Assembly: GCF_002113125.1 (NCBI RefSeq)
Contig: NZ_NEJP01000010.1
Coordinates: forward strand, 124,001-188,000
DNA length: 64,000 bases
Direction: 5' to 3'
Source: Pseudomonas sp. B20(2017)
GTDB lineage: Bacteria; Pseudomonadota; Gammaproteobacteria; Pseudomonadales; Pseudomonadaceae
In this document: positions 1 to 64,000 of the stretch, one piece after another
Layout of the letters: the number at the start of each line of letters is the position of its first letter
Position numbering within the stretch: position 1 is the first letter of the stretch
Notes under the pieces: model-generated
Told to the model about the DNA's origin: nothing
The model's input: the letters and a program-made list of their open reading frames with translations, nothing else
Database searches by the model: none
Program-made: the position numbers and the translations under genes

Positions 1-2
1 TC

Positions 3-50
3 GCGCCGGCGTTGCTGGTGCAGGTGCGACGCCGGCAAGAAGAAAGCTGA
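3..50 (+). CDS. possible 3' end of a gene truncated by the window edge
   Basis: A frame open from the window edge encodes about 15 residues ending ...RRRQEES and then TGA. The basic, charged tail is plausible as the C-terminus of a membrane or cytosolic protein, but the piece is too short to identify. An inverted repeat (GCCGGCGT at 5-12, ACGCCGGC at 29-36) lies in the same stretch, so this could equally be non-coding. Confidence 0.25.
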   Translation, partial: APALLVQVRRRQEES

Positions 51-156
51 CCGCCCGGTTTCCCCGTGGCGAGGGAGTCAGTGCGCTCGCCACGTGAACT
101 ACACTTTCAGATTACCCCGCCATCAAAGGCCATCCCATGCCGCGCCGGAGGTAATC

Positions 157-606
157 ATGAACCGCGTTCCGTCTCTCTCTCTTTTCATCGCAGCCACCCT
201 CTGTGTCACCCAGGCTCACGCCGAATCCGTGGTCCCGCTCAAGGGCCAGACTTCGCAACAAATGCAGATCGATATCAACGACTGTCACGCGGTCGCATCC
301 AGTTCCACCACCTCATCGCCGCAAGTCGGTGGGCGTGTGAAAGGGGCGGCGACCGGGGCGGTTGCCGGGGCTGCCGCCGCGCAAGTGCGCGGCAATCAGC
401 GCGACGAGATTTACGACCGCGTCGACGATGACGTAAAACAGGATTACCGCCAAAACCGCGCCAAACAGACTGCCGCCGCGGGTGCGGTGGTCGGTGGTTC
501 CCGGCAGCGTCAGGACCGGCGCGAGCAGCGCCGAACCGATGCGTCGGCCAGTTCAAGTGCCTACACGGGTTGCCTGCAAGGCCGGGGTTATCAGGTCACG
601 CCTTGA
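157..606 (+). CDS. exported glycine-zipper family protein
   Basis: Small secreted protein of 149 residues. The start is set by a strong GGAGGT ribosome site just upstream and by the signal peptide that follows (MNRVPSLSLFIAATLCVTQAHA, cleavage after AHA). After it comes a glycine/alanine-rich segment (GAATGAVAGAAAAQVRG, about residues 64-80) typical of glycine-zipper envelope proteins, then a very charged Arg/Asp/Gln-rich region and a short tail with one Cys (TGCLQGRGY). The family is thought to sit in or span the outer membrane or periplasm; no biochemical role is known to me. The 3' end overlaps the convergent DUF2955 gene by 16 bases, so the two share no terminator. Confidence 0.75.
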   Translation: MNRVPSLSLFIAATLCVTQAHAESVVPLKGQTSQQMQIDINDCHAVASSSTTSSPQVGGRVKGAATGAVAGAAAAQVRGNQRDEIYDRVDDDVKQDYRQNRAKQTAAAGAVVGGSRQRQDRREQRRTDASASSSAYTGCLQGRGYQVTP

Positions 607-1616
607 GTGGCCGGGCGACGCGATTCCAGCAAATGCATCATCAGGCCGCTGTAGAGTGTCACCAGAATGAACAGGCCCATGCGCACGGCGAAGGCGGTGT
701 ACACGTCTTTGCCGGCGGCGCTGTCCTCGACCGATTGGCCGAGCAGGATGATCATCGTTATCAGGGTGTTGAGCCAGAATCCCGGCGTGAGCCCAGTGGC
801 GTGCAACCGATAGAGTTTGCGTGCCAGAACGAGGCTGAACAGCAGCATCCACAAAGCGAACATCCACAGGTGCACGAACAGACTCAGCGCACACCAGAAC
901 GCCACCGCCAGCAATCCGCCCAGCAGGGTTGAGCCGAGCAGTTCGCGCCCGGCGTGATACGTGCGGGTGGTGGTGCTCTGCTGGCCGAGGCTGACAGCTT
1001 TGAGGATGATCGGCAGATAGCTGGCCGGGTCGATCAGCACCAGCACAAAGGTCGGCATCACGATCAGCGTGGCGCGAAGTGCGATGCGCGGCACGTCTTC
1101 GGCGGGCATGGCGGGTGGTGCCGGTGGCGTGGGGCTGTTGGCGGGTTCCGGGAAAAATACGTGACTGACGCCAACCACCACGACCGCCAGCAACAGGCCT
1201 TTGATCAGCGCGCCGATGACCGCCATCGCCAGCTCGAACGAGGCGAAACCGGCGGCAGAAATCAGGGTCATGCCGATCACCATGAAGGTCATGATCAGCA
1301 CGTTTCCACCGCGCAAGCCGTACCTGAACGCGGCGAACAAACCCAGGCTGATCAGCAGCACACCGCAGACCGGGTAGTAACGCAGCAACGGCACCAGCAG
1401 CAGGCCGAAACCGGTAGTGAACGCCGCAGCCAGCGTCAACGCCAAGGCGGCTTTGAACGGCAGCGGCCGAGGCACGCTCGCCAACAGCAACACCGCCAGC
1501 ACCGGTGACAGGAAAGACAACGGTAAAGCGAGCGCATAGCTCACGGCGGTACACAGCGCTGTGCCGAAGGCCAGGCGCAAGGCCCGTTGCACCGGGACGC
1601 TGCGCTCAGTAGGCAT
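591..1616 (-). CDS. DUF2955 inner-membrane protein of a tripartite efflux system
   Basis: Integral membrane protein of 341 residues with about ten hydrophobic segments in two blocks. The blocks are separated by a Pro-rich loop (PANSPTPPAPPAMPAED, around residues 155-172). This two-block layout resembles FUSC/aromatic-acid exporters such as AaeB, and DUF2955 proteins are habitually encoded beside HlyD-type fusion proteins. It is the last gene of a three-gene operon (outer-membrane factor, fusion protein, this protein), and its start overlaps the preceding gene by 11 bases, which indicates translational coupling. The inferred role is the energised inner-membrane part of an exporter of unknown substrate. 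The domain family is clear; the transport direction and substrate are inference. Confidence 0.85.
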   Translation of the reverse strand: MPTERSVPVQRALRLAFGTALCTAVSYALALPLSFLSPVLAVLLLASVPRPLPFKAALALTLAAAFTTGFGLLLVPLLRYYPVCGVLLISLGLFAAFRYGLRGGNVLIMTFMVIGMTLISAAGFASFELAMAVIGALIKGLLLAVVVVGVSHVFFPEPANSPTPPAPPAMPAEDVPRIALRATLIVMPTFVLVLIDPASYLPIILKAVSLGQQSTTTRTYHAGRELLGSTLLGGLLAVAFWCALSLFVHLWMFALWMLLFSLVLARKLYRLHATGLTPGFWLNTLITMIILLGQSVEDSAAGKDVYTAFAVRMGLFILVTLYSGLMMHLLESRRPATQGVT

Positions 1617-2718
1617 ACGACAGCCAGCTCATCAGCCAGACAAACACCCGGCCCAGCGGGTTGAGCAGATTGCCCTCGGTCGGGAACGCCATGACCTCGG
1701 CCTGACCGCCAGCGCGTATCGCACGGCTGTCGAACAAGCGCTTTTTCGCTTCATCGCTGAATTCGATGATCACCGGAAAACGTTGCGCCGGACGCAGCCA
1801 GTCGCGGCTGTTCTGAATGGTTGGCAGGGTGCCGGGAGGAGGCGCCGAACCGACACTGACCCCGTAACCGATGCTGCGCACCCGACCCTCGAGCACTTCA
1901 CCGGGCAGCGCGTCGAGGATGATCGACACCGGCGTACCGACGTTGATTCGGCCGAGGTTGTTTTCGGTGAGGTCGGCGCTGACCCATACATCGTGGATTG
2001 CAATCAGGGTCATGACCGGGCTGCCGACCGCAGCGAACTGGCCGACGTCGGTGCGCAGGTCAGTGATCAATCCTGCCGAGCGTGCGCCGATGCGGGTGTT
2101 GGCCAGATCCAGTTCGGCCTTGGCCAGCGTGGCGGCGGCGCCGCGCAGTTTGGCGTTGGTTTCGGCATCGCTGCCGCCTTCGGTTTCCCGGGCGCGCACG
2201 ACTTCGGCGCGTGCGGCTGCGACCTGACTGACAGCCGCCTCGCGATTGGCCCGCGACACCTCCAGCAAGCGCACCGAGACCGTTCCCGGATCCTGCTTGT
2301 ACAAGCCTTCGAGCCGTTGGTTATCTTGTCGCGCCTTGAGTTCGTTGGCCTGCGCAGCCCGCAACGAAGCTTCGGCGGAGGCGATGCCAGCGGTGCTGGC
2401 ACCGACCGAACGACGGGTGTTTTCCAGATCCGCCCGGGCGCGTTCTACGGCGATTTGCAGCGGCTGCGGATCGAGTTCGAAGAGGATGTCGCCGGCCTTC
2501 ACATCCTGGTTGTTGCGCACATTGACCTTGATCACCCGGCCTGCCACTTCAGAGGCCACCGGGATCACGAACGCGCCAACCCGCGCTTGCTGCGTATAGG
2601 GCGTGAAGCGGTCGGCCAGCAGATACCAGGCCAGGCTCAATACAATCACCAGCAACACCAGACGGATGCCCTTTTTCGCCGGATCCGGGGCGGGGGCGGG
2701 AGGCGCGGCGTCAGTCAT
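1606..2718 (-). CDS. HlyD-family membrane-fusion (periplasmic adaptor) protein
   Basis: A 370-residue adaptor. It has a short cytosolic Pro/Ala tail and one N-terminal membrane anchor (IRLVLLVIVLSLAWYLLA, about residues 18-35). A biotinyl-lipoyl half (VAGRVIKVNVRNNQDVKAGD) follows, then a long alpha-helical coiled-coil hairpin (about residues 85-190, rich in Arg/Ala/Glu heptads), the second lipoyl half and a beta-barrel domain (VSADLTENNLGRINVG). This is the EmrA/AaeA/YibH architecture. It joins the inner-membrane DUF2955 partner to the outer-membrane channel encoded upstream, and it overlaps both neighbours (8 and 11 bases). Family assignment is firm; substrate unknown. Confidence 0.92.
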   Translation of the reverse strand: MTDAAPPAPAPDPAKKGIRLVLLVIVLSLAWYLLADRFTPYTQQARVGAFVIPVASEVAGRVIKVNVRNNQDVKAGDILFELDPQPLQIAVERARADLENTRRSVGASTAGIASAEASLRAAQANELKARQDNQRLEGLYKQDPGTVSVRLLEVSRANREAAVSQVAAARAEVVRARETEGGSDAETNAKLRGAAATLAKAELDLANTRIGARSAGLITDLRTDVGQFAAVGSPVMTLIAIHDVWVSADLTENNLGRINVGTPVSIILDALPGEVLEGRVRSIGYGVSVGSAPPPGTLPTIQNSRDWLRPAQRFPVIIEFSDEAKKRLFDSRAIRAGGQAEVMAFPTEGNLLNPLGRVFVWLMSWLSYAY

Positions 2719-4264
2719 GGCGGCTTACCTGCGATGGGATGGGATACGTCGGTTGTGGCGGCGGAGCAGTCAGCAAATTTCCCCAGTCAGTGCGTTGCTG
2801 CATCTGTTGCCGGGTCGGCTCGTCAATCGGTGGGGAGCTGCTCTGCCAACCACCGCCGAGGGCTTTGTACAAGGCGATCAGATTGCTCACGGCGTTGGCG
2901 CGGGTGACCAGATAGCTGTCCTGGAGTTGCAGCAGTGCCCGTTGTGCGTCGAGCACCCGCTGAAAGTCCGAATAGCCTTCGCGATATTGAGTGTTGGCCA
3001 GCGCCAACGAGCGCCGGGCCGCGGCTTCGGCCTCACCCAGAATGCGTTCCTGCTCAAGGCCCTTGCTCAAGCCGCTGGCGGCGTCATCGGCTTCGCGTGC
3101 GGCTTGGCGAACCTTGTCGCGATAGACCTCGATCAATTGCTGCAACCGCGCGTCCTGGACCCGCACGTTGTTGCGGATACGTCCGTAGTCGAAGATGTTC
3201 CAGCGCAGGCTCGGGCCGCCGATCAGGTCGAGACTGCGTGGCGTGGCACCGAGCGAGTCGGACGACCAGACGATGCTGCCGAGCAAGGTCAGCGACGGGT
3301 ACAGATCGGTTTCCGCCACGCCGACCAGCGCCGACTGCGCAGCGACATTCAGTTCCGCCGCGCGCACGTCGGGGCGGCGCAACAGCAGGTTGGCCGGCAC
3401 GTCTTGCAGTACGGCCCGGTCGACCAGTGGAATCAGCCCCTGTTGCTCGGCCAGCAACATCGAGCCACCGGGCGGCTGGCCCACCAGCACGGCCAGTGCG
3501 TTGCGAGTGCGCAGCAACTGGTCTTCGAACGCCGGAATACTGGCCAGGGTGGTCAGGTATTGGGTTTTCGCCTGTTGCAGGTCGAGTTCAGCGGTCTGGC
3601 CGCTGGTGAACAGTTGCTCGGTGATTTCGAAATTGCGTTTCTGCTGATCGGCGTTTTCCCGCGCGACCCGCAGCCGCGCTTCAGTGGTGCGCAGCAGGAA
3701 ATAGGTGTCGGCCACCTGCGCGCGCAGAAGGACAAGGGCATCTTCGTAGTTGGCCTGGGCGGCGAAATAGCTGGCGTCGGAAGACTCGATGGCGCGGCTG
3801 AAGCGGCCCCAGAAATCCAGTTCCCAGCCGACATCGAACGCCGCGCTGTGCTGCCAGAAGTGCGTGTCCTGCGGGTTGTTGCCGCCGGACTGATGACGGT
3901 CGATATACAGGCTGTCGACGCCAACCTGTTGCAGTTGCGGGAAGCGCCCGCTCTCGGCAATGCCCAATTGTGCGCGGGCTTCCAGGACCCGCAGGGCAGC
4001 CACTTTGAGACTGGCGTTATGTGCATCGGCCTCGCTGATCAGGCGATCCAGCACCGGATCGGAAAATACCTGCCACCACTGGCGCAGATCCGGATAGGCG
4101 CCGCGTTCGCTGGCCTGTTCCAGCGCCGGGCTTTGCCATTGTTTGCTCCAGGGTTCGGCAGGTGGCTGGAAATCCGGTCCCAGACGGATGCAACCGCCAA
4201 GGCTCAGCGCACCGAGCAGCAGCAGATGACCGGGTCGTCGCAGCAGGGCCGTGGTTGCAGGCAT
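2711..4264 (-). CDS. outer-membrane efflux lipoprotein, NodT/OprM family
   Basis: A 517-residue TolC-like outer-membrane factor. The N-terminus carries a lipoprotein signal ending LSLGGC, so Cys25 is the predicted acylation site. Two OEP repeats follow, each with long amphipathic helices that form the periplasmic tunnel (for example AALRVLEARAQLGIAESG and the second-half motif AELNVAAQSALVGVAETDLYPSL). The LRRPDVRAAE motif is diagnostic of NodT-type members. It is first in the operon and would supply the exit duct for the adaptor and DUF2955 protein encoded downstream. Having all three parts in one transcript argues for a dedicated pump rather than sharing a housekeeping channel. Confidence 0.93.
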   Translation of the reverse strand: MPATTALLRRPGHLLLLGALSLGGCIRLGPDFQPPAEPWSKQWQSPALEQASERGAYPDLRQWWQVFSDPVLDRLISEADAHNASLKVAALRVLEARAQLGIAESGRFPQLQQVGVDSLYIDRHQSGGNNPQDTHFWQHSAAFDVGWELDFWGRFSRAIESSDASYFAAQANYEDALVLLRAQVADTYFLLRTTEARLRVARENADQQKRNFEITEQLFTSGQTAELDLQQAKTQYLTTLASIPAFEDQLLRTRNALAVLVGQPPGGSMLLAEQQGLIPLVDRAVLQDVPANLLLRRPDVRAAELNVAAQSALVGVAETDLYPSLTLLGSIVWSSDSLGATPRSLDLIGGPSLRWNIFDYGRIRNNVRVQDARLQQLIEVYRDKVRQAAREADDAASGLSKGLEQERILGEAEAAARRSLALANTQYREGYSDFQRVLDAQRALLQLQDSYLVTRANAVSNLIALYKALGGGWQSSSPPIDEPTRQQMQQRTDWGNLLTAPPPQPTYPIPSQVSRHD

Positions 4265-4386
4265 TCTGTCTGTTCCAGATCGGAATTTTCAATGCAGCAT
4301 AGACCCCGGATTGCAGGTTGAAAGGCCAAATCACCTGCTACGCTTTTTCAGGCGAAGTTCATCGATCTGCGCCCCTGACGAAAGGT

Positions 4387-4911
4387 ATGGAATCCATGGA
4401 GACTGCTCAAAATCCGGTTGAAACGACCGGCGCCAACTGGCGCTTCAAGGTCGGCGTGGCGATCATCTGCGTGATGCTCGGTTCATGGCTTCTTGTACCG
4501 CTCGCAGCCGCCCTTGATGTGCCAGGCTCGAAAGTCGCGGCGCTGACTGGCGTGCTGTTCATCAGCAACAAGGTGCTGCTGTTGCTGGTGATCGCTGTGA
4601 TGGGCAAGGCCGGGTTTGCCGAACTCAAACGTACGATCGGCCGCTACATCTCGGGCGTGCTACCGACGCCGGTGGCCGAAGTCAGTCCGATGCGACACAA
4701 AGTCGGCGTGGTGATGTTCTGCCTGCCGCTGTTGTCGTCCTTTCTGGAACCTTATTTCGACAACTTCTTTCCGGGCGTGCGACCCAATCTCTGGCAGATG
4801 CAGGCGCTGGGCGACCTGATGTTCATCGGCAGCTTCTTTGTGCTCGGCGGCAACTTCTGGGACAAGGTGCATGCGCTGTTCGTGCGCACGGCACGGGTGG
4901 TCACGGAATAA
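4387..4911 (+). CDS. small multi-pass membrane protein (transporter-suffix-domain type)
   Basis: Predicted inner-membrane protein of 174 residues with four hydrophobic segments (VAIICVMLGSWLLVPLAAAL, VAALTGVLFISNKVLLLLVIAVMG, VGVVMFCLPLLSSFL, LGDLMFIGSFFVLGGNFW). It resembles the proteins annotated as 'transporter suffix domain' in pseudomonads, which match the tail of some transporters but stand alone. Two in-frame ATGs are possible. The second, at 4396, has better spacing from GAAAGG, so the true protein may be three residues shorter. It is divergent from the efflux operon. No function is known to me. Confidence 0.7.
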   Translation: MESMETAQNPVETTGANWRFKVGVAIICVMLGSWLLVPLAAALDVPGSKVAALTGVLFISNKVLLLLVIAVMGKAGFAELKRTIGRYISGVLPTPVAEVSPMRHKVGVVMFCLPLLSSFLEPYFDNFFPGVRPNLWQMQALGDLMFIGSFFVLGGNFWDKVHALFVRTARVVTE

Positions 4912-4931
4912 AACAAGGGGGCATTGCCCCC
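4912..4931 (-). terminator. hairpin terminator of the flavoprotein gene
   Basis: GGGGGCA at 4917-4923 and TGCCCCC at 4925-4931 form a GC-rich stem. Read on the minus strand it is followed by TTGTTTTATT, a good U-tract. It sits just past the stop codon of the minus-strand flavoprotein gene; on the plus strand the U-tract is poor. Confidence 0.65.
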
Positions 4932-4935
4932 TAAG

Positions 4936-5712
4936 TCATTTGATGTGCGCAGCGAATCCTTCGCGTTCCGGCGCAATATCGCCTCTCAAGGTCAGCGCCG
5001 GAATCTCGTAATCCCCGGCATTCTGCTGCCGGAAGGCAATCGGCCGAGTGCTCCAGAGTTCATCCAGGCGCGCGCCGAGCTGTTCGCAGGTCTGCGCAAA
5101 TCGTGCCTCATCCATCCGGCTGGTGCGGTACACCACGAACGGCGGCAGCACGTCGAAACCGGGGTAATGCAGGATCCCGTGCTGAATGGGAAACAGCAGA
5201 TCATCGATAGGGCCGTTGATGCCGCGCGGACTGTAATGCGAATCCCAGCCGCCGGTCGTGACCATCAACATCGCCCGTTTGCCTTGCATGTTGCCCTCGC
5301 CATAACGATTGCCCCAGCGAACATCGGAATGCTCACCGACGCCGTAGGCAAAACCATAGGCATAGACCCGTTCGACCCAGCCTTTGAGAATCGCCGGCAT
5401 CGAGAACCACCACAGCGGAAACTGCAGGATCAGCGTGTCGGCCCAGCGCAGTTTTTCCTGCTCGCGGGCGATGTCGGCGGATTGCCGGCCTTCGGCGTAG
5501 GCAATCTTTGAATCCAGCGAAGCGTGGAAGGGACGGCTGGGGTCGCGCTCCGGGCTGTCTTCGGCGTCGAGGGTGGTTTTCCAGTTCATCGCGTACAGGT
5601 CGGACACCTGCACGTTGTGTCCGGCGGCTTCCAGGCGCTGGACAGTGAAGTCCCTGAGCGAGCCGTTGAGCGAAGTAGGTTCAGGGTGGGCATAGACCAA
5701 AAGGACATTCAT
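4936..5712 (-). CDS. NAD(P)H:quinone oxidoreductase-like flavoprotein (NQO1/MdaB fold)
   Basis: Cytosolic flavodoxin-fold enzyme of 258 residues. The N-terminal MNVLLVYAHPEPTSLNGSL is the FMN/FAD phosphate-binding start of the NQO1 family. WADTLILQFPLWWFSMPAILKGW carries the family's PLWW(F/Y)xMP motif, and TTGG near residue 150 continues the cofactor site. Members reduce quinones or related electrophiles by two-electron transfer using NAD(P)H. The divergent LysR gene 60 bases away suggests induction by a small electrophile, as is common for this enzyme-regulator pair. The specific substrate cannot be read from the sequence. Confidence 0.88.
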   Translation of the reverse strand: MNVLLVYAHPEPTSLNGSLRDFTVQRLEAAGHNVQVSDLYAMNWKTTLDAEDSPERDPSRPFHASLDSKIAYAEGRQSADIAREQEKLRWADTLILQFPLWWFSMPAILKGWVERVYAYGFAYGVGEHSDVRWGNRYGEGNMQGKRAMLMVTTGGWDSHYSPRGINGPIDDLLFPIQHGILHYPGFDVLPPFVVYRTSRMDEARFAQTCEQLGARLDELWSTRPIAFRQQNAGDYEIPALTLRGDIAPEREGFAAHIK

Positions 5713-5772
5713 GTTGAAGCTCCGTTGTCGAATGACGGCAGGATCGACGTTGGCCGGGTATATTGGAAATGA

Positions 5773-6690
5773 ATGTCTGATATGTCTGGTATAGCCATGA
5801 ATAATTTAAGACGGCTGGATATCAACCTGCTTCTGACCCTCGATGTGCTGCTCGCCGAGCACAACGTCACGCGCGCTGCCCAGCGGCTGAACCTGTCGCA
5901 ACCGTCGGTGAGTGTGCACCTGGCCAAGTTGCGCGACATCTTCGGCGATCCGCTGTTGCTGCCCGGTCCTCGGGGCATGCGCCCGACGGCGCGGGCCGAT
6001 GAGCTTCGCGAGCCACTGCGCGAAGCCCTGGAGGCGCTGGAGCGGGCGGTGGCACCGGCCAGTGCATTTGATCCGGCACAGGCGACGCATACCTGGAAAA
6101 TTGCGGCGACCGACTATGGCGGATCGACCATCGTCTTGCCGGCCCTCGGCGGTTTGCGCGCGCAAGCGCCGGGTACGCGTCTGGCAGTCATCGACCTGGT
6201 GCCGAGACAAATGGTCAAGCAGGCGGAGCAGGGGATATTCGATCTGGCGCTGCACATCACGGAAGACGCGCCGCCGGAGTTGCGTCATCGCACGCTGTTC
6301 ACCGAACGTTACGTATTGGCCGGACGCGTCGGGCATCCGGGGCTGAGCGCCAGACCGACTCGCGAGCAATTCTGCGCGCTGGAGCACGTCATGGTGTCGC
6401 GCGAGGGCGGGGGCTTTTTCGGGGTGACCGACAAGGCGCTGGCGGATGTGGGGCTGTCGCGAAAGGTCGTGCTGTCGGTGCCGCACTTTCTGCTGGTGAT
6501 GTCAGTGCTGGCCAGCACCGATCTGGTGGCGATGCTGCCGTCACGCCTGATGCGTGACAACCCGGCACTGCAAGTAGTCGACGCACCGCTGGAGGTGCCG
6601 GGCTACGAGATGGCGATGTTCTGGGGTGAACGATCCCACCGTGATCCGGCACACAAGTGGCTTCGCGAACACTTGGCCGCATCGATCTGA
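5773..6690 (+). CDS. LysR-type transcriptional regulator, divergent from the quinone reductase
   Basis: A 305-residue regulator. A winged helix-turn-helix occupies residues 12-70 (LRRLDINLLLTLDVLLAEHNVTRAAQRLNLSQPSVS with the usual SQPSVS recognition helix). A LysR substrate domain follows, of the NodD/NahR/LinR-like subtype (DYGGSTIVLPAL). The alternative start MNNLRRLDI at 5797 is also possible, but GGAAATGA lies at suitable spacing from 5773. It most likely senses a small aromatic or quinone-like ligand and activates the divergent flavoprotein gene while repressing itself. That target is inferred from gene arrangement only. Confidence 0.9.
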   Translation: MSDMSGIAMNNLRRLDINLLLTLDVLLAEHNVTRAAQRLNLSQPSVSVHLAKLRDIFGDPLLLPGPRGMRPTARADELREPLREALEALERAVAPASAFDPAQATHTWKIAATDYGGSTIVLPALGGLRAQAPGTRLAVIDLVPRQMVKQAEQGIFDLALHITEDAPPELRHRTLFTERYVLAGRVGHPGLSARPTREQFCALEHVMVSREGGGFFGVTDKALADVGLSRKVVLSVPHFLLVMSVLASTDLVAMLPSRLMRDNPALQVVDAPLEVPGYEMAMFWGERSHRDPAHKWLREHLAASI

Positions 6691-6691
6691 A

Positions 6692-6760
6692 TCAGGCGTG
6701 GCCGAGCGCGATGGCAAACGACACGACGACCATGCAGGCGAAGGCGAAATTGAGGTTCAT
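6692..6760 (-). CDS. candidate 22-residue hydrophobic small protein
   Basis: A tiny frame begins MNLNFAFACMVVVSFAIA and ends with TGA. Almost the whole peptide is one membrane-compatible helix. An AGGAT ribosome-site-like sequence lies about 8 bases before the ATG. An even shorter upstream frame (MNTP) ends in TGA overlapping this ATG, giving an ATGA coupling arrangement. It starts about 175 bases from the divergent DeoR gene and shares an operator-rich region with it. Composition and ribosome site are the only support; there is no family I can name. Confidence 0.4.
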   Translation of the reverse strand: MNLNFAFACMVVVSFAIALGHA

Positions 6761-6801
6761 GGGGTATTCATCCTGATCTTTTTGAAAGTGGGGCCATTTT
6801 G

Positions 6802-6853
6802 AACAAGTCCCGTCAGAAGAAAAAATTCGACTTGTTGATTTCAATGATTGAAA
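6802..6853. promoter_or_regulatory. two inverted repeats in the region shared by the small protein and deoR-type gene
   Basis: AACAAGTC (6802-6809) is mirrored by GACTTGTT (6829-6836). TTTCAATGATTGAAA (6839-6853) is a perfect odd-centred palindrome. Both lie between the divergent small frame and the DeoR-family gene, where an operator would be expected. Which protein binds them is unknown; autoregulation by the DeoR protein is the simplest guess. Confidence 0.45.
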
Positions 6854-6935
6854 CCATTGATACCAGCGTTGTGTTTGGCGATCGGCTTGGCTAATCTCGC
6901 AAAACCTGCAATTACAAGCAAAAACAGGCAAAACC

Positions 6936-7721
6936 ATGCACGATCATTCCGCTGCCGAACTCCCCTCTCTGCGCCGGCAGAAAATCCTTCTGATCCTCGA
7001 ACGTGACGGCAAGGTCATGGCGTCCGAGCTGAGCCAGCACTTCGCGGTGTCCGAAGACACCATCCGCCGCGACCTCGCCGAACTGGACAACGCCGGGCTG
7101 GTGCAACGGGTGCACGGCGGGGCATTACCGCGCCCGAAGGACACGGGCAAGGATTACTTCACACGGCTGGACGAGATCGATGAGGTGAAAATCCGCCTGG
7201 CACAGATGGCCGCGCGCAAAGTACAGAACGGCCAGACCGTGATGTTCGATTCCGGCTCGACCACGTTGCAGGTGGCGCGGTCTCTGCCCAGGGACATCAG
7301 CATTACGGCGGTCACGGCGTCGCCGATGACGGCCATTGTCTTGTCCGAGTATCCGGGGATCAAAGTGATTCTGGCAGGGGGGCAGTTGAATCCGAAAACC
7401 CTGTGTGCCAGTGGTCATGAAACGCTGCGTCTGCTCCGGGGAATCAGGGCCGATCTGGCCTTCACCGGGGTGTGTGCGATTCATCCGGAAATCGGCATCA
7501 CATCGCTGCATTTCGATGAAGTGCCAGTCAAGCAAGCTTTGCTCGACAGTGCGGAGCGGGTGATTGCGGTGACCACGGCGGACAAGTTCGGTGCCGTGGA
7601 GCCGTTTGTGGTGGCGCCCTGTGACCGGCTGCATACGCTGCTCACCGAGCGGCATGTGGCGTCGGGGAGTGTCGAGGATTATCGGCGGTTGGGGATTGAG
7701 GTGGAGCAGTTGCCTGACTGA
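6936..7721 (+). CDS. DeoR/GlpR-family transcriptional regulator
   Basis: A 261-residue sugar-type repressor. The N-terminal DeoR winged helix (LRRQKILLILERDGKVMASEL, then SEDTIRRDLAELDNAGLVQRVHGGA, about residues 11-68) has the family signature intact. The C-terminal DeoRC sensor domain contains the ISOCOT-like core (MFDSGSTTLQVARSL) and the DEVPVKQALLDSAERVIAV segment that binds phosphorylated sugars or polyols in relatives. It stands alone and converges on the putrescine genes, so its target is not evident. The perfect palindrome about 85 bases upstream may be its own operator. Confidence 0.9.
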   Translation: MHDHSAAELPSLRRQKILLILERDGKVMASELSQHFAVSEDTIRRDLAELDNAGLVQRVHGGALPRPKDTGKDYFTRLDEIDEVKIRLAQMAARKVQNGQTVMFDSGSTTLQVARSLPRDISITAVTASPMTAIVLSEYPGIKVILAGGQLNPKTLCASGHETLRLLRGIRADLAFTGVCAIHPEIGITSLHFDEVPVKQALLDSAERVIAVTTADKFGAVEPFVVAPCDRLHTLLTERHVASGSVEDYRRLGIEVEQLPD

Positions 7722-7746
7722 GATTTGTAGTGAGGCTGATGTCCCC

Positions 7747-7852
7747 TTCGCTGGCAAGCCAGCTCCCACAGTGTCCAAGGCGTACTCAAAACTCAGGTAC
7801 GCCCCAAACCTTGTGGGAGCTGCGGTGCGACGATTCGACTTGCCAGCGATGA
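7747..7852. repeat. REP element pair (fluorescens type, one variant copy)
   Basis: Two inverted REP units lie in the gap between convergent genes. The left unit is TTCGCTGGCAAGCCAGCTCCCACA (7747-7770). The right unit reads TTGTGGGAGCTG and then CGGTGCGACGATTCGACTTGC (7811-7852). The right unit carries an internal segment also present in the REP pair at 62764. Confidence 0.85.
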
Positions 7853-7898
7853 GGCCAGTCGATCCAATACATAAACCGGCATGCAGTCAAATGATCGA

Positions 7899-9182
7899 TC
7901 AGCGCAGTTTTTCCAGCATCTGGTAGTACCACATGCCCGCCGCCAGCATCGGATTCCCCAGCAGATCGCCCATCGGCACGCGAATGTGCGAGCACGCGGC
8001 AAACGTGTCGAACTGCTCCAGTTGCCCGGTGATCGCCCGGCTCATGATCTCGCCCATGATGTGGGTCGTGGCGATACCATGGCCGGAGTAGCCCTGGCAA
8101 TACCAGACGTTATCCGAGAGTTTGCCCAGTTGCGGAATGCGGTTGATGACGATGCCCATCGCGCAGCTCCACTGGTAATCGATTTTCACCCCTTTGAGCG
8201 CCGGGAAAGTCTGTTCGATGCACGGCCGCAGCTCGCCGGCGATGTCCCGTGAATCCTTGCCGCTGTAGTTGGCGCCACCACCGAACAGCAGGCGACCGTC
8301 GGCGGTGAGGCGGTAGTAGTCGAGGACGAAGCGGCAGTCGTACACCGCGAGGTCTTCGGGGTTGATCTGTTTGGCCAGATCCCCCAGCGGTTCGGTGGTG
8401 ACGATGCCGCCCATGGCCGGGAAGATCTTGCCCTTGAGCTGGCCCGGTTCGAGCTTGTGGTAGACGTCGCCGGCCAGCAGTACCTGATTCGCGTCGATCC
8501 GGCCGTGGGCGGTGCGCACGCCAGGGCTGTCGCCGTGAATGATCTCCAGCACTTCGCTGTTTTCGAAGATCAGCGTGCCAACGCTTTCCGCCGCCCGGGC
8601 CTCGCCGATGCACAGGTTGAGCGGGTGCAGATGCATGTTGCGGGTGTTCTTGATTGCGCCGTGATAGAGCTCGCTTTGCAGCAGATCGCGCACCTGGCTG
8701 CGGTCGAGCAGGCTGACTTCATCACCCATGCCGCGACGTACGGCTTCATCGTAGTCGCTGCGCAAACCGGCCATGTGGCTCGGCTTGTACGCTGCATGCA
8801 AATGGCCGTGCTTGAGATCGCAATCGATCGCGTACTTCTCGACCCGTTGCTTGATGATTTCGTGGCCGCGCCAGCGCAGGTGCCAGATGAAATCATCGAC
8901 CTCATCGCCCAATGTGTTGCGCATCTGTTTGCGCATCGCGCCGTCGCCGGACAGGCTGCCGGTGACCTGGCCGCCATTGCGACCGGTAGCGCCCCAGCCG
9001 ATCTTGTGGCTTTCGACGATGGCGACTTTCAGGCCTTTTTCGGCCAGCTCGACGGCGGTGGCGACGCCGGTGAAACCGCCGCCGATGATCACCACATCGA
9101 CCTTGTGCCGGCCTTGCAGGGTCGGGTAGTCGGTGTCGCGGTTGAGGGTCGCGGTGTAGTAGGAATTGGTGCGTTGAGTCAT
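7899..9182 (-). CDS. puuB: gamma-glutamylputrescine oxidoreductase (FAD-dependent)
   Basis: DAO-family flavoenzyme of 427 residues. VDVVIIGGGFTGVATAVELAEKG (about residues 28-50) is the Rossmann FAD-binding motif, and GWGATGRNGGQVTGS is the conserved segment of the PuuB/OrdL group. VWYCQGYSGHGIATTH near the C-terminus closes the FAD site. In the Puu pathway it oxidises gamma-glutamylputrescine to the aldehyde with release of ammonia and peroxide. The gene follows the glutamylputrescine synthetase on the same strand, supporting the assignment, though a REP pair separates them. The start MTQRTNSYYTATLN is chosen because it matches the family N-terminus; an upstream in-frame start would add ten residues. 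Related amine oxidases remain possible. Confidence 0.85.
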   Translation of the reverse strand: MTQRTNSYYTATLNRDTDYPTLQGRHKVDVVIIGGGFTGVATAVELAEKGLKVAIVESHKIGWGATGRNGGQVTGSLSGDGAMRKQMRNTLGDEVDDFIWHLRWRGHEIIKQRVEKYAIDCDLKHGHLHAAYKPSHMAGLRSDYDEAVRRGMGDEVSLLDRSQVRDLLQSELYHGAIKNTRNMHLHPLNLCIGEARAAESVGTLIFENSEVLEIIHGDSPGVRTAHGRIDANQVLLAGDVYHKLEPGQLKGKIFPAMGGIVTTEPLGDLAKQINPEDLAVYDCRFVLDYYRLTADGRLLFGGGANYSGKDSRDIAGELRPCIEQTFPALKGVKIDYQWSCAMGIVINRIPQLGKLSDNVWYCQGYSGHGIATTHIMGEIMSRAITGQLEQFDTFAACSHIRVPMGDLLGNPMLAAGMWYYQMLEKLR

Positions 9183-9217
9183 TTCAGTGTCCAGATTCGG
9201 GAGTCGGTGCACGGACC

Positions 9218-9310
9218 TTGTGGGAGCGAGCTTGCTCGCGAAAGCGATGTGTCAGTCACCAGAAGTGTTGGATGTGACGACGCCTTCGCGGGCAAGCCCG
9301 CTCCCACAGG
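9218..9310. repeat. REP element pair between puuA-like and puuB-like genes
   Basis: TTGTGGGAGCGAGCTTGCTC begins the left unit (9219-9242). The mirrored unit CTTCGCGGGCAAGCCCGCTC ends in CCACAGG near 9310. The pair lies inside the polyamine gene pair, where such a structure could stabilise or attenuate the upstream message. Confidence 0.85.
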
Positions 9311-9326
9311 GGGGAGTTGTGAAGGA

Positions 9327-10691
9327 TCAGGCTTCGGTCAGGTACCAGCGCCAGTCCTGCTCGCCCACTTCGGCCATGAACTGCCGGTATTCCGCACGTT
9401 TCACTGCCAGATACACGCCGAGGAATTCCTGCCCCAGCGCATCCCGTGCCCACGCCGAATTTTCCAGCGCCGTCAGCGAGGTCAGCCAATCGGTCGGCAG
9501 CAATTCTTTCGCCTGCGCGTAACCGTTGCCTTCCACTGGTTCACCCGGATCGATGTCTTCTATTATTCCGCGATGAATGCCCGCCAGAATCGCCGCCGCT
9601 GCCAGATATGGGTTGGCATCGGCGCCGCAGATGCGGTGTTCGATGTGCCGAGTGTTGGCCGGGCCGCCGGGTACGCGCAGGCTGACGGTGCGGTTGTCGA
9701 CGCCCCAGGTCGGCGCCAGTGGCGCATAGCTGTTGGCCTGGAAACGGCGGTAGGAGTTGGCGTTCGGGCAGAACAGCAGCAGCGAATCGAGCAACGACGC
9801 AAGCATCCCGCCAATCGCCGTGCGCAGCAGCGGGGTGCCGGCCGGGTCGTCAGAGGCAAACAGATTGCACCCTTCGGCATCGGCGAGGCTGACGTGCATG
9901 TGCATGCCGGTGCCGGCCAGGTGATCGAACGGTTTGGCCATGAACGTCGCCTGCATTCCGTGCTTGTGTGCCACGGCTTTGACCAGCCGTTTGTAGCGCA
10001 CCGCTTGATCCATCGCCTCCAGCGCATCGCCGTGTTCGAGGGTAATTTCCACCTGGCCTGGCGCGTACTCCGAAATCGCCGTGCGCGCCGGAATGCCGTG
10101 CAGTTTGCAGGCGCTGTAGAGGTCGGCGAGGAACGGTTCGATCTGCTCCAGCTCACGCAAACCGTAGACCTGCGTGTGCCTCGGTCGACCGCCGTCGGCA
10201 TCCAGCGCCGGTTGCGGGCGACCGTTGTGATCACGTTTGGCGTCGAGCAGATAGAACTCCAGCTCGCACGCCATCACCGGGTTGTAACCCTCGGCTTTCA
10301 GGCGGTCGATGACCTTGATCAACAGGTGACGCGGGTCGGCGATGCTCGCTGGCATGCCTTGTTCCGGGTGCATGCTGACCTGCACCGCCGCGGTCGGAAT
10401 CTGCCGCCACGGCAGGCGCACCAGACTGCCTTCCAGCGGGTAGGCGCGGCAGTCGATGTCGCCGACGTCCCAGACCAGACCGGAGTTCTCCACGTCCTCG
10501 CCATGCACGGTCAGGCCGAGGATGGTGCTCGGCAATGGGCGGCCGCTTTCGTACACGGCGAGCAGCTCTTCGCGGTGCAACAGCTTGCCACGCGGCACGC
10601 CGTTGGCGTCGAGGATGAACAGCTCGATCATGTCGATGTCGGGGTTCTGATCGAGGAATTTACGGGCGTCTTCGATGGCTGCGAATTTCAT
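9327..10691 (-). CDS. puuA: gamma-glutamylputrescine synthetase (glutamine synthetase family)
   Basis: A 454-residue member of the glutamine synthetase superfamily. It has the N-terminal beta-grasp (MIELFILDANGVPRGK) and the catalytic half with MACELEFYLLD (metal/ATP glutamates), GQVEITLEHGDALEAMD, HGMQATFMAKPFDHLAGTGMHMHVSL (the GS ATP-binding signature) and NSYRRFQANSYAP with the conserved Arg residues. The Puu/Spu group joins glutamate to putrescine or other polyamines with ATP, starting putrescine breakdown. Pseudomonads carry several paralogues, so the true amine may be spermidine or another monoamine. The ATG at 10689-10691 is preferred over a TTG two codons upstream. Confidence 0.85.
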   Translation of the reverse strand: MKFAAIEDARKFLDQNPDIDMIELFILDANGVPRGKLLHREELLAVYESGRPLPSTILGLTVHGEDVENSGLVWDVGDIDCRAYPLEGSLVRLPWRQIPTAAVQVSMHPEQGMPASIADPRHLLIKVIDRLKAEGYNPVMACELEFYLLDAKRDHNGRPQPALDADGGRPRHTQVYGLRELEQIEPFLADLYSACKLHGIPARTAISEYAPGQVEITLEHGDALEAMDQAVRYKRLVKAVAHKHGMQATFMAKPFDHLAGTGMHMHVSLADAEGCNLFASDDPAGTPLLRTAIGGMLASLLDSLLLFCPNANSYRRFQANSYAPLAPTWGVDNRTVSLRVPGGPANTRHIEHRICGADANPYLAAAAILAGIHRGIIEDIDPGEPVEGNGYAQAKELLPTDWLTSLTALENSAWARDALGQEFLGVYLAVKRAEYRQFMAEVGEQDWRWYLTEA

Positions 10692-11282
10692 AATCAATCA
10701 CTCACGATGGCGCCGCACAGGCGCGCAAATTCGGGCCGGACGCAGCTCGGCAAAAGGCGCGGGCGTCCTGGCAGGGATATCGAAAAAAGAGGGGGAGCTG
10801 TCGCGGTTTTTAGCGGCGCGATCAGACGGGCAGGCAGATATCCGGCGGGCGTGCGGAGTGACGCAGCTTGGAACGGCTCAGAGCCATGGGGAGATTGACG
10901 ATGCGATTCATGCGCAGCCCCTGTGAAGGAGGGCGCACAGTGCAGAGACGTTCAACGATTCTGATTGTTGTAGTGACGTGCTCATGACGCGTGTTTCCGT
11001 TGGCGGAAAACGTCGGCGGCGGGAGTGTCCCGCCATGCCGGTGTGGCTGGATAGTAAGGGGGAATCCCCGGCCAAGTAAACGCCTGATTCCAGTGCATGT
11101 CGCGGCCAATGAGGTGTTTTCCGTTATGCATCGACCTGAAAGTCCGAGTCGACTATGAGTTCGGCCGGTTATGGTAGCTGGCGAAGTCGTTGATCAGAAT
11201 CATTGTGGGTTCTTCCATTGACACGTTGCGAATGGACGATCCACTGCGCTTCATTCCGTTCAGCGAGCTGTTCTGAGCGCGA
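10692..11282. other. 590-base gene-free leader upstream of the puuA-like gene
   Basis: No convincing gene is present. The stretch holds TTTCCG-TTGG-CGGAAA (10994-11009) and GCGGGA-GTG-TCCCGC (about 11019-11033), two compact inverted repeats suited to operators or hairpins. Two very short minus-strand frames have plausible ribosome sites. One, of 29 residues, spans 10822-10911 (starting MNRIVNLPMALSR, behind AGGGG). The other, of 16 residues, spans 11153-11203 (starting MILINDFASYHN, behind GGAAG). Either could be a leader peptide or chance. The region probably carries the promoter and a long untranslated leader of the polyamine gene. Confidence 0.5.
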
Positions 11283-12080
11283 TCAAAAGGTATAGACCAC
11301 TTGCCCGGCAAGGGACGTTTGCAGCCGACGCTCGACAATCGGGCTGTCAGCCGCCTCGTGGTTCAGGTACTGCACCGCCAGCACCGTCGAGACGCTCCAT
11401 TGTTTGTCCAGCGGTAATGTCCACGTCAGGTCTGCACCACGGCTGATCAACCCGGCCCGGGCTTTGTACGCGCGGAACTGGCTGCGCGAAGCCTGGGCAT
11501 CGCTGACGCCATACCAGGTGCGCATGTAGTTGCTGTCGCCGAACTGGCTGTTGAGGCCGCCGCTCACCTTGCCGAACCGTCCTTCGTAGAGCGGGGCGCT
11601 GATGCTCAGCTTGAGGCGGTTCCAGGCCGAACCGGTGTCGCGGTCATCGTCGTCCTTTTCCAGTGCATGTTCGAAACTCGCGCCGAGGATGAGCGGGCCC
11701 AGGTGATACGTCCCGTCGAGCCCGATCACCGGACGCGACTTGATCGATCCCAGGCCGTTGAGTTCGTCCGAGCCTTTGTAACCGGTCTTGCGATCCTTGC
11801 GCACGTCACTCGCGCCGACGTAAACGCTGAGGCCGAAATCCTCTTCATCGAAACCCCAGCCCAGACCTCGGCTGCTGTCGAGGAACACGCCGTAGGGGCC
11901 GACGATTTCGACTCCCACCAACGGCGCAATCGTCCGCTCGTCACTGCCGCTGTAGCGCGGAGTACTCGCGGCCCCGGCGCGCAGGGTGGTGTGCCAGTCC
12001 TCTGCGCGCAGCGAGTCGCCGGGTAGCAGCAGGCAAAGGGAGGTCAGGGACAGTGAGAACGTACGCAGCGAAACCGGCAT
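11283..12080 (-). CDS. MipA/OmpV family outer-membrane protein
   Basis: A 265-residue outer-membrane protein. A signal peptide (MPVSLRTFSLSLTSLCLLLPGDSLRA) is followed by a beta-barrel with the family's opening WHTTLRAGAASTPRYSGSDERTIAPLVGVEI. It has alternating aromatic strands throughout and ends with QVVYTF, the terminal phenylalanine expected for barrel assembly by Bam. MipA/OmpV members include scaffolds that bind murein hydrolase MltA and small porins. It is transcribed alone here. Family is clear; the specific role is not. Confidence 0.88.
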   Translation of the reverse strand: MPVSLRTFSLSLTSLCLLLPGDSLRAEDWHTTLRAGAASTPRYSGSDERTIAPLVGVEIVGPYGVFLDSSRGLGWGFDEEDFGLSVYVGASDVRKDRKTGYKGSDELNGLGSIKSRPVIGLDGTYHLGPLILGASFEHALEKDDDDRDTGSAWNRLKLSISAPLYEGRFGKVSGGLNSQFGDSNYMRTWYGVSDAQASRSQFRAYKARAGLISRGADLTWTLPLDKQWSVSTVLAVQYLNHEAADSPIVERRLQTSLAGQVVYTF

Positions 12081-12180
12081 GGGGCACCCGATGGAGAATA
12101 AGGATGCGCCATGCTAGGCGGGCGCCGTTCAGCAATCTTTGGCAGCTTTGTCGGGAAACTGTCAAAGACTGTGAAAACGG

Positions 12181-12669
12181 CTATCGGGTTAATTTCAGTC
12201 GTTCATGCCATTGGGCGATGGATTCTTCGGGGTAGACCTCGAACTGCTGGTCCTTGGCGCTCGCTTGCACTTCGACCCACGGTGCCCTGGAGCCGAGCAT
12301 CAGATGGGTGTGCTCCGGCGGCACCGGCAACGGCGTGTCGATGGCCGAGGCGAACGGGTGGATCGGCTCCGGCCACTCAGGGCTGAACAGCCACAGACCG
12401 CTGCCGCACAACGAGCAGAAGTGCCGTTCGGCGGTGCTGCGGTGGGCGCGTGCATCGCCTTCGTCTTTCATTTTCGCGTGGTAGATCGTGATGTGTTTGC
12501 GACCGCGTACCTTGAGGCTGGCTGCGTCGCCGCCGAGGTTGATCGCATAGCCGCCACCGCCCTGGGTCTTGCGGCAGATCGAGCAGTAGCAGCGCTGATA
12601 AGGGTAGGGGTGGGCGCTGTCGAGGGTGAACGAAACCGCGCCGCAGTGGCAGGAGCCTTCGAGGTGCAT
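12181..12669 (-). CDS. GFA-family (Mss4-like zinc fold) protein
   Basis: A 162-residue GFA-domain protein. Zinc ligands are arranged as in the family: CHCG (residues 7-10), CYCSIC (about 27-32) and FCSLCGSGLW (about 83-92). The fold was named after a glutathione-dependent formaldehyde-activating enzyme, but most members have no proven activity, and a catalytic role should not be assumed. It is monocistronic, with a REP pair upstream on the ada–alkA side. A shorter paralogue is encoded at 26975-27367. Confidence 0.85.
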   Translation of the reverse strand: MHLEGSCHCGAVSFTLDSAHPYPYQRCYCSICRKTQGGGGYAINLGGDAASLKVRGRKHITIYHAKMKDEGDARAHRSTAERHFCSLCGSGLWLFSPEWPEPIHPFASAIDTPLPVPPEHTHLMLGSRAPWVEVQASAKDQQFEVYPEESIAQWHERLKLTR

Positions 12670-12738
12670 GAGTGGCCTCCGGTTGGGCTTTTGTTGATGC
12701 GGTTCAGCCTAGAAGAGATGTACCGACTGTGCCGCCGC

Positions 12739-12805
12739 TATCGCGAGCAAGCTCGCTCCCACATTGGGAGCGCATTTCAAGTGTGGGAGCGAGCTTGCTC
12801 GCGAT
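12739..12805. repeat. closely spaced REP element pair
   Basis: TATCGCGAGCAAGCTCGCTC begins the left unit (12739-12764). The mirrored unit GTGTGGGAGCGAGCTTGCTC starts at 12781. The arms are nearly perfect inverted copies separated by about 16 bases, so the transcript could fold into one long hairpin just past the alkA-like stop codon. Confidence 0.9.
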
Positions 12806-12820
12806 AAACGAAAACGCGTA

Positions 12821-13438
12821 CTACGGCTTGGCTACGCGCCACAAATACCAAGTCGCTACCGTGCGAAACGGACTCCACGCCAATCCGATTTCAATCATCT
12901 GCTTGCGCGTCGGCTGCACCTCCAGGCCCTTCAGCCGCCGATAGCCCTCGCGCACGCCAAAGTCATCGGCCGGCAAAATGTCGGGGCGCTCAAGGCTGTA
13001 GATCAGCAACATCTCTACAGTCCAGCGCCCAACCCCGCGCAGGCTGACCAACCGCTCGATCAGCGCTTCATCCTCCATCGCCAGCGCAGTCGAATAATCC
13101 GGCACCACGCCATCCAGGGTCGCCTGGGCAATCCCCTGAATCGTCGCAATCTTGCCTGCCGAAAACCCGCAACTGCGCAACCGGTCGAAATCCGTCGCCA
13201 GAATCTGCTCCGGACGCGGAAACGACTGCCCGGGAAACAACCCCACCAGCCGCCCGACAATCGCATCGCCTGCCTTGGCGTGCAGTTGCTGATAGGCAAT
13301 CGCCCGCACCAGCGACTCATAAGGATCGCGCGCCGGGTGCGGCTGATGCAGGCAGGGGCCGATGGCAGCGATGTGGCGCTGCCAGTCTGCGTCGAGGCTG
13401 GCCAGAAACTCGCTGGCCGGTTGGTAGGGATCGGGCAT
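12821..13438 (-). CDS. alkA: DNA-3-methyladenine glycosylase II (HhH-GPD)
   Basis: A 205-residue base-excision glycosylase that lacks the N-terminal domain of E. coli AlkA (282 residues), as do many bacterial AlkA-like enzymes. The helix-hairpin-helix is LVSLRGVGRWTVEMLLIY (about residues 130-147). The catalytic aspartate is in ILPADDFGVREGY, most likely Asp159. It removes alkylated purines such as 3-methyladenine from DNA. It is third in a compact operon with an Ada regulator-methyltransferase, only 3 bases past the middle gene. That context makes it an Ada-controlled adaptive-response gene. Confidence 0.9.
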   Translation of the reverse strand: MPDPYQPASEFLASLDADWQRHIAAIGPCLHQPHPARDPYESLVRAIAYQQLHAKAGDAIVGRLVGLFPGQSFPRPEQILATDFDRLRSCGFSAGKIATIQGIAQATLDGVVPDYSTALAMEDEALIERLVSLRGVGRWTVEMLLIYSLERPDILPADDFGVREGYRRLKGLEVQPTRKQMIEIGLAWSPFRTVATWYLWRVAKP

Positions 13439-13441
13439 GAG

Positions 13442-14239
13442 TTACTTCAGCAGACCGTTGACTTCGCCATAGGTGAAGGCCTTGAGGTCATGGGTGTCGA
13501 GCTTGCCGCTGGCGAGGAAACTTTTCACCAGTGAGCCCATGGCGCCGTACAAGAACTCGGCGATCCCGGAACCGGCGCTCAAGCGGCGCACGCCAAGGGT
13601 TTGCAGTTCTTCGGGGGAGGGCAGGCAAGCGAAGCCCAGGACATTGACCGGCAGGGTCGTACCTTTGCAGATCGCTTCGATTTCGTAGGCGGACGTCACC
13701 CCGGCAGCGAACAACCCATCGGCCCCGGCTGCCTGATAAAGCGCGGCGCGGTGCAGGGTTTCGGCGACGCGATCCTCGGCAGGCACCAGGCTTTTCAGAT
13801 AAACGTCGGTGCGGGCATTGATGAACAGCTTCACATTGCGCTTCTCGGCCACTTGCCGCGCGACTTCGATCTTGCGCACCAGCAATTCCGGCGTGCCGCT
13901 GCCGTCTTCGATATTGATCCCGACCGCACCGGCGGCGATCACCGCATCGATTACTTCAGCGACCCGAGTGAGGTCATCGGAGTAACCGGCCTCGATGTCC
14001 ACGCTCAACGGCACTTTGATGACTCGCGCAATCGACTCCACGCTGCTGATCAACCGCTCGAGCGGCAGGGTGTTGCCATCCGGGTAACCGTGGGCCCAGG
14101 CGACCGCGGCGCTGCTGGTGGCGACCGCTTTGCCATCCAGTTGCTCGACCAGTCGCGCACCCGTGGCGTCGGCAACGTTGGTCAGGATCAGCAGGCCATC
14201 GTGGTGCAACTGGTGAAACTGAGTGTCGAGCGCGTTCAT
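13442..14239 (-). CDS. isocitrate lyase/PEP-mutase superfamily enzyme
   Basis: A 265-residue TIM-barrel enzyme of the ICL/PEPM superfamily. PLSVDIEAGYSDD (about residues 76-88) is the metal-binding strand, INIEDGSG the next conserved strand and LFINARTDVYLK a substrate-site strand. It lacks the KKCGH catalytic loop of true isocitrate lyase, so it is closer to PEP mutase, oxaloacetate decarboxylase or carboxyphosphonoenolpyruvate mutase-like proteins. The start is set by AAGGGATCTCG before the ATG. It sits between ada (23 bases upstream) and alkA (3 bases downstream), an odd place for a carbon-metabolism enzyme. Substrate unknown. Confidence 0.85.
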   Translation of the reverse strand: MNALDTQFHQLHHDGLLILTNVADATGARLVEQLDGKAVATSSAAVAWAHGYPDGNTLPLERLISSVESIARVIKVPLSVDIEAGYSDDLTRVAEVIDAVIAAGAVGINIEDGSGTPELLVRKIEVARQVAEKRNVKLFINARTDVYLKSLVPAEDRVAETLHRAALYQAAGADGLFAAGVTSAYEIEAICKGTTLPVNVLGFACLPSPEELQTLGVRRLSAGSGIAEFLYGAMGSLVKSFLASGKLDTHDLKAFTYGEVNGLLK

Positions 14240-14262
14240 CGAGATCCCTTCTTGTCGTTTAT

Positions 14263-15345
14263 TCAGAAAGCCAGTTGTTGCGTCAGCTGCACGGCGGCAT
14301 TTTCCAGCCTGAGCAAAAACGCCTTGCGCGGTTGCCCACCACCATAGCCGGTCAGCGTGCCGTCCGCACCGATCACCCGATGGCACGGCACCACGATCGA
14401 CAGCCGATTGTGCCCGTTGGCCAGACCCACCGCGCGACTGGCTCCGGGTTTGCCCAGGCGTGCGGCGATGGTGCCGTAAGTGCTGGTATGGCCGTAGGGG
14501 ATTTGCCGCAGTTCGGCCCAGACCAGGCGGGCAAACTCGCTGCCCGGCAGGTGCAGCGGCACGCTGAATTCGCTCAGCTTGCCGGCGAAGTACAGCGCCA
14601 GCTCGTTTTCGATCAGCTGCAAATAGGCGTTGTGCCCCGGTGCGACGACATAGCCGTAGCGATTTTGCAATTCTTCGACTTCCCGGGTCAGCGCCGGTCG
14701 GTCGAGAAACTCCAGCAGCACCAGCCCGCGTCGTTCGGCCATGGCGATCATCGGCCCCAGCGGCGTGGTCAGGCGGGTGAACAGCAGCGGCTCGCTGGCG
14801 GCCGCGCGTCCCGGTGTGATGTGGAATGACTTCTGAAACGCATCGCGAAAACCGCTGAGGGATTCATAGCCGGAGTCGAACGCCGCGTGGTCGATGGACG
14901 TGCCTTGTTTGATCCCGCCCAGTGCCACACCGAGCCGACGGGTGCGCAACCACGCGTGAAACGTCATGCCGAAATGCTGCTTGAACCAGCGCCGCAGCTT
15001 CAGCGGTTCGATGCCTTCGGCAAGCAATTGCGCATCGCTCCAGCGCAGCTCCGGATCGGCGTCGACGGCTTTCAATAACCCTTGCACCCAGTCCGGGGCA
15101 ATGGCCGCGGCGTCCAGCGGTTTGCAGCGCAAACAGGCGCGGTAACCGGCAGACAAGCATTCGTCAGCGTGGGCGAAGAACTCTACGTTCTCCGGTTTCG
15201 GCTTGCGCGCCGTGCAGGTCGGGCGGCAAAAGATCCCGGTGGTTTTCACGGCCGTGAAGAACACGCCTTCATAGGCAGTGTCGCTTGCGAGCATGGCGCG
15301 AACCATTTCGGCGTGAGGGGGCAGGACAGTGGTCTGTATGTTCAT
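14263..15345 (-). CDS. ada: Ada: O6-methylguanine-DNA methyltransferase and alkylation-response activator
   Basis: A 360-residue bifunctional protein collinear with E. coli Ada. Cys40, Cys44, Cys71 and Cys74 form the N-terminal zinc site; Cys40 is the predicted phosphotriester methyl acceptor (cf. Cys38 of E. coli). An AraC-type DNA-binding domain follows (about residues 92-185, FDSGYESLSGFRDAFQKSFHITPG). The C-terminal methyltransferase carries PCHRV with the acceptor at Cys321. Methylation of the N-terminal Cys turns the protein into an activator of its own operon, which here also contains a PEP-mutase-like gene and alkA. The start at 15345 gives the E. coli-like N-terminus. Confidence 0.95.
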   Translation of the reverse strand: MNIQTTVLPPHAEMVRAMLASDTAYEGVFFTAVKTTGIFCRPTCTARKPKPENVEFFAHADECLSAGYRACLRCKPLDAAAIAPDWVQGLLKAVDADPELRWSDAQLLAEGIEPLKLRRWFKQHFGMTFHAWLRTRRLGVALGGIKQGTSIDHAAFDSGYESLSGFRDAFQKSFHITPGRAAASEPLLFTRLTTPLGPMIAMAERRGLVLLEFLDRPALTREVEELQNRYGYVVAPGHNAYLQLIENELALYFAGKLSEFSVPLHLPGSEFARLVWAELRQIPYGHTSTYGTIAARLGKPGASRAVGLANGHNRLSIVVPCHRVIGADGTLTGYGGGQPRKAFLLRLENAAVQLTQQLAF

Positions 15346-15454
15346 GGGCCGAGGATAAAACCAGTTATTCGATGGCTCCACCGAAAAATCGACAGTGAAT
15401 TTTCGGGCCGCTGCACTACAGTGATCGGGTCGCTCCAACTCGGGAAATGAAGGT

Positions 15455-15868
15455 ATGCCACCGTTCACGATTCAACACATCGATCACATCGTGCTGCGCG
15501 TTGCCGATCTGCAACGCAGCATTGATTTTTACGACCGGGTCTTCGGCGCCGAAGTGGTCAAGCGCAACGAAAAATTCGGTCTGGTGCACCTGCGTGCCGG
15601 CACGTCGATGATCGATCTGGTCGACCTCGAAGGCGAAATCGGCCGCAAGGGCGGTGCCGCTGCCGGCAGCGAACGGCGCAATGTCGATCATTTCTGTCTG
15701 CGCATCGAGCCGTTCGATGAAGCGGCGCTGGTCAGCCATTTGCAAGCCTGCGGCCTGACCGTCGACAAAGCCGCCACCCGTTTTGGCGCCGAGGGCTACG
15801 GCCTGTCGCTGTACTGCTTCGACCCGGACGGCAATCAGGTCGAGCTCAAAGGCCCGTCCGAAGCTTAG
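15455..15868 (+). CDS. VOC-family (glyoxalase/bleomycin-resistance fold) protein
   Basis: A 137-residue VOC protein with the typical opening IDHIVLRVADLQRSIDFYDRVFGAEV. It ends in YGLSLYCFDPDGNQVELKGP, which holds a conserved metal-ligand glutamate; His at HIDHIV and VDHFCLRI complete a likely metal site. Members dioxygenate, isomerise or simply bind small ligands. It is divergent from ada and its 3' end overlaps the convergent exporter gene by 4 bases. The specific reaction cannot be assigned. Confidence 0.85.
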   Translation: MPPFTIQHIDHIVLRVADLQRSIDFYDRVFGAEVVKRNEKFGLVHLRAGTSMIDLVDLEGEIGRKGGAAAGSERRNVDHFCLRIEPFDEAALVSHLQACGLTVDKAATRFGAEGYGLSLYCFDPDGNQVELKGPSEA

Positions 15869-16485
15869 GCCCGTTTGGCCATCAGCAACACCGAAGCTGC
15901 CGCCGACAGCAGCCCCGCGCAGCAACGGTTGAAGATCCGTTTGCCGCGCGGCTCGGCGAACCAGCGGCGCATGTGCAGGCCCATGTAGGCGTAGGCGCTG
16001 ATCGCGATCCATTCCAGCAGCAGGAACAGCAAGCCGAGCAGCATGAACTGCGGAGTGATGGCGCGGTTCGGGTCGACGAATTGCGGCAGGAATGCGGTGA
16101 AGATAAGGATTGCCTTGGGATTTCCCGCTGCCACCAAAAACTCCTGACGTGCCAGGGCCAGCAGCCCGTTTGCCGGCGCAGTAACGGCGTCTTCGGCAGC
16201 CGGATTGGCCCGCCACAGCTGCCACGCCAGATACAGCAGATACCCCGCGCCGACAATCTTGATCCCATAGAACAACAGTTCCGACGTTTGCAGCACCACC
16301 GCCAGCCCCGCCGCCGCGAGGGCGATCATCCCGGCGAACGCCAGCAACCGACCGATCCCGGCCACGCAGGCGCGACGATAGCCGTAGCGGGTGGCGTTGC
16401 TGACCGACAACAGATTGTTCGGGCCAGGCGCCATGTTCAGGGCAAAACAGGCGGGCAGGAACAGGGAGAGGGTGGCAAGATCCAT
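15865..16485 (-). CDS. LysE/RhtB-family amino-acid exporter
   Basis: A 206-residue, six-helix inner-membrane exporter. The family signature is intact at the N-terminus: FALNMAPGPNNLLSVSNATRYGYRRA, with the GPNN turn after helix 1. A second conserved region reads GAGYLLYLAWQLWRA, and FLVAAGNPKAILIFTAFLPQF carries the NPK motif. Members export amino acids or homoserine-lactone-like compounds by proton exchange. The gene is monocistronic; substrate unknown. A paralogue lies at 20506-21093. Confidence 0.92.
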   Translation of the reverse strand: MDLATLSLFLPACFALNMAPGPNNLLSVSNATRYGYRRACVAGIGRLLAFAGMIALAAAGLAVVLQTSELLFYGIKIVGAGYLLYLAWQLWRANPAAEDAVTAPANGLLALARQEFLVAAGNPKAILIFTAFLPQFVDPNRAITPQFMLLGLLFLLLEWIAISAYAYMGLHMRRWFAEPRGKRIFNRCCAGLLSAAASVLLMAKRA

Positions 16486-16646
16486 GGTGCGGGCTCCGGT
16501 GACGGGAGCGGCATTTTTATCACGCGGGCGTGCAGCCCTGAACCGTACAGTCAGGCAGCAGAGTCGCAGTACAGCGATGGACGGGCGTCAATCCGTTCGA
16601 ACTTTCTGCGCTCTCGTCAACTCTGAAACCGTCACAGGGTGATGAA

Positions 16647-16671
16647 TCCGCCAGAAAAAAATCATCTGGCG
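16647..16671. promoter_or_regulatory. hairpin upstream of the heme oxygenase gene
   Basis: CCGCCAGA (16647-16654) is perfectly mirrored by TCTGGCGG (16664-16671) around an A-rich loop. It lies about 90 bases before bphO, between it and the divergent lysE-type gene. It may be an operator or an upstream terminator; the sequence alone does not decide. Confidence 0.35.
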
Positions 16672-16760
16672 GGTCAGAAAGGCCAATTGCCGTGTAAGCT
16701 TTCGCGCCATGCTTCTCCATTCCCCCATGGCCCCAGGCGGCCCACTGTACGAGCGACTAC

Positions 16761-17366
16761 ATGCAAGCAAAGGCCCGCGAGGTTCATGTACCACCGGTGT
16801 TGCAGGATCTGCGCGCCGGCACGGCCGAACTGCACATTGCTCTGGAAAAACGCCTTCCTTTCTTCTCCGATACCCTTGATCTGCAGGCTTTCGAGCGATT
16901 GATGCGCGCCTATTACGGCTTCTATCAGCCACTGGAAAGCGCATTGCAGGACAGCGGCGAGATCCCCGCCGATTTCGATCTGGTTTCGCGCCTCAAGACC
17001 CCGACCCTGCAACGCGATCTGCAGGCGCTGGGCGCAAGCGGCGGAGAGTTTTCGCTCTGCCGCCAGTTGCCCGCCATCGACTCCGCCGCCGCCTGCCTTG
17101 GCGTGCTGTACGTGCTGGAAGGCGCAACCCTTGGCGGACAGATCCTGCGCCGGGAGATCGCCACGCGGTTGAATCTCGGCGCGGACAACGGCGCGGCGTT
17201 TCTGGACATCTACGGCGCTGCCACGGGCCGGCGCTGGCGCGATTTCATCGAATACCTGGGCAGTCGCCCGATGGACGCCGACGAGCGTGAAGCCGTCGTG
17301 GCGGCCGCCCACACTACATTCAGCTGTTTCGAGCAGTGGCTCGAAAGCCAGGAGGTTCTGGTATGA
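16761..17366 (+). CDS. bphO: biliverdin-producing heme oxygenase
   Basis: A 201-residue all-helical heme oxygenase of the BphO/PigA type. The proximal haem ligand is expected to be His25 in TAELHIALEK. The distal helix is ACLGVLYVLEGATLGGQIL, with the flexible GATLGG glycines over the haem. It opens haem to biliverdin, which the bacteriophytochrome encoded next uses as chromophore. The stop codon overlaps the bphP start as ATGA, so the two are translationally coupled and would be made together. It is more likely to serve photoreception than iron acquisition. Confidence 0.93.
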   Translation: MQAKAREVHVPPVLQDLRAGTAELHIALEKRLPFFSDTLDLQAFERLMRAYYGFYQPLESALQDSGEIPADFDLVSRLKTPTLQRDLQALGASGGEFSLCRQLPAIDSAAACLGVLYVLEGATLGGQILRREIATRLNLGADNGAAFLDIYGAATGRRWRDFIEYLGSRPMDADEREAVVAAAHTTFSCFEQWLESQEVLV

Positions 17367-19600
17367 ACCCGCAAGACAAAGAAGCCTTTGAAGAGTTGCT
17401 GGCCAACTGTGCCGACGAGCCGATCCGCTTTCCCGGCGCAATCCAGCCGCACGGTTTGCTGCTGACCCTGAGCGAGCCGGACCTTTCGATCATTCAGATC
17501 AGCGCCAACGTCGAGACCCTGCTCGCACGCCCGGCGCAAGAGCTGATCGGCCAGCCCCTGCAAAGCCTGATCGGCGATGCCCATGCCGCGCAGGTTCGCG
17601 AGGCCTTGCAGCAACCAGCCTTGTCCGATGCGCCGCCGCTGCACTTTCGCCTCAACGGCACTGCGTTCGAAGGCTTGCTGCACCGGCATCAGGATGTGCT
17701 GATTCTGGAGCTGGAAATCCACGTCGAAAACTTCCAGCCACGCAATGTCGCCGGCACTGACGCCCACCTGGGGCGGATGCTCGCGCGCCTGCAAAAGGCC
17801 CAGAGCCTGCAGGCGCTGTACGACATCAGCGTCAAGGAAATCCAGGCCATGACCGGTTACGACCGGGTGCTGATCTATCGCTTCGAGGAGGAGGGCCACG
17901 GTCAGGTCATCGCCGAAGCGTCCGATCCGTCGATGGAAGTCTTCAACGGTCTGTTTTTCCCGGCCTCCGACATCCCCGAGCAGGCTCGCGAGCTGTACCG
18001 CACCAACTGGTTGCGGATCATCCCGAACGCCGATTACCAACCGGTGCCGCTGGTGCCCAAGCTGCGCCCGGACACTCAGACCCCGCTGGACCTGAGTTTC
18101 GCCACGCTGCGCAGCGTGTCGCCGATTCACTGCCAGTACATGAAGAACATGGGCGTGCTGTCGTCGATGAGCATTTCCCTGCTCAAGGGCGACAAGCTCT
18201 GGGGCCTGATCAGTTGCGGCAACCGCCAGCCGCTGCATGTGCCGCACGAATTGCGCACCGCATGCCAGACCATCGGCCAGGTACTGTCGTTGCAGATCAG
18301 CGCGATGGAAGCGCTGGAAGTCAGCCGTCAGCGTGAAGAAAAGGTCGAGGCGCTGGCGTTGCTCAATCAGGCGATGATCGACTCGCCACAGAACGTCTTC
18401 GATGGCCTGGCCAACCAGCCTCAGGTCCTGATGGCGCTGGCCAATGCCGGCGGCATCGCGATCATCGAAGACAAGCAATTGCACCGTTACGGCAATTGCC
18501 CGGAGCCGGAAGAAATTCGTGCTCTGCACAAGTGGTTGCAGGAGCGCGGCGAGCCGGTGTTTGCCAGTCATCATCTGGCCAGCGTCTATCCGCCGGCCGC
18601 GCAGTATCAGCAGGTCGCCAGCGGTGTGCTCGCCATGAGCCTGCCAAAACCGGTGGACAACGGCGTGCTGTGGTTCCGCCCCGAAGTCAAAGAGAACATC
18701 AACTGGAGTGGCGATCCGCGCAAACCTCTGGATTTGGAAAACTCCGACGCCGGCCTGCGTCTGCGGCCGCGTACTTCGTTCGAAATCTGGAAGGTCGAGA
18801 TGGCCGGGATTTCCACCAAGTGGAGCCACGGCGATCTGTTTGCCGCCAACGACCTGCGTCGCTCGGCGCTGGAAAATGATCTGGCCCGGCAGGTGTGCCG
18901 CGAGCAGGAAGCAGTGCGCGCCCGTGATGAGTTGGTGGCGGTGGTTTCCCACGACCTGCGCAACCCGATGACCGTGATCTCGATGCTCTGCGGCATGATG
19001 CAGAAGGCCTTCAGCTCAGATGGGCCGCACACTTCGCGGCGCATCTCCACTGCCATCGACACCATGCAACAAGCCGCCGGGCGCATGAACACGCTGCTGG
19101 AAGACTTGCTCGATACCTCGAAAATCGACGCTGGTCGCTACACCATCGCGCCGCAGAAACTCGATGTCGCGCAGATGTTCGAAGAGGCGCAATCGCTGCT
19201 CGCGCCGTTGGCGCTGGACAAGGACATCAGCATTTCTTTCGAGGCTGATCCGGATCTGAGTATCCATGCCGACCCCGAGCGACTGTTCCAGGTGCTGTCG
19301 AATCTGGTCGGCAACGCGATCAAATTCACTCCGCGCCTGGGCACGGTCGATGTGTTTGCCAAATCGGTCGGCGACGACATCGTCTTCACGGTACGCGACA
19401 GCGGCGAAGGCATTCCCAAGGATCACTTGCCGCACGTGTTCGACCGCTACTGGACGGTGAAGGAAGGCAATCCGACCGGCACCGGGCTGGGTCTGTACAT
19501 CACGCAAGGCATCGTCGAGGCCCATGGGGGGCGGATCGTTGCCGAGAGTGAGCCGGGGCAGGGCAGCGAGTTTCGCTTTACGGTGCCGCGTCTGGACTGA
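17363..19600 (+). CDS. bphP: bacteriophytochrome sensor histidine kinase
   Basis: A 745-residue red/far-red photoreceptor kinase. Cys16 (ELLANCADEPIRFPG) is the expected biliverdin attachment site in the N-terminal extension. A PAS-like domain (about 20-120) and a GAF domain with PASDIPEQARELYRTNW and SPIHCQYMKNMGV (about 135-310) bind the pigment. The PHY domain with the LWFRPE tongue follows. The kinase core has the H-box AVVSHDLRNPMTV, N-box VGNAIKFTPR and G-boxes DSGEGIP and GTGLGLYI. A GGAGG ribosome site supports the chosen start. No receiver domain or response regulator gene is adjacent, so its partner lies elsewhere. Confidence 0.95.
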   Translation: MNPQDKEAFEELLANCADEPIRFPGAIQPHGLLLTLSEPDLSIIQISANVETLLARPAQELIGQPLQSLIGDAHAAQVREALQQPALSDAPPLHFRLNGTAFEGLLHRHQDVLILELEIHVENFQPRNVAGTDAHLGRMLARLQKAQSLQALYDISVKEIQAMTGYDRVLIYRFEEEGHGQVIAEASDPSMEVFNGLFFPASDIPEQARELYRTNWLRIIPNADYQPVPLVPKLRPDTQTPLDLSFATLRSVSPIHCQYMKNMGVLSSMSISLLKGDKLWGLISCGNRQPLHVPHELRTACQTIGQVLSLQISAMEALEVSRQREEKVEALALLNQAMIDSPQNVFDGLANQPQVLMALANAGGIAIIEDKQLHRYGNCPEPEEIRALHKWLQERGEPVFASHHLASVYPPAAQYQQVASGVLAMSLPKPVDNGVLWFRPEVKENINWSGDPRKPLDLENSDAGLRLRPRTSFEIWKVEMAGISTKWSHGDLFAANDLRRSALENDLARQVCREQEAVRARDELVAVVSHDLRNPMTVISMLCGMMQKAFSSDGPHTSRRISTAIDTMQQAAGRMNTLLEDLLDTSKIDAGRYTIAPQKLDVAQMFEEAQSLLAPLALDKDISISFEADPDLSIHADPERLFQVLSNLVGNAIKFTPRLGTVDVFAKSVGDDIVFTVRDSGEGIPKDHLPHVFDRYWTVKEGNPTGTGLGLYITQGIVEAHGGRIVAESEPGQGSEFRFTVPRLD

Positions 19601-20363
19601 GTCGCGGATCGCGATGGGTGGCCTGCAGCAGGGCCACCCATTCGGCGGCGAATCGATGGCAATCGCCGGGCCATCGCGCCGTCAGCAGTTGGCCGTCGCG
19701 CACCACAAATCCCGTTTGAAGTTTATTCGCACAATCGCGTTTGGCGATCAGCGGCCCGCGTATGAAGTCGGCTTTGCTGGCCAGCGCGGTCTTCACTTCC
19801 GCTTCGACGGTCTGCTTGTAGGTGCGGTAGTAGCGCCCCAGCCAGGCAGCCGTCATCAGCCACGCCGGCATCTCCATGGTTGCCGCGAGCAACGCCGTAA
19901 CCTTGCGCCCGAACAACACCGAACGCCCGGTATCGGGATCAAGTGTCCGGGCCAGCAACAGCACGCCATGACACACCGCTGCCACGGGTTTTTCGGCCTT
20001 GAAAAATTGCAGGGCGATCTGCTGGGCCTGAGTGGACTCCAACAACGTGCGCATCCCCTTCGCATGACCGCCGGGAATCAACAGACCGTCAAACTGCTTC
20101 ATGTCGACATCGGCATACGCCAGCGGCTGCTTGAACGCATCGGATTCGATCATCTGTGTGTAACTGGCCAGGTCGGCCTTGCGCGTCATCAGCATCGAAC
20201 TCAAAAGGCCGAAGCCGATATCCACCAATCGTGGATCGGCATGGGCGGGCAAGCCTTGGGGCGTGGCAAAACGTACTTCGATCCCCGCCTTGCGCAATGC
20301 CTGCCAGGGCACGCTGCTTTCGGTCGGATCGTAATCGGCGCTGGGCAGCAGAATCAGAATCAT
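19578..20363 (-). CDS. DJ-1/PfpI-family protein (type 1 glutamine amidotransferase-like)
   Basis: A 261-residue DJ-1/PfpI superfamily protein. The nucleophile elbow is VAAVCHGVLLLAR, with Cys followed by His as in Hsp31-like and PfpI-like members. FDGLLIPGGHAKGMR supplies the preceding conserved strand. Members act as chaperones, deglycases, hydratases or peptidases, and sequence alone does not choose between them. Its 3' end overlaps that of bphP by 23 bases on the opposite strand. The TGGTCA/TGACCA inverted repeat just upstream may control it. Confidence 0.85.
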   Translation of the reverse strand: MILILLPSADYDPTESSVPWQALRKAGIEVRFATPQGLPAHADPRLVDIGFGLLSSMLMTRKADLASYTQMIESDAFKQPLAYADVDMKQFDGLLIPGGHAKGMRTLLESTQAQQIALQFFKAEKPVAAVCHGVLLLARTLDPDTGRSVLFGRKVTALLAATMEMPAWLMTAAWLGRYYRTYKQTVEAEVKTALASKADFIRGPLIAKRDCANKLQTGFVVRDGQLLTARWPGDCHRFAAEWVALLQATHRDPRLSPDAAP

Positions 20364-20378
20364 CGAGGGCAGACTTCC

Positions 20379-20402
20379 TGGTCAAAAGTGATCGCATGAC
20401 CA
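20379..20402. promoter_or_regulatory. TGGTCA-N12-TGACCA inverted repeat
   Basis: A six-base perfect dyad lies 15 bases upstream of the minus-strand PfpI-like gene and about 100 bases before the divergent exporter gene. It is placed like an operator shared by the two, but six-base arms could arise by chance. Confidence 0.3.
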
Positions 20403-20505
20403 GAGCGTAGTGTGTCTGCGCGTGCGGGGGTAATTTCCTTCAATACCGTCCGCTGCGTGCTGGCTACCGTGAGCGCCTTGTTCCTCGATTTGAAGCAGGT
20501 GTGCG

Positions 20506-21093
20506 ATGAGTCTGATTGTGTCGATGGCGGCGTTTGCCCTGGCCGCGTCCATTACCCCGGGGCCGGTGAATATCGTGGCGTTGAGTTCGGGAGCGCAGTT
20601 TGGCTTTCGCGCCAGCCAGCGACATGTGGCCGGGGCGACGCTGGGGTTTGTGCTTTTGTTGGTGTTGATGGGGCTGGGGCTTCACGAAGTGTTGAAACTT
20701 TGGCCGTCGCTGACCCGTGTGGTGCAACTGGCCGGGGTGGCGTTTCTGCTGTTCATGGCATGGAAACTGGCTACCGATGACGGGCGGTTGAATACGGGAG
20801 AATCGGGCAGGGCGCCGTCGATGCTCTATGGCGCGGTGATGCAATGGCTCAATCCCAAGGCCTGGCTGGCCTGCGTGGCGGGAATGGGCGCGTTTGTCGC
20901 CGATGGTGAGGCGCGGCTGGTGTGGCAGTTTGCGGCGGTGTATCTGGTGATCTGTTATCTGTCGGTCGGGTGTTGGGTGTATGCCGGGACGTTCCTGCGC
21001 GGCTATCTCGGCAACCCGGCAGGGATGCGCTTGTTCAATAGGGCGATGGCGTTGTTGCTGGCGGTGAGTGCGGGGTATTTGTTGTTGCCGTAA
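20506..21093 (+). CDS. LysE/RhtB-family exporter
   Basis: A 195-residue inner-membrane protein with the LysE fold. The N-terminal ASITPGPVNIVALSSGAQFGFRAS contains the conserved TPGP-N motif. The middle has VAFLLFMAWKLATDDGR, and MLYGAVMQWLNPKAWLACVAGMG holds the NPKAW motif. Six membrane segments are predicted from the hydrophobic pattern. It is divergent from the PfpI-like gene and is followed by the structured leader of the DUF6124 gene. Substrate unknown. Confidence 0.92.
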   Translation: MSLIVSMAAFALAASITPGPVNIVALSSGAQFGFRASQRHVAGATLGFVLLLVLMGLGLHEVLKLWPSLTRVVQLAGVAFLLFMAWKLATDDGRLNTGESGRAPSMLYGAVMQWLNPKAWLACVAGMGAFVADGEARLVWQFAAVYLVICYLSVGCWVYAGTFLRGYLGNPAGMRLFNRAMALLLAVSAGYLLLP

Positions 21094-21114
21094 GCGTGGA
21101 GGGCCTTGGGTTTA

Positions 21115-21447
21115 AAGGTGTTTAAGGATGCGTCCGGCAAGCCACAACACCTTGCGCCATTGCCTACGCATCCGCCAGAATCCGCCGGCTTGTGGGCCTT
21201 GGGGCCGGGTTCTATCGTGTGTCGGTCGCTGACGAATCAGCGACCGGACTTGACCGTCCGACTCAATCAAGGTGCCAGCGTGCCGTTTTGTTCAGCTCTC
21301 AGGGTTGTTCGTGTAATGGCGGTTGTGCGCGGGATACCTTCGGGTATGCCGGGTTCCTTGATTCCCGGTCGGTCAACCCGCGTACAGCTGCCACCTGTTT
21401 CGATTGACCGCGAACGGTTGCAGCTCCGTCCATCAAGGAGCTTCACC
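21115..21447 (+). promoter_or_regulatory. dense structured non-coding leader upstream of the DUF6124 gene
   Basis: This 333-base stretch has no convincing gene but an unusual density of inverted repeats. AAGGTGTT (21115-21122) pairs with AACACCTT (21146-21153), and GGATGCGT (21126-21133) with ACGCATCC (21166-21173); the two pairs cross like a pseudoknot. CGGTCGCTGA (21223-21232) pairs with TCAGCGACCG (21237-21246) around a CGAA loop. ATACC-TTCG-GGTAT (21334-21347) is a hairpin with the extra-stable cUUCGg loop. CGGGTT (21350-21355) can pair with AACCCG (21375-21380). AGCTGCCACC (21386-21395) pairs with GGTTGCAGCT (21416-21425) just before the ribosome site AAGGAG (21435-21440). This suggests a cis-regulatory RNA or small RNA. 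Confidence 0.6.
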
Positions 21448-21819
21448 ATGATCAAACCAACGCCAAACCCACCCGAATCCGACCCGACCTCGCCTTACGA
21501 AACCCTCGACTCCAAGAAATTCCACGAAGCCGCCGACCGCGCCCTCGATCACTACCTCAGTCCGCTGCTTCCCAGAAAACCGCTGCTCAAACCCAACGCC
21601 CGTTACCTCATCGCCCCCGGTATCGACAGCGAAGAACTGCTGGCCGACGCCTGCGAAACCCTGACCTCGGCCAAAACCATGGCCACCGACTTCGCCGGGT
21701 TGGTGGACGGCTCGCATCGGCATGTGCTGTTGGGGATTGCGCAACTGATCATGCTGGGGGAGCTGGCGGTGAATCGGGTGCTGGATAACCTGGAGTTGAA
21801 GGCCGAGGCGCCTCTGTAA
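21448..21819 (+). CDS. DUF6124 (DUF3077-like) small protein
   Basis: A 123-residue cytosolic protein of a family found mainly in pseudomonads, often as several paralogues per genome. The N-terminus is Pro/Ser-rich and disordered (MIKPTPNPPESDPTSPYETLDSKKFHEA). The C-terminal half is helical (DSEELLADACETLTSAKTMATDFAGLVDGSHRHVLLGIAQLIMLGELAVNRVL). The start is fixed by AAGGAG seven bases before the ATG, so the upstream open frame is leader, not protein. No biochemical function is known to me. The strongly structured leader implies post-transcriptional control. Confidence 0.85.
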   Translation: MIKPTPNPPESDPTSPYETLDSKKFHEAADRALDHYLSPLLPRKPLLKPNARYLIAPGIDSEELLADACETLTSAKTMATDFAGLVDGSHRHVLLGIAQLIMLGELAVNRVLDNLELKAEAPL

Positions 21820-21844
21820 GCTGATCGCCCACGTCGAACCGTCC

Positions 21845-21922
21845 GCGTGGGAATGCCTCAAGGGACGCTCCGCGTTCCAGCTCTGGAAGGGACGCGGAGC
21901 GTCCCGGGCTGCATTCCCACGC
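21845..21922. repeat. long nested palindromic repeat between convergent genes
   Basis: GCGTGGGAATGC (21845-21856) is mirrored by GCATTCCCACGC (21911-21922). Inside it, GGGACGCTCCGCGT (21862-21875) is mirrored by ACGCGGAGCGTCCC (ending near 21905), around a TTCCAGCTCTGGAA core. The result is one nested hairpin of about 78 bases. I recognise it as an intergenic repeat common in fluorescens-group genomes and distinct from the GTGGGAGC REP family. It may act as a bidirectional terminator here. Confidence 0.85.
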
Positions 21923-21960
21923 AGAGCGTGGGAACGATCCAACGCGGACCGTTTTTTCGT

Positions 21961-22794
21961 TTAACCCCGATACTGCCCCGGCGTCGCCGCCAGATGCTGC
22001 TTGAACGCCCGTTGAAAATGCGCCTGGTCAGCAAACCCGGCCTCCAGCGCCACATCCGCAATCAACTGCCCGCGCCGCAAACATTCACGGGCAAACTGAA
22101 TGCGCTGGTTGACCAAAAACGCGTGGGGCGTCATGCCGAAGTGTTGTTTGAAGGCGCGGATCAGGTACGACGGTGACAGCTCGGCCGCAGCGCAGATGTC
22201 ATCAAGGCTGAGCAACTCGGTGCAGTGCTGGCGGATGAAGTCGGCGGCGCGTTCGAGTTTGAAATTCGGCTCGCGCAAGGGTTGTTCGATGGGATTCAGG
22301 CGCAGTTGCAGGTCGCTGAAGAACTCCACCGCCGCGCTCTGTTTGCGCAGCACGTCCTGCTGATCGTCGATCAATACCGCGTACAACGCATTCAAATCGC
22401 GAAACAGGTGGGCGTCATTCAAATGAGTATCGGAAAACCGCCGAAACTCAAGCTCCGCACTGAAGCCTAACTGATGCTGCAGATCGATCAGCCACGGCGT
22501 TTCCACATACAGCATCAGATACGACCACGGCTGATCATCGATGGGGTTGCACGCATGGACATCCCCCGGGTTCATCAGCACCACGGTGCCGGCCGCGACT
22601 TCGAACGAAGACTGCTCATGCACATAAGTGCTGCGTCCGGCGGTGATCGCGCCGATGGAGAAATGCGCGTGGGAGTGCCGTGAATAGCAGACCTCACGCC
22701 CGTCGACGATGGCCCGGGCCTCGATGAAGGGCAGGGCGTCGTCGCGCCAGAAGCGTGGGGCTTGTTCGGGGTTTTTGGCGGCAGCGTGTTTCAT
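21961..22794 (-). CDS. AraC-family transcriptional regulator with cupin sensor
   Basis: A 277-residue regulator. An N-terminal AraC-type cupin (ARAIVDGREVCYSRHSHAHFSIGAITAGRSTYVH, with GTVVLMNPGDVHACNP closing the barrel) senses a ligand. The C-terminal domain has two helix-turn-helix units (LSLDDICAAAELSPSYLIRAFKQHFGMTPHAFL and IADVALEAGFADQAHFQRAFKQHLAATPGQYR). Regulators of this subtype often sit beside LysE-type exporters, as here across the DUF6124 gene, but the target is not proven. The start MKHAAAKN is preferred because a longer frame would run into the neighbouring gene. Confidence 0.9.
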   Translation of the reverse strand: MKHAAAKNPEQAPRFWRDDALPFIEARAIVDGREVCYSRHSHAHFSIGAITAGRSTYVHEQSSFEVAAGTVVLMNPGDVHACNPIDDQPWSYLMLYVETPWLIDLQHQLGFSAELEFRRFSDTHLNDAHLFRDLNALYAVLIDDQQDVLRKQSAAVEFFSDLQLRLNPIEQPLREPNFKLERAADFIRQHCTELLSLDDICAAAELSPSYLIRAFKQHFGMTPHAFLVNQRIQFARECLRRGQLIADVALEAGFADQAHFQRAFKQHLAATPGQYRG

Positions 22795-22829
22795 CGTTGT
22801 GGTTCTCGGCAGGCCAGTGCCCGAGTGTA

Positions 22830-23333
22830 TTAGCTCTGGCCGGCGAAGGCTCGCTCGAGTTCGGCGATGTCGAGCTTTTTCATCCTGAACATCGCCTGCA
22901 TCGCCCGTTGGGCTTTGGTCTGGTCGGGGTCGGTCATCATGTGCATGAACGCCACCGGCACGATCTGCCACGACACGCCGAACTTGTCCTTGAGCCAGCC
23001 ACATTGCTGCGCTTCCACCGGCCCGCCCGAACTCAGGTTGCCCCAGAAATGGTCGACCTCTTCCTGATTCTGGCAGTTGACCTGAAACGAGATCGCTTCA
23101 TTGAATTTGAACACCGGCCCGCCATTAAGGCCGGTAAAGGTGTGGCCGTCGAGTTCGAAACTGACGGTCATCACCGAGCCTTCCGGGCGGCCGTGAAACT
23201 CCTGGCCTACCTTGCTGTAGTGGGTGAGGGCGGTGATTTTCGAGTGATCGAAGATCGAGCAGTAGAACTTCGCCGCCGCTTCCGCCTGATCGTCGAACCA
23301 CAGGCAAGGCGTCAGCTTTTGAAAGCGTTGCAT
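22830..23333 (-). CDS. PhnB-like VOC-family protein
   Basis: A 167-residue member of the PhnB/3-demethylubiquinone-methyltransferase-like branch of the VOC fold. It opens KLTPCLWFDDQAEAAAKFYCSIF. It carries FELDGHTFTGLNGGPVFKFNEAISFQVNC and the signature WGNLSSGGPVEAQQCGWLKDKFGVSWQIVP. The start MQRFQKL is chosen for the GAGGA site eight bases upstream. Function in this branch is unknown. It has no operon partner, and the ppyR–nnrS control region lies behind its start. Confidence 0.88.
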   Translation of the reverse strand: MQRFQKLTPCLWFDDQAEAAAKFYCSIFDHSKITALTHYSKVGQEFHGRPEGSVMTVSFELDGHTFTGLNGGPVFKFNEAISFQVNCQNQEEVDHFWGNLSSGGPVEAQQCGWLKDKFGVSWQIVPVAFMHMMTDPDQTKAQRAMQAMFRMKKLDIAELERAFAGQS

Positions 23334-23442
23334 GGCAGTCATCCTCGGCAGGTTAGACACGCTGGATTAATAGCGTAGTCAGTCTGTGGTCGGCTGACGG
23401 TGTCACGGATCGAGTGGTCGGTTGCAGAGAAATCGGAATGTA

Positions 23443-23556
23443 GTCGTATTGACATTGTTCGGTGTCAAAAAGACTCTTACATGTTTGTGTCAAATTGACT
23501 CTAATCTTCGCAACTGACTGATATCGCTGGACTAAAAATCTGGCACGCCAATTGAA
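23443..23556 (+). promoter_or_regulatory. NorR/FhpR-like binding sites and near sigma-54 promoter of ppyR–nnrS
   Basis: Three sites fit the NorR half-site pattern GTCA-N3-TGAC: GTCG-TAT-TGAC (23443-23453), GTCA-AAA-AGAC (23464-23474) and GTCA-AAT-TGAC (23489-23499). The last is exact and the others have one mismatch each. TGGCACGCCAATTGAA (23541-23556) matches the sigma-54 consensus except GA for GC at -12. It would start transcription about 30 bases before ppyR. Three enhancer sites ahead of a sigma-54 promoter is the known NorR arrangement. The regulator itself is not in the window. Confidence 0.6.
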
Positions 23557-23596
23557 TTGCCTTACGTACAAACTGATCCGCTCAGGAGTACGAAAC

Positions 23597-23845
23597 ATGT
23601 TCACTTTCTTCGAGAATCCGCTGAACGTTCTGCACCTGTCGAGCAAAATGCTCGTCGCCGGTCTGGTCATGTTGCTGGCCGGGATTTACGGCGCTTACCT
23701 GTATCAGGGCCACATGCCGATTGCGCTGCTGGTGGCCATGCACGCCATGACCATCGTCGGCCCGACGCTGATCAAGATCGGCTATGTGATGCGGCTCCTG
23801 TCTCAATATCGGCTGGGCCGGCATCACGCTGCCGTGGCGGCTTGA
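23597..23845 (+). CDS. ppyR: PpyR-like small membrane protein
   Basis: An 82-residue protein with two membrane helices (SKMLVAGLVMLLAGIYGAYLY and IALLVAMHAMTIVGPTLIKIGYVM). It resembles P. aeruginosa PpyR (PA2663), named as a membrane regulator of psl and pyoverdine genes, which also sits directly upstream of an nnrS-like gene. GGAG before ATG 23597 sets the start. It is two bases from nnrS, so the pair is one transcript. The NorR-like sites upstream point to induction by nitric oxide, in which case its primary role may be nitrosative-stress related. Name by similarity and synteny from memory. Confidence 0.7.
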   Translation: MFTFFENPLNVLHLSSKMLVAGLVMLLAGIYGAYLYQGHMPIALLVAMHAMTIVGPTLIKIGYVMRLLSQYRLGRHHAAVAA

Positions 23846-23847
23846 AC

Positions 23848-25002
23848 ATGCGCAGACTCGCCGATGCACCGCTGTTCAGCCTGGGCTTTCGGCCGCTGTT
23901 TCTGGCCGGGGCCGGATTCGCCTCGCTGGCGATCCTGATCTGGGGCCTGTGGCTTTACGGTCACTGGTTCGACTTGCAACCGGCGGGCGGCATGCTTGCC
24001 TGGCATCGACATGAGATGCCGTTCGGTTTCGCGGCGGCGATCGTTGGCGGATTTCTGCTGACGGCGGTGCCCAACTGGACCGGAATTCCTGGTGTACGTG
24101 GCGGGGCGTTGATTGCTCTGGTGTCGGTCTGGCTGCTCGGGCGTTTGGCATGGTGGTTGCCGCTGCCGACCGGGCTGATTCTGGCGCTGCAATGGGGTTT
24201 TCTGCCGCTACTGGCAGTGATGCTGGGACGGGATCTGGTCGTCGCCCGCAAACGTGATAACTACCCGATTGTGTTGGTACTCGGGTTGATGGCGGGTTGT
24301 CAGGCGCTGACCTTGATTGGCCTGTTCAACGATGACGCCGGTTTGCAGCGCCAAGGCGTGCTGGGCGCGTTGTGGCTGATTGCGGCGCTGATGACCGTGA
24401 TCGGCGGGCGGGTGATTCCGTTCTTCATTCAGCGTGGTTTGAACCGCCCACCGGCGCCTGTCGCCAATCCACTGCCAACGCGTTTGCTGTTGATCGGCAG
24501 CCTGCTGACCGCTGTCACCTTCGCGGCAGGCCTCAATGATTCGCCACGGTGGTGGCTGGCGGGGCTGTTCGTGCTGACCGGCAGTTTGCAGTTGATTCGG
24601 CTGATCCGCTGGCATGATCGCGGGATGTGGCGGGTGCCGCTGCTCTGGTCGCTGTACCTGGCTTACGGCTGGATGGCATTGGCGACCTTGGCCATGGCTC
24701 TCTGGCATCTGGGCGTGGTCGGTCAGCAAAGCCTGGCGACCCATGCACTGGCAGTCGGCGGGGTGGGTGGGTTGATTCTGGCGATGATTGCGCGGGTCAG
24801 CCTTGGGCATACCGGCCGGTTGTTACAGCCTTCGAAAGGCATAGTGCTGGGCTTTGCGCTGGTGCTGATAGCGGCGGGTTGCCGGGTGGTGCTGGTGCCG
24901 TTTTCCAGTCTGGGGCTGGGGCTGTCGGTGGTGCTCTGGTGCGCGGGGTTCGCGCTGTTTTTGCGGCATTACACCGGGATTCTGCTCAAACCGAGGCTCT
25001 AG
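23848..25002 (+). CDS. nnrS: NnrS-family haem-copper membrane protein
   Basis: A 384-residue polytopic inner-membrane protein of about twelve helices. The conserved opening is APLFSLGFRPLFLAGAGFA. Conserved histidines expected to ligate haem or copper occur in AWHRHEMPFGFAAAIVGGF and LATHALAVGGVGGLILAMIARVSLGHTGR. NnrS proteins protect against nitric-oxide stress and iron-nitrosyl formation and are regularly under NO-responsive regulators. The ATG follows the ppyR stop by two bases. An upstream in-frame extension that would overlap ppyR is rejected. Confidence 0.9.
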   Translation: MRRLADAPLFSLGFRPLFLAGAGFASLAILIWGLWLYGHWFDLQPAGGMLAWHRHEMPFGFAAAIVGGFLLTAVPNWTGIPGVRGGALIALVSVWLLGRLAWWLPLPTGLILALQWGFLPLLAVMLGRDLVVARKRDNYPIVLVLGLMAGCQALTLIGLFNDDAGLQRQGVLGALWLIAALMTVIGGRVIPFFIQRGLNRPPAPVANPLPTRLLLIGSLLTAVTFAAGLNDSPRWWLAGLFVLTGSLQLIRLIRWHDRGMWRVPLLWSLYLAYGWMALATLAMALWHLGVVGQQSLATHALAVGGVGGLILAMIARVSLGHTGRLLQPSKGIVLGFALVLIAAGCRVVLVPFSSLGLGLSVVLWCAGFALFLRHYTGILLKPRL

Positions 25003-25006
25003 TGTT

Positions 25007-25678
25007 TTACCCGCGACGCTCGGCAATCATCAGCAAAGATTGCGGCACCGGGCTTTGCGGATGTTGCGGCTCGCGCAGGCCGGTCAACTGAAGACCGGCC
25101 ATGTCCAGCGCATTCAGCCAGCTGGACAGGGTGCGGAAATACCACGGCATCGGTTGCCACTCGCCCTGAAACCCGTCGAAGGTTTCTTCCCGCCAGCCAT
25201 CCTGATAATCACCGGCGGCCACCGACCACGGATGCAGCGTCTGGATCACCAGCGCACCGCCCGGCGCCAGCAGGGCATTCATCGCCGCCAGCAGCGGGAT
25301 GATGTCCTGATGCAGCAGGGAAAAATTGGCGCAGATCAGGTCGTAATCGCGGCCGATATCGACCTTCGCCTCAACCAGTTCTTCGTAGCTGGCGACATGC
25401 ACGGGCGATGAACCGGCCACTCGCGCGGCCTCGACCAGCGTCGCATCGCCGTCCACGCCGACCGCCTCGAAACCTCGCTCGGCCAGCGCCCGCAGCAGCC
25501 AGCCTTCGCCGCATCCCAGATCGAGCACACGCTCCGGCTGACGCCCCATCACCGCCAGCAGAATGGCCTGATCAGTCACCTGTCGACGGCTTTCGATGGC
25601 GCCACTGCGCACGACTTCGGTCCAGGCTTGGGCGTTGTGGTGCCAGCTCTGGAGAAGGGTGGATTCAGGCGAGGACAT
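25007..25678 (-). CDS. class I SAM-dependent methyltransferase
   Basis: A 223-residue Rossmann methyltransferase. Motif I is RVLDLGCGEGWLLRALAERG (about residues 49-68), motif II is AVGVDGDATLVEAAR, motif IV is YDLICANFSLLHQD and the post-motif is LLAPGGALVIQTLHPW. The acceptor substrate is not evident; the C-terminal WYFRTLSSWLNALDMAGLQL is typical of small-molecule methyltransferases. The start MSSPESTLL is supported by GGAG seven bases upstream. It converges on nnrS with only 4 bases between stops. Confidence 0.88.
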   Translation of the reverse strand: MSSPESTLLQSWHHNAQAWTEVVRSGAIESRRQVTDQAILLAVMGRQPERVLDLGCGEGWLLRALAERGFEAVGVDGDATLVEAARVAGSSPVHVASYEELVEAKVDIGRDYDLICANFSLLHQDIIPLLAAMNALLAPGGALVIQTLHPWSVAAGDYQDGWREETFDGFQGEWQPMPWYFRTLSSWLNALDMAGLQLTGLREPQHPQSPVPQSLLMIAERRG

Positions 25679-25716
25679 GACGGACTCCGGGATCACGGGA
25701 TGCAGGCAAGGATAGG

Positions 25717-26865
25717 TCAGGTGTAGTCGGCCAGTTGAATCCGGTTGCGACCGCCGCGCTTGGATTCGTAGAGCGCGCTGTCACCCTGTTCGATCAACGC
25801 TGCGAGGCTGGCCGGCGGCTGATCGAACACCTTGGCGCCGATGCTCAGGGTGACCGCTTGCGGGGTGGTGTAGGTCTGGGAAGTCATCTGCTGAAACTGC
25901 TCACGCAGCGCACTGCCCAGATCCATGATCTGGGCGTGGGACGCATCGCCCAGCAGCATCACGAATTCGTCACCGCCCAGCCGTGCTGCCAGCGCGCCTT
26001 TGGGCAGCGCCGCGCGAACCATTTCGCTGAGGGCGATGAGCAACCGGTCGCCGGCGGTGTGGCCGTACAGGTCGTTGATCAGTTTGAAGTTGTCGATGTC
26101 GATCAGCAGCAGGGCGCCGGGGCGGGCGCTGGAGACTTCGTCGAGCAGGCGCGGTGCACGGACTTCCAGGGCGCGGCGGTTGTACAGCGCAGTCAGCGGA
26201 TCCCGGGCGGCCAGTTCGGCAATCTGCTTTTCCCGGCGATAGCGCTCGGTGCCGGTCATCGACAGCGCGATCAGCATGATCGCCATCGCGCCTTCGACCA
26301 GGGAAATCTGAATGATTTCGCCGCGCAGCGACGCCAGATCGATCAGCGTGCCGGGAATCACCGCAATGATCGCCTTGGTGAAATAGAACGCGCCGTGGAT
26401 CAGCAGCACATAACGCAATTGCACCGCGCCGACGCTCAACGATTTGCCGTGCGGGCGCAGCAACAGGCTGGCCCGCAGCATCAACACGGCCACCAGCAGC
26501 GAGTTGGCCATCAGCATGATCTTCGACCACGACGGATCTTCCGGTAACAGCAGCAGCGCCAGCCAGAGCAGGAACATCAAGTACCAGGCCCGCGACAACT
26601 GCTGCTGGGTAAACCGCGCGACCCCCAGCAGAAACAGCCAGTGCGCGACCACCAGCAAGCCGTTGGCGAACCAGATGCCGATCAGCGGATAACCATTGGC
26701 GCGCAACAGGGCCAGGCTCGAGCCGACGGTGATGGTGGCGAAACCGGCGCTCCAGAACAGCAGGGAGGATTCGCGGATGCTGCGCCATTCGACCGCCAGA
26801 TACAGGGCGGCCGCCGCGGCCAGGGCGGTGGAAATGGTGAGCATCGTGAGAGGATCGAGCGCCAT
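25717..26865 (-). CDS. membrane diguanylate cyclase (GGDEF) without I-site
   Basis: A 382-residue protein. Seven or so hydrophobic segments fill residues 5-205 (ALAAAAALYLAVEW through LVEGAMAIMLIALSM), forming a membrane sensor region, and a GGDEF domain covers about 215-380. The active loop is RLGGDEFVML and the GTP-binding segment is LLLIDIDNFKLINDLYGHTAGD, so it should make cyclic di-GMP. The RxxD inhibitory site normally five residues before GGDEF is absent (ALPKGALAARLGGDEF), so product feedback is unlikely by that route. Signal unknown. Confidence 0.9.
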   Translation of the reverse strand: MALDPLTMLTISTALAAAAALYLAVEWRSIRESSLLFWSAGFATITVGSSLALLRANGYPLIGIWFANGLLVVAHWLFLLGVARFTQQQLSRAWYLMFLLWLALLLLPEDPSWSKIMLMANSLLVAVLMLRASLLLRPHGKSLSVGAVQLRYVLLIHGAFYFTKAIIAVIPGTLIDLASLRGEIIQISLVEGAMAIMLIALSMTGTERYRREKQIAELAARDPLTALYNRRALEVRAPRLLDEVSSARPGALLLIDIDNFKLINDLYGHTAGDRLLIALSEMVRAALPKGALAARLGGDEFVMLLGDASHAQIMDLGSALREQFQQMTSQTYTTPQAVTLSIGAKVFDQPPASLAALIEQGDSALYESKRGGRNRIQLADYT

Positions 26866-26974
26866 GAAAGAACGGGTCTGCCTGAGTAGTATTAATGGGC
26901 CACGATTGTAAGCGTTCCCCCTTTGGGCTGCTATTTTCACTCACCGGATATTCCATTTTCAGACGAGGTGTCCC

Positions 26975-27367
26975 ATGGATCGATTGACCGGCGGTTGCCT
27001 GTGCGGCGAAGTGCGGATCGAGGCGTCAGGGCGACCCTACAGGGTTGGCGTCTGTCACTGTCTGGATTGCCGCAAACACCATGGCGCGCTGTTTGCCGCG
27101 TCGGCGATCTTTCCCGAGGACGCGGTGACGATCAGCGGCGAAACCCATGACTACGCCGGGCGACATTTCTGCCCGCGCTGTGGCTCGTCGGTGTTCGGCC
27201 GCAGTGGCGATGAAGTGGAGGTGAATCTCGGGGCGCTGGATGCACCGGATCAATGCCAGCCGACTTATGAGCTGTGGACGCTGCGTCGCGAGTCGTGGCT
27301 GCCGGCCTTCCCATTGGCCAGACATTACGTGCGTGATCGCGAGGGAACGAGGCGAACCGAAGAGTAG
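26975..27367 (+). CDS. GFA-family (Mss4-like zinc fold) protein
   Basis: A 130-residue GFA protein with the zinc-binding cysteines in order: GGCLCGEV (Cys8, Cys10), CHCLDCRKHHGALF (about 27-40) and FCPRCGSSVF (about 66-75). Members are annotated as formaldehyde-activating enzymes, but that activity is not established for the family. It is monocistronic and is closed by the strong hairpin at 27367-27397. Confidence 0.87.
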   Translation: MDRLTGGCLCGEVRIEASGRPYRVGVCHCLDCRKHHGALFAASAIFPEDAVTISGETHDYAGRHFCPRCGSSVFGRSGDEVEVNLGALDAPDQCQPTYELWTLRRESWLPAFPLARHYVRDREGTRRTEE

Positions 27368-27397
27368 CCGGGGTCAGGCAGGGCGCCTGACCCCGGC
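27367..27397. terminator. hairpin between convergent genes
   Basis: GCCGGGGTCAGG (27367-27378) is perfectly mirrored by CCTGACCCCGGC (27386-27397) around a seven-base loop. It has no U-tract, but lies exactly between two convergent stop codons and would stall or protect transcripts from both sides. Confidence 0.6.
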
Positions 27398-27405
27398 CAA
27401 CAGGA

Positions 27406-28236
27406 TCAGCCGCGAATGAACGCCAGCAGATCCGCGTTGATCGTCGGCGCCTCGGTGGTCGGCATCCCGTGAGGGAAGCCCGGATAAATCTTCAGCGTGC
27501 TGTTCTTCAGCAGTTTTGCCGACAACACACCGGCGTTTTCATAGGGCACGATCTGGTCGTCATCGCCGTGCATCACCAGCACCGGGATCGAGATGCTTTT
27601 CAGGTCGGCGGTGAAGTCGGTCTGCGAGAACGCGACGATCCCGTCATAGTGCGCCTTGGCGCCGCCCATCATGCCCTGGCGCCACCAGTTCAGAACCACC
27701 GCTTCCGAAGGTTTGGCGCCGGGGCGGTTGTAGCCGTAGAACGGGCCGGCGGGCACATCGTGATAGAACTGCGAACGATTGGCCGCCAGTTGCGCCTGAA
27801 GATCGTCGAACACCGATTTGGGCAAACCACCGGGGCTGCTGTCAGTTTTCACCATCAGCGGTGGCACGGCGCTGATGATCGCGGCTTTGGATACCCGATC
27901 CTCGCCCTGCCGGGCGATGTAATGAATCACTTCGCCGCCCCCGGTGGAGTGACCGACATGCACGGCTTTCTGCGTCCCCAGATGATTGACCACCGCCGCC
28001 ACGTCGTCGGCGTAATGATCCATGTCGTGGCCGTCCCAGACCTGGCTCGAACGCCCGTGACCCCGTCGATCATGGGCTACGACCCGGAAGCCCTGGGCGA
28101 GGAAGAACAGCATCTGCGCATCCCAGTCGTCCGCGCTGAGCGGCCAGCCGTGGTGGAAGTGGATCACCGGAGCGTCTTTCGGGCCCCAGTCCTTGTAGAA
28201 GATTTCGACGCCGTCTTTCGTTGTGACATATCCCAT
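27406..28236 (-). CDS. alpha/beta hydrolase, non-haem chloroperoxidase/arylesterase type
   Basis: A 276-residue alpha/beta hydrolase. The nucleophile elbow is VGHSTGGGE with Ser97, the oxyanion hole region is FHHGWPLSADDWD, the acid is in MHGDDDQIVP and the catalytic His in FPHGMPTTEA. RVVAHDRRGHGRSSQ is the usual strand-4 segment. This branch is annotated as cofactor-free chloroperoxidases or esterases; the perhydrolase activity is a side reaction. AGGAG sets the start. It has a 19-base-spacer promoter with a perfect palindrome, suggesting MerR-type induction. Physiological substrate unknown. Confidence 0.88.
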   Translation of the reverse strand: MGYVTTKDGVEIFYKDWGPKDAPVIHFHHGWPLSADDWDAQMLFFLAQGFRVVAHDRRGHGRSSQVWDGHDMDHYADDVAAVVNHLGTQKAVHVGHSTGGGEVIHYIARQGEDRVSKAAIISAVPPLMVKTDSSPGGLPKSVFDDLQAQLAANRSQFYHDVPAGPFYGYNRPGAKPSEAVVLNWWRQGMMGGAKAHYDGIVAFSQTDFTADLKSISIPVLVMHGDDDQIVPYENAGVLSAKLLKNSTLKIYPGFPHGMPTTEAPTINADLLAFIRG

Positions 28237-28297
28237 GTTTGCGACTCCTGGAAAATGTGGAACGTGACCCCGAAGGGAGTGATGACAAGCGTTATCA

Positions 28298-28328
28298 ACT
28301 CTAGGATTGAAGTGCACTTCAAGGTCAA
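28298..28328 (-). promoter_or_regulatory. MerR-type promoter of the alpha/beta hydrolase gene
   Basis: On the minus strand, TTGACC (28328-28323) and TAGAGT (28303-28298) are separated by 19 bases. That is longer than the 17 optimal for RNA polymerase and characteristic of MerR-family targets. The spacer contains the perfect palindrome TTGAAGTGCACTTCAA (28307-28322), the expected activator site. The transcript would start about 55 bases before the hydrolase ATG. Confidence 0.65.
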
Positions 28329-28383
28329 GCAAGTTCCGAACGGTCATCGCTGGCGTGAATGATGGGTCATAGGCGTTGTGCGC

Positions 28384-28414
28384 TTGACCTTAAAGTTTGG
28401 TTGAACCTTAGAGT
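28384..28414 (+). promoter_or_regulatory. second MerR-like promoter, facing the acetoacetate-decarboxylase-family gene
   Basis: TTGACC (28384-28389) and TAGAGT (28409-28414) are again separated by exactly 19 bases, with an imperfect dyad (TTAAAGTT and GGTTGAACC) in the spacer. It faces the plus-strand gene starting at 28464. The -35 and -10 hexamers are identical to the minus-strand promoter 55 bases away, but the operator half-sites differ. Confidence 0.5.
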
Positions 28415-28463
28415 CTTGCTCACCGGCCATCCGCCGGGTCAATCAGCGAGAAGGTCAGCGAAC

Positions 28464-29363
28464 ATGAACAAGCGCTTTACAGAGGTGGAATTCGGAACGC
28501 ACAAGGTCGAAGTGCTGGAGGGCGGCTACTACGACCGATTCCGGATGAACCCCAACCTCGACGAAGTGGCCCGGGACAAGGCAGCCGGCAACATCGACTT
28601 CTTCCGGCGCATTCCCAAGCAGCAGGTCGCGTCGAGAGTCGGGCCGACCTGGGCGCCGAACTTCTATTACCGTTCCGGCAGCGTGCAGTTGCTGTTCCTG
28701 GCGCCGCTGGACCGACTGCGCGCCACCTTGCCTGCGCCGCTTGAACCGCTGCGGGCGTTTCCCGGCTACGGCCTGGTGGCGCTGACGTTTTTCTCCTATT
28801 CGGTTTGCGACAACGATCCGTACGACGAAGTCTCCGTGGCGATTGTCGTGCGTCGCCCCGGCTCCCGTGGCTCCCACGCGCGGGAACTGATGGACGCCAT
28901 GCGCCGACGCAGTTTCACCGCCCATGTGCTGGCGCTGCCGGTGAACACCGAAATCGCCCGGGTGCGCGGCGTGCACGGCTATCAATTGCCCAAGTGGCGC
29001 GCCGACATCAACGTGAACATCGGCACCAGCGTCAGCGCCCGCATCGACGGGCCCAAGGGCTTGCCGGATCTGGTGCTGAAAGCGCCGCTGCCGACCCTGA
29101 AAAACGTCACGCCGCAATCGCGCATGAGCACCGCCACCATGATTCATCAGGTCGATGGCCTGTGGCATCAGAGCGTGGTGCAGAGCAACACACTATCCTT
29201 TGCCCAACGCCTGTTTCCCCGCGATGTACAGCTGGACCGCAACGGCGGCCCGCTGAGTCAGTTGCTCGATGGCCTCGGGGCTTCGCGGATCCTGCGTCTG
29301 GACGTGATCAAGGACGCGCAGATCGTGCTGAACCTGCCGGTGCCGCTGACAGCACGGCCATGA
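28464..29363 (+). CDS. acetoacetate-decarboxylase-family protein
   Basis: A 299-residue protein of the acetoacetate decarboxylase-like fold. Recognisable parts are FYYRSGSVQLLFLAPLDRLRATLPAPLEPL (the opening barrel strand), GLVALTFFSYSVCDNDPYDEVSVAIVVRRPG and HGYQLPKWRADINVN. The strict Schiff-base lysine context of the clostridial enzyme is not obvious, so decarboxylase activity should not be assumed; related proteins bind small hydrophobic ligands or act as aldolase-dehydratases. It is preceded by the 28384 promoter and followed after 128 bases by the molybdenum hydroxylase operon. Confidence 0.75.
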   Translation: MNKRFTEVEFGTHKVEVLEGGYYDRFRMNPNLDEVARDKAAGNIDFFRRIPKQQVASRVGPTWAPNFYYRSGSVQLLFLAPLDRLRATLPAPLEPLRAFPGYGLVALTFFSYSVCDNDPYDEVSVAIVVRRPGSRGSHARELMDAMRRRSFTAHVLALPVNTEIARVRGVHGYQLPKWRADINVNIGTSVSARIDGPKGLPDLVLKAPLPTLKNVTPQSRMSTATMIHQVDGLWHQSVVQSNTLSFAQRLFPRDVQLDRNGGPLSQLLDGLGASRILRLDVIKDAQIVLNLPVPLTARP

Positions 29364-29491
29364 CCGGTGGTCGCGGCAACTGGTCGTCGAGTCAAAATGC
29401 GCTTAGCTGAAAGGGATAAGCCGAGGCGCGCACGGCCAGCGAGAGCCGTAGCAGCGCCCTTCAGAACACCGTGAGTCTGAGGAAGTCCCCG

Positions 29492-29947
29492 ATGCTGACC
29501 TTGAACATCAATGGCAAGGATCAGGAGCTCGATGTCCCTGCGGACATGCCGTTGCTCTGGGTTCTGCGCGATGTCGCGCACCTGACCGGCACCAAATTCG
29601 GTTGCGGCATGGCCCAGTGCGGTGCCTGCACCGTGCACGTCGATGGCGCGCCGCTTCGCTCGTGTATCACGCCGGCCACCGCCGTGGCCCATGGCCAGAA
29701 AATCCTCACCATCGAAGGTTTGTCCAGTGACGGTTCGCACCCGGTGCAGCAGGCCTGGGCCGAGCTGGACGTGGTGCAGTGCGGCTATTGCCAGTCCGGG
29801 CAGATCATGTCCGCCGCCGCGTTGCTGGCGAAAATCCCCAAACCCACCGACAGCGATATCGATCAGGCGCTCTCCGGCAACATCTGCCGCTGCGGCACGT
29901 ATCCAAGAATCCGCGCGGCGGTCAAACGCGCTGCGGACATCGGCTGA
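29492..29947 (+). CDS. 2Fe-2S subunit of a molybdenum hydroxylase (IorA-like)
   Basis: A 151-residue small subunit with two [2Fe-2S] domains. The plant-ferredoxin cluster uses Cys38, Cys43, Cys46 and Cys58 ([18 protein letters not shown]). The second, helical cluster uses Cys97, Cys100, Cys132 and Cys134 (CGYCQSGQ and ICRCGTYP). It passes electrons from the molybdenum subunit to an acceptor. GAGGAAG precedes the ATG at 29492. In this type (isoquinoline 1-oxidoreductase and bacterial aldehyde dehydrogenases) no FAD subunit is present, and a cytochrome takes the electrons, which fits the third gene. Substrate unknown. Confidence 0.93.
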
Positions 29948-29964
29948 GCGAGGGGAGGTGAGCG

Positions 29965-32127
29965 ATGAACAGTCCTGTATCCCGTCGCGGATTTCTCAAG
30001 GGCAGCGCCGTGCTTGGCGGTGGTCTGGTGGTGGCGTTCGTGGTACCTGGCGGCAACCGCTTTGCCATGGCGGCCGAGAACGAAGGCAAGGTGTTTGCGC
30101 CGAACGCGTTCCTGCGGATTGCAGCGGACAACAGCGTCACCGTGCTGCTCGGCCATTCGGAAATGGGTCAGGGCATCTGGACCGGCCTGACCATGTTGAT
30201 CGCCGAAGAGCTGGACGCTGACTGGTCGAAGATCCGCGTCGAACACTCGCCGGCCTCGGCGGCCGATTACGGCATGCCCGGTTTTGGCGGGATGCAGATA
30301 ACCGGCGGCTCCACTTCAACCTGGATGGAGTTCGACCGCTACCGGCTCGCCGGTGCCACGGCGCGGCAGATGCTGATCGAGGCGGCGGCCAAGCGTTTCA
30401 ACGTGGCACCGTCGACGATCCGCACCGAATCCGGCGTGGTGATTGCCGGCGACAACCGCGCGACCTACGGCGAACTGGCGGACGCCGCCGGGCAACTGCC
30501 GGTGCCGGATCCGAAGTCGATCACCTTCAAGGAAGCCAAGGACTGGAAGGTCATCGGCAAACCCACCAAACGTCTCGACACCCCGGAGAAAATCACCGGC
30601 CGCGCCAAGTTCGGCATGGACGTGCAGTTCGACGGCCTGATGACGGCGATGGTCGCGCGGGCGCCGGCCTTCGGCGCCACAGTGAAATCCTTCGAAGGCG
30701 CAGAGGCCCTGGCGATCCCCGGCATGCACAAAGTGGTGCAGGTGCCGACCGGTGTGGCGGTGGTCGCCGAGCATTACTGGGCGGCGAAACTCGGGCGCGA
30801 TGCGCTGAAGGTCGATTGGGACCTGGGGCCGAACGCTGATCTGAGCAGTGAAAAGCTGTTGGCGAGTTTCCGCAAACTGGCGGCCACACCGGGCACTTCG
30901 GCGGCGCAGGCCGGGGATGCCAAGGGTAACTTCGGCAAGGCAGCCAAGAAAATCGACGTCGAATACAGCGTGCCGTATCTGGCCCATGCGCCGATGGAAC
31001 CGCTGAACTGCACGGTGAAGATCAGCGCCGACAAGTGCGAGATCTGGACCGGCACCCAGTTCCAGACGCTGGATCAGATGGTCGCCGGCAAAATCACCGG
31101 GCTCAAGCCGGAGCAGGTGGAGATCCATACCGAATTTCTCGGTGGCGGTTTCGGTCGCCGGGCCAACCCGACGTCGGACTTTGTCGCCGAAGCGGTGCAA
31201 GTGGCCAAGGCTGCTGCGATGCCGGTGAAAACCGTGTGGTCGCGTGAAGACGATATTCGCGGCGGTTACTACCGCTCGATGTTCCTGCATCAGGCGAAGA
31301 TCGGCCTCGGCGCCGACGGCATGCCGTTGGCCTGGCAGCATGTGCTGGTCGGGCAGTCGATCATGGCCGGCACCATGCTCGAGCAAACCATGGTCAAGAA
31401 CGGCGTCGACCAGACCTCGGTCGAAGGCGTTTCGGACAGTCCGTACATCAAGGGCCTGGCCCATCATCAGGTCGATCTGCACTCGCCGACCACCGGGATC
31501 AACGTGCTCTGGCTGCGCTCGGTGGGCCATAGCCACACCGCGTTTGTCATGGAGTCGCTGATCGATGAACTGGCCACGGCGGCGGGCAAGGACCCGGTGG
31601 AGTACCGACGAACGCTGCTCAAGGATCATGCCCGGCATCTCGGCGTGTTGAATCTGGCAGTAGAGAAGGCCAACTGGAAAGCCCCGCTTCCGGACGGCCA
31701 TGCGCTGGGCGTGGCGGTGCATGAGTCGTTCGGCAGTTACGTGGCGCAGGTGGCCGAGGTGTCCCAGGATAATCTGGCAATCCGTGTGCATCGCGTGGTC
31801 TGCGCGGTGGACTGCGGGATTGCGGTCAACCCGCAGAGCATCGCGGCGCAGATGGAGTCGTGCATCACCTTCGGCCTGGGCATGGCGCTGCACAGCAAAC
31901 TGACCCTCAAGGACGGCCATGTCGTGCAGTCCAACTATCACGACTATCAGGTGTTGCGGCTCAATGAAATGCCGGTGGTCGAGGTGCACATCGTGCCGAG
32001 CACCGACAAACCCGGCGGCATCGGCGAGGCCGGTGTGCCGCCCACGGCACCGGCGGTGGCCAATGCGGTGTTCGCCCTGACCGGGCAGCGCCTGCGGGAA
32101 CTGCCGCTGCAATTGTCGGGGGTGTGA
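29965..32127 (+). CDS. molybdopterin-binding subunit of a periplasmic aldehyde/N-heterocycle oxidoreductase (IorB-like)
   Basis: A 720-residue molybdenum subunit of the xanthine dehydrogenase superfamily. The N-terminus is a Tat signal (SRRGFLKGSAVLGGG), so the folded heterodimer is exported. Domains run from the aldehyde oxidase a/b hammerhead to molybdopterin-binding segments such as GGGFGRRANPTSDFVAEAV and WLRSVGHSHTAFVMESLIDELA. The expected catalytic glutamate lies in GGIGEAGVPPTAPAVANAV near the C-terminus. It hydroxylates an aldehyde or N-heteroaromatic using water. It is the central gene of a three-gene operon; the small subunit lacks its own signal and would be exported with it. Confidence 0.93.
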   Translation: MNSPVSRRGFLKGSAVLGGGLVVAFVVPGGNRFAMAAENEGKVFAPNAFLRIAADNSVTVLLGHSEMGQGIWTGLTMLIAEELDADWSKIRVEHSPASAADYGMPGFGGMQITGGSTSTWMEFDRYRLAGATARQMLIEAAAKRFNVAPSTIRTESGVVIAGDNRATYGELADAAGQLPVPDPKSITFKEAKDWKVIGKPTKRLDTPEKITGRAKFGMDVQFDGLMTAMVARAPAFGATVKSFEGAEALAIPGMHKVVQVPTGVAVVAEHYWAAKLGRDALKVDWDLGPNADLSSEKLLASFRKLAATPGTSAAQAGDAKGNFGKAAKKIDVEYSVPYLAHAPMEPLNCTVKISADKCEIWTGTQFQTLDQMVAGKITGLKPEQVEIHTEFLGGGFGRRANPTSDFVAEAVQVAKAAAMPVKTVWSREDDIRGGYYRSMFLHQAKIGLGADGMPLAWQHVLVGQSIMAGTMLEQTMVKNGVDQTSVEGVSDSPYIKGLAHHQVDLHSPTTGINVLWLRSVGHSHTAFVMESLIDELATAAGKDPVEYRRTLLKDHARHLGVLNLAVEKANWKAPLPDGHALGVAVHESFGSYVAQVAEVSQDNLAIRVHRVVCAVDCGIAVNPQSIAAQMESCITFGLGMALHSKLTLKDGHVVQSNYHDYQVLRLNEMPVVEVHIVPSTDKPGGIGEAGVPPTAPAVANAVFALTGQRLRELPLQLSGV

Positions 32128-32128
32128 G

Positions 32129-32707
32129 ATGAAACGACATCTCTTGTTGGGCACGGTGATTCTGATCGGGTTGGGCGGTTATGCGTCGGACCTGTTTGCC
32201 GACGATCAGGAAGCCTTGAAAGCCTTCGGCACGGTGCAGAAAGTTTTCCAGAGCCCGCGTTGCCAGAACTGTCACATTCCCGGCGATTCACCGTTGCAGT
32301 TCGACGCCGGCATCCCCCACGCCATGAGCGTGGTGCGCGGGATGGACGGCAAGGGTGCCGCCGGTCTGCCGTGCGCCACCTGCCACGCCGAAAGCAATCC
32401 GCCGGCCAGTTACGGCCCCCACGCGCCACCGGGTGCGCCGCACTGGAGCCTGCCGCCAGCCGCCCACAAAATGGCCTGGATCGGTCTGCCGCCAGACCGT
32501 TTGTGCGCGATGATCAAGGACCGCGCCAGCAACGGCGACCGGGATTTCGCCGCACTGATCAAGCACGTCAGCGAGGACAAACTGGTGCTCTGGGGCTGGA
32601 ATCCCGGGGCAGGGCGCGCGCCGGTGCCGGTGCCGCACGACATCTTCGTGAACCAGTTCAAACTGTGGGCTGATGCGGGCGGGCCGTGTCCGGTGGTCGG
32701 CGGGTGA
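32129..32707 (+). CDS. periplasmic dihaem cytochrome c-like protein
   Basis: A 192-residue exported protein with signal peptide MKRHLLLGTVILIGLGGYASDLFA. Two haem-attachment motifs are visible, CQNCH (residues 45-49) and CATCH (82-86). The rest, with ISADK-free, Pro-rich segments and conserved WGWNPGAGRAPVP, resembles proteins that accompany isoquinoline-oxidoreductase-type enzymes. It follows the molybdenum subunit by one base and probably accepts electrons from its iron-sulfur partner for delivery to the respiratory chain. That electron route is inference from gene order. Confidence 0.82.
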   Translation: MKRHLLLGTVILIGLGGYASDLFADDQEALKAFGTVQKVFQSPRCQNCHIPGDSPLQFDAGIPHAMSVVRGMDGKGAAGLPCATCHAESNPPASYGPHAPPGAPHWSLPPAAHKMAWIGLPPDRLCAMIKDRASNGDRDFAALIKHVSEDKLVLWGWNPGAGRAPVPVPHDIFVNQFKLWADAGGPCPVVGG

Positions 32708-32768
32708 GAGGTTGAGTGATCGCTGATTCGGGCTACTCTCAACTGCATCGACGTCAAAGGAGTGTGTG

Positions 32769-33734
32769 ATGCTGGTACCCGGCAAACCCGCCAATGAAGC
32801 TGTGCGCATTCAAGCGCTGCAGGACCTGAAGCTGCTCGACACCGCACCGGAAGAGCGTTTTGACCGACTGACGCGACTGGCCAAGCGTCTGTTCAATGTG
32901 CCGATCGCACTGGTCACGCTGGTGGACAAGGAGCGGCAATGGTTCAAGTCCTGCGTGGGCCTGGACACGACTGAAACGCCACGCTCTGTTTCATTCTGTG
33001 GCCATGCGATTCTCAGGGACGAGCTCATGCTGGTGCCTGACGCCCGAGAGGACGACCGTTTCCACGACAACCCGTTGGTTACCGGGGAGCCAAACATCCG
33101 GTTCTACGCCGGTTATCCGCTGACCGTGCCCAACGGCAACAAGATGGGCACCTTGTGCTTGATCGACACCAAACCCCGCGATCTTGACGATGAAGAACGC
33201 GCCTTGTTGCGCGATCTGGCGGGCATGGCCGAGCAAGAGCTGATGGCCGTGCAGATGGCGAGCATGGACGAGCTGACGCTACTGTCCAACCGTCGCGGCT
33301 TCAAGATGCTCGCCCAGCACGCGCTGGATGCCTGCGCACGCCTGGAAAAACCGGCGACGCTGCTGTTTTTCGATCTCAATGACTTCAAACAGATCAACGA
33401 CCTCTATGGGCATGCCGAGGGCGATAGCGCGCTGAAGAATTTCGCCGATGTGCTGCGCATCGCCTTTCGCGAGAGCGATGTAGTCGGGCGTCTGGGCGGC
33501 GACGAGTTCGTGGCGTTGCTGACGGGTTCAAGTCACGTGGAAACCACCAGAATCATGGCTCGGCTCAAGGAAATCCTCGAAGAGCGCAATGCTACGTTGC
33601 ACCGGGGTTACGCGATTCGCTTCAGTGTCGGTCAGATCGAATACGACCCGCGACGGCATGAAACGGTGGACAAGCTGCTGGCGGATGCGGATGCAGCGAT
33701 GTATGAGCACAAGCAGGCTTTGAAGCGTTGCTAG
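32769..33734 (+). CDS. GAF–GGDEF diguanylate cyclase with intact I-site
   Basis: A 321-residue soluble protein. The N-terminal GAF domain (about residues 25-155, VPIALVTLVDKERQWFKSCVGLDTTETPRSVSFCGHAI) belongs to the subgroup often found fused to GGDEF. The cyclase domain (about 160-318) has LLFFDLNDFKQINDLYGHAEGD and RLGGDEFVALL. RESD, five residues before GGDEF, is a complete RxxD inhibitory site, so product feedback is expected, unlike the other cyclase in this window. AAAGGAG sets the ATG start. Signal unknown. Confidence 0.92.
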   Translation: MLVPGKPANEAVRIQALQDLKLLDTAPEERFDRLTRLAKRLFNVPIALVTLVDKERQWFKSCVGLDTTETPRSVSFCGHAILRDELMLVPDAREDDRFHDNPLVTGEPNIRFYAGYPLTVPNGNKMGTLCLIDTKPRDLDDEERALLRDLAGMAEQELMAVQMASMDELTLLSNRRGFKMLAQHALDACARLEKPATLLFFDLNDFKQINDLYGHAEGDSALKNFADVLRIAFRESDVVGRLGGDEFVALLTGSSHVETTRIMARLKEILEERNATLHRGYAIRFSVGQIEYDPRRHETVDKLLADADAAMYEHKQALKRC

Positions 33735-33743
33735 TCCTGACCT

Positions 33744-33836
33744 CATCGCGAGCAAGCTCGCTCCCACAGTGATCTTCGGTGTTGCTTATATTTACTATAA
33801 ACCGCGAACCCTGTGGGAGCGGGCTTGCCCGCGAAG
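33744..33836. repeat. REP element pair
   Basis: CATCGCGAGCAAGCTCGCTC (from 33744) and the mirrored CTGTGGGAGCGGGCTTGCCC (from 33811) flank about 40 bases of AT-rich sequence. The pair lies between the convergent GGDEF and VOC genes. Confidence 0.88.
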
Positions 33837-33858
33837 GCGTCAGTCCGGACGTCGCGTA

Positions 33859-34284
33859 TTATCTGGCAAACAACTGCCCGATATCCTTGAACGCCTTGAA
33901 CTCCAGCGCATTGCCGCACGGATCGAACAGGAACATCGTCGCCTGTTCGCCCACCAGCCCCTGAAACCGAATCCCCGGCTCGATCACAAACGGCGTGCCC
34001 AGTGACTTCAGGCGCTCGGCCAGCGCATGCCATTGCTCCATCCCCAGCACCACACCGAAATGCGGCACCGGCACGTCATGCCCGTCCACGGCATTGGTAT
34101 GGGCCGCTTCCTGCGAGGCGTTTTTCGGCGCCAGGTGAATCACCAGTTGATGGCCAAAGAAATTGAAGTCGACCCAGTGATCGCTGGAACGACCTTCTTC
34201 GAGACCGAACACTTCACGGTAAAAATGCCGGGCGGCGGCGAGGTCGTACACCGGAATGGCCAAGTGGAAAGGGCTGAGTGACAT
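33859..34284 (-). CDS. VOC-family dioxygenase-like protein
   Basis: A 141-residue VOC protein opening [49 protein letters not shown] and [18 protein letters not shown] complete the fold. His5 or His of HLAI, His of HFGVVL and Glu of ALEFK could form a metal triad. The start MSLSPFHLA fits the family. The divergent LysR gene 113 bases away is its likely regulator. Reaction unknown. Confidence 0.87.
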
Positions 34285-34397
34285 AGGCGCGGTCTCTGAC
34301 AACGGTTGGGGTGAACTGAGTCTAGCGCTGTGCTTTTCGATTGAAAGACGATAGTTTTTGCGCCGAGCTCAAATTATTTCGATCAGTCGAGGCGCCC

Positions 34398-35261
34398 ATG
34401 TTGCGTGAACTGAAAACCTTTCTGGCGGTGGCGCGACATGGCACGTTTGCCGCCGCCGGCCTGCATATCGGCCTGACGCAATCGGCGGTCAGCGCGCAGA
34501 TCCGCAATCTGGAGCAGGCCTTGGGCGTGCGCCTGTTCGATCGCACCGGGCGACAGGCGATTCTCAATCCGGCCGGTCAGCGCGCGGTGCCGATGGCGCA
34601 GGAAATGCTCGCCACCTTCAGTCGCATGGCGATCAGCGAAGATGTGAGCGAATTTCGCGGCGAGCTGAGAATCGGCGCCGTGGCGACCGCACAGACCGGC
34701 CTGTTGCCTCAGGCCTTGCTGCGCTTGCGTCAACAGGCGCCGGGCGTGGAGCCGAAACTGGTGCCGGGTGTTTCGCTGAACCTGTTGAGCCAGGTGGATG
34801 CCGGGGAAGTCGATCTGGCGATCATGATCAAGCCACCGTTCGAATTGCCCAAGGAGCTGTCGGCGCAGGTGATTCGCCGCGAACCCTTCGTGCTGATCGT
34901 GCCGCTGGAGGTTGAGGGCGACAATCCGCTGCAACTGCTCGTCGAGCATCCGCATGTGCGCTACGACCGCAACTCCTTCGGGGGGCGACTGGTGACGCAG
35001 TTTCTGCGCGAGCAGCGGATTGATGTCCACGTAGCGCTGGAGCTGGATGAGCTGGAAGCGATCGTGAAGATGGTCGAGTGCGGGCTCGGGGTTTCGTTGC
35101 TGCCCAAGGCCGGGCTATGGCTGGAGCATCCGCTGAAGGTGAGGACGATCGAACTGGGAGAACTGACGTTTTATCGGGAAATGGTGGTGTTGCAGCGTTA
35201 CAGCCAGCGTTCCCAACCGATTCAACAATTGTTTGCCCGTTGCCTGGAATCGCAGGCATGA
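34398..35261 (+). CDS. LysR-type transcriptional regulator
   Basis: A 287-residue regulator with an intact N-terminal winged helix (MLRELKTFLAVARHGTFAAAGLHIGLTQSAVSAQIRNLEQALGVRLFDRTG). The C-terminal effector domain is of the usual type (GELRIGAVATAQTGLLPQALLRL, EVDLAIMIKPPFELP). GAGG seven bases before the ATG supports the start. It is divergent from the VOC gene, its most probable target, and ends directly in the bidirectional terminator shared with fabI. Confidence 0.92.
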   Translation: MLRELKTFLAVARHGTFAAAGLHIGLTQSAVSAQIRNLEQALGVRLFDRTGRQAILNPAGQRAVPMAQEMLATFSRMAISEDVSEFRGELRIGAVATAQTGLLPQALLRLRQQAPGVEPKLVPGVSLNLLSQVDAGEVDLAIMIKPPFELPKELSAQVIRREPFVLIVPLEVEGDNPLQLLVEHPHVRYDRNSFGGRLVTQFLREQRIDVHVALELDELEAIVKMVECGLGVSLLPKAGLWLEHPLKVRTIELGELTFYREMVVLQRYSQRSQPIQQLFARCLESQA

Positions 35262-35290
35262 AAAAGCCCGCCTGAACAGGCGGGCTTTTT
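35261..35290. terminator. bidirectional rho-independent terminator
   Basis: AAAAAGCCCGCCTG (35261-35274) is perfectly mirrored by CAGGCGGGCTTTTT (35277-35290) around AA. It has a T-run at the end on both strands, between the convergent LysR and fabI genes. The LysR stop codon overlaps its first base. Confidence 0.93.
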
Positions 35291-35306
35291 ATCGGCAGCG
35301 CGAAGA

Positions 35307-36101
35307 TTACTCTTCGATGTTGCCCATGGCGGTGGTGTTGAAGCCGCCGTCCACGTAGGTGATTTCACCGCTGATGCCGGACGCCAGGTCCGAGCACAGG
35401 AAGGCGCCGACGTTGCCGACTTCTTCGATGGTGACGTTGCGACGCAGCGGGGTTTGCGCTTCGTTGGCAGCCAGCATCTTGCGGAAGCTCTTGATGCCGG
35501 AAGCGGCGAGGGTGCGGATCGGGCCGGCCGATACGCAGTTGACGCGAGTGCCTTCCGGGCCCAGGGAGCCAGCCAGGTAACGTACGCCGGCTTCGAGCGA
35601 GGCTTTGGCCATGCCCATGACGTTGTAGTTCGGCATGGTGCGCTCGGCGCCCAGGTAGGACAGGGTCAGCAGGCTGCCGTTGCGGCCCTTCATCATTTCG
35701 CGACCGGCCTTGGCCAGGGCCACGAAGCTGTAGGCGCTGATGTCGTGGGCGATGCGGTAGCCTTCACGGGTGGTGACTTCGGTGAAGTCGCCGTCCAGTT
35801 GGTCGCCCGGGGCGAAGCCGACGGAGTGCACGATGCAGTCCAGGCCGTCCCACTTCTTGCTCAGTTCTTCGAAGACCTTGGCGATCTCTTCATCGCTGGC
35901 CACGTCGCACGGGAAGCACAGCTCAGGGCTCGAACCCCAGCCCTGTGCGAACTCTTCCACGCGACCTTTCAGTTTTTCGTTCTGATAAGTGAAGGCAAGC
36001 TCAGCGCCCTCGCGATGCATGGCGGCAGCGATGCCGGATGCGATGGACAGCTTGCTGGCGACACCGACGATCAGTACGCGCTTACCGGCGAGAAAACCCA
36101 T
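35307..36101 (-). CDS. fabI: enoyl-[acyl-carrier-protein] reductase (NADH), FabI
   Basis: A 264-residue short-chain dehydrogenase that reduces enoyl-ACP in the last step of each fatty-acid elongation cycle. The cofactor start is [19 protein letters not shown]. The active-site Tyr149, Tyr159 and Lys166 ([19 protein letters not shown]) match Tyr146, Tyr156 and Lys163 of E. coli FabI. GAGGAG sets the start. It follows the peptide transporter operon on the same strand with 19 bases between, as in P. aeruginosa PA1806-PA1807, so it may be read from the transporter promoter as well as its own. Confidence 0.96.
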
Positions 36102-36120
36102 GTGTTGCTCCTCTTTCAGG

Positions 36121-37731
36121 TTATTGCGCAGTGGCTGGTGCCAGAAAAGCGGCTTCCAGCAACTGCTGTGTATACGGATGTTGGGGGGCGGCAAAGATTT
36201 CTTGCGCGTCTCCCTGTTCGACCACTTGGCCATGCTTGACCACCATCAGCTGGTGGCTCAGCGCTTTCACAACAGCCAGGTCATGGCTGATGAACAAATA
36301 CGTCAGGTTGTACTTGGCTTGCAGTGAACGCAACAGCTCCACCACTTGCCGCTGCACCGTCCGGTCGAGGGCCGAAGTCGGCTCGTCCAGCAGGATCAGC
36401 GCCGGTTTGAGCACCAAGGCCCGGGCAATGGCAATTCGCTGCCGTTGCCCACCGGAAAATTCGTGGGGGTAGCGGTGCCGGGTTTCCGGATCCAGACCTA
36501 CCTCCTTCAATGCCGCAATAATCGCCGCTTCCTGCCCGGCGGCGGTGCCCATCTTGTGGATCCGCAGGCCTTCGCCAACGATGTCGCTTACGCACATCCG
36601 CGGGCTCAGGCTGCCAAACGGGTCCTGAAACACCACCTGCATCTCCCGGCGCAGCGGCCGAACCTCGCTTTGCGTCAGGCAATCCAGCTGTTTGCCCTCA
36701 AAACGGATCGCACCCTGGCTGCCGATCAACCGCAGGATCGCCAGACCCAGGGTGGATTTACCGGAACCGCTTTCCCCCACAATCCCCAGGGTCTGACCCT
36801 GAGGCAGGCTGAAATTGATGCCGTCCACTGCCTTGACGTGATCCACCGTGAGCTTGAGCAGGCCTTTCTTGATCGGGAACCAGACTTTCAGGTCCTCGAC
36901 TTCAAGCAGCGGCGCCCCGATTTTGTTGCTCGCCGGGCCTCCGCTGGGCTCCGCGCCAAGCAGTTCCCGAGTGTACGGATGCTGCGGCGAACGGAACAGC
37001 TCTTCGCACGATGCCTGTTCGACGATGCAACCGCGCTGCATGACACATACACGATGCGCAATTCTTCGCACGAGGTTCAAATCGTGGCTGATCAGTAACA
37101 GCGCCATGCCCAATCGGGCCTGCAATTGCTTGAGCAGGTCGAGGATTTTCAGCTGAACGGTCACGTCCAGCGCAGTGGTCGGTTCGTCGGCAATCAGCAG
37201 TTCCGGCTCATTGGCCAGGGCCATGGCGATCATCACCCGCTGGCGCTGGCCGCCGGACAATTCGTGGGGCAGGGCCTTGAGACGCTTGTGCGGCTTGGGG
37301 ATGCCGACCATTTCCAGCAGCTCGAGCGTGCGCTTGGTCGCGACCTTGCCGGTCAGGCCTTTGTGGATGCCCAGCACCTCGTTGATCTGCTTTTCGATGG
37401 AGTGCAGCGGATTGAGCGAGGTCATCGGCTCCTGAAAGATCATCGCGATCCGGTTGCCACGGATGTGGCGGATAGTCTTTTCGCTCAGTTTCAGCAGATT
37501 CTGCCCGGAATAGTTGATGCTGCCGGACGGATGTCGCGCCAGCGGGTAGGGCAGCAGGCGCAGGATCGAATGCGCCGTCACCGACTTGCCCGAGCCGCTT
37601 TCGCCCACCAGCGCCAGGGTTTCGCCGCGCTTGATGTCGAAACTCACGCCTTCGACCACCCGTTGCACGCGATCGCCGAGGCCGAATTCGACGGCGAGGT
37701 CGCGGATTTCGATCAGATTGTCCTGATTCAT
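36121..37731 (-). CDS. nppD: peptide ABC transporter, fused double ATPase (NppD/YejF)
   Basis: A 536-residue protein with two complete ATP-binding cassettes. The first has Walker [16 protein letters not shown], signature LSGGQRQR and Walker [10 protein letters not shown]. The second has [23 protein letters not shown] and ALILLDEPT. Each is followed by an oligopeptide-transporter C-terminal domain. It powers uptake by the Npp/Yej system. The gene is one base past nppC. In P. aeruginosa this system imports peptidyl-nucleoside antibiotics, and E. coli YejABEF imports microcin C; the natural substrate is presumably peptides. Confidence 0.94.
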
Positions 37732-37732
37732 G

Positions 37733-38752
37733 TCACTTCCTCGGGTCGAAGGCATCGCGAGCGGACTCGCCGATGAACACCAGCAAACTCAACATCAGCG
37801 CCAGCACCGCAAACGCGCTCATGCCCAGCCACGGCGCCTGCAGGTTGGATTTGCCCTGGGCCACCAGTTCACCCAGCGACGGACTGCCGGCCGGCAAGCC
37901 GAAGCCGAGGAAGTCCAGGGCGGTGAGGGTGCCGATGGCGCCGGTCAAGATAAACGGCATGAAGGTCATGGTCGACACCATGGCGTTGGGCAGGATGTGA
38001 CGGAACATGATCGCGCCGTTCTGCATGCCCAGCGCTCTGGCTGCACGCACGTATTCCAGGTTGCGCCCGCGCAGGAACTCGGCGCGCACCACGTCCACCA
38101 GGCTCATCCACGAGAACAGCAGCATGATCCCCAGCAGCCACCAGAAATTCGGCTGGACGAAACTGGCGAGGATGATCAGCAGGTACAACACCGGCAGGCC
38201 CGACCAGATCTCCAGGAAACGCTGGCCGGCCAGATCGACCCAGCCGCCATAGAAACCCTGCAAGGCGCCGGCGATCACGCCGATGATCGAGCTGAGGACG
38301 GTCAGGGTCAGGGCGAACAGCACCGACACCCGGAAGCCGTAGATGACCCGCGCCAGCACATCGCGGCCCTGATCGTCGGTGCCCAGCAGGTTGTCAGCCG
38401 ACGGCGGAGCGGGGGCCGGGACTTTCAGGTCGTAGTTGATGCTCTGGTAACTGAACGGAATCGGCGCCCACAGCACCCACGCGTCCTTGGCCTTGAGCAG
38501 TTCGCGGATGTACGGGCTCTTGTAGTTGGCTTCCAGCGGGAATTCGCCGCCGAAGGTGGTTTCCGGATAACGCTTGATCGCCGGGAAGTACCAGTTGTTG
38601 TCGTAGTGCACCACCAACGGCTTGTCGTTGGCGATCAGTTCGGCGCCCAGGCTCAGGCCGAACAGGATCAGGAACAGCCACAGCGACCACCAGCCGCGCT
38701 TGTTGGCCTTGAACAGCTCGAAGCGCCGGCGGTTGAGAGGGGACAGGTTCAT
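37733..38752 (-). CDS. nppC: peptide ABC transporter permease (NppC/YejE)
   Basis: A 339-residue inner-membrane permease. One helix near the N-terminus (WWSLWLFLILFGLSLGAELI) is followed by a periplasmic insertion of about 100 residues (VVHYDNNWYFPAIKRYPETTFGG...), characteristic of YejE. Then come five helices with the EAA loop ARALGMQNGAIMFRHILPNAM that contacts the ATPase. The sequence GTDDQGRDVLARVIYG is the typical dipeptide-permease C motif. Its start and the nppB stop are one base apart. Confidence 0.93.
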   Translation of the reverse strand: MNLSPLNRRRFELFKANKRGWWSLWLFLILFGLSLGAELIANDKPLVVHYDNNWYFPAIKRYPETTFGGEFPLEANYKSPYIRELLKAKDAWVLWAPIPFSYQSINYDLKVPAPAPPSADNLLGTDDQGRDVLARVIYGFRVSVLFALTLTVLSSIIGVIAGALQGFYGGWVDLAGQRFLEIWSGLPVLYLLIILASFVQPNFWWLLGIMLLFSWMSLVDVVRAEFLRGRNLEYVRAARALGMQNGAIMFRHILPNAMVSTMTFMPFILTGAIGTLTALDFLGFGLPAGSPSLGELVAQGKSNLQAPWLGMSAFAVLALMLSLLVFIGESARDAFDPRK

Positions 38753-38753
38753 C

Positions 38754-39827
38754 TCAATGCTCCCGGCTGGCAAAGTCGATGCGCGGATCGACGAGGGTGT
38801 AGGTGAGGTCGCCGATCAGTTTCACCACCAGCCCCAGCAGGGTGAAGATGAACAGGGTGCCGAACACCACCGGGTAATCGCGGTTGATCGCCGCTTCGAA
38901 ACTCATCAGGCCGAGGCCGTCGAGGGAGAAGATCACTTCCACCAGCAACGAACCGGTGAAAAAGATGCCGATGAACGCCGACGGGAACCCGGCGATCACC
39001 AGCAGCATTGCGTTGCGGAACACGTGGCCGTAGAGCACGCGATTGCGGGTCAGGCCCTTGGCCTTGGCGGTGACCACGTACTGTTTGTTGATTTCGTCGA
39101 GGAAGCTGTTTTTGGTCAGCAAAGTCATGGTCGCGAAGTTGCCGATCACCAGCGCCGTCACCGGCAGCGCCAGGTGCCAGAAGTAATCGAGGATCTTGCC
39201 GCCCAGGCTCAGCTCATCGAAGTTGTTCGAGGTCAGGCCGCGTAAAGGAAACCAGTCCAGATAACTGCCGCCGGCAAACACCACGATCAGCAGAATCGCA
39301 AACAGGAACGCCGGAATCGCATAGCCGACGATGATCGCCGAACTGGTCCAGACGTCGAAATGGCTGCCGTGCCGCGTGGCCTTGGCGATCCCCAGCGGGA
39401 TCGACACCAGGTACATGATCAGCGTGCTCCACAGCCCGAGGGATATCGATACCGGCATCTTCTCCTTGATCAGGTCGATGACCTTGGCGTCGCGGAAAAA
39501 ACTGTCGCCGAAATCCAGCCGGGCGTAGTTTTTGACCATGATCCACAGACGTTCCGGGGCCGATTTGTCGAACCCGTACATCTTCTCGATTTCCTTGATC
39601 AGCGCCGGGTCCAGGCCCTGCGCACCGCGATAGGAGGAACCGGCCACCGACACTTCGGCACCGCCACCGGCGATGCGGCTGGTGGCGCCTTCGAAGCCTT
39701 CGAGCTTGGCGATCATCTGTTCCACCGGCCCGCCGGGCGCGGCCTGGATGATCACGAAGTTGATCAGCAGAATGCCGAACAGGGTCGGGATGATCAGCAG
39801 CAGTCGCCGAAAAATGTACGCCAGCAT
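38754..39827 (-). CDS. nppB: peptide ABC transporter permease (NppB/YejB)
   Basis: A 357-residue permease of the DppB type with the classic N-terminus [34 protein letters not shown]. The EAA loop is [25 protein letters not shown] periplasmic stretch of about 90 residues between helix 1 and 2 ([21 protein letters not shown]) is typical of YejB. It pairs with NppC to form the channel and lies 4 bases past nppA2 in the same operon. Confidence 0.93.
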
Positions 39828-39831
39828 CTGA

Positions 39832-41673
39832 TTACTCCGTGCCCGCAGGGTCGGCTTGCAGTTGGGTTTCGACTTCTACCGCAGGTGGAGTATCGGGTTT
39901 GACCCACCAGGTGTTAATGCCGATGTCGTATTTGGGGGAGACTTTCGGGTGGCCGATGTGGTTCCAGTACGCCACGCGCCAGGTCTTGATGTGCCAGTTG
40001 GGGATCACGTAGTAACCCCATTGCAGCACACGGTCGAGGGCGCGGGCGTGGGCCACCAGGCTTTTGCGCGAATCGGCGTTGATCAGGTTTTCCACCAGGT
40101 GATCGACAACGGGGTCTTTAAGGCCCATGGAGTTGCGGCTGCTGGCCTTGTCGGCGGCGGCGCTCATCCAGAATTCCCGTTGCTCGTTGCCCGGCGAGTT
40201 GGACTGCGGGAAGCTGCCGACGATCATGTCGAAGTCCCGCGAGCGCACGCGGTTGACGTATTGCGAGACGTCGACGCGGCGGATCACCAGATCGATGCCG
40301 AGATCGCTGAGGTTGCGCTTGAACGGCAACAGCACGCGTTCGAATTCGGTCTGCGCCAGGAGGAATTCGATGACCACCGGTTTGCCGGTGGCGTCGACCA
40401 TTTTGTCGTCGACGATTTTCCAGCCAGCCTCTTGCAGCAACTGATACGCCTCGCGCTGTTGCGTGCGGATCATGCCGCTGGCGTCGGTTTTCGGATTTTC
40501 GAAGGCTTCGCTGAACACCTGCGCCGGCAGTTTGCTGCGAAAAGGGTCGAGGATCGCCACCTGTTCTGCATCAGGCAGGCCGGTGGCGGCCATTTCCGAG
40601 TTTTCGAAGTAACTGCGGGTGCGCGCATAAGCGCCGTTGAACAGTTGCTTGTTGGTCCATTCGAAGTCGAACAGCAGGCCGAGGGCCTGGCGTACCCGCA
40701 CGTCCTGAAACACCGGGCGGCGCAGATTGAAGACGAAGCCCTGCATCCCGGTCGGGTTGCTGTTGGCAATCTGTTCCTTGATCAGCCGCCCTTCAGTCAC
40801 TGCCGGTACGTTGTAGGCATTGGCCCAGTTTTTCGCGGCCATTTCCAGCCAGTAATCGAACTGCCCGGCTTTCAACGCTTCCAGCGCGACGGTGTTGTCG
40901 CGGTAATAGTCGGTGGTCATCACGTCGAAGTTGTAAAAGCCACGGTTGGCCGGCAGGTCCTTGCCCCAGTAATCCTTGACCCGCTCATACCGCACCGAGC
41001 GTCCGGCCTTCACTTCGGTGACCTTGTACGGGCCGCTGCCCAACGGGATTTCCAGGTTGCCTTTGTTGAAATCACGCTCGGCCCACCAGTGTTTCGGCAG
41101 CACCGGCAATTGACCGAGGATCAGCGGCAGTTCACGGTTATTGGTGTGCTTGAACTTGAACAGCACTTTGAGTGGATCTTCGGCGATCACCTCCTCAACG
41201 TCGGCGTAGTAGCCGCGATACATCGGCGCGCCTTCCTTGGTCAGCGTCTGGAAGCTGAACACCACATCGTCGGCGCGTACCGGGTGGCCGTCGTGAAACT
41301 TCGCTTCGGGACGCAGGTAAAAGCGTACCCAGCTGTTGTCCGGGGCTTTTTCGATCTTGCTGGCGATCAGGCCGTATTCGGTAAACGGCTCGTCCAGACC
41401 CTGTTTGGCCAGGGTGTCGTAGATCAAGCCGATATCGTCCGCCGGCACACCCTTGCTGATGAACGGGTTGAGGCTGTCGAATCCGCCGAAGCCGGCCTGG
41501 CGGAAGATCCCGCCCTTGGGCGCGTCGGGGTTCACGTAATCGAAGTGCTTGAAGTCGGCGGGGTATTTCGGCGGCTCGTTGTACAGGGTCACGGCGTGTT
41601 GCGGGGCGGCACAGGCCAGCCCGGCGAACAGCAGACCGCTGGCCTGCACGAGCAAGGCGCGGATAGGCTTCAT
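39832..41673 (-). CDS. nppA2: periplasmic peptide-binding protein (NppA2/YejA-like)
   Basis: A 613-residue family 5 extracellular solute-binding protein. A signal peptide ([22 protein letters not shown], cut before APQHAVTL) is followed by the YejA opening [31 protein letters not shown]. The mature protein is roughly 35-40% like its upstream neighbour by eye, so the pair arose by duplication. It delivers peptide or peptidyl-nucleoside cargo to NppBC. A GGAGAAAG site sets the start, which overlaps the nppA1 stop as ATGA. Confidence 0.92.
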
Positions 41674-43502
41674 CGATCTTTCTCCGAAGATTTCAGCCAC
41701 CACGCGCTCAGGCCCAGGGTGTAGGGCGGCGTAGTGACAAAGGCGAACCGGTTGCGGTACGCCAGACGGTGATAATTGAGGTACCAGTTGGGAATGCTGT
41801 AGTGCTGCCAGAGCAGCACGCGGTCCAGCGCCTTGCCGGCGGCGACCTGTTCATCGCGGGTGCGGGCGGCGAGCAGTTGCTCAAGCAGGTGGTCTACCAC
41901 CGGGTTGGCGATGCCCGCGTAATTCTTGCTGCCCTTGACCCCGACCTGACTGGAGTGGAAGTACTGCCACTGTTCCAGCCCCGGGCTGAGAGTCTGGTTG
42001 AGGGTCATCAGGATCATGTCGAAATCGAACTGGTCCAGGCGCTGTTTGTACTGGGCCCGATCCACCGTGCGCAGGCGCGCGTCGACGCCGATGCTGTTGA
42101 GGTTCTCGATGTAGGGCTGGAGGATCCGCTCAAGATTCGGATTGACCAGCAGCAGTTCGAAACGCAGCGGCTGGCCGGCGGCGTTCTGCAGGCGCTGACC
42201 GTTGAGCTTCCAGCCGGCCTCGGCCAGCAGCGCCAGGGCTTTGCGCATGGTTTCCCGGGGGATGCCGCGGCCGTCGGTCTGCGGCAGCGTGAACGGTTCG
42301 GTGAAGAGACGTGCCGGCAGTTGATCCTTGTAGGGTTTGAGCATCAGCCATTCATGGCCGACCGGCAGGCCGACAGCACTGAATTCGCTGTTGGGGTAGT
42401 AGCTGGTGGTGCGCTTGTAAGCGTCGCTGAACAGCGTGCGATTGGTCCACTCGAAGTCGAACATCAGGCCCAACGCTTCGCGCACCTTGATATCGGCAAA
42501 GGCCGGGCGCCGGGTGTTCATGAACAGACCCTGACTCTGGGTCGGGATCTGGTGCGGGATCTGCGCCTTGATCACGTCGCCGCGACGGATCGCCGGGAAG
42601 TTGTAACCGTTGGCCCAGTTCTTGGCCTGATGCTCGATATAAATGTCGAACTCGCCGGCCTTGAACGCTTCGAAGGCCACATCGCTGTCGCGGTAGAACT
42701 CGACTTCCATACGGTCGACGTTGTACTTGCCGCGATTGACCGGCAGGTCCTTGCCCCAGTAGTCCTTGACCCGCTCGAAAATCAACTGCCGCCCCGGCGT
42801 GACCGAGGTGATGCGGTACGGCCCGCTGCCCAGCGGCGGCTCGAAGGTGGTGGCCTTGAAGTCGCGGCCTTTCCAGTAATGCTGGGGCAGCACCGGCAAT
42901 TCGCCCAGACGCAGGATCAGCAACGGATTGCCGCTGCGCTTGAGCACAAAACGGATACGTTGCGGGTTGAGGATATCGACGCGCAGCACTTCCTGAAGGG
43001 CGGTGCGGTACAGCGGATGACCTTCCTTGAGCAGCAGGCGATAGGAAAACGCCACGTCGTACGCGGTGATCGGCGTGCCGTCGTGGAAGCGCGCTTGCGG
43101 GCGCAGATTGAACACCACCCAGCTGCGATCTTCGCTGTACTCCACCGATTGGGCGATCAGACCGTAACTGGACGCCGGTTCGTCCCCCGACGGTGCGTAT
43201 TGCCCGGTGCCGACCATCAGCGGCTCGTTCAGCTCGTTGATGCCGTATTGGAGGAAGTTCGCCGTGGTGACCGGGCTGGTGCCCTTGAAGGTGTAGGGAT
43301 TGAGCGTATCGAAGGTGCCAAACGCCATCACCCGCAAGGTGCCGCCCTTGGGCGCTTGCGGGTTGACCCAGTCGAAGTGGGTAAATCTGGCCGGGTACTT
43401 GAGCGTGCCGAACTGCGCATAACCGTGGCTTTCGGTGATCGTCGCGCTGACGGGGGAGCTCAAGGCCAGGCTGATCAGGAGCAGGAGGAGGGGACGCTTC
43501 AA
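41670..43502 (-). CDS. nppA1: periplasmic peptide-binding protein (NppA1/YejA-like)
   Basis: A 610-residue solute-binding protein, first gene of the transporter operon. I choose a TTG start because it yields a clean signal peptide (KRPLLLLLISLALSSPVSA) directly at the N-terminus; the only upstream ATG would place 40 unrelated residues before it. The mature part opens ITESHGYAQFGTLKYPARFTHFDWVNPQAPKGG, diagnostic of YejA. Two binding proteins for one permease broaden specificity in relatives. A rho-independent terminator of mltD lies upstream, so the operon promoter is in 43503-43635. Confidence 0.88.
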   Translation of the reverse strand: MKRPLLLLLISLALSSPVSATITESHGYAQFGTLKYPARFTHFDWVNPQAPKGGTLRVMAFGTFDTLNPYTFKGTSPVTTANFLQYGINELNEPLMVGTGQYAPSGDEPASSYGLIAQSVEYSEDRSWVVFNLRPQARFHDGTPITAYDVAFSYRLLLKEGHPLYRTALQEVLRVDILNPQRIRFVLKRSGNPLLILRLGELPVLPQHYWKGRDFKATTFEPPLGSGPYRITSVTPGRQLIFERVKDYWGKDLPVNRGKYNVDRMEVEFYRDSDVAFEAFKAGEFDIYIEHQAKNWANGYNFPAIRRGDVIKAQIPHQIPTQSQGLFMNTRRPAFADIKVREALGLMFDFEWTNRTLFSDAYKRTTSYYPNSEFSAVGLPVGHEWLMLKPYKDQLPARLFTEPFTLPQTDGRGIPRETMRKALALLAEAGWKLNGQRLQNAAGQPLRFELLLVNPNLERILQPYIENLNSIGVDARLRTVDRAQYKQRLDQFDFDMILMTLNQTLSPGLEQWQYFHSSQVGVKGSKNYAGIANPVVDHLLEQLLAARTRDEQVAAGKALDRVLLWQHYSIPNWYLNYHRLAYRNRFAFVTTPPYTLGLSAWWLKSSEKDR

Positions 43503-43635
43503 GTCAGATCCGATCCAGGCGGCTTGGGCTTTGTGGGCCGTACAGTAACAGCTTGTATGGACAGGAAAAAGACAGGGGCTTAATGCGCGGTTAATTGTGG
43601 GAGCCGCCTGTGTCGGAGGCAAAAAATGACAGGCG

Positions 43636-43666
43636 AAAAAAAGCCCCTGAAATTCAGGGGCTCTTT
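43636..43666 (-). terminator. rho-independent terminator of mltD
   Basis: On the minus strand GCCCCTGAA and TTCAGGGGC form the stem (43643-43661), followed by seven Ts (complement of 43636-43642). It begins within a few bases of the mltD stop codon. Confidence 0.88.
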
Positions 43667-43667
43667 G

Positions 43668-45143
43668 TCAGTGCGGCTGGTAGACCGTGAGCATCTGCCC
43701 AGGCTTGAGCGCCTTGCCGGCGCCCGGATTCCAGCGCTTGAGGTGTTGCATCTCGACGTTGAAGCGCTTGGCCACCACGTACAGGGTATCGCCGCGCTTG
43801 ACCTTGTACTGGGTCTGCTTGCCGTCGTCGTTGTCTTTGGTCTTGCTGCTGGTCTTGCTGTTGGCAGCGATGACCGTATTGATGCGCCCGCCACTCTTGC
43901 GTACCGGCGTGCGTTTGGTGGTGTCCTGCATGACCAGGGTCTGGCCGACCTTGAGGTTCTTGCCGGTCAGCTTGTTCCAGCGTTGCAGGTCCTTGATCTC
44001 GACCTTGTTGGCCTTGGCGATGGAGCCAAGGTTGTCGCCACGCTTGACCCGATAGGCGCGCTTGGCCTGGGCGATTTCGCTAGGATCGGCACCTTCGAAC
44101 ACCGGTTTCAGCGAACGCGGGCTGATCAGCTCTTCAGGGCGCATGGTTTGCAGGCTGGCGGTCAGCAGTTGCGCCTTCGAGGTCGGCACCAGCAGGTGCT
44201 GCGGGCCGTCAATGGTGGTGCGCTGCTTGAACGCCGGGTTGAGCTGGAACAGCTCGTCTTCGTCGATGTTGGCCACCGCCGCGACCTTGGAGAGGTCCAT
44301 GCGCTGGTTGATTTCGACGACCTGGAAATACGGTTCGTTGGCGATCGGGTTGAGGTTCACGCCATAGGCTTCCGGCGTCAGCACCACTTGCGACAAGGCC
44401 AGCAGTTTCGGCACGTAAGCCTGGGTTTCCGCCGGCAGCGGCAGATTCCAGTAGTCGGTCGGCAGGCCGAGCTTTTCGTTGCGCTCGATGGCTCGGCTCA
44501 CTGTACCTTCACCGGCGTTGTACGCGGCCAGTGCCAGCAGCCAGTCACCGTTGAACATGTCGTGCAGGCGGGTCAGGTAGTCCATCGCTGCAGTGGTCGA
44601 AGCCGTAATGTCGCGACGGCCATCGTAGAAACGTGTCTGACGCAGGTTGAAGTAACGCCCGGTGGAGGGGATGAACTGCCAGAGGCCCACTGCATCGGCC
44701 CGAGAATAGGCCATCGGGTTGTAGGCGCTTTCGATGACCGGCAGCAGCGCCAGTTCCAGCGGCATGTTGCGTTCTTCGAGGCGCTCGACGATGTAATGAA
44801 TATAGAGGCTGCCGCGTTCGCCGGCGTTCTCGAGGAAAGAAGGGTTACTGGCGAACCAAAGGCGCTGCTGCTCGATGCGCGGGTTCACGCCCAGGCCTTC
44901 CTGCAGCTGGAAACCGCTGCGCATGCGCTCCCAGATGTCCTGAGGCACCTGCGGGCTGGGCTTTTCCGACAACCAGATGGGCTTCTGCTTGGCTCGCGCA
45001 GCAATGTTCGGCGTATGTGTCGCTTCAGTCTGCGGAGCATGGCTGGAACAGCCCGCCAGTGTGGCGGACACAGCCACCGCGATGGCTTGCGCCAGGCGGG
45101 TCAATGCATCTGAATTGACGGACTTACGTATGGATGACGACAT
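43668..45143 (-). CDS. mltD: membrane-bound lytic murein transglycosylase D
   Basis: A 491-residue outer-membrane lipoprotein. The signal ends SATLAGC, giving lipidated Cys at about residue 31. The SLT domain (about 120-270) has the catalytic glutamate in LLPVIESAYNPMAYS, and AVGLWQFIPSTGRYF and ALAAYNAGEGTVSRAI are the family motifs. Two LysM repeats close the protein (YRVKRGDNLGSIAKANKVEI and YKVKRGDTLYVVAKRFNVEM), binding peptidoglycan. It cleaves glycan strands with 1,6-anhydro formation. MltD of E. coli has the same layout. The position between the Npp operon and gloB matches P. aeruginosa PA1812. Confidence 0.95.
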   Translation of the reverse strand: MSSSIRKSVNSDALTRLAQAIAVAVSATLAGCSSHAPQTEATHTPNIAARAKQKPIWLSEKPSPQVPQDIWERMRSGFQLQEGLGVNPRIEQQRLWFASNPSFLENAGERGSLYIHYIVERLEERNMPLELALLPVIESAYNPMAYSRADAVGLWQFIPSTGRYFNLRQTRFYDGRRDITASTTAAMDYLTRLHDMFNGDWLLALAAYNAGEGTVSRAIERNEKLGLPTDYWNLPLPAETQAYVPKLLALSQVVLTPEAYGVNLNPIANEPYFQVVEINQRMDLSKVAAVANIDEDELFQLNPAFKQRTTIDGPQHLLVPTSKAQLLTASLQTMRPEELISPRSLKPVFEGADPSEIAQAKRAYRVKRGDNLGSIAKANKVEIKDLQRWNKLTGKNLKVGQTLVMQDTTKRTPVRKSGGRINTVIAANSKTSSKTKDNDDGKQTQYKVKRGDTLYVVAKRFNVEMQHLKRWNPGAGKALKPGQMLTVYQPH

Positions 45144-45242
45144 TGGCTGGAAGTAAGTTCCGGGCAAAAATGTCGGGCGATTCTAGAAAGCGCACCCCCT
45201 GCGGTCAACCATTCAGAATTTTTGTACCAAGCAGTGAGCCAC

Positions 45243-46010
45243 TTAGAACGTATCTTTCCATGCCCGCAGAGCCGCAAAAACCTCACTTGGCGCCCGGTTT
45301 TGAGGGCCGTTCCGTTCGTCCACTTTTTGTGTAACTAATATTTCACTGGTGCGCAGAAAGGGGTTTGTGAGCTTTTCCAGTGCAAGGGTCGAGGGCAGGG
45401 TCATGACGCCGTTCGCACGTTGCTGGGTGACTTTTTCCAGACGGGCGGCGATGTCCCGGTTGCCCGGCTCGACGGCGGCGGCAAATTTCAGGTTGCTCAG
45501 GGTGTATTCGTGGGTGCAGTAGACCAGCGTGTCTTCCGGCAACGCTGCCAGACGGCTCAGTGACTGGTGCATCTGTTGCGGCGTGCCTTCAAAGAGACGG
45601 CCGCAACCGGCGGCGAACAGGGTGTCGCCACAGAACAGCAGGCCGTGATGGTAGTAGGCGATATGTCCCAGGGTGTGGCCGGGCACGGCATAGACGTCGA
45701 AGTCCCAGCCGAGCACGCGCACCGTGTCGTTATCCTTTAGGGCCACGTCCCGCCCCGGAATGCTTTCGCTGGCCGGCCCGTAGACCGTGGCGCCGGTGGC
45801 CTTTTTCAGCGTTTCGACGCCGCCGACATGGTCGTGGTGATGGTGAGTGATAAGAATGTCGCCGAGCACCCAGCCCGGATGCGCGTCGAGCCACGCCTGC
45901 ACGGGGGCGGCATCCCCCGGATCGACCACTGCGCAACGCTGGGTGGCATGATCCTGTAACAACCAGATGTAGTTGTCGGTGAAGGCGGGCAGGGCACTGA
46001 TCTGTATCAT
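45243..46010 (-). CDS. gloB: hydroxyacylglutathione hydrolase (glyoxalase II)
   Basis: A 255-residue metallo-beta-lactamase-fold thioesterase. The metal motif THHHHDH is at residues 55-61 (His56, His58, Asp60 and His61 as ligands). [11 protein letters not shown] and [18 protein letters not shown] give the other ligands. The C-terminal glutathione-binding part ends [25 protein letters not shown]. It splits S-lactoylglutathione to D-lactate and glutathione, completing methylglyoxal detoxification. It is divergent from the methyltransferase gene with 65 bases between starts. Confidence 0.95.
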
Positions 46011-46075
46011 CGTCGAATTCGCCAAGCGGGTAACATTGGCGCATCTTAGAGGTTCCTGGCGTGTTGGAGAATGCA

Positions 46076-46834
46076 ATGATCGATAAAGCGTTCGCTCAGG
46101 CCGATCCTGACTGGCTCGCGCTGATCGGTGCAGCCCGTGAATGGCTGTCCGGCCCCCTCGGGCAATTTCTGCTGGATGAAGAACGGCACATGCTCGAAGA
46201 CGAGTTGGGCCGGTTCTTCGGCGGCTATCTGGTGCATTACGGCCCGTCCGCCGAAACACCGCCGTCGGCGCCGCAAGTGCAGCGCAATGTGCGGCTGGGC
46301 GCGCCGTTGCCGGGCGTGGAGATCGTCTGCGAAGAACAGGCCTGGCCATTGAGCGAGCACGCCGCCGACGTGGTGGTGTTGCAGCATGGTCTGGATTTCT
46401 GTCTGTCGCCCCACGGACTTTTGCGCGAAGCGGCCAGCAGCGTGCGCCCCGGTGGGCATCTGCTGATTGTCGGCATCAACCCCTGGAGCACTTGGGGACT
46501 GCGCCATGTGTTCGCCCATGATGCCTTGCGCAAGGCGCGCTGCATCTCGCCGTCACGTGTGGCGGACTGGCTCAATCTGCTGGGCTTCGCGCTGGAGAAA
46601 CGCCGCTTCGGATGCTATCGTCCGCCGCTCGCGTCACCCAAGTGGCAGGCCCGTCTGGCCGGCTGGGAACGCAAGGCCGGCGACTGGCAACTGTCGGGCG
46701 GCGGCTTCTATTTACTGGTCGCGCGCAAGATCGTGGTCGGCCTGCGTCCGGTGCGTCAGGAACGCCGCGAGCCGATGGGCAAGCTGATTCCGCTGCCGAT
46801 GGCCAAGGTCAACCGCCGGCGCATCGAACCGTAA
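46076..46834 (+). CDS. class I SAM-dependent methyltransferase (PA1814-like)
   Basis: A 252-residue protein. A degenerate methyltransferase core is visible ([35 protein letters not shown], then [25 protein letters not shown]). The glycine-rich motif I is not evident, so SAM binding may be weak or absent. The C-terminus is strongly basic ([14 protein letters not shown]). GGAG seven bases upstream supports ATG 46076 over earlier GTG/TTG codons. It is conserved between gloB and rnhA across pseudomonads. Function unknown. Confidence 0.85.
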
Positions 46835-46926
46835 ACCTTCTTTTATTGATGGCCGGGTTAATCCCCGGCCTCGGCCATTGTCGATCCGTGATCGGCGAGG
46901 CCATGCATTTTTCTGGATAGACTGGC

Positions 46927-47388
<462 letters not shown>

Positions 47389-47694
47389 TCAAAGCATCAA
47401 AATGGCCTTGGCCAGTTGCAGGTCGGTATAGGGCTGACCTGGCAGCAGGCTGCGAATTCGCGTCAGTGCCGCTTCCATCTGTGCGCCGCGAATGTCCCCG
47501 TCGCTGGCAACGAACGCCGCCGCGTCATCCTTGGCCGCCAACACGATCTTGTCGTCCTTGAACGAACCGCTGGTGCCTTTGCTGGAGCTGAGCGTAAGGC
47601 TCATGGTGATGTCGGTGCTAATGACAAAACTGGTGGCGTGCGCTTCGGCCGCCAGCAGGCAGCCGCCGAGCATTAAAACGTATGTAGTCTTCAT
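47389..47694 (-). CDS. DUF2388 small exported protein
   Basis: A 101-residue secreted protein with signal peptide MKTTYVLMLGGCLLAAEAHA. The DUF2388 core follows (TSFVISTDITMSLTLSSSKGTSGSFKDDKIVLAAKDDAAAFVASDGDIRGAQMEAAL) and ends with a short hydrophobic tail. Pseudomonads carry several such genes, often induced under stress or stationary phase, but no activity is established. It sits between rnhA and dnaQ on the opposite strand, an insertion relative to the P. aeruginosa order as I remember it. Confidence 0.82.
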   Translation of the reverse strand: MKTTYVLMLGGCLLAAEAHATSFVISTDITMSLTLSSSKGTSGSFKDDKIVLAAKDDAAAFVASDGDIRGAQMEAALTRIRSLLPGQPYTDLQLAKAILML

Positions 47695-47881
47695 GACGCT
47701 CTCAATCCGCAGGAAACAAGGCGCGCACGCTAACAAGCCGGTTTGCCGCCGACTTTATGAACATTGCTAATGATTGTTAAAAACTGCATGAGCGCCGGTC
47801 ACCTGACGGCGCGCGACGCGTACCGCGAGCGTGTTAACATCGCCGCTTTTGCACGATTGCCCCGTTGAGAGCTGAACACTG

Positions 47882-48640
47882 ATGGCCACCAGATCCGTTG
47901 TACTCGATACCGAAACCACCGGCATGCCGGTGACCGACGGCCACCGGATTATCGAAATCGGTTGTGTCGAGCTGATCGGTCGACGCCTGACGGGTCGGCA
48001 CTTTCACGTTTACCTGCAACCGGATCGCGAGAGTGACGAAGGCGCGATTGCCGTTCACGGCATCACCAACGAATTCCTGGTCGGCAAGCCGCGCTTCGCC
48101 GAAGTGGCCGACGAATTTTTCGAGTTCATCAACGGCGCGCAGCTGATCATCCATAACGCGGCGTTCGACGTTGGCTTCATCAACAATGAATTCGCGCTGA
48201 TGGGCCAGCAGGATCGCGCGGACATCACGCAGCACTGCACGATCCTCGACACCCTGATGATGGCCAGGGAACGTCACCCGGGTCAGCGCAACAGCCTCGA
48301 TGCCTTGTGCAAACGCTACGGCGTCGACAACTCCGGCCGTGAGCTGCACGGTGCGTTGCTCGACTCGGAGATTCTCGCCGACGTCTACCTGACCATGACC
48401 GGTGGCCAGACCAGCCTGTCGCTGGCCGGCAACGCCTCCGATGGCAATGGCACGGGCGAGGGCGCGGACAACTCCGCCACCGAAATCCGTCGTCTGCCGG
48501 CGGATCGCAAACCGGGGCGAATCATTCGCGCCACCGAAGCCGAACTGGCCGAACACCAGGCGCGCCTGGAAATCATCGCCAAGTCGGCCGGCGCCCCGGC
48601 GCTGTGGACTCAGTTGCTGGAAGCCGAAGCTCAGGCGTAA
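47882..48640 (+). CDS. dnaQ: DNA polymerase III epsilon subunit (3'-5' proofreading exonuclease)
   Basis: A 252-residue DEDDh exonuclease. Asp9 and Glu11 (VVLDTETTGMP), Asp96 (IIHNAAFDVGF), His156 and Asp161 (ELHGALLDSEILADVYL) form the catalytic set. The C-terminal tail (EIRRLPADRKPGRIIRATEAELAEHQARLE) binds the alpha polymerase subunit. It proofreads replicative synthesis. The position beside rnhA, on the same strand here, is conserved in gammaproteobacteria. The hairpin at 48656 ends the transcript. Confidence 0.97.
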   Translation: MATRSVVLDTETTGMPVTDGHRIIEIGCVELIGRRLTGRHFHVYLQPDRESDEGAIAVHGITNEFLVGKPRFAEVADEFFEFINGAQLIIHNAAFDVGFINNEFALMGQQDRADITQHCTILDTLMMARERHPGQRNSLDALCKRYGVDNSGRELHGALLDSEILADVYLTMTGGQTSLSLAGNASDGNGTGEGADNSATEIRRLPADRKPGRIIRATEAELAEHQARLEIIAKSAGAPALWTQLLEAEAQA

Positions 48641-48655
48641 GGCAAAAAGGATCGC

Positions 48656-48695
48656 CCGGACACCAAAGTCGTGTCCGGACGGTTCTTTGTTTTTG
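48656..48695 (+). terminator. terminator-like hairpin after dnaQ
   Basis: CCGGACAC (48656-48663) is perfectly mirrored by GTGTCCGG (48671-48678) and is followed by TTCTTTGTTTTT. The U-tract begins about five bases after the stem, so termination may be partial. Confidence 0.65.
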
Positions 48696-48794
48696 GCAGT
48701 ACTGACAACTGGCCACCCTCGCCACATCCGCTCCGACCCTCTACCCTGAGGACATTGGCAGATCACTCTCCGCCGCCTCAGGACACTGAGCCCC

Positions 48795-51050
48795 ATGTAC
48801 AAAGATCTGAAGTTCCCGGTGTTGATCGTCCACCGCGACATCAAGGCCGACACGGTTGCCGGCGAACGCATTCGCGGCATTGCCCGTGAACTTGAGCAGG
48901 AAGGTTTCAGCATCGTTTCGGCCACGGACTACACCGAGGGCCGGCTGGTGGCGTCGACCCACCATGGTCTGGCGTGCATGTTGATTGCCGCCGAAGACGC
49001 GAGCACCAATTCCCATTTGTTGCAGAACATGGCCGAACTGATCGGTCTGGCCCGGGTGCGGGCGCCGGATCTGCCGATCTTCGCCCTCGGTGAGCAAGTC
49101 ACCCTGGAAAATGCCCCGGCCGATGCCATGGCCGAGCTCAACCAGTTGCGTGGCATTCTCTACCTGTTCGAAGACACGGTGCCGTTTCTCGCCCGGCAAG
49201 TGGCGCGGGCGGCGCGCAAATATCTGGACGGCCTGTTGCCACCGTTCTTCAAAGCGCTGGTGCAACACACCGCTGATTCCAACTATTCCTGGCACACTCC
49301 CGGCCACGGCGGCGGGGTGGCTTATCACAAGAGTCCGGTGGGGCAGGCGTTTCACCAGTTCTTCGGGGAAAACACCCTGCGCTCGGATCTGTCGGTCTCG
49401 GTGCCGGAGCTGGGTTCCTTGCTCGACCACACCGGGCCGCTGGCTGAGGCGGAAGCGCGAGCCGCGCGCAATTTCGGCGCCGATCACACCTTTTTCGTGA
49501 TCAATGGCACGTCTACCGCCAACAAGATCGTCTGGCACTCTATGGTCGGCCGCGATGATCTGGTGCTGGTGGATCGCAACTGCCACAAGTCGGTGTTGCA
49601 CGCGATCATCATGACCGGCGCGATTCCGCTGTACCTGTGCCCGGAACGCAATGAGCTGGGGATCATCGGCCCGATTCCGCTCAGTGAATTCAGCCGCGAA
49701 TCGATCCAGGCCAAGATCGATGCCAGCCCGCTGACCAAGGGCCGCGAGCCGAAAGTCAAACTGGCGGTGATCACCAACTCTACCTACGACGGCCTCTGCT
49801 ATAACGCCGAGCTGATCAAGCAGAGTCTGGGCAATAGCGTCGAAGTCCTGCATTTCGACGAAGCCTGGTATGCCTACGCGGCGTTTCACGAATTCTTTGC
49901 CGGCCGTTACGGCATGGCCACCTCGCGTAGCGAGGACAGTCCGCTGGTGTTCACCACCCATTCCACCCACAAATTGCTGGCGGCGTTCAGCCAGGCCTCG
50001 ATGATTCATGTGCAGGACGGTGGGGCACGGCAGCTGGATCGAGACCGATTCAACGAAGCGTTCATGATGCACATCTCGACCTCGCCGCAGTACAGCATCA
50101 TCGCGTCGCTGGACGTGGCGTCGGCGATGATGGAAGGGCCGGCTGGACGCTCGCTGCTGCAGGAAACCTTCGACGAAGCCCTGAGCTTTCGCCGGGCGCT
50201 GGCCAATCTGCGCCAGCACATCGCCGCTGATGACTGGTGGTTCTCGATCTGGCAGCCGCCGGGTGTCGAGGGCATCGACCGGGTGCAGACCGCAGACTGG
50301 CTACTGCAACCCGATGCGGACTGGCACGGTTTCGGCGAGGTCAGCGACGACTACGTACTGCTCGACCCGATCAAGGTCACCCTGGTCATGCCGGGGCTGA
50401 CCGCTGGCGGCGCTTTAAGCGACAAGGGAATCCCGGCGGCCGTGGTCAGCCGCTTCCTTTGGGAGCGCGGGCTGGTGGTGGAGAAAACCGGTCTGTATTC
50501 GTTTTTGGTGCTGTTCTCCATGGGCATCACCAAGGGCAAGTGGAGCACGCTGCTGACCGAACTGCTGGAGTTCAAGCGCAGCTACGACGCCAACGTCAGC
50601 CTCGACACCTGCCTGAAGTGTGTCGCCCAGGAAGATCCTGTGCGCTATCGCGGCATGGGCCTGCGCGATCTGTGCGATCAGCTCCACGCCTGCTACCGCA
50701 GCAACGCCACGGCCAAACACCTCAAGCGCATGTACACCGTGCTGCCGGAAATCGCCATGAAACCGGCTCACGCCTACGACCAACTCGTGCGTGGCGAAGT
50801 CGAGGCAGTGCCGATCGATGAGCTGGAAGGCCGGGTGGCGGCGGTGATGCTGGTGCCGTACCCGCCGGGTATTCCGCTGATCATGCCCGGCGAACGGTTT
50901 ACCGAATCCACGCGCTCAATCATCGAATACCTCAGGTTTGCCCGCACGTTCGACGCAACGTTTCCGGGGTTCGTGGTCGATGTGCACGGTCTGCAACACG
51001 AAGATGAGGGCAATGGGCGGCAATACACCGTCGATTGCGTCAAGGAATGA
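48795..51050 (+). CDS. ldcA: lysine decarboxylase (Orn/Lys/Arg decarboxylase family)
   Basis: A 751-residue fold-type I PLP enzyme, the same length as P. aeruginosa LdcA (PA1818). The N-terminal receiver-like wing domain covers about 1-130. WHTPGHGGGVAYHKSPVG binds the cofactor phosphate, FDEAWYA holds the pyridine-nitrogen aspartate (about residue 355) and HSTHKLLAAFSQ carries the Schiff-base Lys393. It decarboxylates lysine to cadaverine in pseudomonad lysine catabolism. The ldcP permease that follows in P. aeruginosa is missing; a GNAT gene takes its place. Arginine or ornithine specificity is not excluded by sequence. Confidence 0.9.
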   Translation: MYKDLKFPVLIVHRDIKADTVAGERIRGIARELEQEGFSIVSATDYTEGRLVASTHHGLACMLIAAEDASTNSHLLQNMAELIGLARVRAPDLPIFALGEQVTLENAPADAMAELNQLRGILYLFEDTVPFLARQVARAARKYLDGLLPPFFKALVQHTADSNYSWHTPGHGGGVAYHKSPVGQAFHQFFGENTLRSDLSVSVPELGSLLDHTGPLAEAEARAARNFGADHTFFVINGTSTANKIVWHSMVGRDDLVLVDRNCHKSVLHAIIMTGAIPLYLCPERNELGIIGPIPLSEFSRESIQAKIDASPLTKGREPKVKLAVITNSTYDGLCYNAELIKQSLGNSVEVLHFDEAWYAYAAFHEFFAGRYGMATSRSEDSPLVFTTHSTHKLLAAFSQASMIHVQDGGARQLDRDRFNEAFMMHISTSPQYSIIASLDVASAMMEGPAGRSLLQETFDEALSFRRALANLRQHIAADDWWFSIWQPPGVEGIDRVQTADWLLQPDADWHGFGEVSDDYVLLDPIKVTLVMPGLTAGGALSDKGIPAAVVSRFLWERGLVVEKTGLYSFLVLFSMGITKGKWSTLLTELLEFKRSYDANVSLDTCLKCVAQEDPVRYRGMGLRDLCDQLHACYRSNATAKHLKRMYTVLPEIAMKPAHAYDQLVRGEVEAVPIDELEGRVAAVMLVPYPPGIPLIMPGERFTESTRSIIEYLRFARTFDATFPGFVVDVHGLQHEDEGNGRQYTVDCVKE

Positions 51051-51064
51051 GGGCTTTTCCGAGT

Positions 51065-51679
51065 ATGCAACCGGTCATGAATCCGAAATACCCAGGTCTG
51101 TCGGTGCGGGTTGCCGACGAGGGTTTTGCCGAATATATCTGGGGCAGCGATTTCAGCTTCGAGGTGGCTGCTTACGGCGCAGCCGAAATCGGCAAACCCG
51201 TGGCGCAGTGGGCGGTGACGCCCATCGTGCCCTATCGCAAGTGCTACGGCATTGATCCTGAAGAATTCAGCAGTTTTCGCGATGCCGCCGACAGCGCGAT
51301 CTTCATGGCGTATCTGGAGGACGAGCCGGTCGGTCATCTGGTGATCAGCACCAACTGGAACGGTTTCGCCCATATCGATGAACTGGCGGTACACGCCCCG
51401 GCGCGGCGCCACGGTGTGGCCAAGGCCTTGCTCGACGTGGCGCAGTTCTGGAGCCGCAAGAAAAAGCTGCCGGGAATCATGCTGGAAACCCAGAACAACA
51501 ACCTCGGCGCCTGTCGCCTGTATGAGCGTTGCGGTTATGTGATCGGCGGCATCGACCATCTACGGTATCGCGGCATCGATCCGAACACCGCCGAAGTGGC
51601 GTTGTTCTGGTATCGATTGTTCGATAACCCGCTGGAGCATCCGATCAGTTTGCCAGCATCGCCTCGGCTTGTTCCGTGA
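51065..51679 (+). CDS. GNAT-family N-acetyltransferase
   Basis: A 204-residue acetyltransferase. The acetyl-CoA site is AVHAPARRHGVAKALLDVAQFW, with the R-x-x-G-x-A pyrophosphate loop, and LETQNNNLGACRLYERCGYVIGG is the usual motif B. GHLVISTNWNGFAHIDEL supplies the preceding strands. The start is uncertain: ATG 51047 overlaps the ldcA stop but has no spaced ribosome site, and 51077 is also possible. It follows ldcA closely and may act on a lysine-pathway amine, but that is speculation. Its 3' end overlaps the convergent LysR gene by 35 bases. Confidence 0.85.
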   Translation: MQPVMNPKYPGLSVRVADEGFAEYIWGSDFSFEVAAYGAAEIGKPVAQWAVTPIVPYRKCYGIDPEEFSSFRDAADSAIFMAYLEDEPVGHLVISTNWNGFAHIDELAVHAPARRHGVAKALLDVAQFWSRKKKLPGIMLETQNNNLGACRLYERCGYVIGGIDHLRYRGIDPNTAEVALFWYRLFDNPLEHPISLPASPRLVP

Positions 51680-52538
51680 CGATCCCGAGCAGTGTCTGAA
51701 TCGCCGCTGACGGCGTGGCGTGTCTGAAAGTCAGGGCATAGAGGCTGATCGGTACCGCCGGCGACAGCGGGCAGACATCGAGACCACCCGCCCGTGCGCC
51801 AAGGGCGGTGAACGGGTCGACGATCGCCAGGCCTTCGCCGGCCTCGACCATGCTGCGCATCATCTGGTGGGTCTGCACCCGGGTCTGGATGGTCGGCGCC
51901 GGGCGCAGGGCCAGGAGCTTGTTTTCCAGGGCCGGGCTCAACGGGTCTTGGCCTTCGAGTCCGACCATGGCCTGGCCGGCCAGATCCTGCAGGGAAATGT
52001 ACTTCTGCTTCGGCTGCAGCCAGCCGTGGGGCGCAAGTAATTGCAACTTGCCCTGGGCCAAAGGCTGGCAATCAATGTCGGGGTGTTGCGGGTCGTGCAG
52101 GCTCAGGCCCAGATCGCTGTCGCGCAGCAGCAGGTGGCGGACGATGTCGCGAGTCGGTTCGCTGAGCAGGGTGCAGGGTACGTCGGGCAGGCGCCGACGC
52201 AGGGCAGCGAGACTTTGCGGCAGCAGTTGCTGGGCCAGCGGCGGGGTGCCGATGATCCGCAGGGGCGGGGCGAGGTATTGCTTGAGGCTGATGGCCAGCC
52301 GTTGTACCGGCTCCAGCGCTTCATAGATGTGGCCGATCTCGACTTGCAACGCCCGGGCCTCCGGGGTCGGCTGAAGCCGTCCGCGTACGCTGGCGAACAG
52401 CATGAAACCGAGCTGACTCTCGGCTTCGCGCAAACGCTCTTCGACCTCCGGCGCCGGTAGTTGCAGCCATTCGGCGGCGGTGCCCACGTGACCGGTCTGC
52501 AAAAGCGCCTGAATCACTTCGATATGACGTAAACGCAT
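51645..52538 (-). CDS. LysR-type regulator with divergent DNA-binding helix
   Basis: A 297-residue LysR-family protein. The start (MRLRHIEVIQALLQTGHVGTAAEWLQLPAPEVEERLREAESQLGFMLF) aligns with the family winged helix, but the usual SQPAVS recognition stretch is replaced by LPAPEVEERL, with acidic residues. The effector domain is standard (PPLRIIGTPPLAQQLLPQSLAAL, ALRPAPTIQTRVQTHQMMRSMVEAGEGLAIVDPF). It may recognise an atypical site. No divergent target gene lies close upstream. It converges on the GNAT gene with a 35-base overlap. Confidence 0.87.
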   Translation of the reverse strand: MRLRHIEVIQALLQTGHVGTAAEWLQLPAPEVEERLREAESQLGFMLFASVRGRLQPTPEARALQVEIGHIYEALEPVQRLAISLKQYLAPPLRIIGTPPLAQQLLPQSLAALRRRLPDVPCTLLSEPTRDIVRHLLLRDSDLGLSLHDPQHPDIDCQPLAQGKLQLLAPHGWLQPKQKYISLQDLAGQAMVGLEGQDPLSPALENKLLALRPAPTIQTRVQTHQMMRSMVEAGEGLAIVDPFTALGARAGGLDVCPLSPAVPISLYALTFRHATPSAAIQTLLGIVTEQAEAMLAN

Positions 52539-52623
52539 GCGTGAAGTCCATGTCCGGCCGTTGGGGTCAGTGGCTGAATCCTACCCCAACTCGGCACGGA
52601 TGACTTCTGCTCATAACGATCGG

Positions 52624-52860
52624 TTATGAAGCGACCGATGGCTCGGGTTCACGGATCAGGGTGATGCCCGACTGAACCAGCAAAAACTCGTTGTCGTCGA
52701 TCTTGTTGACGCGGTCGCCAATCGCCAGTTTGTAGGTGGTAACGGGCTCCGTGCCGGTGAAACCGTCTGCCGACGGGTTGGATTCCTGGAACTCATGCAC
52801 GGAATAAACGCGGCCTTCCGCATCTCTTGCATGGAACTGACCGACGAGTACTGCTGCCAT
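52624..52860 (-). CDS. small conserved hypothetical protein
   Basis: A 78-residue soluble protein with no signal or membrane segment. It reads like a small beta-rich domain (AAVLVGQFHARDAEGRVYSVHEFQES, TTYKLAIGDRVNKIDDNEFLLVQSGITLIRE). I recognise the type as conserved among fluorescens-group pseudomonads but know no function. It is divergent from the FMN reductase gene, with 185 bases between starts that contain two hairpins. Confidence 0.7.
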   Translation of the reverse strand: MAAVLVGQFHARDAEGRVYSVHEFQESNPSADGFTGTEPVTTYKLAIGDRVNKIDDNEFLLVQSGITLIREPEPSVAS

Positions 52861-52928
52861 CTGCTTAGAACCTCTGGAGATAAAACGCTTGATTTGCGGC
52901 TTGGTAGACCGTCATCGAGCTTGGTAAG

Positions 52929-52982
52929 TTTTCCTACAGGAAAAAAATATTCCAGACGGGGGAAATAACCTTCAACGTCTGG
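52929..52982. promoter_or_regulatory. two inverted repeats between the small protein and FMN reductase genes
   Basis: TTTTCCT-AC-AGGAAAA (52929-52944) is a perfect palindrome. ATTCCAGACG (52949-52958) pairs with CGTCTGG-T-GGAAT (52976-52988 with one bulge), presenting GGGGGA in the loop region. The first looks like an operator; the second could be an RNA hairpin in the leader of the plus-strand gene. Confidence 0.4.
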
Positions 52983-53045
52983 TGGAATCGTCGCCGGATC
53001 ATCTATAACTACTGGCTCCTCCCACGGACAGTCGAGAGTCTTCCA

Positions 53046-53603
53046 ATGAGCAATGTCTATAACGTCGCAGTAGTGGTCGGCAGCCTGCGCAAAGCGTCCA
53101 TCAACCGCAAGGTCGCCCTGGCGCTGGCGGAACTGGCACCGGCCAATCTCAAGCTGAACATTGTCGAAATTGGCGATCTGCCACTCTACAACGAAGACAT
53201 CGACGGCGATTCACCGCCGGCAGCCTACAGCACTTTCCGGCAAAAAGTGGGCTCATCCGACGCTCTGCTGTTTGTCACGCCGGAGTACAACCGGTCGGTG
53301 CCGGCCCCTTTGAAGAACGCGATCGACGTCGGTTCGCGGCCGTATGGCAAGAGTGTCTGGAGCGGCAAACCGGGCGCGGTGATCAGCGTTTCGCCGGGTG
53401 CCATCGGCGGTTTTGGCGCCAACCAGCATCTGCGTCAGTCCTTTGTTTTCCTCAACGTGCCGTGCATGCAGCAGCCGGAAGCCTACTTGGGCGGCGCGGG
53501 CACCGCGTTCGACGAGGCGGGCAAGCTGAACGAATCGGTGAAGCCGTTCCTGCAGAGCTTTATCAATGCGTTTGGTGAGTGGGTGGCGCAGCACAAGAAG
53601 TGA
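53046..53603 (+). CDS. NAD(P)H-dependent FMN reductase (ChrR/YieF-like)
   Basis: A 185-residue flavodoxin-fold enzyme. The FMN phosphate loop is VVVGSLRKASINRKVALAL, and FVTPEYNRSVPAPLKNAIDVGSRP is the signature of the NADPH-dependent FMN reductase family (PEYN). Members reduce FMN, quinones, azo dyes or chromate by two electrons and help resist oxidative stress. It is transcribed alone, with a REP pair after it. Confidence 0.9.
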   Translation: MSNVYNVAVVVGSLRKASINRKVALALAELAPANLKLNIVEIGDLPLYNEDIDGDSPPAAYSTFRQKVGSSDALLFVTPEYNRSVPAPLKNAIDVGSRPYGKSVWSGKPGAVISVSPGAIGGFGANQHLRQSFVFLNVPCMQQPEAYLGGAGTAFDEAGKLNESVKPFLQSFINAFGEWVAQHKK

Positions 53604-53631
53604 TTCGCTGAATTTTCTGACAAGATCGATA

Positions 53632-53724
53632 CCCTGTGGGAGCGAGCCTGCTCGCGATATCGGTGTATCAGCTGACACTTCAGTTGAATGACACGCCGCC
53701 ATCGCGAGCAAGCTCGCTCCCACA
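53632..53724. repeat. REP element pair upstream of arsB
   Basis: CCTGTGGGAGCGAGCCTGCTC begins the left unit near 53632, and the mirrored ATCGCGAGCAAGCTCGCTCC ends near 53724. Together with the pair at 55067 it brackets the arsB gene. Confidence 0.88.
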
Positions 53725-53773
53725 GATATTTTGTTGTGGCTCGTTTTTCTAACCTGATTGAAGGCTGTCGCGA

Positions 53774-55057
53774 ATGCTCGCTGCGTCACTGATTTTCCTG
53801 CTGACCATTACCCTGGTGATCTGGCAACCCAAAGGCCTCGGGGTCGGCTGGAGTGCAACGTTCGGCGCCATCGTTGCGCTGATTTTTGGTGTGGTGCACC
53901 TGAGCGACATCCCGTTGGTGTGGCAAATCATCTGGAACGCCACCGGCACGTTCGTGGCGCTGATCATCATCAGCCTGCTGCTCGACGAGGCCGGGTTCTT
54001 CGCCTGGGCCGCGTTGCACGTAGCGCGGTGGGGGCGGGGCAGTGGGCGCAGGCTGTTTGCTTTCATGGTGCTGCTTGGCGCGTTGGTGTCGGCGCTGTTC
54101 GCCAATGACGGCGCGGCGCTGATCCTCACGCCGATCGTGATTTCCATGCTGCTGGCCCTGCGTTTTTCCCCGGCAGCGACCCTGGCCTTCGTGATGGGCG
54201 CGGGGTTCATTGCCGACACCGCCAGCCTGCCGCTGGTGGTGTCGAACCTGGTGAACATCGTTTCGGCCGACTTTTTCCACATCGGTTTCAACCGCTATGC
54301 AGCGGTGATGGTGCCGGTCAACTTCGTCAGCGTCGCGGCCACGCTGGGCATGTTGCTGTGGTTCTTCCGCCGTGACATTCCCGAGAGTTATGACCCGGAA
54401 CAGCTTGAGCACCCGGAAACCGCCATCCACGACAAAGCCACGTTCTACGCGGGTTGGGTGGTGTTGCTGATTCTGTTGATCGGCTGCTTCGCGCTGGAGC
54501 CGCTGGGGATTCCGATCAGCGCGATCTCGGCAGTATGTGCGGCGCTGTTGCTGGCGATTGCCGCGCGCGGGCACAAGATCTCCACGCGCAAGGTGATGAA
54601 AGAGGCGCCGTGGCAGATCGTGATTTTCTCGCTGGGCATGTACCTGGTGGTCTACGGCCTGCGCAACGCCGGGCTCACCGATTATCTGGCCGGCTGGCTC
54701 GATGTGTTCGCCGGCTACGGCGTATGGGGCGCGGCGATGGGCACCGGGGTGCTGACGGCGTTGTTGTCGTCGATCATGAACAACCTGCCGACGGTGCTGG
54801 TCGGGTTGCTGTCGATCGATGCCAGCCAGGCCAGCGGCGTGGTGAAGGAAGCGATGATCTACGCCAACGTGATCGGCAGCGACCTGGGGCCGAAAATCAC
54901 CCCGATCGGCAGTCTCGCGACCCTGCTCTGGCTGCATGTGCTGGAGCGCAAGAACATCAAGATCGGCTGGGGTTATTACTTCAAGGTCGGGATCGTGCTG
55001 ACCGTGCCGGTTCTGTTGGTCACCCTGGCGGCACTCGCCGTGAGACTTTCCATTTAG
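53774..55057 (+). CDS. arsB: ArsB-type arsenite/antimonite transporter
   Basis: A 427-residue inner-membrane protein with about twelve helices of the ArsB/NhaD ion-transporter superfamily. [17 protein letters not shown] (about residues 108-125) and [18 protein letters not shown] (about 336-353) are the paired family motifs. [24 protein letters not shown] near the end is the ArsB signature. It extrudes arsenite or antimonite with the proton gradient, or with an ArsA ATPase. No arsR, arsC or arsH is adjacent, which is unusual. A related anion transport role cannot be excluded. Confidence 0.88.
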
Positions 55058-55066
55058 ACCGAGTCG

Positions 55067-55140
55067 GCCCCTTCGCGAGCAAGCTCGCTCCCACAGTGGA
55101 ATGTGTTTCAAATGTGGGAGCGAGCTTGCTCGCGAAGGGG
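55067..55140. repeat. long perfect REP palindrome downstream of arsB
   Basis: GGCCCCTTCGCGAGCAAGCTC and its exact inverted copy GAGCTTGCTCGCGAAGGGGCC form arms of about 30 bases around a short centre. It lies between the convergent arsB and DUF1853 genes and would make a very strong hairpin on both strands. Confidence 0.92.
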
Positions 55141-55161
55141 CCAGATCAGGCGCCACAGAAA

Positions 55162-56112
55162 TCAGGATTGGCCGGGCACATTCGGCCACAGATCCGACAC
55201 CAGAAACAGCCGCTCGGCTTCTTCCCACTCGCCCCGGGCATTATCGGTCAGGCGCACCATCAGTTGCGCCGGGGCCAGCGGTTCGAGTTCGTCGAGCCAG
55301 GCCTGCAAGTGGCCGTTGCTCCAGGTCTGGTCTGCCGGGTAGTGCGCCGGCGCGAGCCAGGCATGGCGGGGCAGGGGTTGCCAGCGTCCGACCGGGCGCT
55401 GGGCGACAAACGCCGGCCAGTCTTTCTGATGCAGCCAACTGCCACGCAAATGCTGCGGGTGGGCACCGCTGGGCGGCACGGACTGTCCGGGCCATGGATA
55501 CAACAGATACCCGCCAAGCCACAGTTGCGCGCTGAACGACCCGACATCCAGCGCCGCCAGCACTTTGCGGCTTTCGGGGCGCGCAGAAATCGGTAGTTGA
55601 TGTTCGCTCAAGTGCGCCAGTTTGCGATCCAGCCGATCATGACAACCCGGCCCCAGCCACGACGCCGGATCATGGCCGTCGCCGTCCTGCGGGCCGAGGT
55701 AGAGTTTGATCGCCAGTTCCAGGTGATGCACGCCGTCGCGGTCGCGCAGCAGCATGTCCAGCTCGCCGAGGGTGTGCCCTTCGCGGCGGATCGGCAGGTT
55801 GGCGGCGATCAGTTCGATGCCTGGCGCGTGCTCCACCGCAAATTGCCACAATCGCTCGTAATACAGGCCCAGGCGCCGGGTGCGGGCCTGGGACAGCCAG
55901 TGCAGCAGGCCGTAACTGTCGCGGTCGAGCTGGTGCAGCCAGTGTTCCAGGCGCTCGGGGTCGCTGACCCAGTCGCTGCCCGCCAGCGGATGGCGCTGCG
56001 GCCACGGGGTAGCGGCGAGCATCGGCGGGGCGAGGATCACCCACGCCAGATCACGCACCTCCGGGTGACGTAACTGGTGGGGCAACTGCAGCAAATCGGG
56101 AAATAGGATCAT
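55162..56112 (-). CDS. DUF1853 family protein
   Basis: A 316-residue cytosolic protein. Recognisable conserved parts of DUF1853 are [37 protein letters not shown], then [26 protein letters not shown]. The latter holds a GELD...HLELAIK pattern like the D-ExK core of PD-(D/E)XK nucleases. The nuclease-like reading is my inference; no activity is established for the family. It is divergent from nadK, sharing the 115-base gap. Confidence 0.82.
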
Positions 56113-56227
56113 CTTGCGAGCATAGCCTCAAACACCGGTGCATCCTCGGGGCTGAAAGGATTTTGTCTATCCGGCGCTTTCGCCCATAATCGTGCTTTTC
56201 GCCGTCTCAGTCCCCCGCAGGAGTCCC

Positions 56228-57118
56228 ATGGAGCAATTTCGTAATATCGGCATCATCGGTCGCCTGGGCAGCTCCCAGGTGCTGGATACCGTCCGCCGAC
56301 TGAAACGCTTCCTGCTCGATCGTCACCTGCATGTGATTCTCGAAGACACCATCGCCGAAGTCCTGCCGGGCCATGGCCTGCAGACCTCGTCGCGCAAGAT
56401 GCTCGGCGAAGTCTGCGACATGGTCATCGTGGTCGGCGGTGACGGCAGCCTGCTCGGCGCGGCGCGGGCACTGGCCAAGCACAATATTCCGGTGCTCGGG
56501 ATCAACCGTGGCAGCCTCGGCTTTCTCACCGACATCCGTCCCGACGAGCTGGAAATCAAGGTCGCCGAAGTGCTCGACGGCCATTATCTGGTGGAAAACC
56601 GCTTTCTCCTGCAAGCCGAGGTCCGTCGCCACGCCGAGGCCATCGGCCAGGGTGATGCGCTGAACGACGTGGTGCTGCACCCTGGCAAATCGACGCGGAT
56701 GATCGAATTCGAGCTGTACATCGACGGCCAGTTCGTCTGCAGCCAGAAGGCCGACGGCCTGATCGTCGCCACTCCGACCGGTTCCACCGCGTACGCACTG
56801 TCCGCCGGTGGCCCGATCATGCATCCCAAGCTTGACGCTATTGTGATTGTGCCGATGTACCCCCATACCTTGTCGGGCAGACCGATCGTGGTCGATGGCA
56901 ACAGTGAGCTGAAAATCGTCGTGTCCAAAGATATGCAGATCTACCCGCAGGTCTCCTGCGACGGGCAGAACCATTTCACCTGCGCGCCGGGCGACACCAT
57001 CACCGTCAGCAAGAAAGCGCAGAAGCTGCGGCTGATCCATCCGCTCGACCACAACTACTACGAAGTCTGCCGGACCAAGCTCGGCTGGGGCAGCAAGTTG
57101 GGTGGTGGAGGCGACTGA
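56228..57118 (+). CDS. nadK: NAD+ kinase
   Basis: A 296-residue kinase making NADP from NAD with ATP or polyphosphate. VVGGDGSLLGAAR (about residues 69-81) is the GGDG active-site motif. LGINRGSLGFLTDI, DVVLHPG and LIVATPTGSTAYALSAGGPI are the other family blocks. AGGAG six bases before the ATG decides the start over an upstream frame. It heads a tightly packed run (1- and 4-base overlaps) with a phosphoesterase and a rhomboid protease, in the order known from P. aeruginosa PA3088-PA3086. Confidence 0.97.
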   Translation: MEQFRNIGIIGRLGSSQVLDTVRRLKRFLLDRHLHVILEDTIAEVLPGHGLQTSSRKMLGEVCDMVIVVGGDGSLLGAARALAKHNIPVLGINRGSLGFLTDIRPDELEIKVAEVLDGHYLVENRFLLQAEVRRHAEAIGQGDALNDVVLHPGKSTRMIEFELYIDGQFVCSQKADGLIVATPTGSTAYALSAGGPIMHPKLDAIVIVPMYPHTLSGRPIVVDGNSELKIVVSKDMQIYPQVSCDGQNHFTCAPGDTITVSKKAQKLRLIHPLDHNYYEVCRTKLGWGSKLGGGGD

Positions 57119-58089
57119 TGCTCGATCCCGCGCGCAGTTATGACCTGATTGGTGACGTGCACGGATGCGCCCTGACCCTGGAACACCTGCTGGACCGCCT
57201 CGGTTACCACAAGCAGGGCGGGGTCTGGCGGCATCCATCGCGCATGGCCGTGTTTGTCGGCGACATCATCGACCGCGGCCCGCGGATTCGCGAGGCTTTG
57301 CACATCGTTCACGACATGGTCGAGGCCGGTCAGGCGTTGTGCATCATGGGCAACCACGAATTCAACGCGCTCGGCTGGAGCACTCCGGCGCCTCCGGGCA
57401 GCGGCAAGCAGTTCGTGCGTGAACACACGCCGCGCCATGCCCGTTTGCTGCATGAAACCCTGACCCAGTTCGAAAACCATCCGGGTGACTGGCACGACTT
57501 CCAGCAATGGTTCTATGAGCTGCCGCTGTTTGTCGACGCCGGTCGCTTCCGGGTCGTGCATGCCTGCTGGGATGCCGGTCTGATCGAGCCGCTGCGCGCG
57601 CTGTTTCCCGATGGCTGCATCGATGAACACTTTCTCCAGGCTTCCGCCGTACCGGGCAGCTTTGCCTGCACGGTGTTCGATCGCCTGCTGCGCGGCACCG
57701 ACATGCGTCTGCCGGATGGTCTGACCATGACCAGCGGCGATGGCCTGGTGCGCTCGTTCTTCCGCACCAAGTTCTGGGAAGACGACCCGCAAACCTATGG
57801 CGACATCGTGTTCCAGCCCGATGCACTGCCGGAACCGGTAGCGCAAAAGCCGCTGACTTCCAGCGAAAAGAATTCCCTGCTGCGCTACGGCGTCGATGAG
57901 CCGTTGCTGTTCGTCGGCCATTACTGGCGCAGCGGCAAACCGGCGCCGATCCGCCCGAACCTCGCCTGCCTGGATTACAGCGCGGTGCTGTACGGCAAAC
58001 TGGTGGCCTATCGTCTGGATCAGGAAACCCGCCTTGATCCGCATAAATTTGTCTGGGTCGACGTCGAGCGGCCGGAGGTGCTGCGATGA
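57118..58089 (+). CDS. calcineurin-like metallophosphoesterase
   Basis: A 323-residue phosphoesterase with all metal motifs: GDVHGC (about residues 12-17), FVGDIIDRGPR (about 46-56), GNHEFNALGW (about 77-86) and histidines further down (VVHACWD, FVGHYWRSG). The arrangement resembles bacterial PrpE/ApaH-like diadenosine-polyphosphate or protein phosphatases. Its start overlaps the nadK stop by one base and its stop overlaps the rhomboid start by four, so the three are translated together. Substrate unknown. Confidence 0.9.
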   Translation: MLDPARSYDLIGDVHGCALTLEHLLDRLGYHKQGGVWRHPSRMAVFVGDIIDRGPRIREALHIVHDMVEAGQALCIMGNHEFNALGWSTPAPPGSGKQFVREHTPRHARLLHETLTQFENHPGDWHDFQQWFYELPLFVDAGRFRVVHACWDAGLIEPLRALFPDGCIDEHFLQASAVPGSFACTVFDRLLRGTDMRLPDGLTMTSGDGLVRSFFRTKFWEDDPQTYGDIVFQPDALPEPVAQKPLTSSEKNSLLRYGVDEPLLFVGHYWRSGKPAPIRPNLACLDYSAVLYGKLVAYRLDQETRLDPHKFVWVDVERPEVLR

Positions 58090-58955
58090 GTGCCATAGCC
58101 GTCTTGCGTGTGCCGTTGGCGGCGGACCTGAGTGGTTTCGTCAAACTGCTGCAACGCATGCAAGTGCCCCATCGCGTCAGTGAAGAGGCGGGCGAGCAGG
58201 TGTTGTGGGTGCCCTCGGAAATCAGCGACGACGTGCGTTCGCTGTACGAGCGTTTCCCGGCGGGCGACCCCGATCAGCAACTGGAAATTCCGGTGGCGCC
58301 GACGTTCAAGCGCCCGAGCTTTGCCGAGCAACTGAAGCACGCCAAAGCCACCGGGTTCATTCTGCTGCTGAGCCTGATCGTCGGTGGGTTGACCTTTCTC
58401 GGCGATAACCTCGACACGATGCGCTGGCTGACCTTCCTCGATTTCCGCGTGGTTGGCGACTACATCCACTTCACATCGCTGGCCGACAGCCTGGCAGCGG
58501 GGCAGTGGTGGCGCCTGTTCACGCCGATGCTGATTCACTTCGGCATCCTGCATCTGGCCATGAACGGCATGTGGTACTGGGAGCTGGGGCGGCGCATCGA
58601 GTCGCGCCAGGGCAGCGTCAACCTGATCGGCCTGACGCTGCTGTTCGGCCTCGTTTCCAACTATGCGCAGTTCGCGTGGGGCGGCCCGAGCCTGTTTGGC
58701 GGCCTGTCTGGCGTACTTTACGGATTGCTCGGTCACTGCTGGATCTTCCAGCTGCTGGCGCCTAACCCGGCCTATCGCCTGCCGCGCGGCGTGCTGGTGA
58801 TGATGCTGGTGTGGTTGCTGGTGTGCATGTCGGGGCTGATCTCGATGATCGGTTTCGGCGAAATTGCCAACGCCGCCCACGTCGGCGGGTTACTCATCGG
58901 ATGCTTCACCGGTTTGTTGGGCGGTTTGTACAACCGCCGTAAACTGGCCGCCTGA
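58086..58955 (+). CDS. rhomboid-family intramembrane serine protease
   Basis: A 289-residue membrane protease. A cytosolic N-terminal domain of about 85 residues precedes six helices. The catalytic dyad is Ser208 in GGLSGVLYGLLG and His265 in NAAHVGGLLIG. HLAMNGMWYWELGRRIE (His156, Asn160) is the oxyanion-side motif. It cleaves transmembrane segments of other proteins. It is coupled to the phosphoesterase by an ATGA overlap. Substrate unknown. Confidence 0.93.
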   Translation: MSAIAVLRVPLAADLSGFVKLLQRMQVPHRVSEEAGEQVLWVPSEISDDVRSLYERFPAGDPDQQLEIPVAPTFKRPSFAEQLKHAKATGFILLLSLIVGGLTFLGDNLDTMRWLTFLDFRVVGDYIHFTSLADSLAAGQWWRLFTPMLIHFGILHLAMNGMWYWELGRRIESRQGSVNLIGLTLLFGLVSNYAQFAWGGPSLFGGLSGVLYGLLGHCWIFQLLAPNPAYRLPRGVLVMMLVWLLVCMSGLISMIGFGEIANAAHVGGLLIGCFTGLLGGLYNRRKLAA

Positions 58956-58985
58956 ATTTTTTGAATAAAGAGCACGGAGACCCTG

Positions 58986-59246
58986 ATGTCCTCTTTTAAC
59001 GATTTGATCAAAAACATCACCCCCGACATCTACCAGAGCCTGAAACTGGCCGTAGAGATCGGCAAATGGTCGGACGGTGGCAAGCTCACCGCCGAACAGC
59101 GTGAGCTGTCGCTGCAGGCGATGATCGCCTGGGAAATCCAGAACCTGCCCGAGGAAGAGCGCACCGGTTACATGGGCCCGCAGGAATGTGCGTCGAAGTC
59201 GATCGAAGTGCCGAACATCCTGTTCAAGTCGGACGCCCTCCATTGA
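58986..59246 (+). CDS. DUF1315 (YeaC-like) protein
   Basis: An 86-residue soluble protein with the DUF1315 core (FNDLIKNITPDIYQSLKLAVEIGKWSDGGKLTAEQRELSLQAMIAWEI) and a conserved tail (NLPEEERTGYMG). It resembles E. coli YeaC, of unknown function. CACGGAGACC before the ATG provides the ribosome site. It is 30 bases past the rhomboid gene, and its stop overlaps the TTG start of the next gene. Confidence 0.88.
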   Translation: MSSFNDLIKNITPDIYQSLKLAVEIGKWSDGGKLTAEQRELSLQAMIAWEIQNLPEEERTGYMGPQECASKSIEVPNILFKSDALH

Positions 59247-60073
59247 TCGAGATCGGCCGCGGTGCAATCAGCAAAATGTCGGCGCGCCTGGACGGGCCGA
59301 ACGTGCAGTACGCGTTTCGTCTGGATGACGTCGAGGTGCCGGTCAACCCGTTGATCGGCAGCACGGTGCGTCTGGAATACCTGGGGGCGATTCACTGCAC
59401 CCATTGCGGGCGCAAGACCAAGACCAGTTTCAGTCAGGGTTACTGCTACCCGTGCATGACCAAACTGGCCCAATGCGACGTATGCATCATGAGCCCGGAG
59501 CGCTGCCACTTCGAGGCCGGCACCTGCCGGGAGCCTGAGTGGGGCGAGAAGTTCTGCATGACCGACCACATCGTCTACCTGGCCAATTCGTCGGGGATCA
59601 AGGTCGGCATCACCCGCGCCACCCAGTTGCCGACCCGCTGGCTCGATCAGGGCGCCAGTCAGGCGTTGCCGATCATGCGCGTTTCCACGCGCCAGCAATC
59701 GGGCTTCGTCGAAGACCTGTTCCGCAGTCAGGTGGCGGACAAGACCAACTGGCGCGCCTTGCTCAAGGGCGACGCGGTGGCGGTGGATCTGGCGCAGGTG
59801 CGCGATCAGTTGTTCGAAAGCTGCGCCCCGGGTTTGCAAGGTTTGCAGGAGCGATTCGGTCTGCAGGCCATTCAGACCATCGCCGACGTCGAGCCGCTGG
59901 AAATCCGTTACCCGGTCGAGCAGTACCCGGCCAAGATCGTCAGCTTCAACCTGGACAAGAACCCGATTGCCGAAGGCACGCTGCTGGGGATCAAGGGCCA
60001 GTACCTGATCTTCGACACCGGCGTGATCAACATTCGCAAGTACACGGCCTATCAGCTCGCCGTGCATCAATAA
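59243..60073 (+). CDS. DUF2797 zinc-ribbon-like protein
   Basis: A 276-residue protein whose family N-terminus (IEIGRGAISKMSARLDGPNVQYAF) begins exactly at a TTG codon overlapping the previous stop, so I take TTG 59243 as the start. A cysteine-rich block (CTHCGRKT, CYPCMTKLAQCDVC, CHFEAGTC; about residues 54-100) looks like two metal sites. HIVYLANSSGIKVGITRATQLPTRWLDQGA resembles a GIY-YIG-like core (YLANS...KVGIT...RW). A nuclease reading is inference. Conserved between DUF1315 and pepN in pseudomonads. Confidence 0.85.
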   Translation: MIEIGRGAISKMSARLDGPNVQYAFRLDDVEVPVNPLIGSTVRLEYLGAIHCTHCGRKTKTSFSQGYCYPCMTKLAQCDVCIMSPERCHFEAGTCREPEWGEKFCMTDHIVYLANSSGIKVGITRATQLPTRWLDQGASQALPIMRVSTRQQSGFVEDLFRSQVADKTNWRALLKGDAVAVDLAQVRDQLFESCAPGLQGLQERFGLQAIQTIADVEPLEIRYPVEQYPAKIVSFNLDKNPIAEGTLLGIKGQYLIFDTGVINIRKYTAYQLAVHQ

Positions 60074-60083
60074 GGACTTCAGC

Positions 60084-62741
60084 ATGCGCACCGAACAACC
60101 GAAGATGATTTACCTGAAGGACTATCAGGCGCCCGAGTACCTGATCGATGAAACACACCTGACCTTCGAGTTGTTCGAGGACCACAGTCTGGTCCACGCG
60201 CAACTGGTGATGCGCCGCAACCCGGCCCGTGGCCCGGGCCTGCCGCCGCTGGTGCTCGATGGCCAGCAGCTGGAATTGCTCTCGGTGACCCTGGCAGACC
60301 AAGAACTGAGCGCGAGCGATTACCAACTGACTGAAAACCACCTGACCCTGCAACCGGCCAGCGAAACCTTCACGGTCGACACCAGCGTCAAGATCCACCC
60401 GGAAACCAACACCGCGCTGGAAGGCCTGTACAAGTCCGGCACGATGTTCTGCACCCAGTGCGAAGCCGAAGGTTTCCGCAAGATCACCTATTACCTCGAC
60501 CGCCCGGACGTGATGAGCAAGTTCACCACCACCGTGGTCGCCGAGCAGCACAGCTATCCGGTGCTGTTGTCCAACGGCAACCCGATTGCCAGCGGCCCCG
60601 GCGAAGACGGCCGGCACTGGGCGACCTGGGAAGACCCGTTCAGAAAACCGGCGTACCTGTTCGCGCTGGTGGCCGGTGACTTGTGGTGCGTTGAAGACTC
60701 TTTCACCACCATGACCAACCGCAACGTGGCGCTGCGCATTTATGTCGAGCCGGAAAACATCGACAAGTGCCAGCACGCCATGAACAGCCTGAAGAAGTCA
60801 ATGCGCTGGGACGAAGAGGTCTACGGTCGCGAGTACGATCTGGACATCTTCATGATCGTCGCCGTGAACGACTTCAACATGGGCGCCATGGAGAACAAGG
60901 GCCTCAACATCTTCAACTCCAGTGCCGTACTGGCCCGTGCCGAAACCGCCACCGACGCTGCGCACCAGCGGGTCGAGGCGATCGTCGCCCACGAATACTT
61001 CCACAACTGGTCGGGCAACCGCGTGACCTGCCGCGACTGGTTCCAGCTGTCGCTGAAAGAAGGCTTCACGGTATTCCGCGACGCCGGGTTCTCCTCCGAC
61101 ATGAACTCGGCCACGGTCAAGCGCATTCAGGACGTGGCGTACCTGCGTACCCACCAGTTCGCCGAAGATGCCGGCCCGATGGCCCACGCGGTGCGCCCGG
61201 ACAGCTTCATCGAGATTTCCAACTTCTACACCCTGACCGTGTACGAAAAGGGCTCGGAAGTGGTCGGCATGATCCACACCCTGCTCGGCGCCGATGGCTT
61301 CCGCAAGGGCAGCGACCTTTACTTTGAACGCCACGACGGTCAGGCAGTGACCTGCGATGACTTCATCAAGGCCATGGAAGATGCCAACGGCGTCGACCTG
61401 ACCCAGTTCAAGCGCTGGTACAGCCAGGCCGGGACACCGCGTCTGGCGGTGAGCGAGTCTTATGACGCCGCTGCGAAAACCTACAGCCTGACCTTCCGCC
61501 AGAGCTGCCCGGAAACCCCGGACAAGGTTGAAAAGCTGCCGTTCGTAATCCCGGTGGAACTGGGTCTTCTCGACAGCCAAGGCAACGAGATTGCCTTGCG
61601 TCTGGCTGGCGAAGCCTCGGCCCAAGGCACTAGCCGAGTGATCTCGGTGACTGAAGCCGAGCAGACGTTCACCTTCGTCGACATCGCCGAACAACCACTG
61701 CCTTCGTTGCTGCGAGGTTTCTCGGCGCCGGTGAAACTGAGCTTCCCGTACAACCGCGATCAGTTGATGTTCCTGATGCAGCACGACACCGACGGTTTCA
61801 ACCGTTGGGATGCCGGCCAGCAATTGTCGGTGCAGGTGTTGCAGGAACTGATCGGTCAGCAGCAGAAGGGCGAAAGCCTGGTGCTCGACCCGCGTCTGGT
61901 TTCCGCGCTGCGTACCGTGCTGTCGGACGAGTCGCTGGATCAGGCGATGGTCGCGGAAATGCTCTCGCTGCCAAGCGAAGCCTACCTGACCGAAATCAGC
62001 GAAGTCGCCGACGTGGAAGCGATCCACACCGCCCGCGAATTCGCCCGTCAGCAACTGGCGGACAACCTGTTCGAGGCGCTGTGGCTGCGTTATCAGGCCA
62101 ACCGCGACCTGTCGAAGCAAACCCCATACGTGGCCGAAGCCGAGCACTTCGCCCGTCGCGCGTTGCAGAACATCGCGCTGTCGTACCTGATGCTCAGCGG
62201 CAAGCCGGAAGTGCTGGCGGCGACGCTCGAACAGTTCGACAGCTGCGACAACATGACCGAGCGCCTGACCGCGCTGGCCGTGCTGGTCAACTCGCCGTTC
62301 GACGAACAGAAAACCAAGGCTCTGGCCAGTTTCGCCGAGCACTTCAAGGACAATCCGCTGGTCATGGATCAGTGGTTCAGCGTGCAGGCCGGCAGCACCT
62401 TGCCGGGCGGTCTGGAACGTGTGAAGGCGCTGATGCAGCACCCGGCGTTCAACATCAAGAACCCGAACAAGGTGCGTGCGCTGGTCGGCGCCTTTGCCGG
62501 GCAGAACCTGATCAACTTCCACGCGGCGGACGGTTCGGGCTATCGCTTCCTCGCGGATCTGGTGATCGAGCTGAACGGCTTCAACCCGCAGATCGCTTCG
62601 CGCCAACTGGCGCCGCTGACCCGCTGGCGCAAGTATGACGGTGCTCGTCAGGCGCTGATGAAGGCGGAGCTGGAGCGGATTCTGGCGTCCGGTCAGCTGT
62701 CCAGTGATGTGTATGAAGTGGTCAGCAAAAGCCTGGCGTAA
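60084..62741 (+). CDS. pepN: aminopeptidase N
   Basis: An 885-residue M1 zinc aminopeptidase. GAMEN (residues 267-271) recognises the substrate N-terminus. HEYFH (303-307) with Glu326 (LSLKEGFTVFRD) binds zinc, matching His297, His301 and Glu320 of E. coli PepN; Glu304 is the catalytic base. The all-helical C-terminal domain (about 550-885) is complete. It removes N-terminal residues from peptides in the cytosol. An alternative start at MIYLKDYQAP (60105) is possible. It ends the conserved nadK-to-pepN block. Confidence 0.96.
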   Translation: MRTEQPKMIYLKDYQAPEYLIDETHLTFELFEDHSLVHAQLVMRRNPARGPGLPPLVLDGQQLELLSVTLADQELSASDYQLTENHLTLQPASETFTVDTSVKIHPETNTALEGLYKSGTMFCTQCEAEGFRKITYYLDRPDVMSKFTTTVVAEQHSYPVLLSNGNPIASGPGEDGRHWATWEDPFRKPAYLFALVAGDLWCVEDSFTTMTNRNVALRIYVEPENIDKCQHAMNSLKKSMRWDEEVYGREYDLDIFMIVAVNDFNMGAMENKGLNIFNSSAVLARAETATDAAHQRVEAIVAHEYFHNWSGNRVTCRDWFQLSLKEGFTVFRDAGFSSDMNSATVKRIQDVAYLRTHQFAEDAGPMAHAVRPDSFIEISNFYTLTVYEKGSEVVGMIHTLLGADGFRKGSDLYFERHDGQAVTCDDFIKAMEDANGVDLTQFKRWYSQAGTPRLAVSESYDAAAKTYSLTFRQSCPETPDKVEKLPFVIPVELGLLDSQGNEIALRLAGEASAQGTSRVISVTEAEQTFTFVDIAEQPLPSLLRGFSAPVKLSFPYNRDQLMFLMQHDTDGFNRWDAGQQLSVQVLQELIGQQQKGESLVLDPRLVSALRTVLSDESLDQAMVAEMLSLPSEAYLTEISEVADVEAIHTAREFARQQLADNLFEALWLRYQANRDLSKQTPYVAEAEHFARRALQNIALSYLMLSGKPEVLAATLEQFDSCDNMTERLTALAVLVNSPFDEQKTKALASFAEHFKDNPLVMDQWFSVQAGSTLPGGLERVKALMQHPAFNIKNPNKVRALVGAFAGQNLINFHAADGSGYRFLADLVIELNGFNPQIASRQLAPLTRWRKYDGARQALMKAELERILASGQLSSDVYEVVSKSLA

Positions 62742-62763
62742 GCTGGGATAGCACCGCTTAAAA

Positions 62764-62870
62764 CTGTGGGGGCGACGGTGCGACGATTCGACTTGCTCGC
62801 GAATGCGGTAGTTCAGACGACATCTGCGTGTCTGATACTCCCTCTTCGCGAGCAAGCTCGCTCCCACAGT
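62764..62870. repeat. REP element pair with variant left unit
   Basis: The left unit (62764-62805) reads CTGTGGGGGCGA and then CGGTGCGACGATTCGACTTGC. The right unit is the standard CTTCGCGAGCAAGCTCGCTC form ending in CCACAG near 62870. The left unit shares its internal segment with the REP pair at 7747-7852. The pair lies between convergent pepN and katG. Confidence 0.87.
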
Positions 62871-62888
62871 TGTTTTGCGTTTCCTCAG

Positions 62889-64000
<1,112 letters not shown>

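Follow-up and report, generated by a model that had tools for sequence, protein, structure and literature searches.

In phages P1 and P7, the antisense RNA C4 folds into a three-way junction with an RNase P-type 5' end and carries two pairing sequences, a' and b', with targets upstream and at the ribosome site of the next gene; b' partly occludes that ribosome site, a' confers specificity, and 4 nt of difference restrict C4 cross-reaction (PMC5320573, in the part available). The same source cites Weinberg et al. 2010 for the prediction of C4 in Pseudomonadales; it reports that C4-like RNAs are expressed in A. baumannii, that, with two exceptions, coverage within longer transcripts goes up from a GGW motif onward, and that these RNAs are, to its authors' knowledge, the first large C4-like group in one genome (PMC5320573). 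Two other RNAs are likewise derived from the leader of the transcript that they act upon, namely IsrK of the Salmonella prophage Gifsy-1, which activates translation, and the CI RNA of phage P4, which works by transcription termination and pairs both upstream (seqA) and downstream (seqC) (PMC4825925, in the part available).

The locus described here lies in a 64,000-nucleotide stretch of Pseudomonas DNA (the window), between a LysE-type and an AraC-type gene. It resembles the P1/P7 system in its three-way junction, its a' and b' loops, the position of its targets and its RNase P-type 5' end. While the phage RNA acts on an anti-repressor operon, the presumed target here is a chromosomal small-protein gene of the DUF6124 family, for which no phage context was found, and more than 30 copies with different loops occur in one genome. 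The Group 1 C4-like RNAs of A. baumannii are similar in having many chromosomal copies, variable target loops and an RNase P-like processing pattern; the available text names no target genes for them (PMC5320573), whereas most of the copies here have a matched adjacent target, and their mutual specificity was measured. We consider it very probable that this is a chromosomal cassette in which a C4 antisense RNA silences its own DUF6124 message. An earlier note, made from the sequence alone, had proposed either a cis-acting RNA controlling translation or a small RNA. Both proposals were about right, as the RNA belongs to a family of small antisense RNAs and is encoded within the leader of the very mRNA that it matches; the note's idea of an RNA unit of no known kind has to be given up, since the family is Rfam C4. 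The features of the unit are as follows.

21142 to 21197, + strand: conserved upstream DNA block, consensus CtACaacnCCTTGCGcCaTTGCCTACgncTACGCCAGAATCCGCCGGCTTGTGCGc, common to 20 of 34 units
21190 to 21218, + strand: possible promoter, TTGTGG-N17-TATCGT, from sequence and spacing
21212 to 21264, + strand: c4-a1b1 element (Rfam), containing the CGAA-loop hairpin 21223-21246
21250 to 21256, + strand: a1, TTGACCG, complement of a'
21265 to 21272, + strand: b1, AATCAAGG, complement of b'
21312 to 21398, + strand: C4 antisense RNA with P1/P2/P3 three-way junction (Rfam, fold, covariation)
21318 to 21395, + strand: mature C4 of 78 nt, predicted from the way RNase P processes the phage RNA
21354 to 21363, + strand: P3 loop (fold), carrying b', CCTTGATT, at 21356-21363
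21370 to 21376, + strand: a', CGGTCAA, unpaired junction linker (fold)
21404 to 21410, + strand: a2, TTGACCG, within a hairpin loop closed by 4 bp (21399-21402 / 21411-21414)
21432 to 21439, + strand: b2, ATCAAGGA, overlapping the Shine-Dalgarno sequence AGGAG (21436-21440)
21448 to 21819, + strand: DUF6124 gene (PF19619), 123 aa, presumed target (Pfam 1.1e-23)

An Rfam search, a check that the earlier note had suggested, matched C4 (RF01695) at 21312-21398 on the + strand with 83.6 bits (gathering threshold 45) and its target element c4-a1b1 (RF03163) at 21212-21264 with 48.5 bits (gathering threshold 46.7), and nothing else in the whole window scored above threshold. The isrK family (RF01394) is not among these matches, which show only the best of overlapping hits of the same clan. 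The region 21212-21450 folds far better than shuffled sequences (z = -4.46, 0 of 200 shuffles as good), as does the C4 part by itself (z = -4.98, 0 of 200). Its main feature, absent from the inverted repeats listed earlier, is the 17-bp P1 stem (21317-21333 with 21377-21393), which forms the C4 three-way junction; P2 is capped by a UUCG loop. Several of the listed elements are indeed present, including the 10-bp stem with a CGAA loop (21223-21232 / 21237-21246), the cUUCGg hairpin (21334-21347) and the competing partners CGGGTT (21206 and 21350) and AACCCG (21375), but the "9-of-10 bp stem" placed before the ribosome site was not identified as such, and two small hairpins are predicted between C4 and the start codon instead. 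A weak terminator-like hairpin with a T-run was also observed between b1 and C4 (21271-21284), which recalls the IsrK terminator.

The genome to which the window belongs contains 34 C4 matches, 33 of them above the Rfam threshold, and all structure and pairing counts were made on 33 copies, with the low-scoring L023b omitted. Standard pairs occupy 95.3% of 922 cells of the C4 structure, and 17 of its 28 pairs change on both sides, so that the compensatory changes sought by the earlier note are found; none of 500 shuffles equaled this, and slid structures reached only 31 to 43%. The ends of the RNA are nearly invariant among the 33 copies (U-1 in 32, G1 in 33, G2 in 33, C72 in 33, A73 in 30, C74 in 33 and C75 in 32), a pattern of U-1/G1 G2...C72 A73 C74 C75 that we take to resemble the tRNA contacts used by RNase P. 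By analogy with the phage RNA, mature C4 is probably cut out by RNase P at 21318. By the features testable here, namely score, junction and a'/b' complementarity, the RNA of the window is a member of C4.

The DNA upstream of the RNA behaves differently. With up to three mismatches, a pattern taken from the conserved block matches the genome at 20 places and its reversed control at none; all 20 lie within about 160 bases upstream of C4 copies, and the block shared by 20 units ends in CTTGTG. It is probably promoter or operator DNA and may bind a common regulator; a sigma-70 consensus scan of 20950-22050 gave no promoter. The earlier note had read a pseudoknot into two crossing octamer pairings, AAGGTGTT (21115-21122) with AACACCTT (21146-21153) and GGATGCGT (21126-21133) with ACGCATCC (21166-21173). 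Both pairings exist in the window, in or just before the block, but 21106-21211 folds no better than its shuffles (z = -0.03, 101 of 200), and the pairings are complete in just 2 and 1 of the 20 block-sharing units, the window being counted in both, and thus form no conserved pseudoknot. The region looks like a DNA element upstream of the possible promoter.

In the window, a' is exactly complementary to both a1 and a2, and b2 is complementary to b' and the base preceding it, so that the downstream sites offer 7 (a') and 8 (b') contiguous Watson-Crick pairs, with the b2 duplex at -16 to -9. Pairing was measured as the longest contiguous Watson-Crick match, a count adopted because free duplex energy over whole leaders, which was also tried, proved too permissive and was dropped. 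By duplex energy, the own pair came first by row in 19 of 33 units for the downstream sites, in 11 for the upstream sites and in 29 for the sum of all four, and by column in 15, 10 and 16. Own pairs were compared with foreign ones by re-dealing the real leaders among the real C4 RNAs, a permutation that therefore retains any Shine-Dalgarno bias. Over the 33 units, mean pairing of own against foreign combinations was 7.36 against 4.81 at a1, 6.18 against 4.20 at b1, 7.12 against 3.97 at a2 and 6.70 against 4.35 at b2, with z values of 12.1 to 14.4 and 0 of 10,000 permutations reaching the observed value at any of the four sites; with G-U pairs counted, z was 8.0 to 12.8, again with 0 of 10,000. 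Where fixed windows were used for this genome (G000), L015 was dropped, its minimum-energy fold having no junction.

The result was reproduced in a second Pseudomonas genome, G009 (28 units, from the best 30 of 38 C4 matches), and in six other genomes (27 pooled units, drawn from 30 of 155 matches, the five best per genome), with 0 of 10,000 permutations at every site; units with a junction-less minimum-energy fold were left aside (L044 and L059 in G009; L109, L116 and L129 in the six genomes). At a1 in G009, the first, fixed window had given no significant result (z = 1.7, 537 of 10,000); significance came only with the whole 115-base upstream stretch. Matching is not equally strong in all units. 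In 30 of 33 units the duplex of b' with b2 reaches into the region -18 to -3 relative to the start codon (42-base search stretch); in L006, L015 and L021 the best b' duplex falls within the coding region; b2 pairing is weak, with 3 to 5 contiguous Watson-Crick pairs, in L008, L014, L015, L027, L032 and L033, and b1 reaches at least six pairs in just 19 of 32 units.

These features suggest the following course of events. A single transcript from about 21220 would carry a1b1, C4 and the DUF6124 message, and C4 would fold as a three-way junction and, as in the phages, be released by RNase P at 21318. The linker a' would then pair with a2 and the loop b' with b2; because b2 overlaps the Shine-Dalgarno sequence of DUF6124, this pairing would block ribosome entry and repress translation of the RNA's own mRNA in the manner of P1 and P7, possibly followed by transcription termination. 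The upstream a1b1 element, which together with a2b2 recalls seqA and seqC of P4 CI (PMC4825925, in the part available), offers the same pairing and would probably serve as a competing site or set C4 activity.

The opposite effect, in which C4 or the a1b1 RNA activates its message much as the short IsrK refolds its own long transcript, is improbable. IsrK does act on its own message in trans, which results in translation of anrP (PMC4825925), and a C4 of Burkholderia cenocepacia lies in one transcription unit with isrK (PMC4603805), as far as the available parts of these papers go. The Shine-Dalgarno sequence of the window's gene sits in a local hairpin, and by a crude count this sequence is mostly paired in the local folds of 20 of 33 units; opening such a hairpin could therefore activate translation. 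The position of the b' duplex argues otherwise: at the Shine-Dalgarno region it would block ribosomes, unlike the action of IsrK or CI. Relief of C4 by a1b1 could still appear as activation.

Silencing of an own, adjacent message is consistent with the arrangement of the other copies. The genome's 30 DUF6124 and 3 DUF3077 matches correspond to 32 genes, as one match is common to both, and 28 of the 34 C4 copies precede such a gene (26 DUF6124 and 2 DUF3077) on the same strand, 87 to 242 bases before the matched domain. Conversely, 28 of the 32 genes have their own C4; the four that lack one are the second gene of a tandem pair and three solitary genes, next to which neither Rfam nor model R1 found a C4. 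Two of the latter, the DUF6124 genes of L035 and L036, lie in stretches that also carry tmRNA and PrrF small RNA genes. The DUF6124 copy of L016 (G000:C1:128966-129051) has ATA where its relatives start and may be inactive, judging from its reading frame. Six C4 copies are followed by neither DUF6124 nor DUF3077: L023b (below threshold), L024, L017, L028, L032 and L033. The last four precede small open frames with no Pfam match above cut-off, and the small proteins of L028 and L032 look alike by eye.

Most units appear to be tuned to themselves. As cut out (the loop with a few stem bases), b' differs among all 33 copies, the loop core being identical in L021 and L033, and a' with its flanks occurs in 26 forms. 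It is b' that varies most, with a mean pairwise identity of 0.39 against 0.78 and 0.75 for the two P1 strands. At least six pairs at both a2 and b2 are formed by 27 of 33 own combinations and by 5 of 1,056 foreign ones; at a looser threshold of six and five pairs the counts are 31 of 33 and 35 of 1,056. When the b sets were re-dealt, 13.3 foreign passes were expected at the first threshold against the 5 observed (P = 0.008), and the P values for such insulation at four thresholds were 0.008, 0.047, 0.064 and 0.046, uncorrected. Even L002 and L008, with near-identical proteins (nonsynonymous difference 0.004 over 120 codons), differ in b'. Most C4 RNAs match their own leader and few others, and each small-protein gene would accordingly be silenced mainly by its own RNA.

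The same data bear on whether the leader could be a stand-alone cis element, such as a riboswitch, a thermosensor or a protein-binding leader, with no antisense action. The dense structure directly before the start codon would suit such an element, which we nevertheless regard as extremely unlikely given the Rfam C4 match and the variability of b', the least constant part of the RNA; moreover, a' and b' change together with the four sites, and a ligand-binding leader predicts no such thing.

The DUF6124 protein of the window (start ATG at 21448) scores 83.3 bits against a Pfam cut-off of 27. Close DUF6124 paralogues of the genome are under purifying selection, with dN/dS of 0.01 to 0.29 across 28 pairs picked within groups of close paralogues. 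In the predicted structure (mean pLDDT 75), confident helices at 61-83 and 89-114 form a helical hairpin. The model had no match in the PDB below E 0.001, a Rop variant among its structural matches being not significant, and a sequence search of the PDB up to E 1 found no relative; two proteins run against PADLOC and four against NCBIfam matched nothing. A proline at positions 6, 8 and 9 was found in 26 of 34 units of this genome, 21 of 30 of G009 and 9 of 30 of the six other genomes, in counts that favor the motif by choosing the best-fitting among possible starts, and the motif is seen again in G009 proteins that do not match DUF6124. Such proline motifs can slow ribosomes. In type I toxin-antitoxin systems, an antisense RNA antitoxin silences an adjacent small-protein gene, with many paralogues that encode short membrane peptides. 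The present units are similar in that a small-protein gene is apparently silenced by an adjoining RNA and exists in many paralogous copies, but the protein is a 123-residue helical hairpin by its model, and the RNA is encoded within the leader, on the gene's own strand. No mention of DUF6124 was found in the literature searched, and DUF3077 is mentioned in the available part of PMC9630843 as the site of a resequencing mutation, with no function given.

One copy has an arrangement closer to that of the phages. L024 (G000:C5:36947-37036) is a C4 before a Bro-N protein (Pfam 3.6e-11; phage anti-repressor families in PHROGs, 6.6e-11), and C4 also precedes Bro-N proteins at L104, L118 and L124 in two further Pseudomonas genomes (Pfam 3.6e-11 to 6.7e-9, including L024). 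By their gene content these loci resemble the phage C4/anti-repressor arrangement. The L024 Bro-N protein has no relative among viral contigs and matches 298 phage records at low identity. Such loci, together with the role of P1/P7 C4 as an immunity factor (PMC5320573, in the part available), would fit a view in which the cassettes are kept mainly as immunity devices, with C4 silencing matching genes carried in by phages or elements and the small protein being secondary. For a DUF3077 protein of the genome, PHROGs gave two families of unknown function (7.5e-9 and 7.2e-8), in keeping with that view, but tblastn gave no phage record. DUF6124 matches one phage record, at the record edge, no plasmid, and five viral contigs in which the match is never more than about 1.2 kb from a contig end; its carriage by phages or plasmids was rejected. 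Considering also the purifying selection on DUF6124, a mainly immune function is unlikely, and silencing of the cassette's own message remains our preferred reading.

C4 was found in 92 of 99 Pseudomonas genomes, in 0 to at least 39 copies per genome, with eight genomes at 39 or more; as 39 candidates were scored per genome, these counts are lower bounds. Across the 99 genomes, these at-least counts of C4 correlate with the number of DUF6124 and DUF3077 genes (Spearman rho 0.94). The seven genomes without C4 have neither DUF6124 nor DUF3077, as do 13 of the 92 with C4, and in five genomes C4 exceeds the DUF6124 and DUF3077 genes by at least 10. One of the five is G009, where many C4 copies precede other small proteins that begin with MKK(L/I)VPDPP. 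G009 also contains three-copy C4 clusters (C21:16214-16512, C58:321065-321620 and C17:111255-112197), and L046, L062 and L064, fetched from these clusters, lack an open frame in the interval scanned for starts downstream of C4. Among 185 genomes sampled from the class, with stricter filters and 22 candidates per genome, C4 occurs in six besides the window's own, in one to three copies each. The best 80 of 419 DUF6124 relatives are all from Pseudomonas, the closest named one being P. koreensis B1M1-15 (98% protein identity). The earlier note's impression that similar sequence precedes paralogues elsewhere is borne out in these 80 named records: a C4 model from the window's genome matched upstream of 78 of the genes, the two exceptions being L142, with no C4 in 130 upstream bases, and L206, with only 43 upstream bases to scan.

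Units also differ between relatives. Eight relatives (L069 to L076) keep the lysE-araC neighbors without the unit. In L077 the gene order is also kept, with a wider spacing in which C4 is absent, and the stretch examined in L068 contains no match to araC. Gain by insertion at the lysE-araC site is the simpler reading, and loss in the relatives instead is possible. With the order of its neighbors kept unit-less in eight relatives, the unit does not appear as a phage- or prophage-borne module. A REP-like repeat follows the DUF6124 gene (21842-21939), and direct and/or inverted copies of it lie beside other units or DUF6124 genes (L003, L013, L020, L026, L027, L030 and L034).

A mobile or selfish cassette, in which C4 exerts multicopy inhibition and its specificities act like plasmid compatibility groups, would be compatible with self-silencing and seems to us doubtful, though clearly less so than an immune role. 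The duplicate pair L005/L009 (91.5% identity over 710 columns, with edges on both sides), the eight syntenic sites that lack the unit, the REP-like repeats adjoining several units and the range of copy numbers in the genus are all consistent with mobility. Set against this, no transposase was seen, the helical-hairpin model of the protein has no significant structural match, and the absence at syntenic sites could reflect loss; furthermore, the alike stretch is not of fixed size, since the similarity of L013 and L020 extends over 1,185 columns and goes further upstream.

The C4 RNA family and multicopy C4-like RNAs in A. baumannii are already known (PMC5320573, in the part available). No description of multicopy C4 in Pseudomonas was found in the literature on C4 antisense RNA and Pseudomonas, including the available parts of PMC2864571 and PMC12189769. 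New relative to the literature found are the coupling to DUF6124 and DUF3077, the number of copies in Pseudomonas and the mutual specificity measured here.

It is tempting, if only tentatively and with slightly more confidence than for a selfish cassette, to assume that these are dispersed self-silencing cassettes with mutually blind antisense RNAs, akin to plasmid compatibility groups written in RNA. Copies would spread while keeping nearly the same protein, and a copy would survive only where joint change in b' and its two targets lets the newcomer escape the resident C4 RNAs; the P6-x-P8-P9 motif would add a layer of ribosome pausing. In any case, a textbook phage immunity RNA is here extended to a chromosomal gene family present in most of the Pseudomonas genomes sampled, and the DUF6124 and DUF3077 genes, for which no function was found in the literature searched, gain a candidate regulator. 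About thirty natural antisense-target pairs built on a common scaffold are available in one genome, as a ready data set on the specificity and insulation of RNA pairs.
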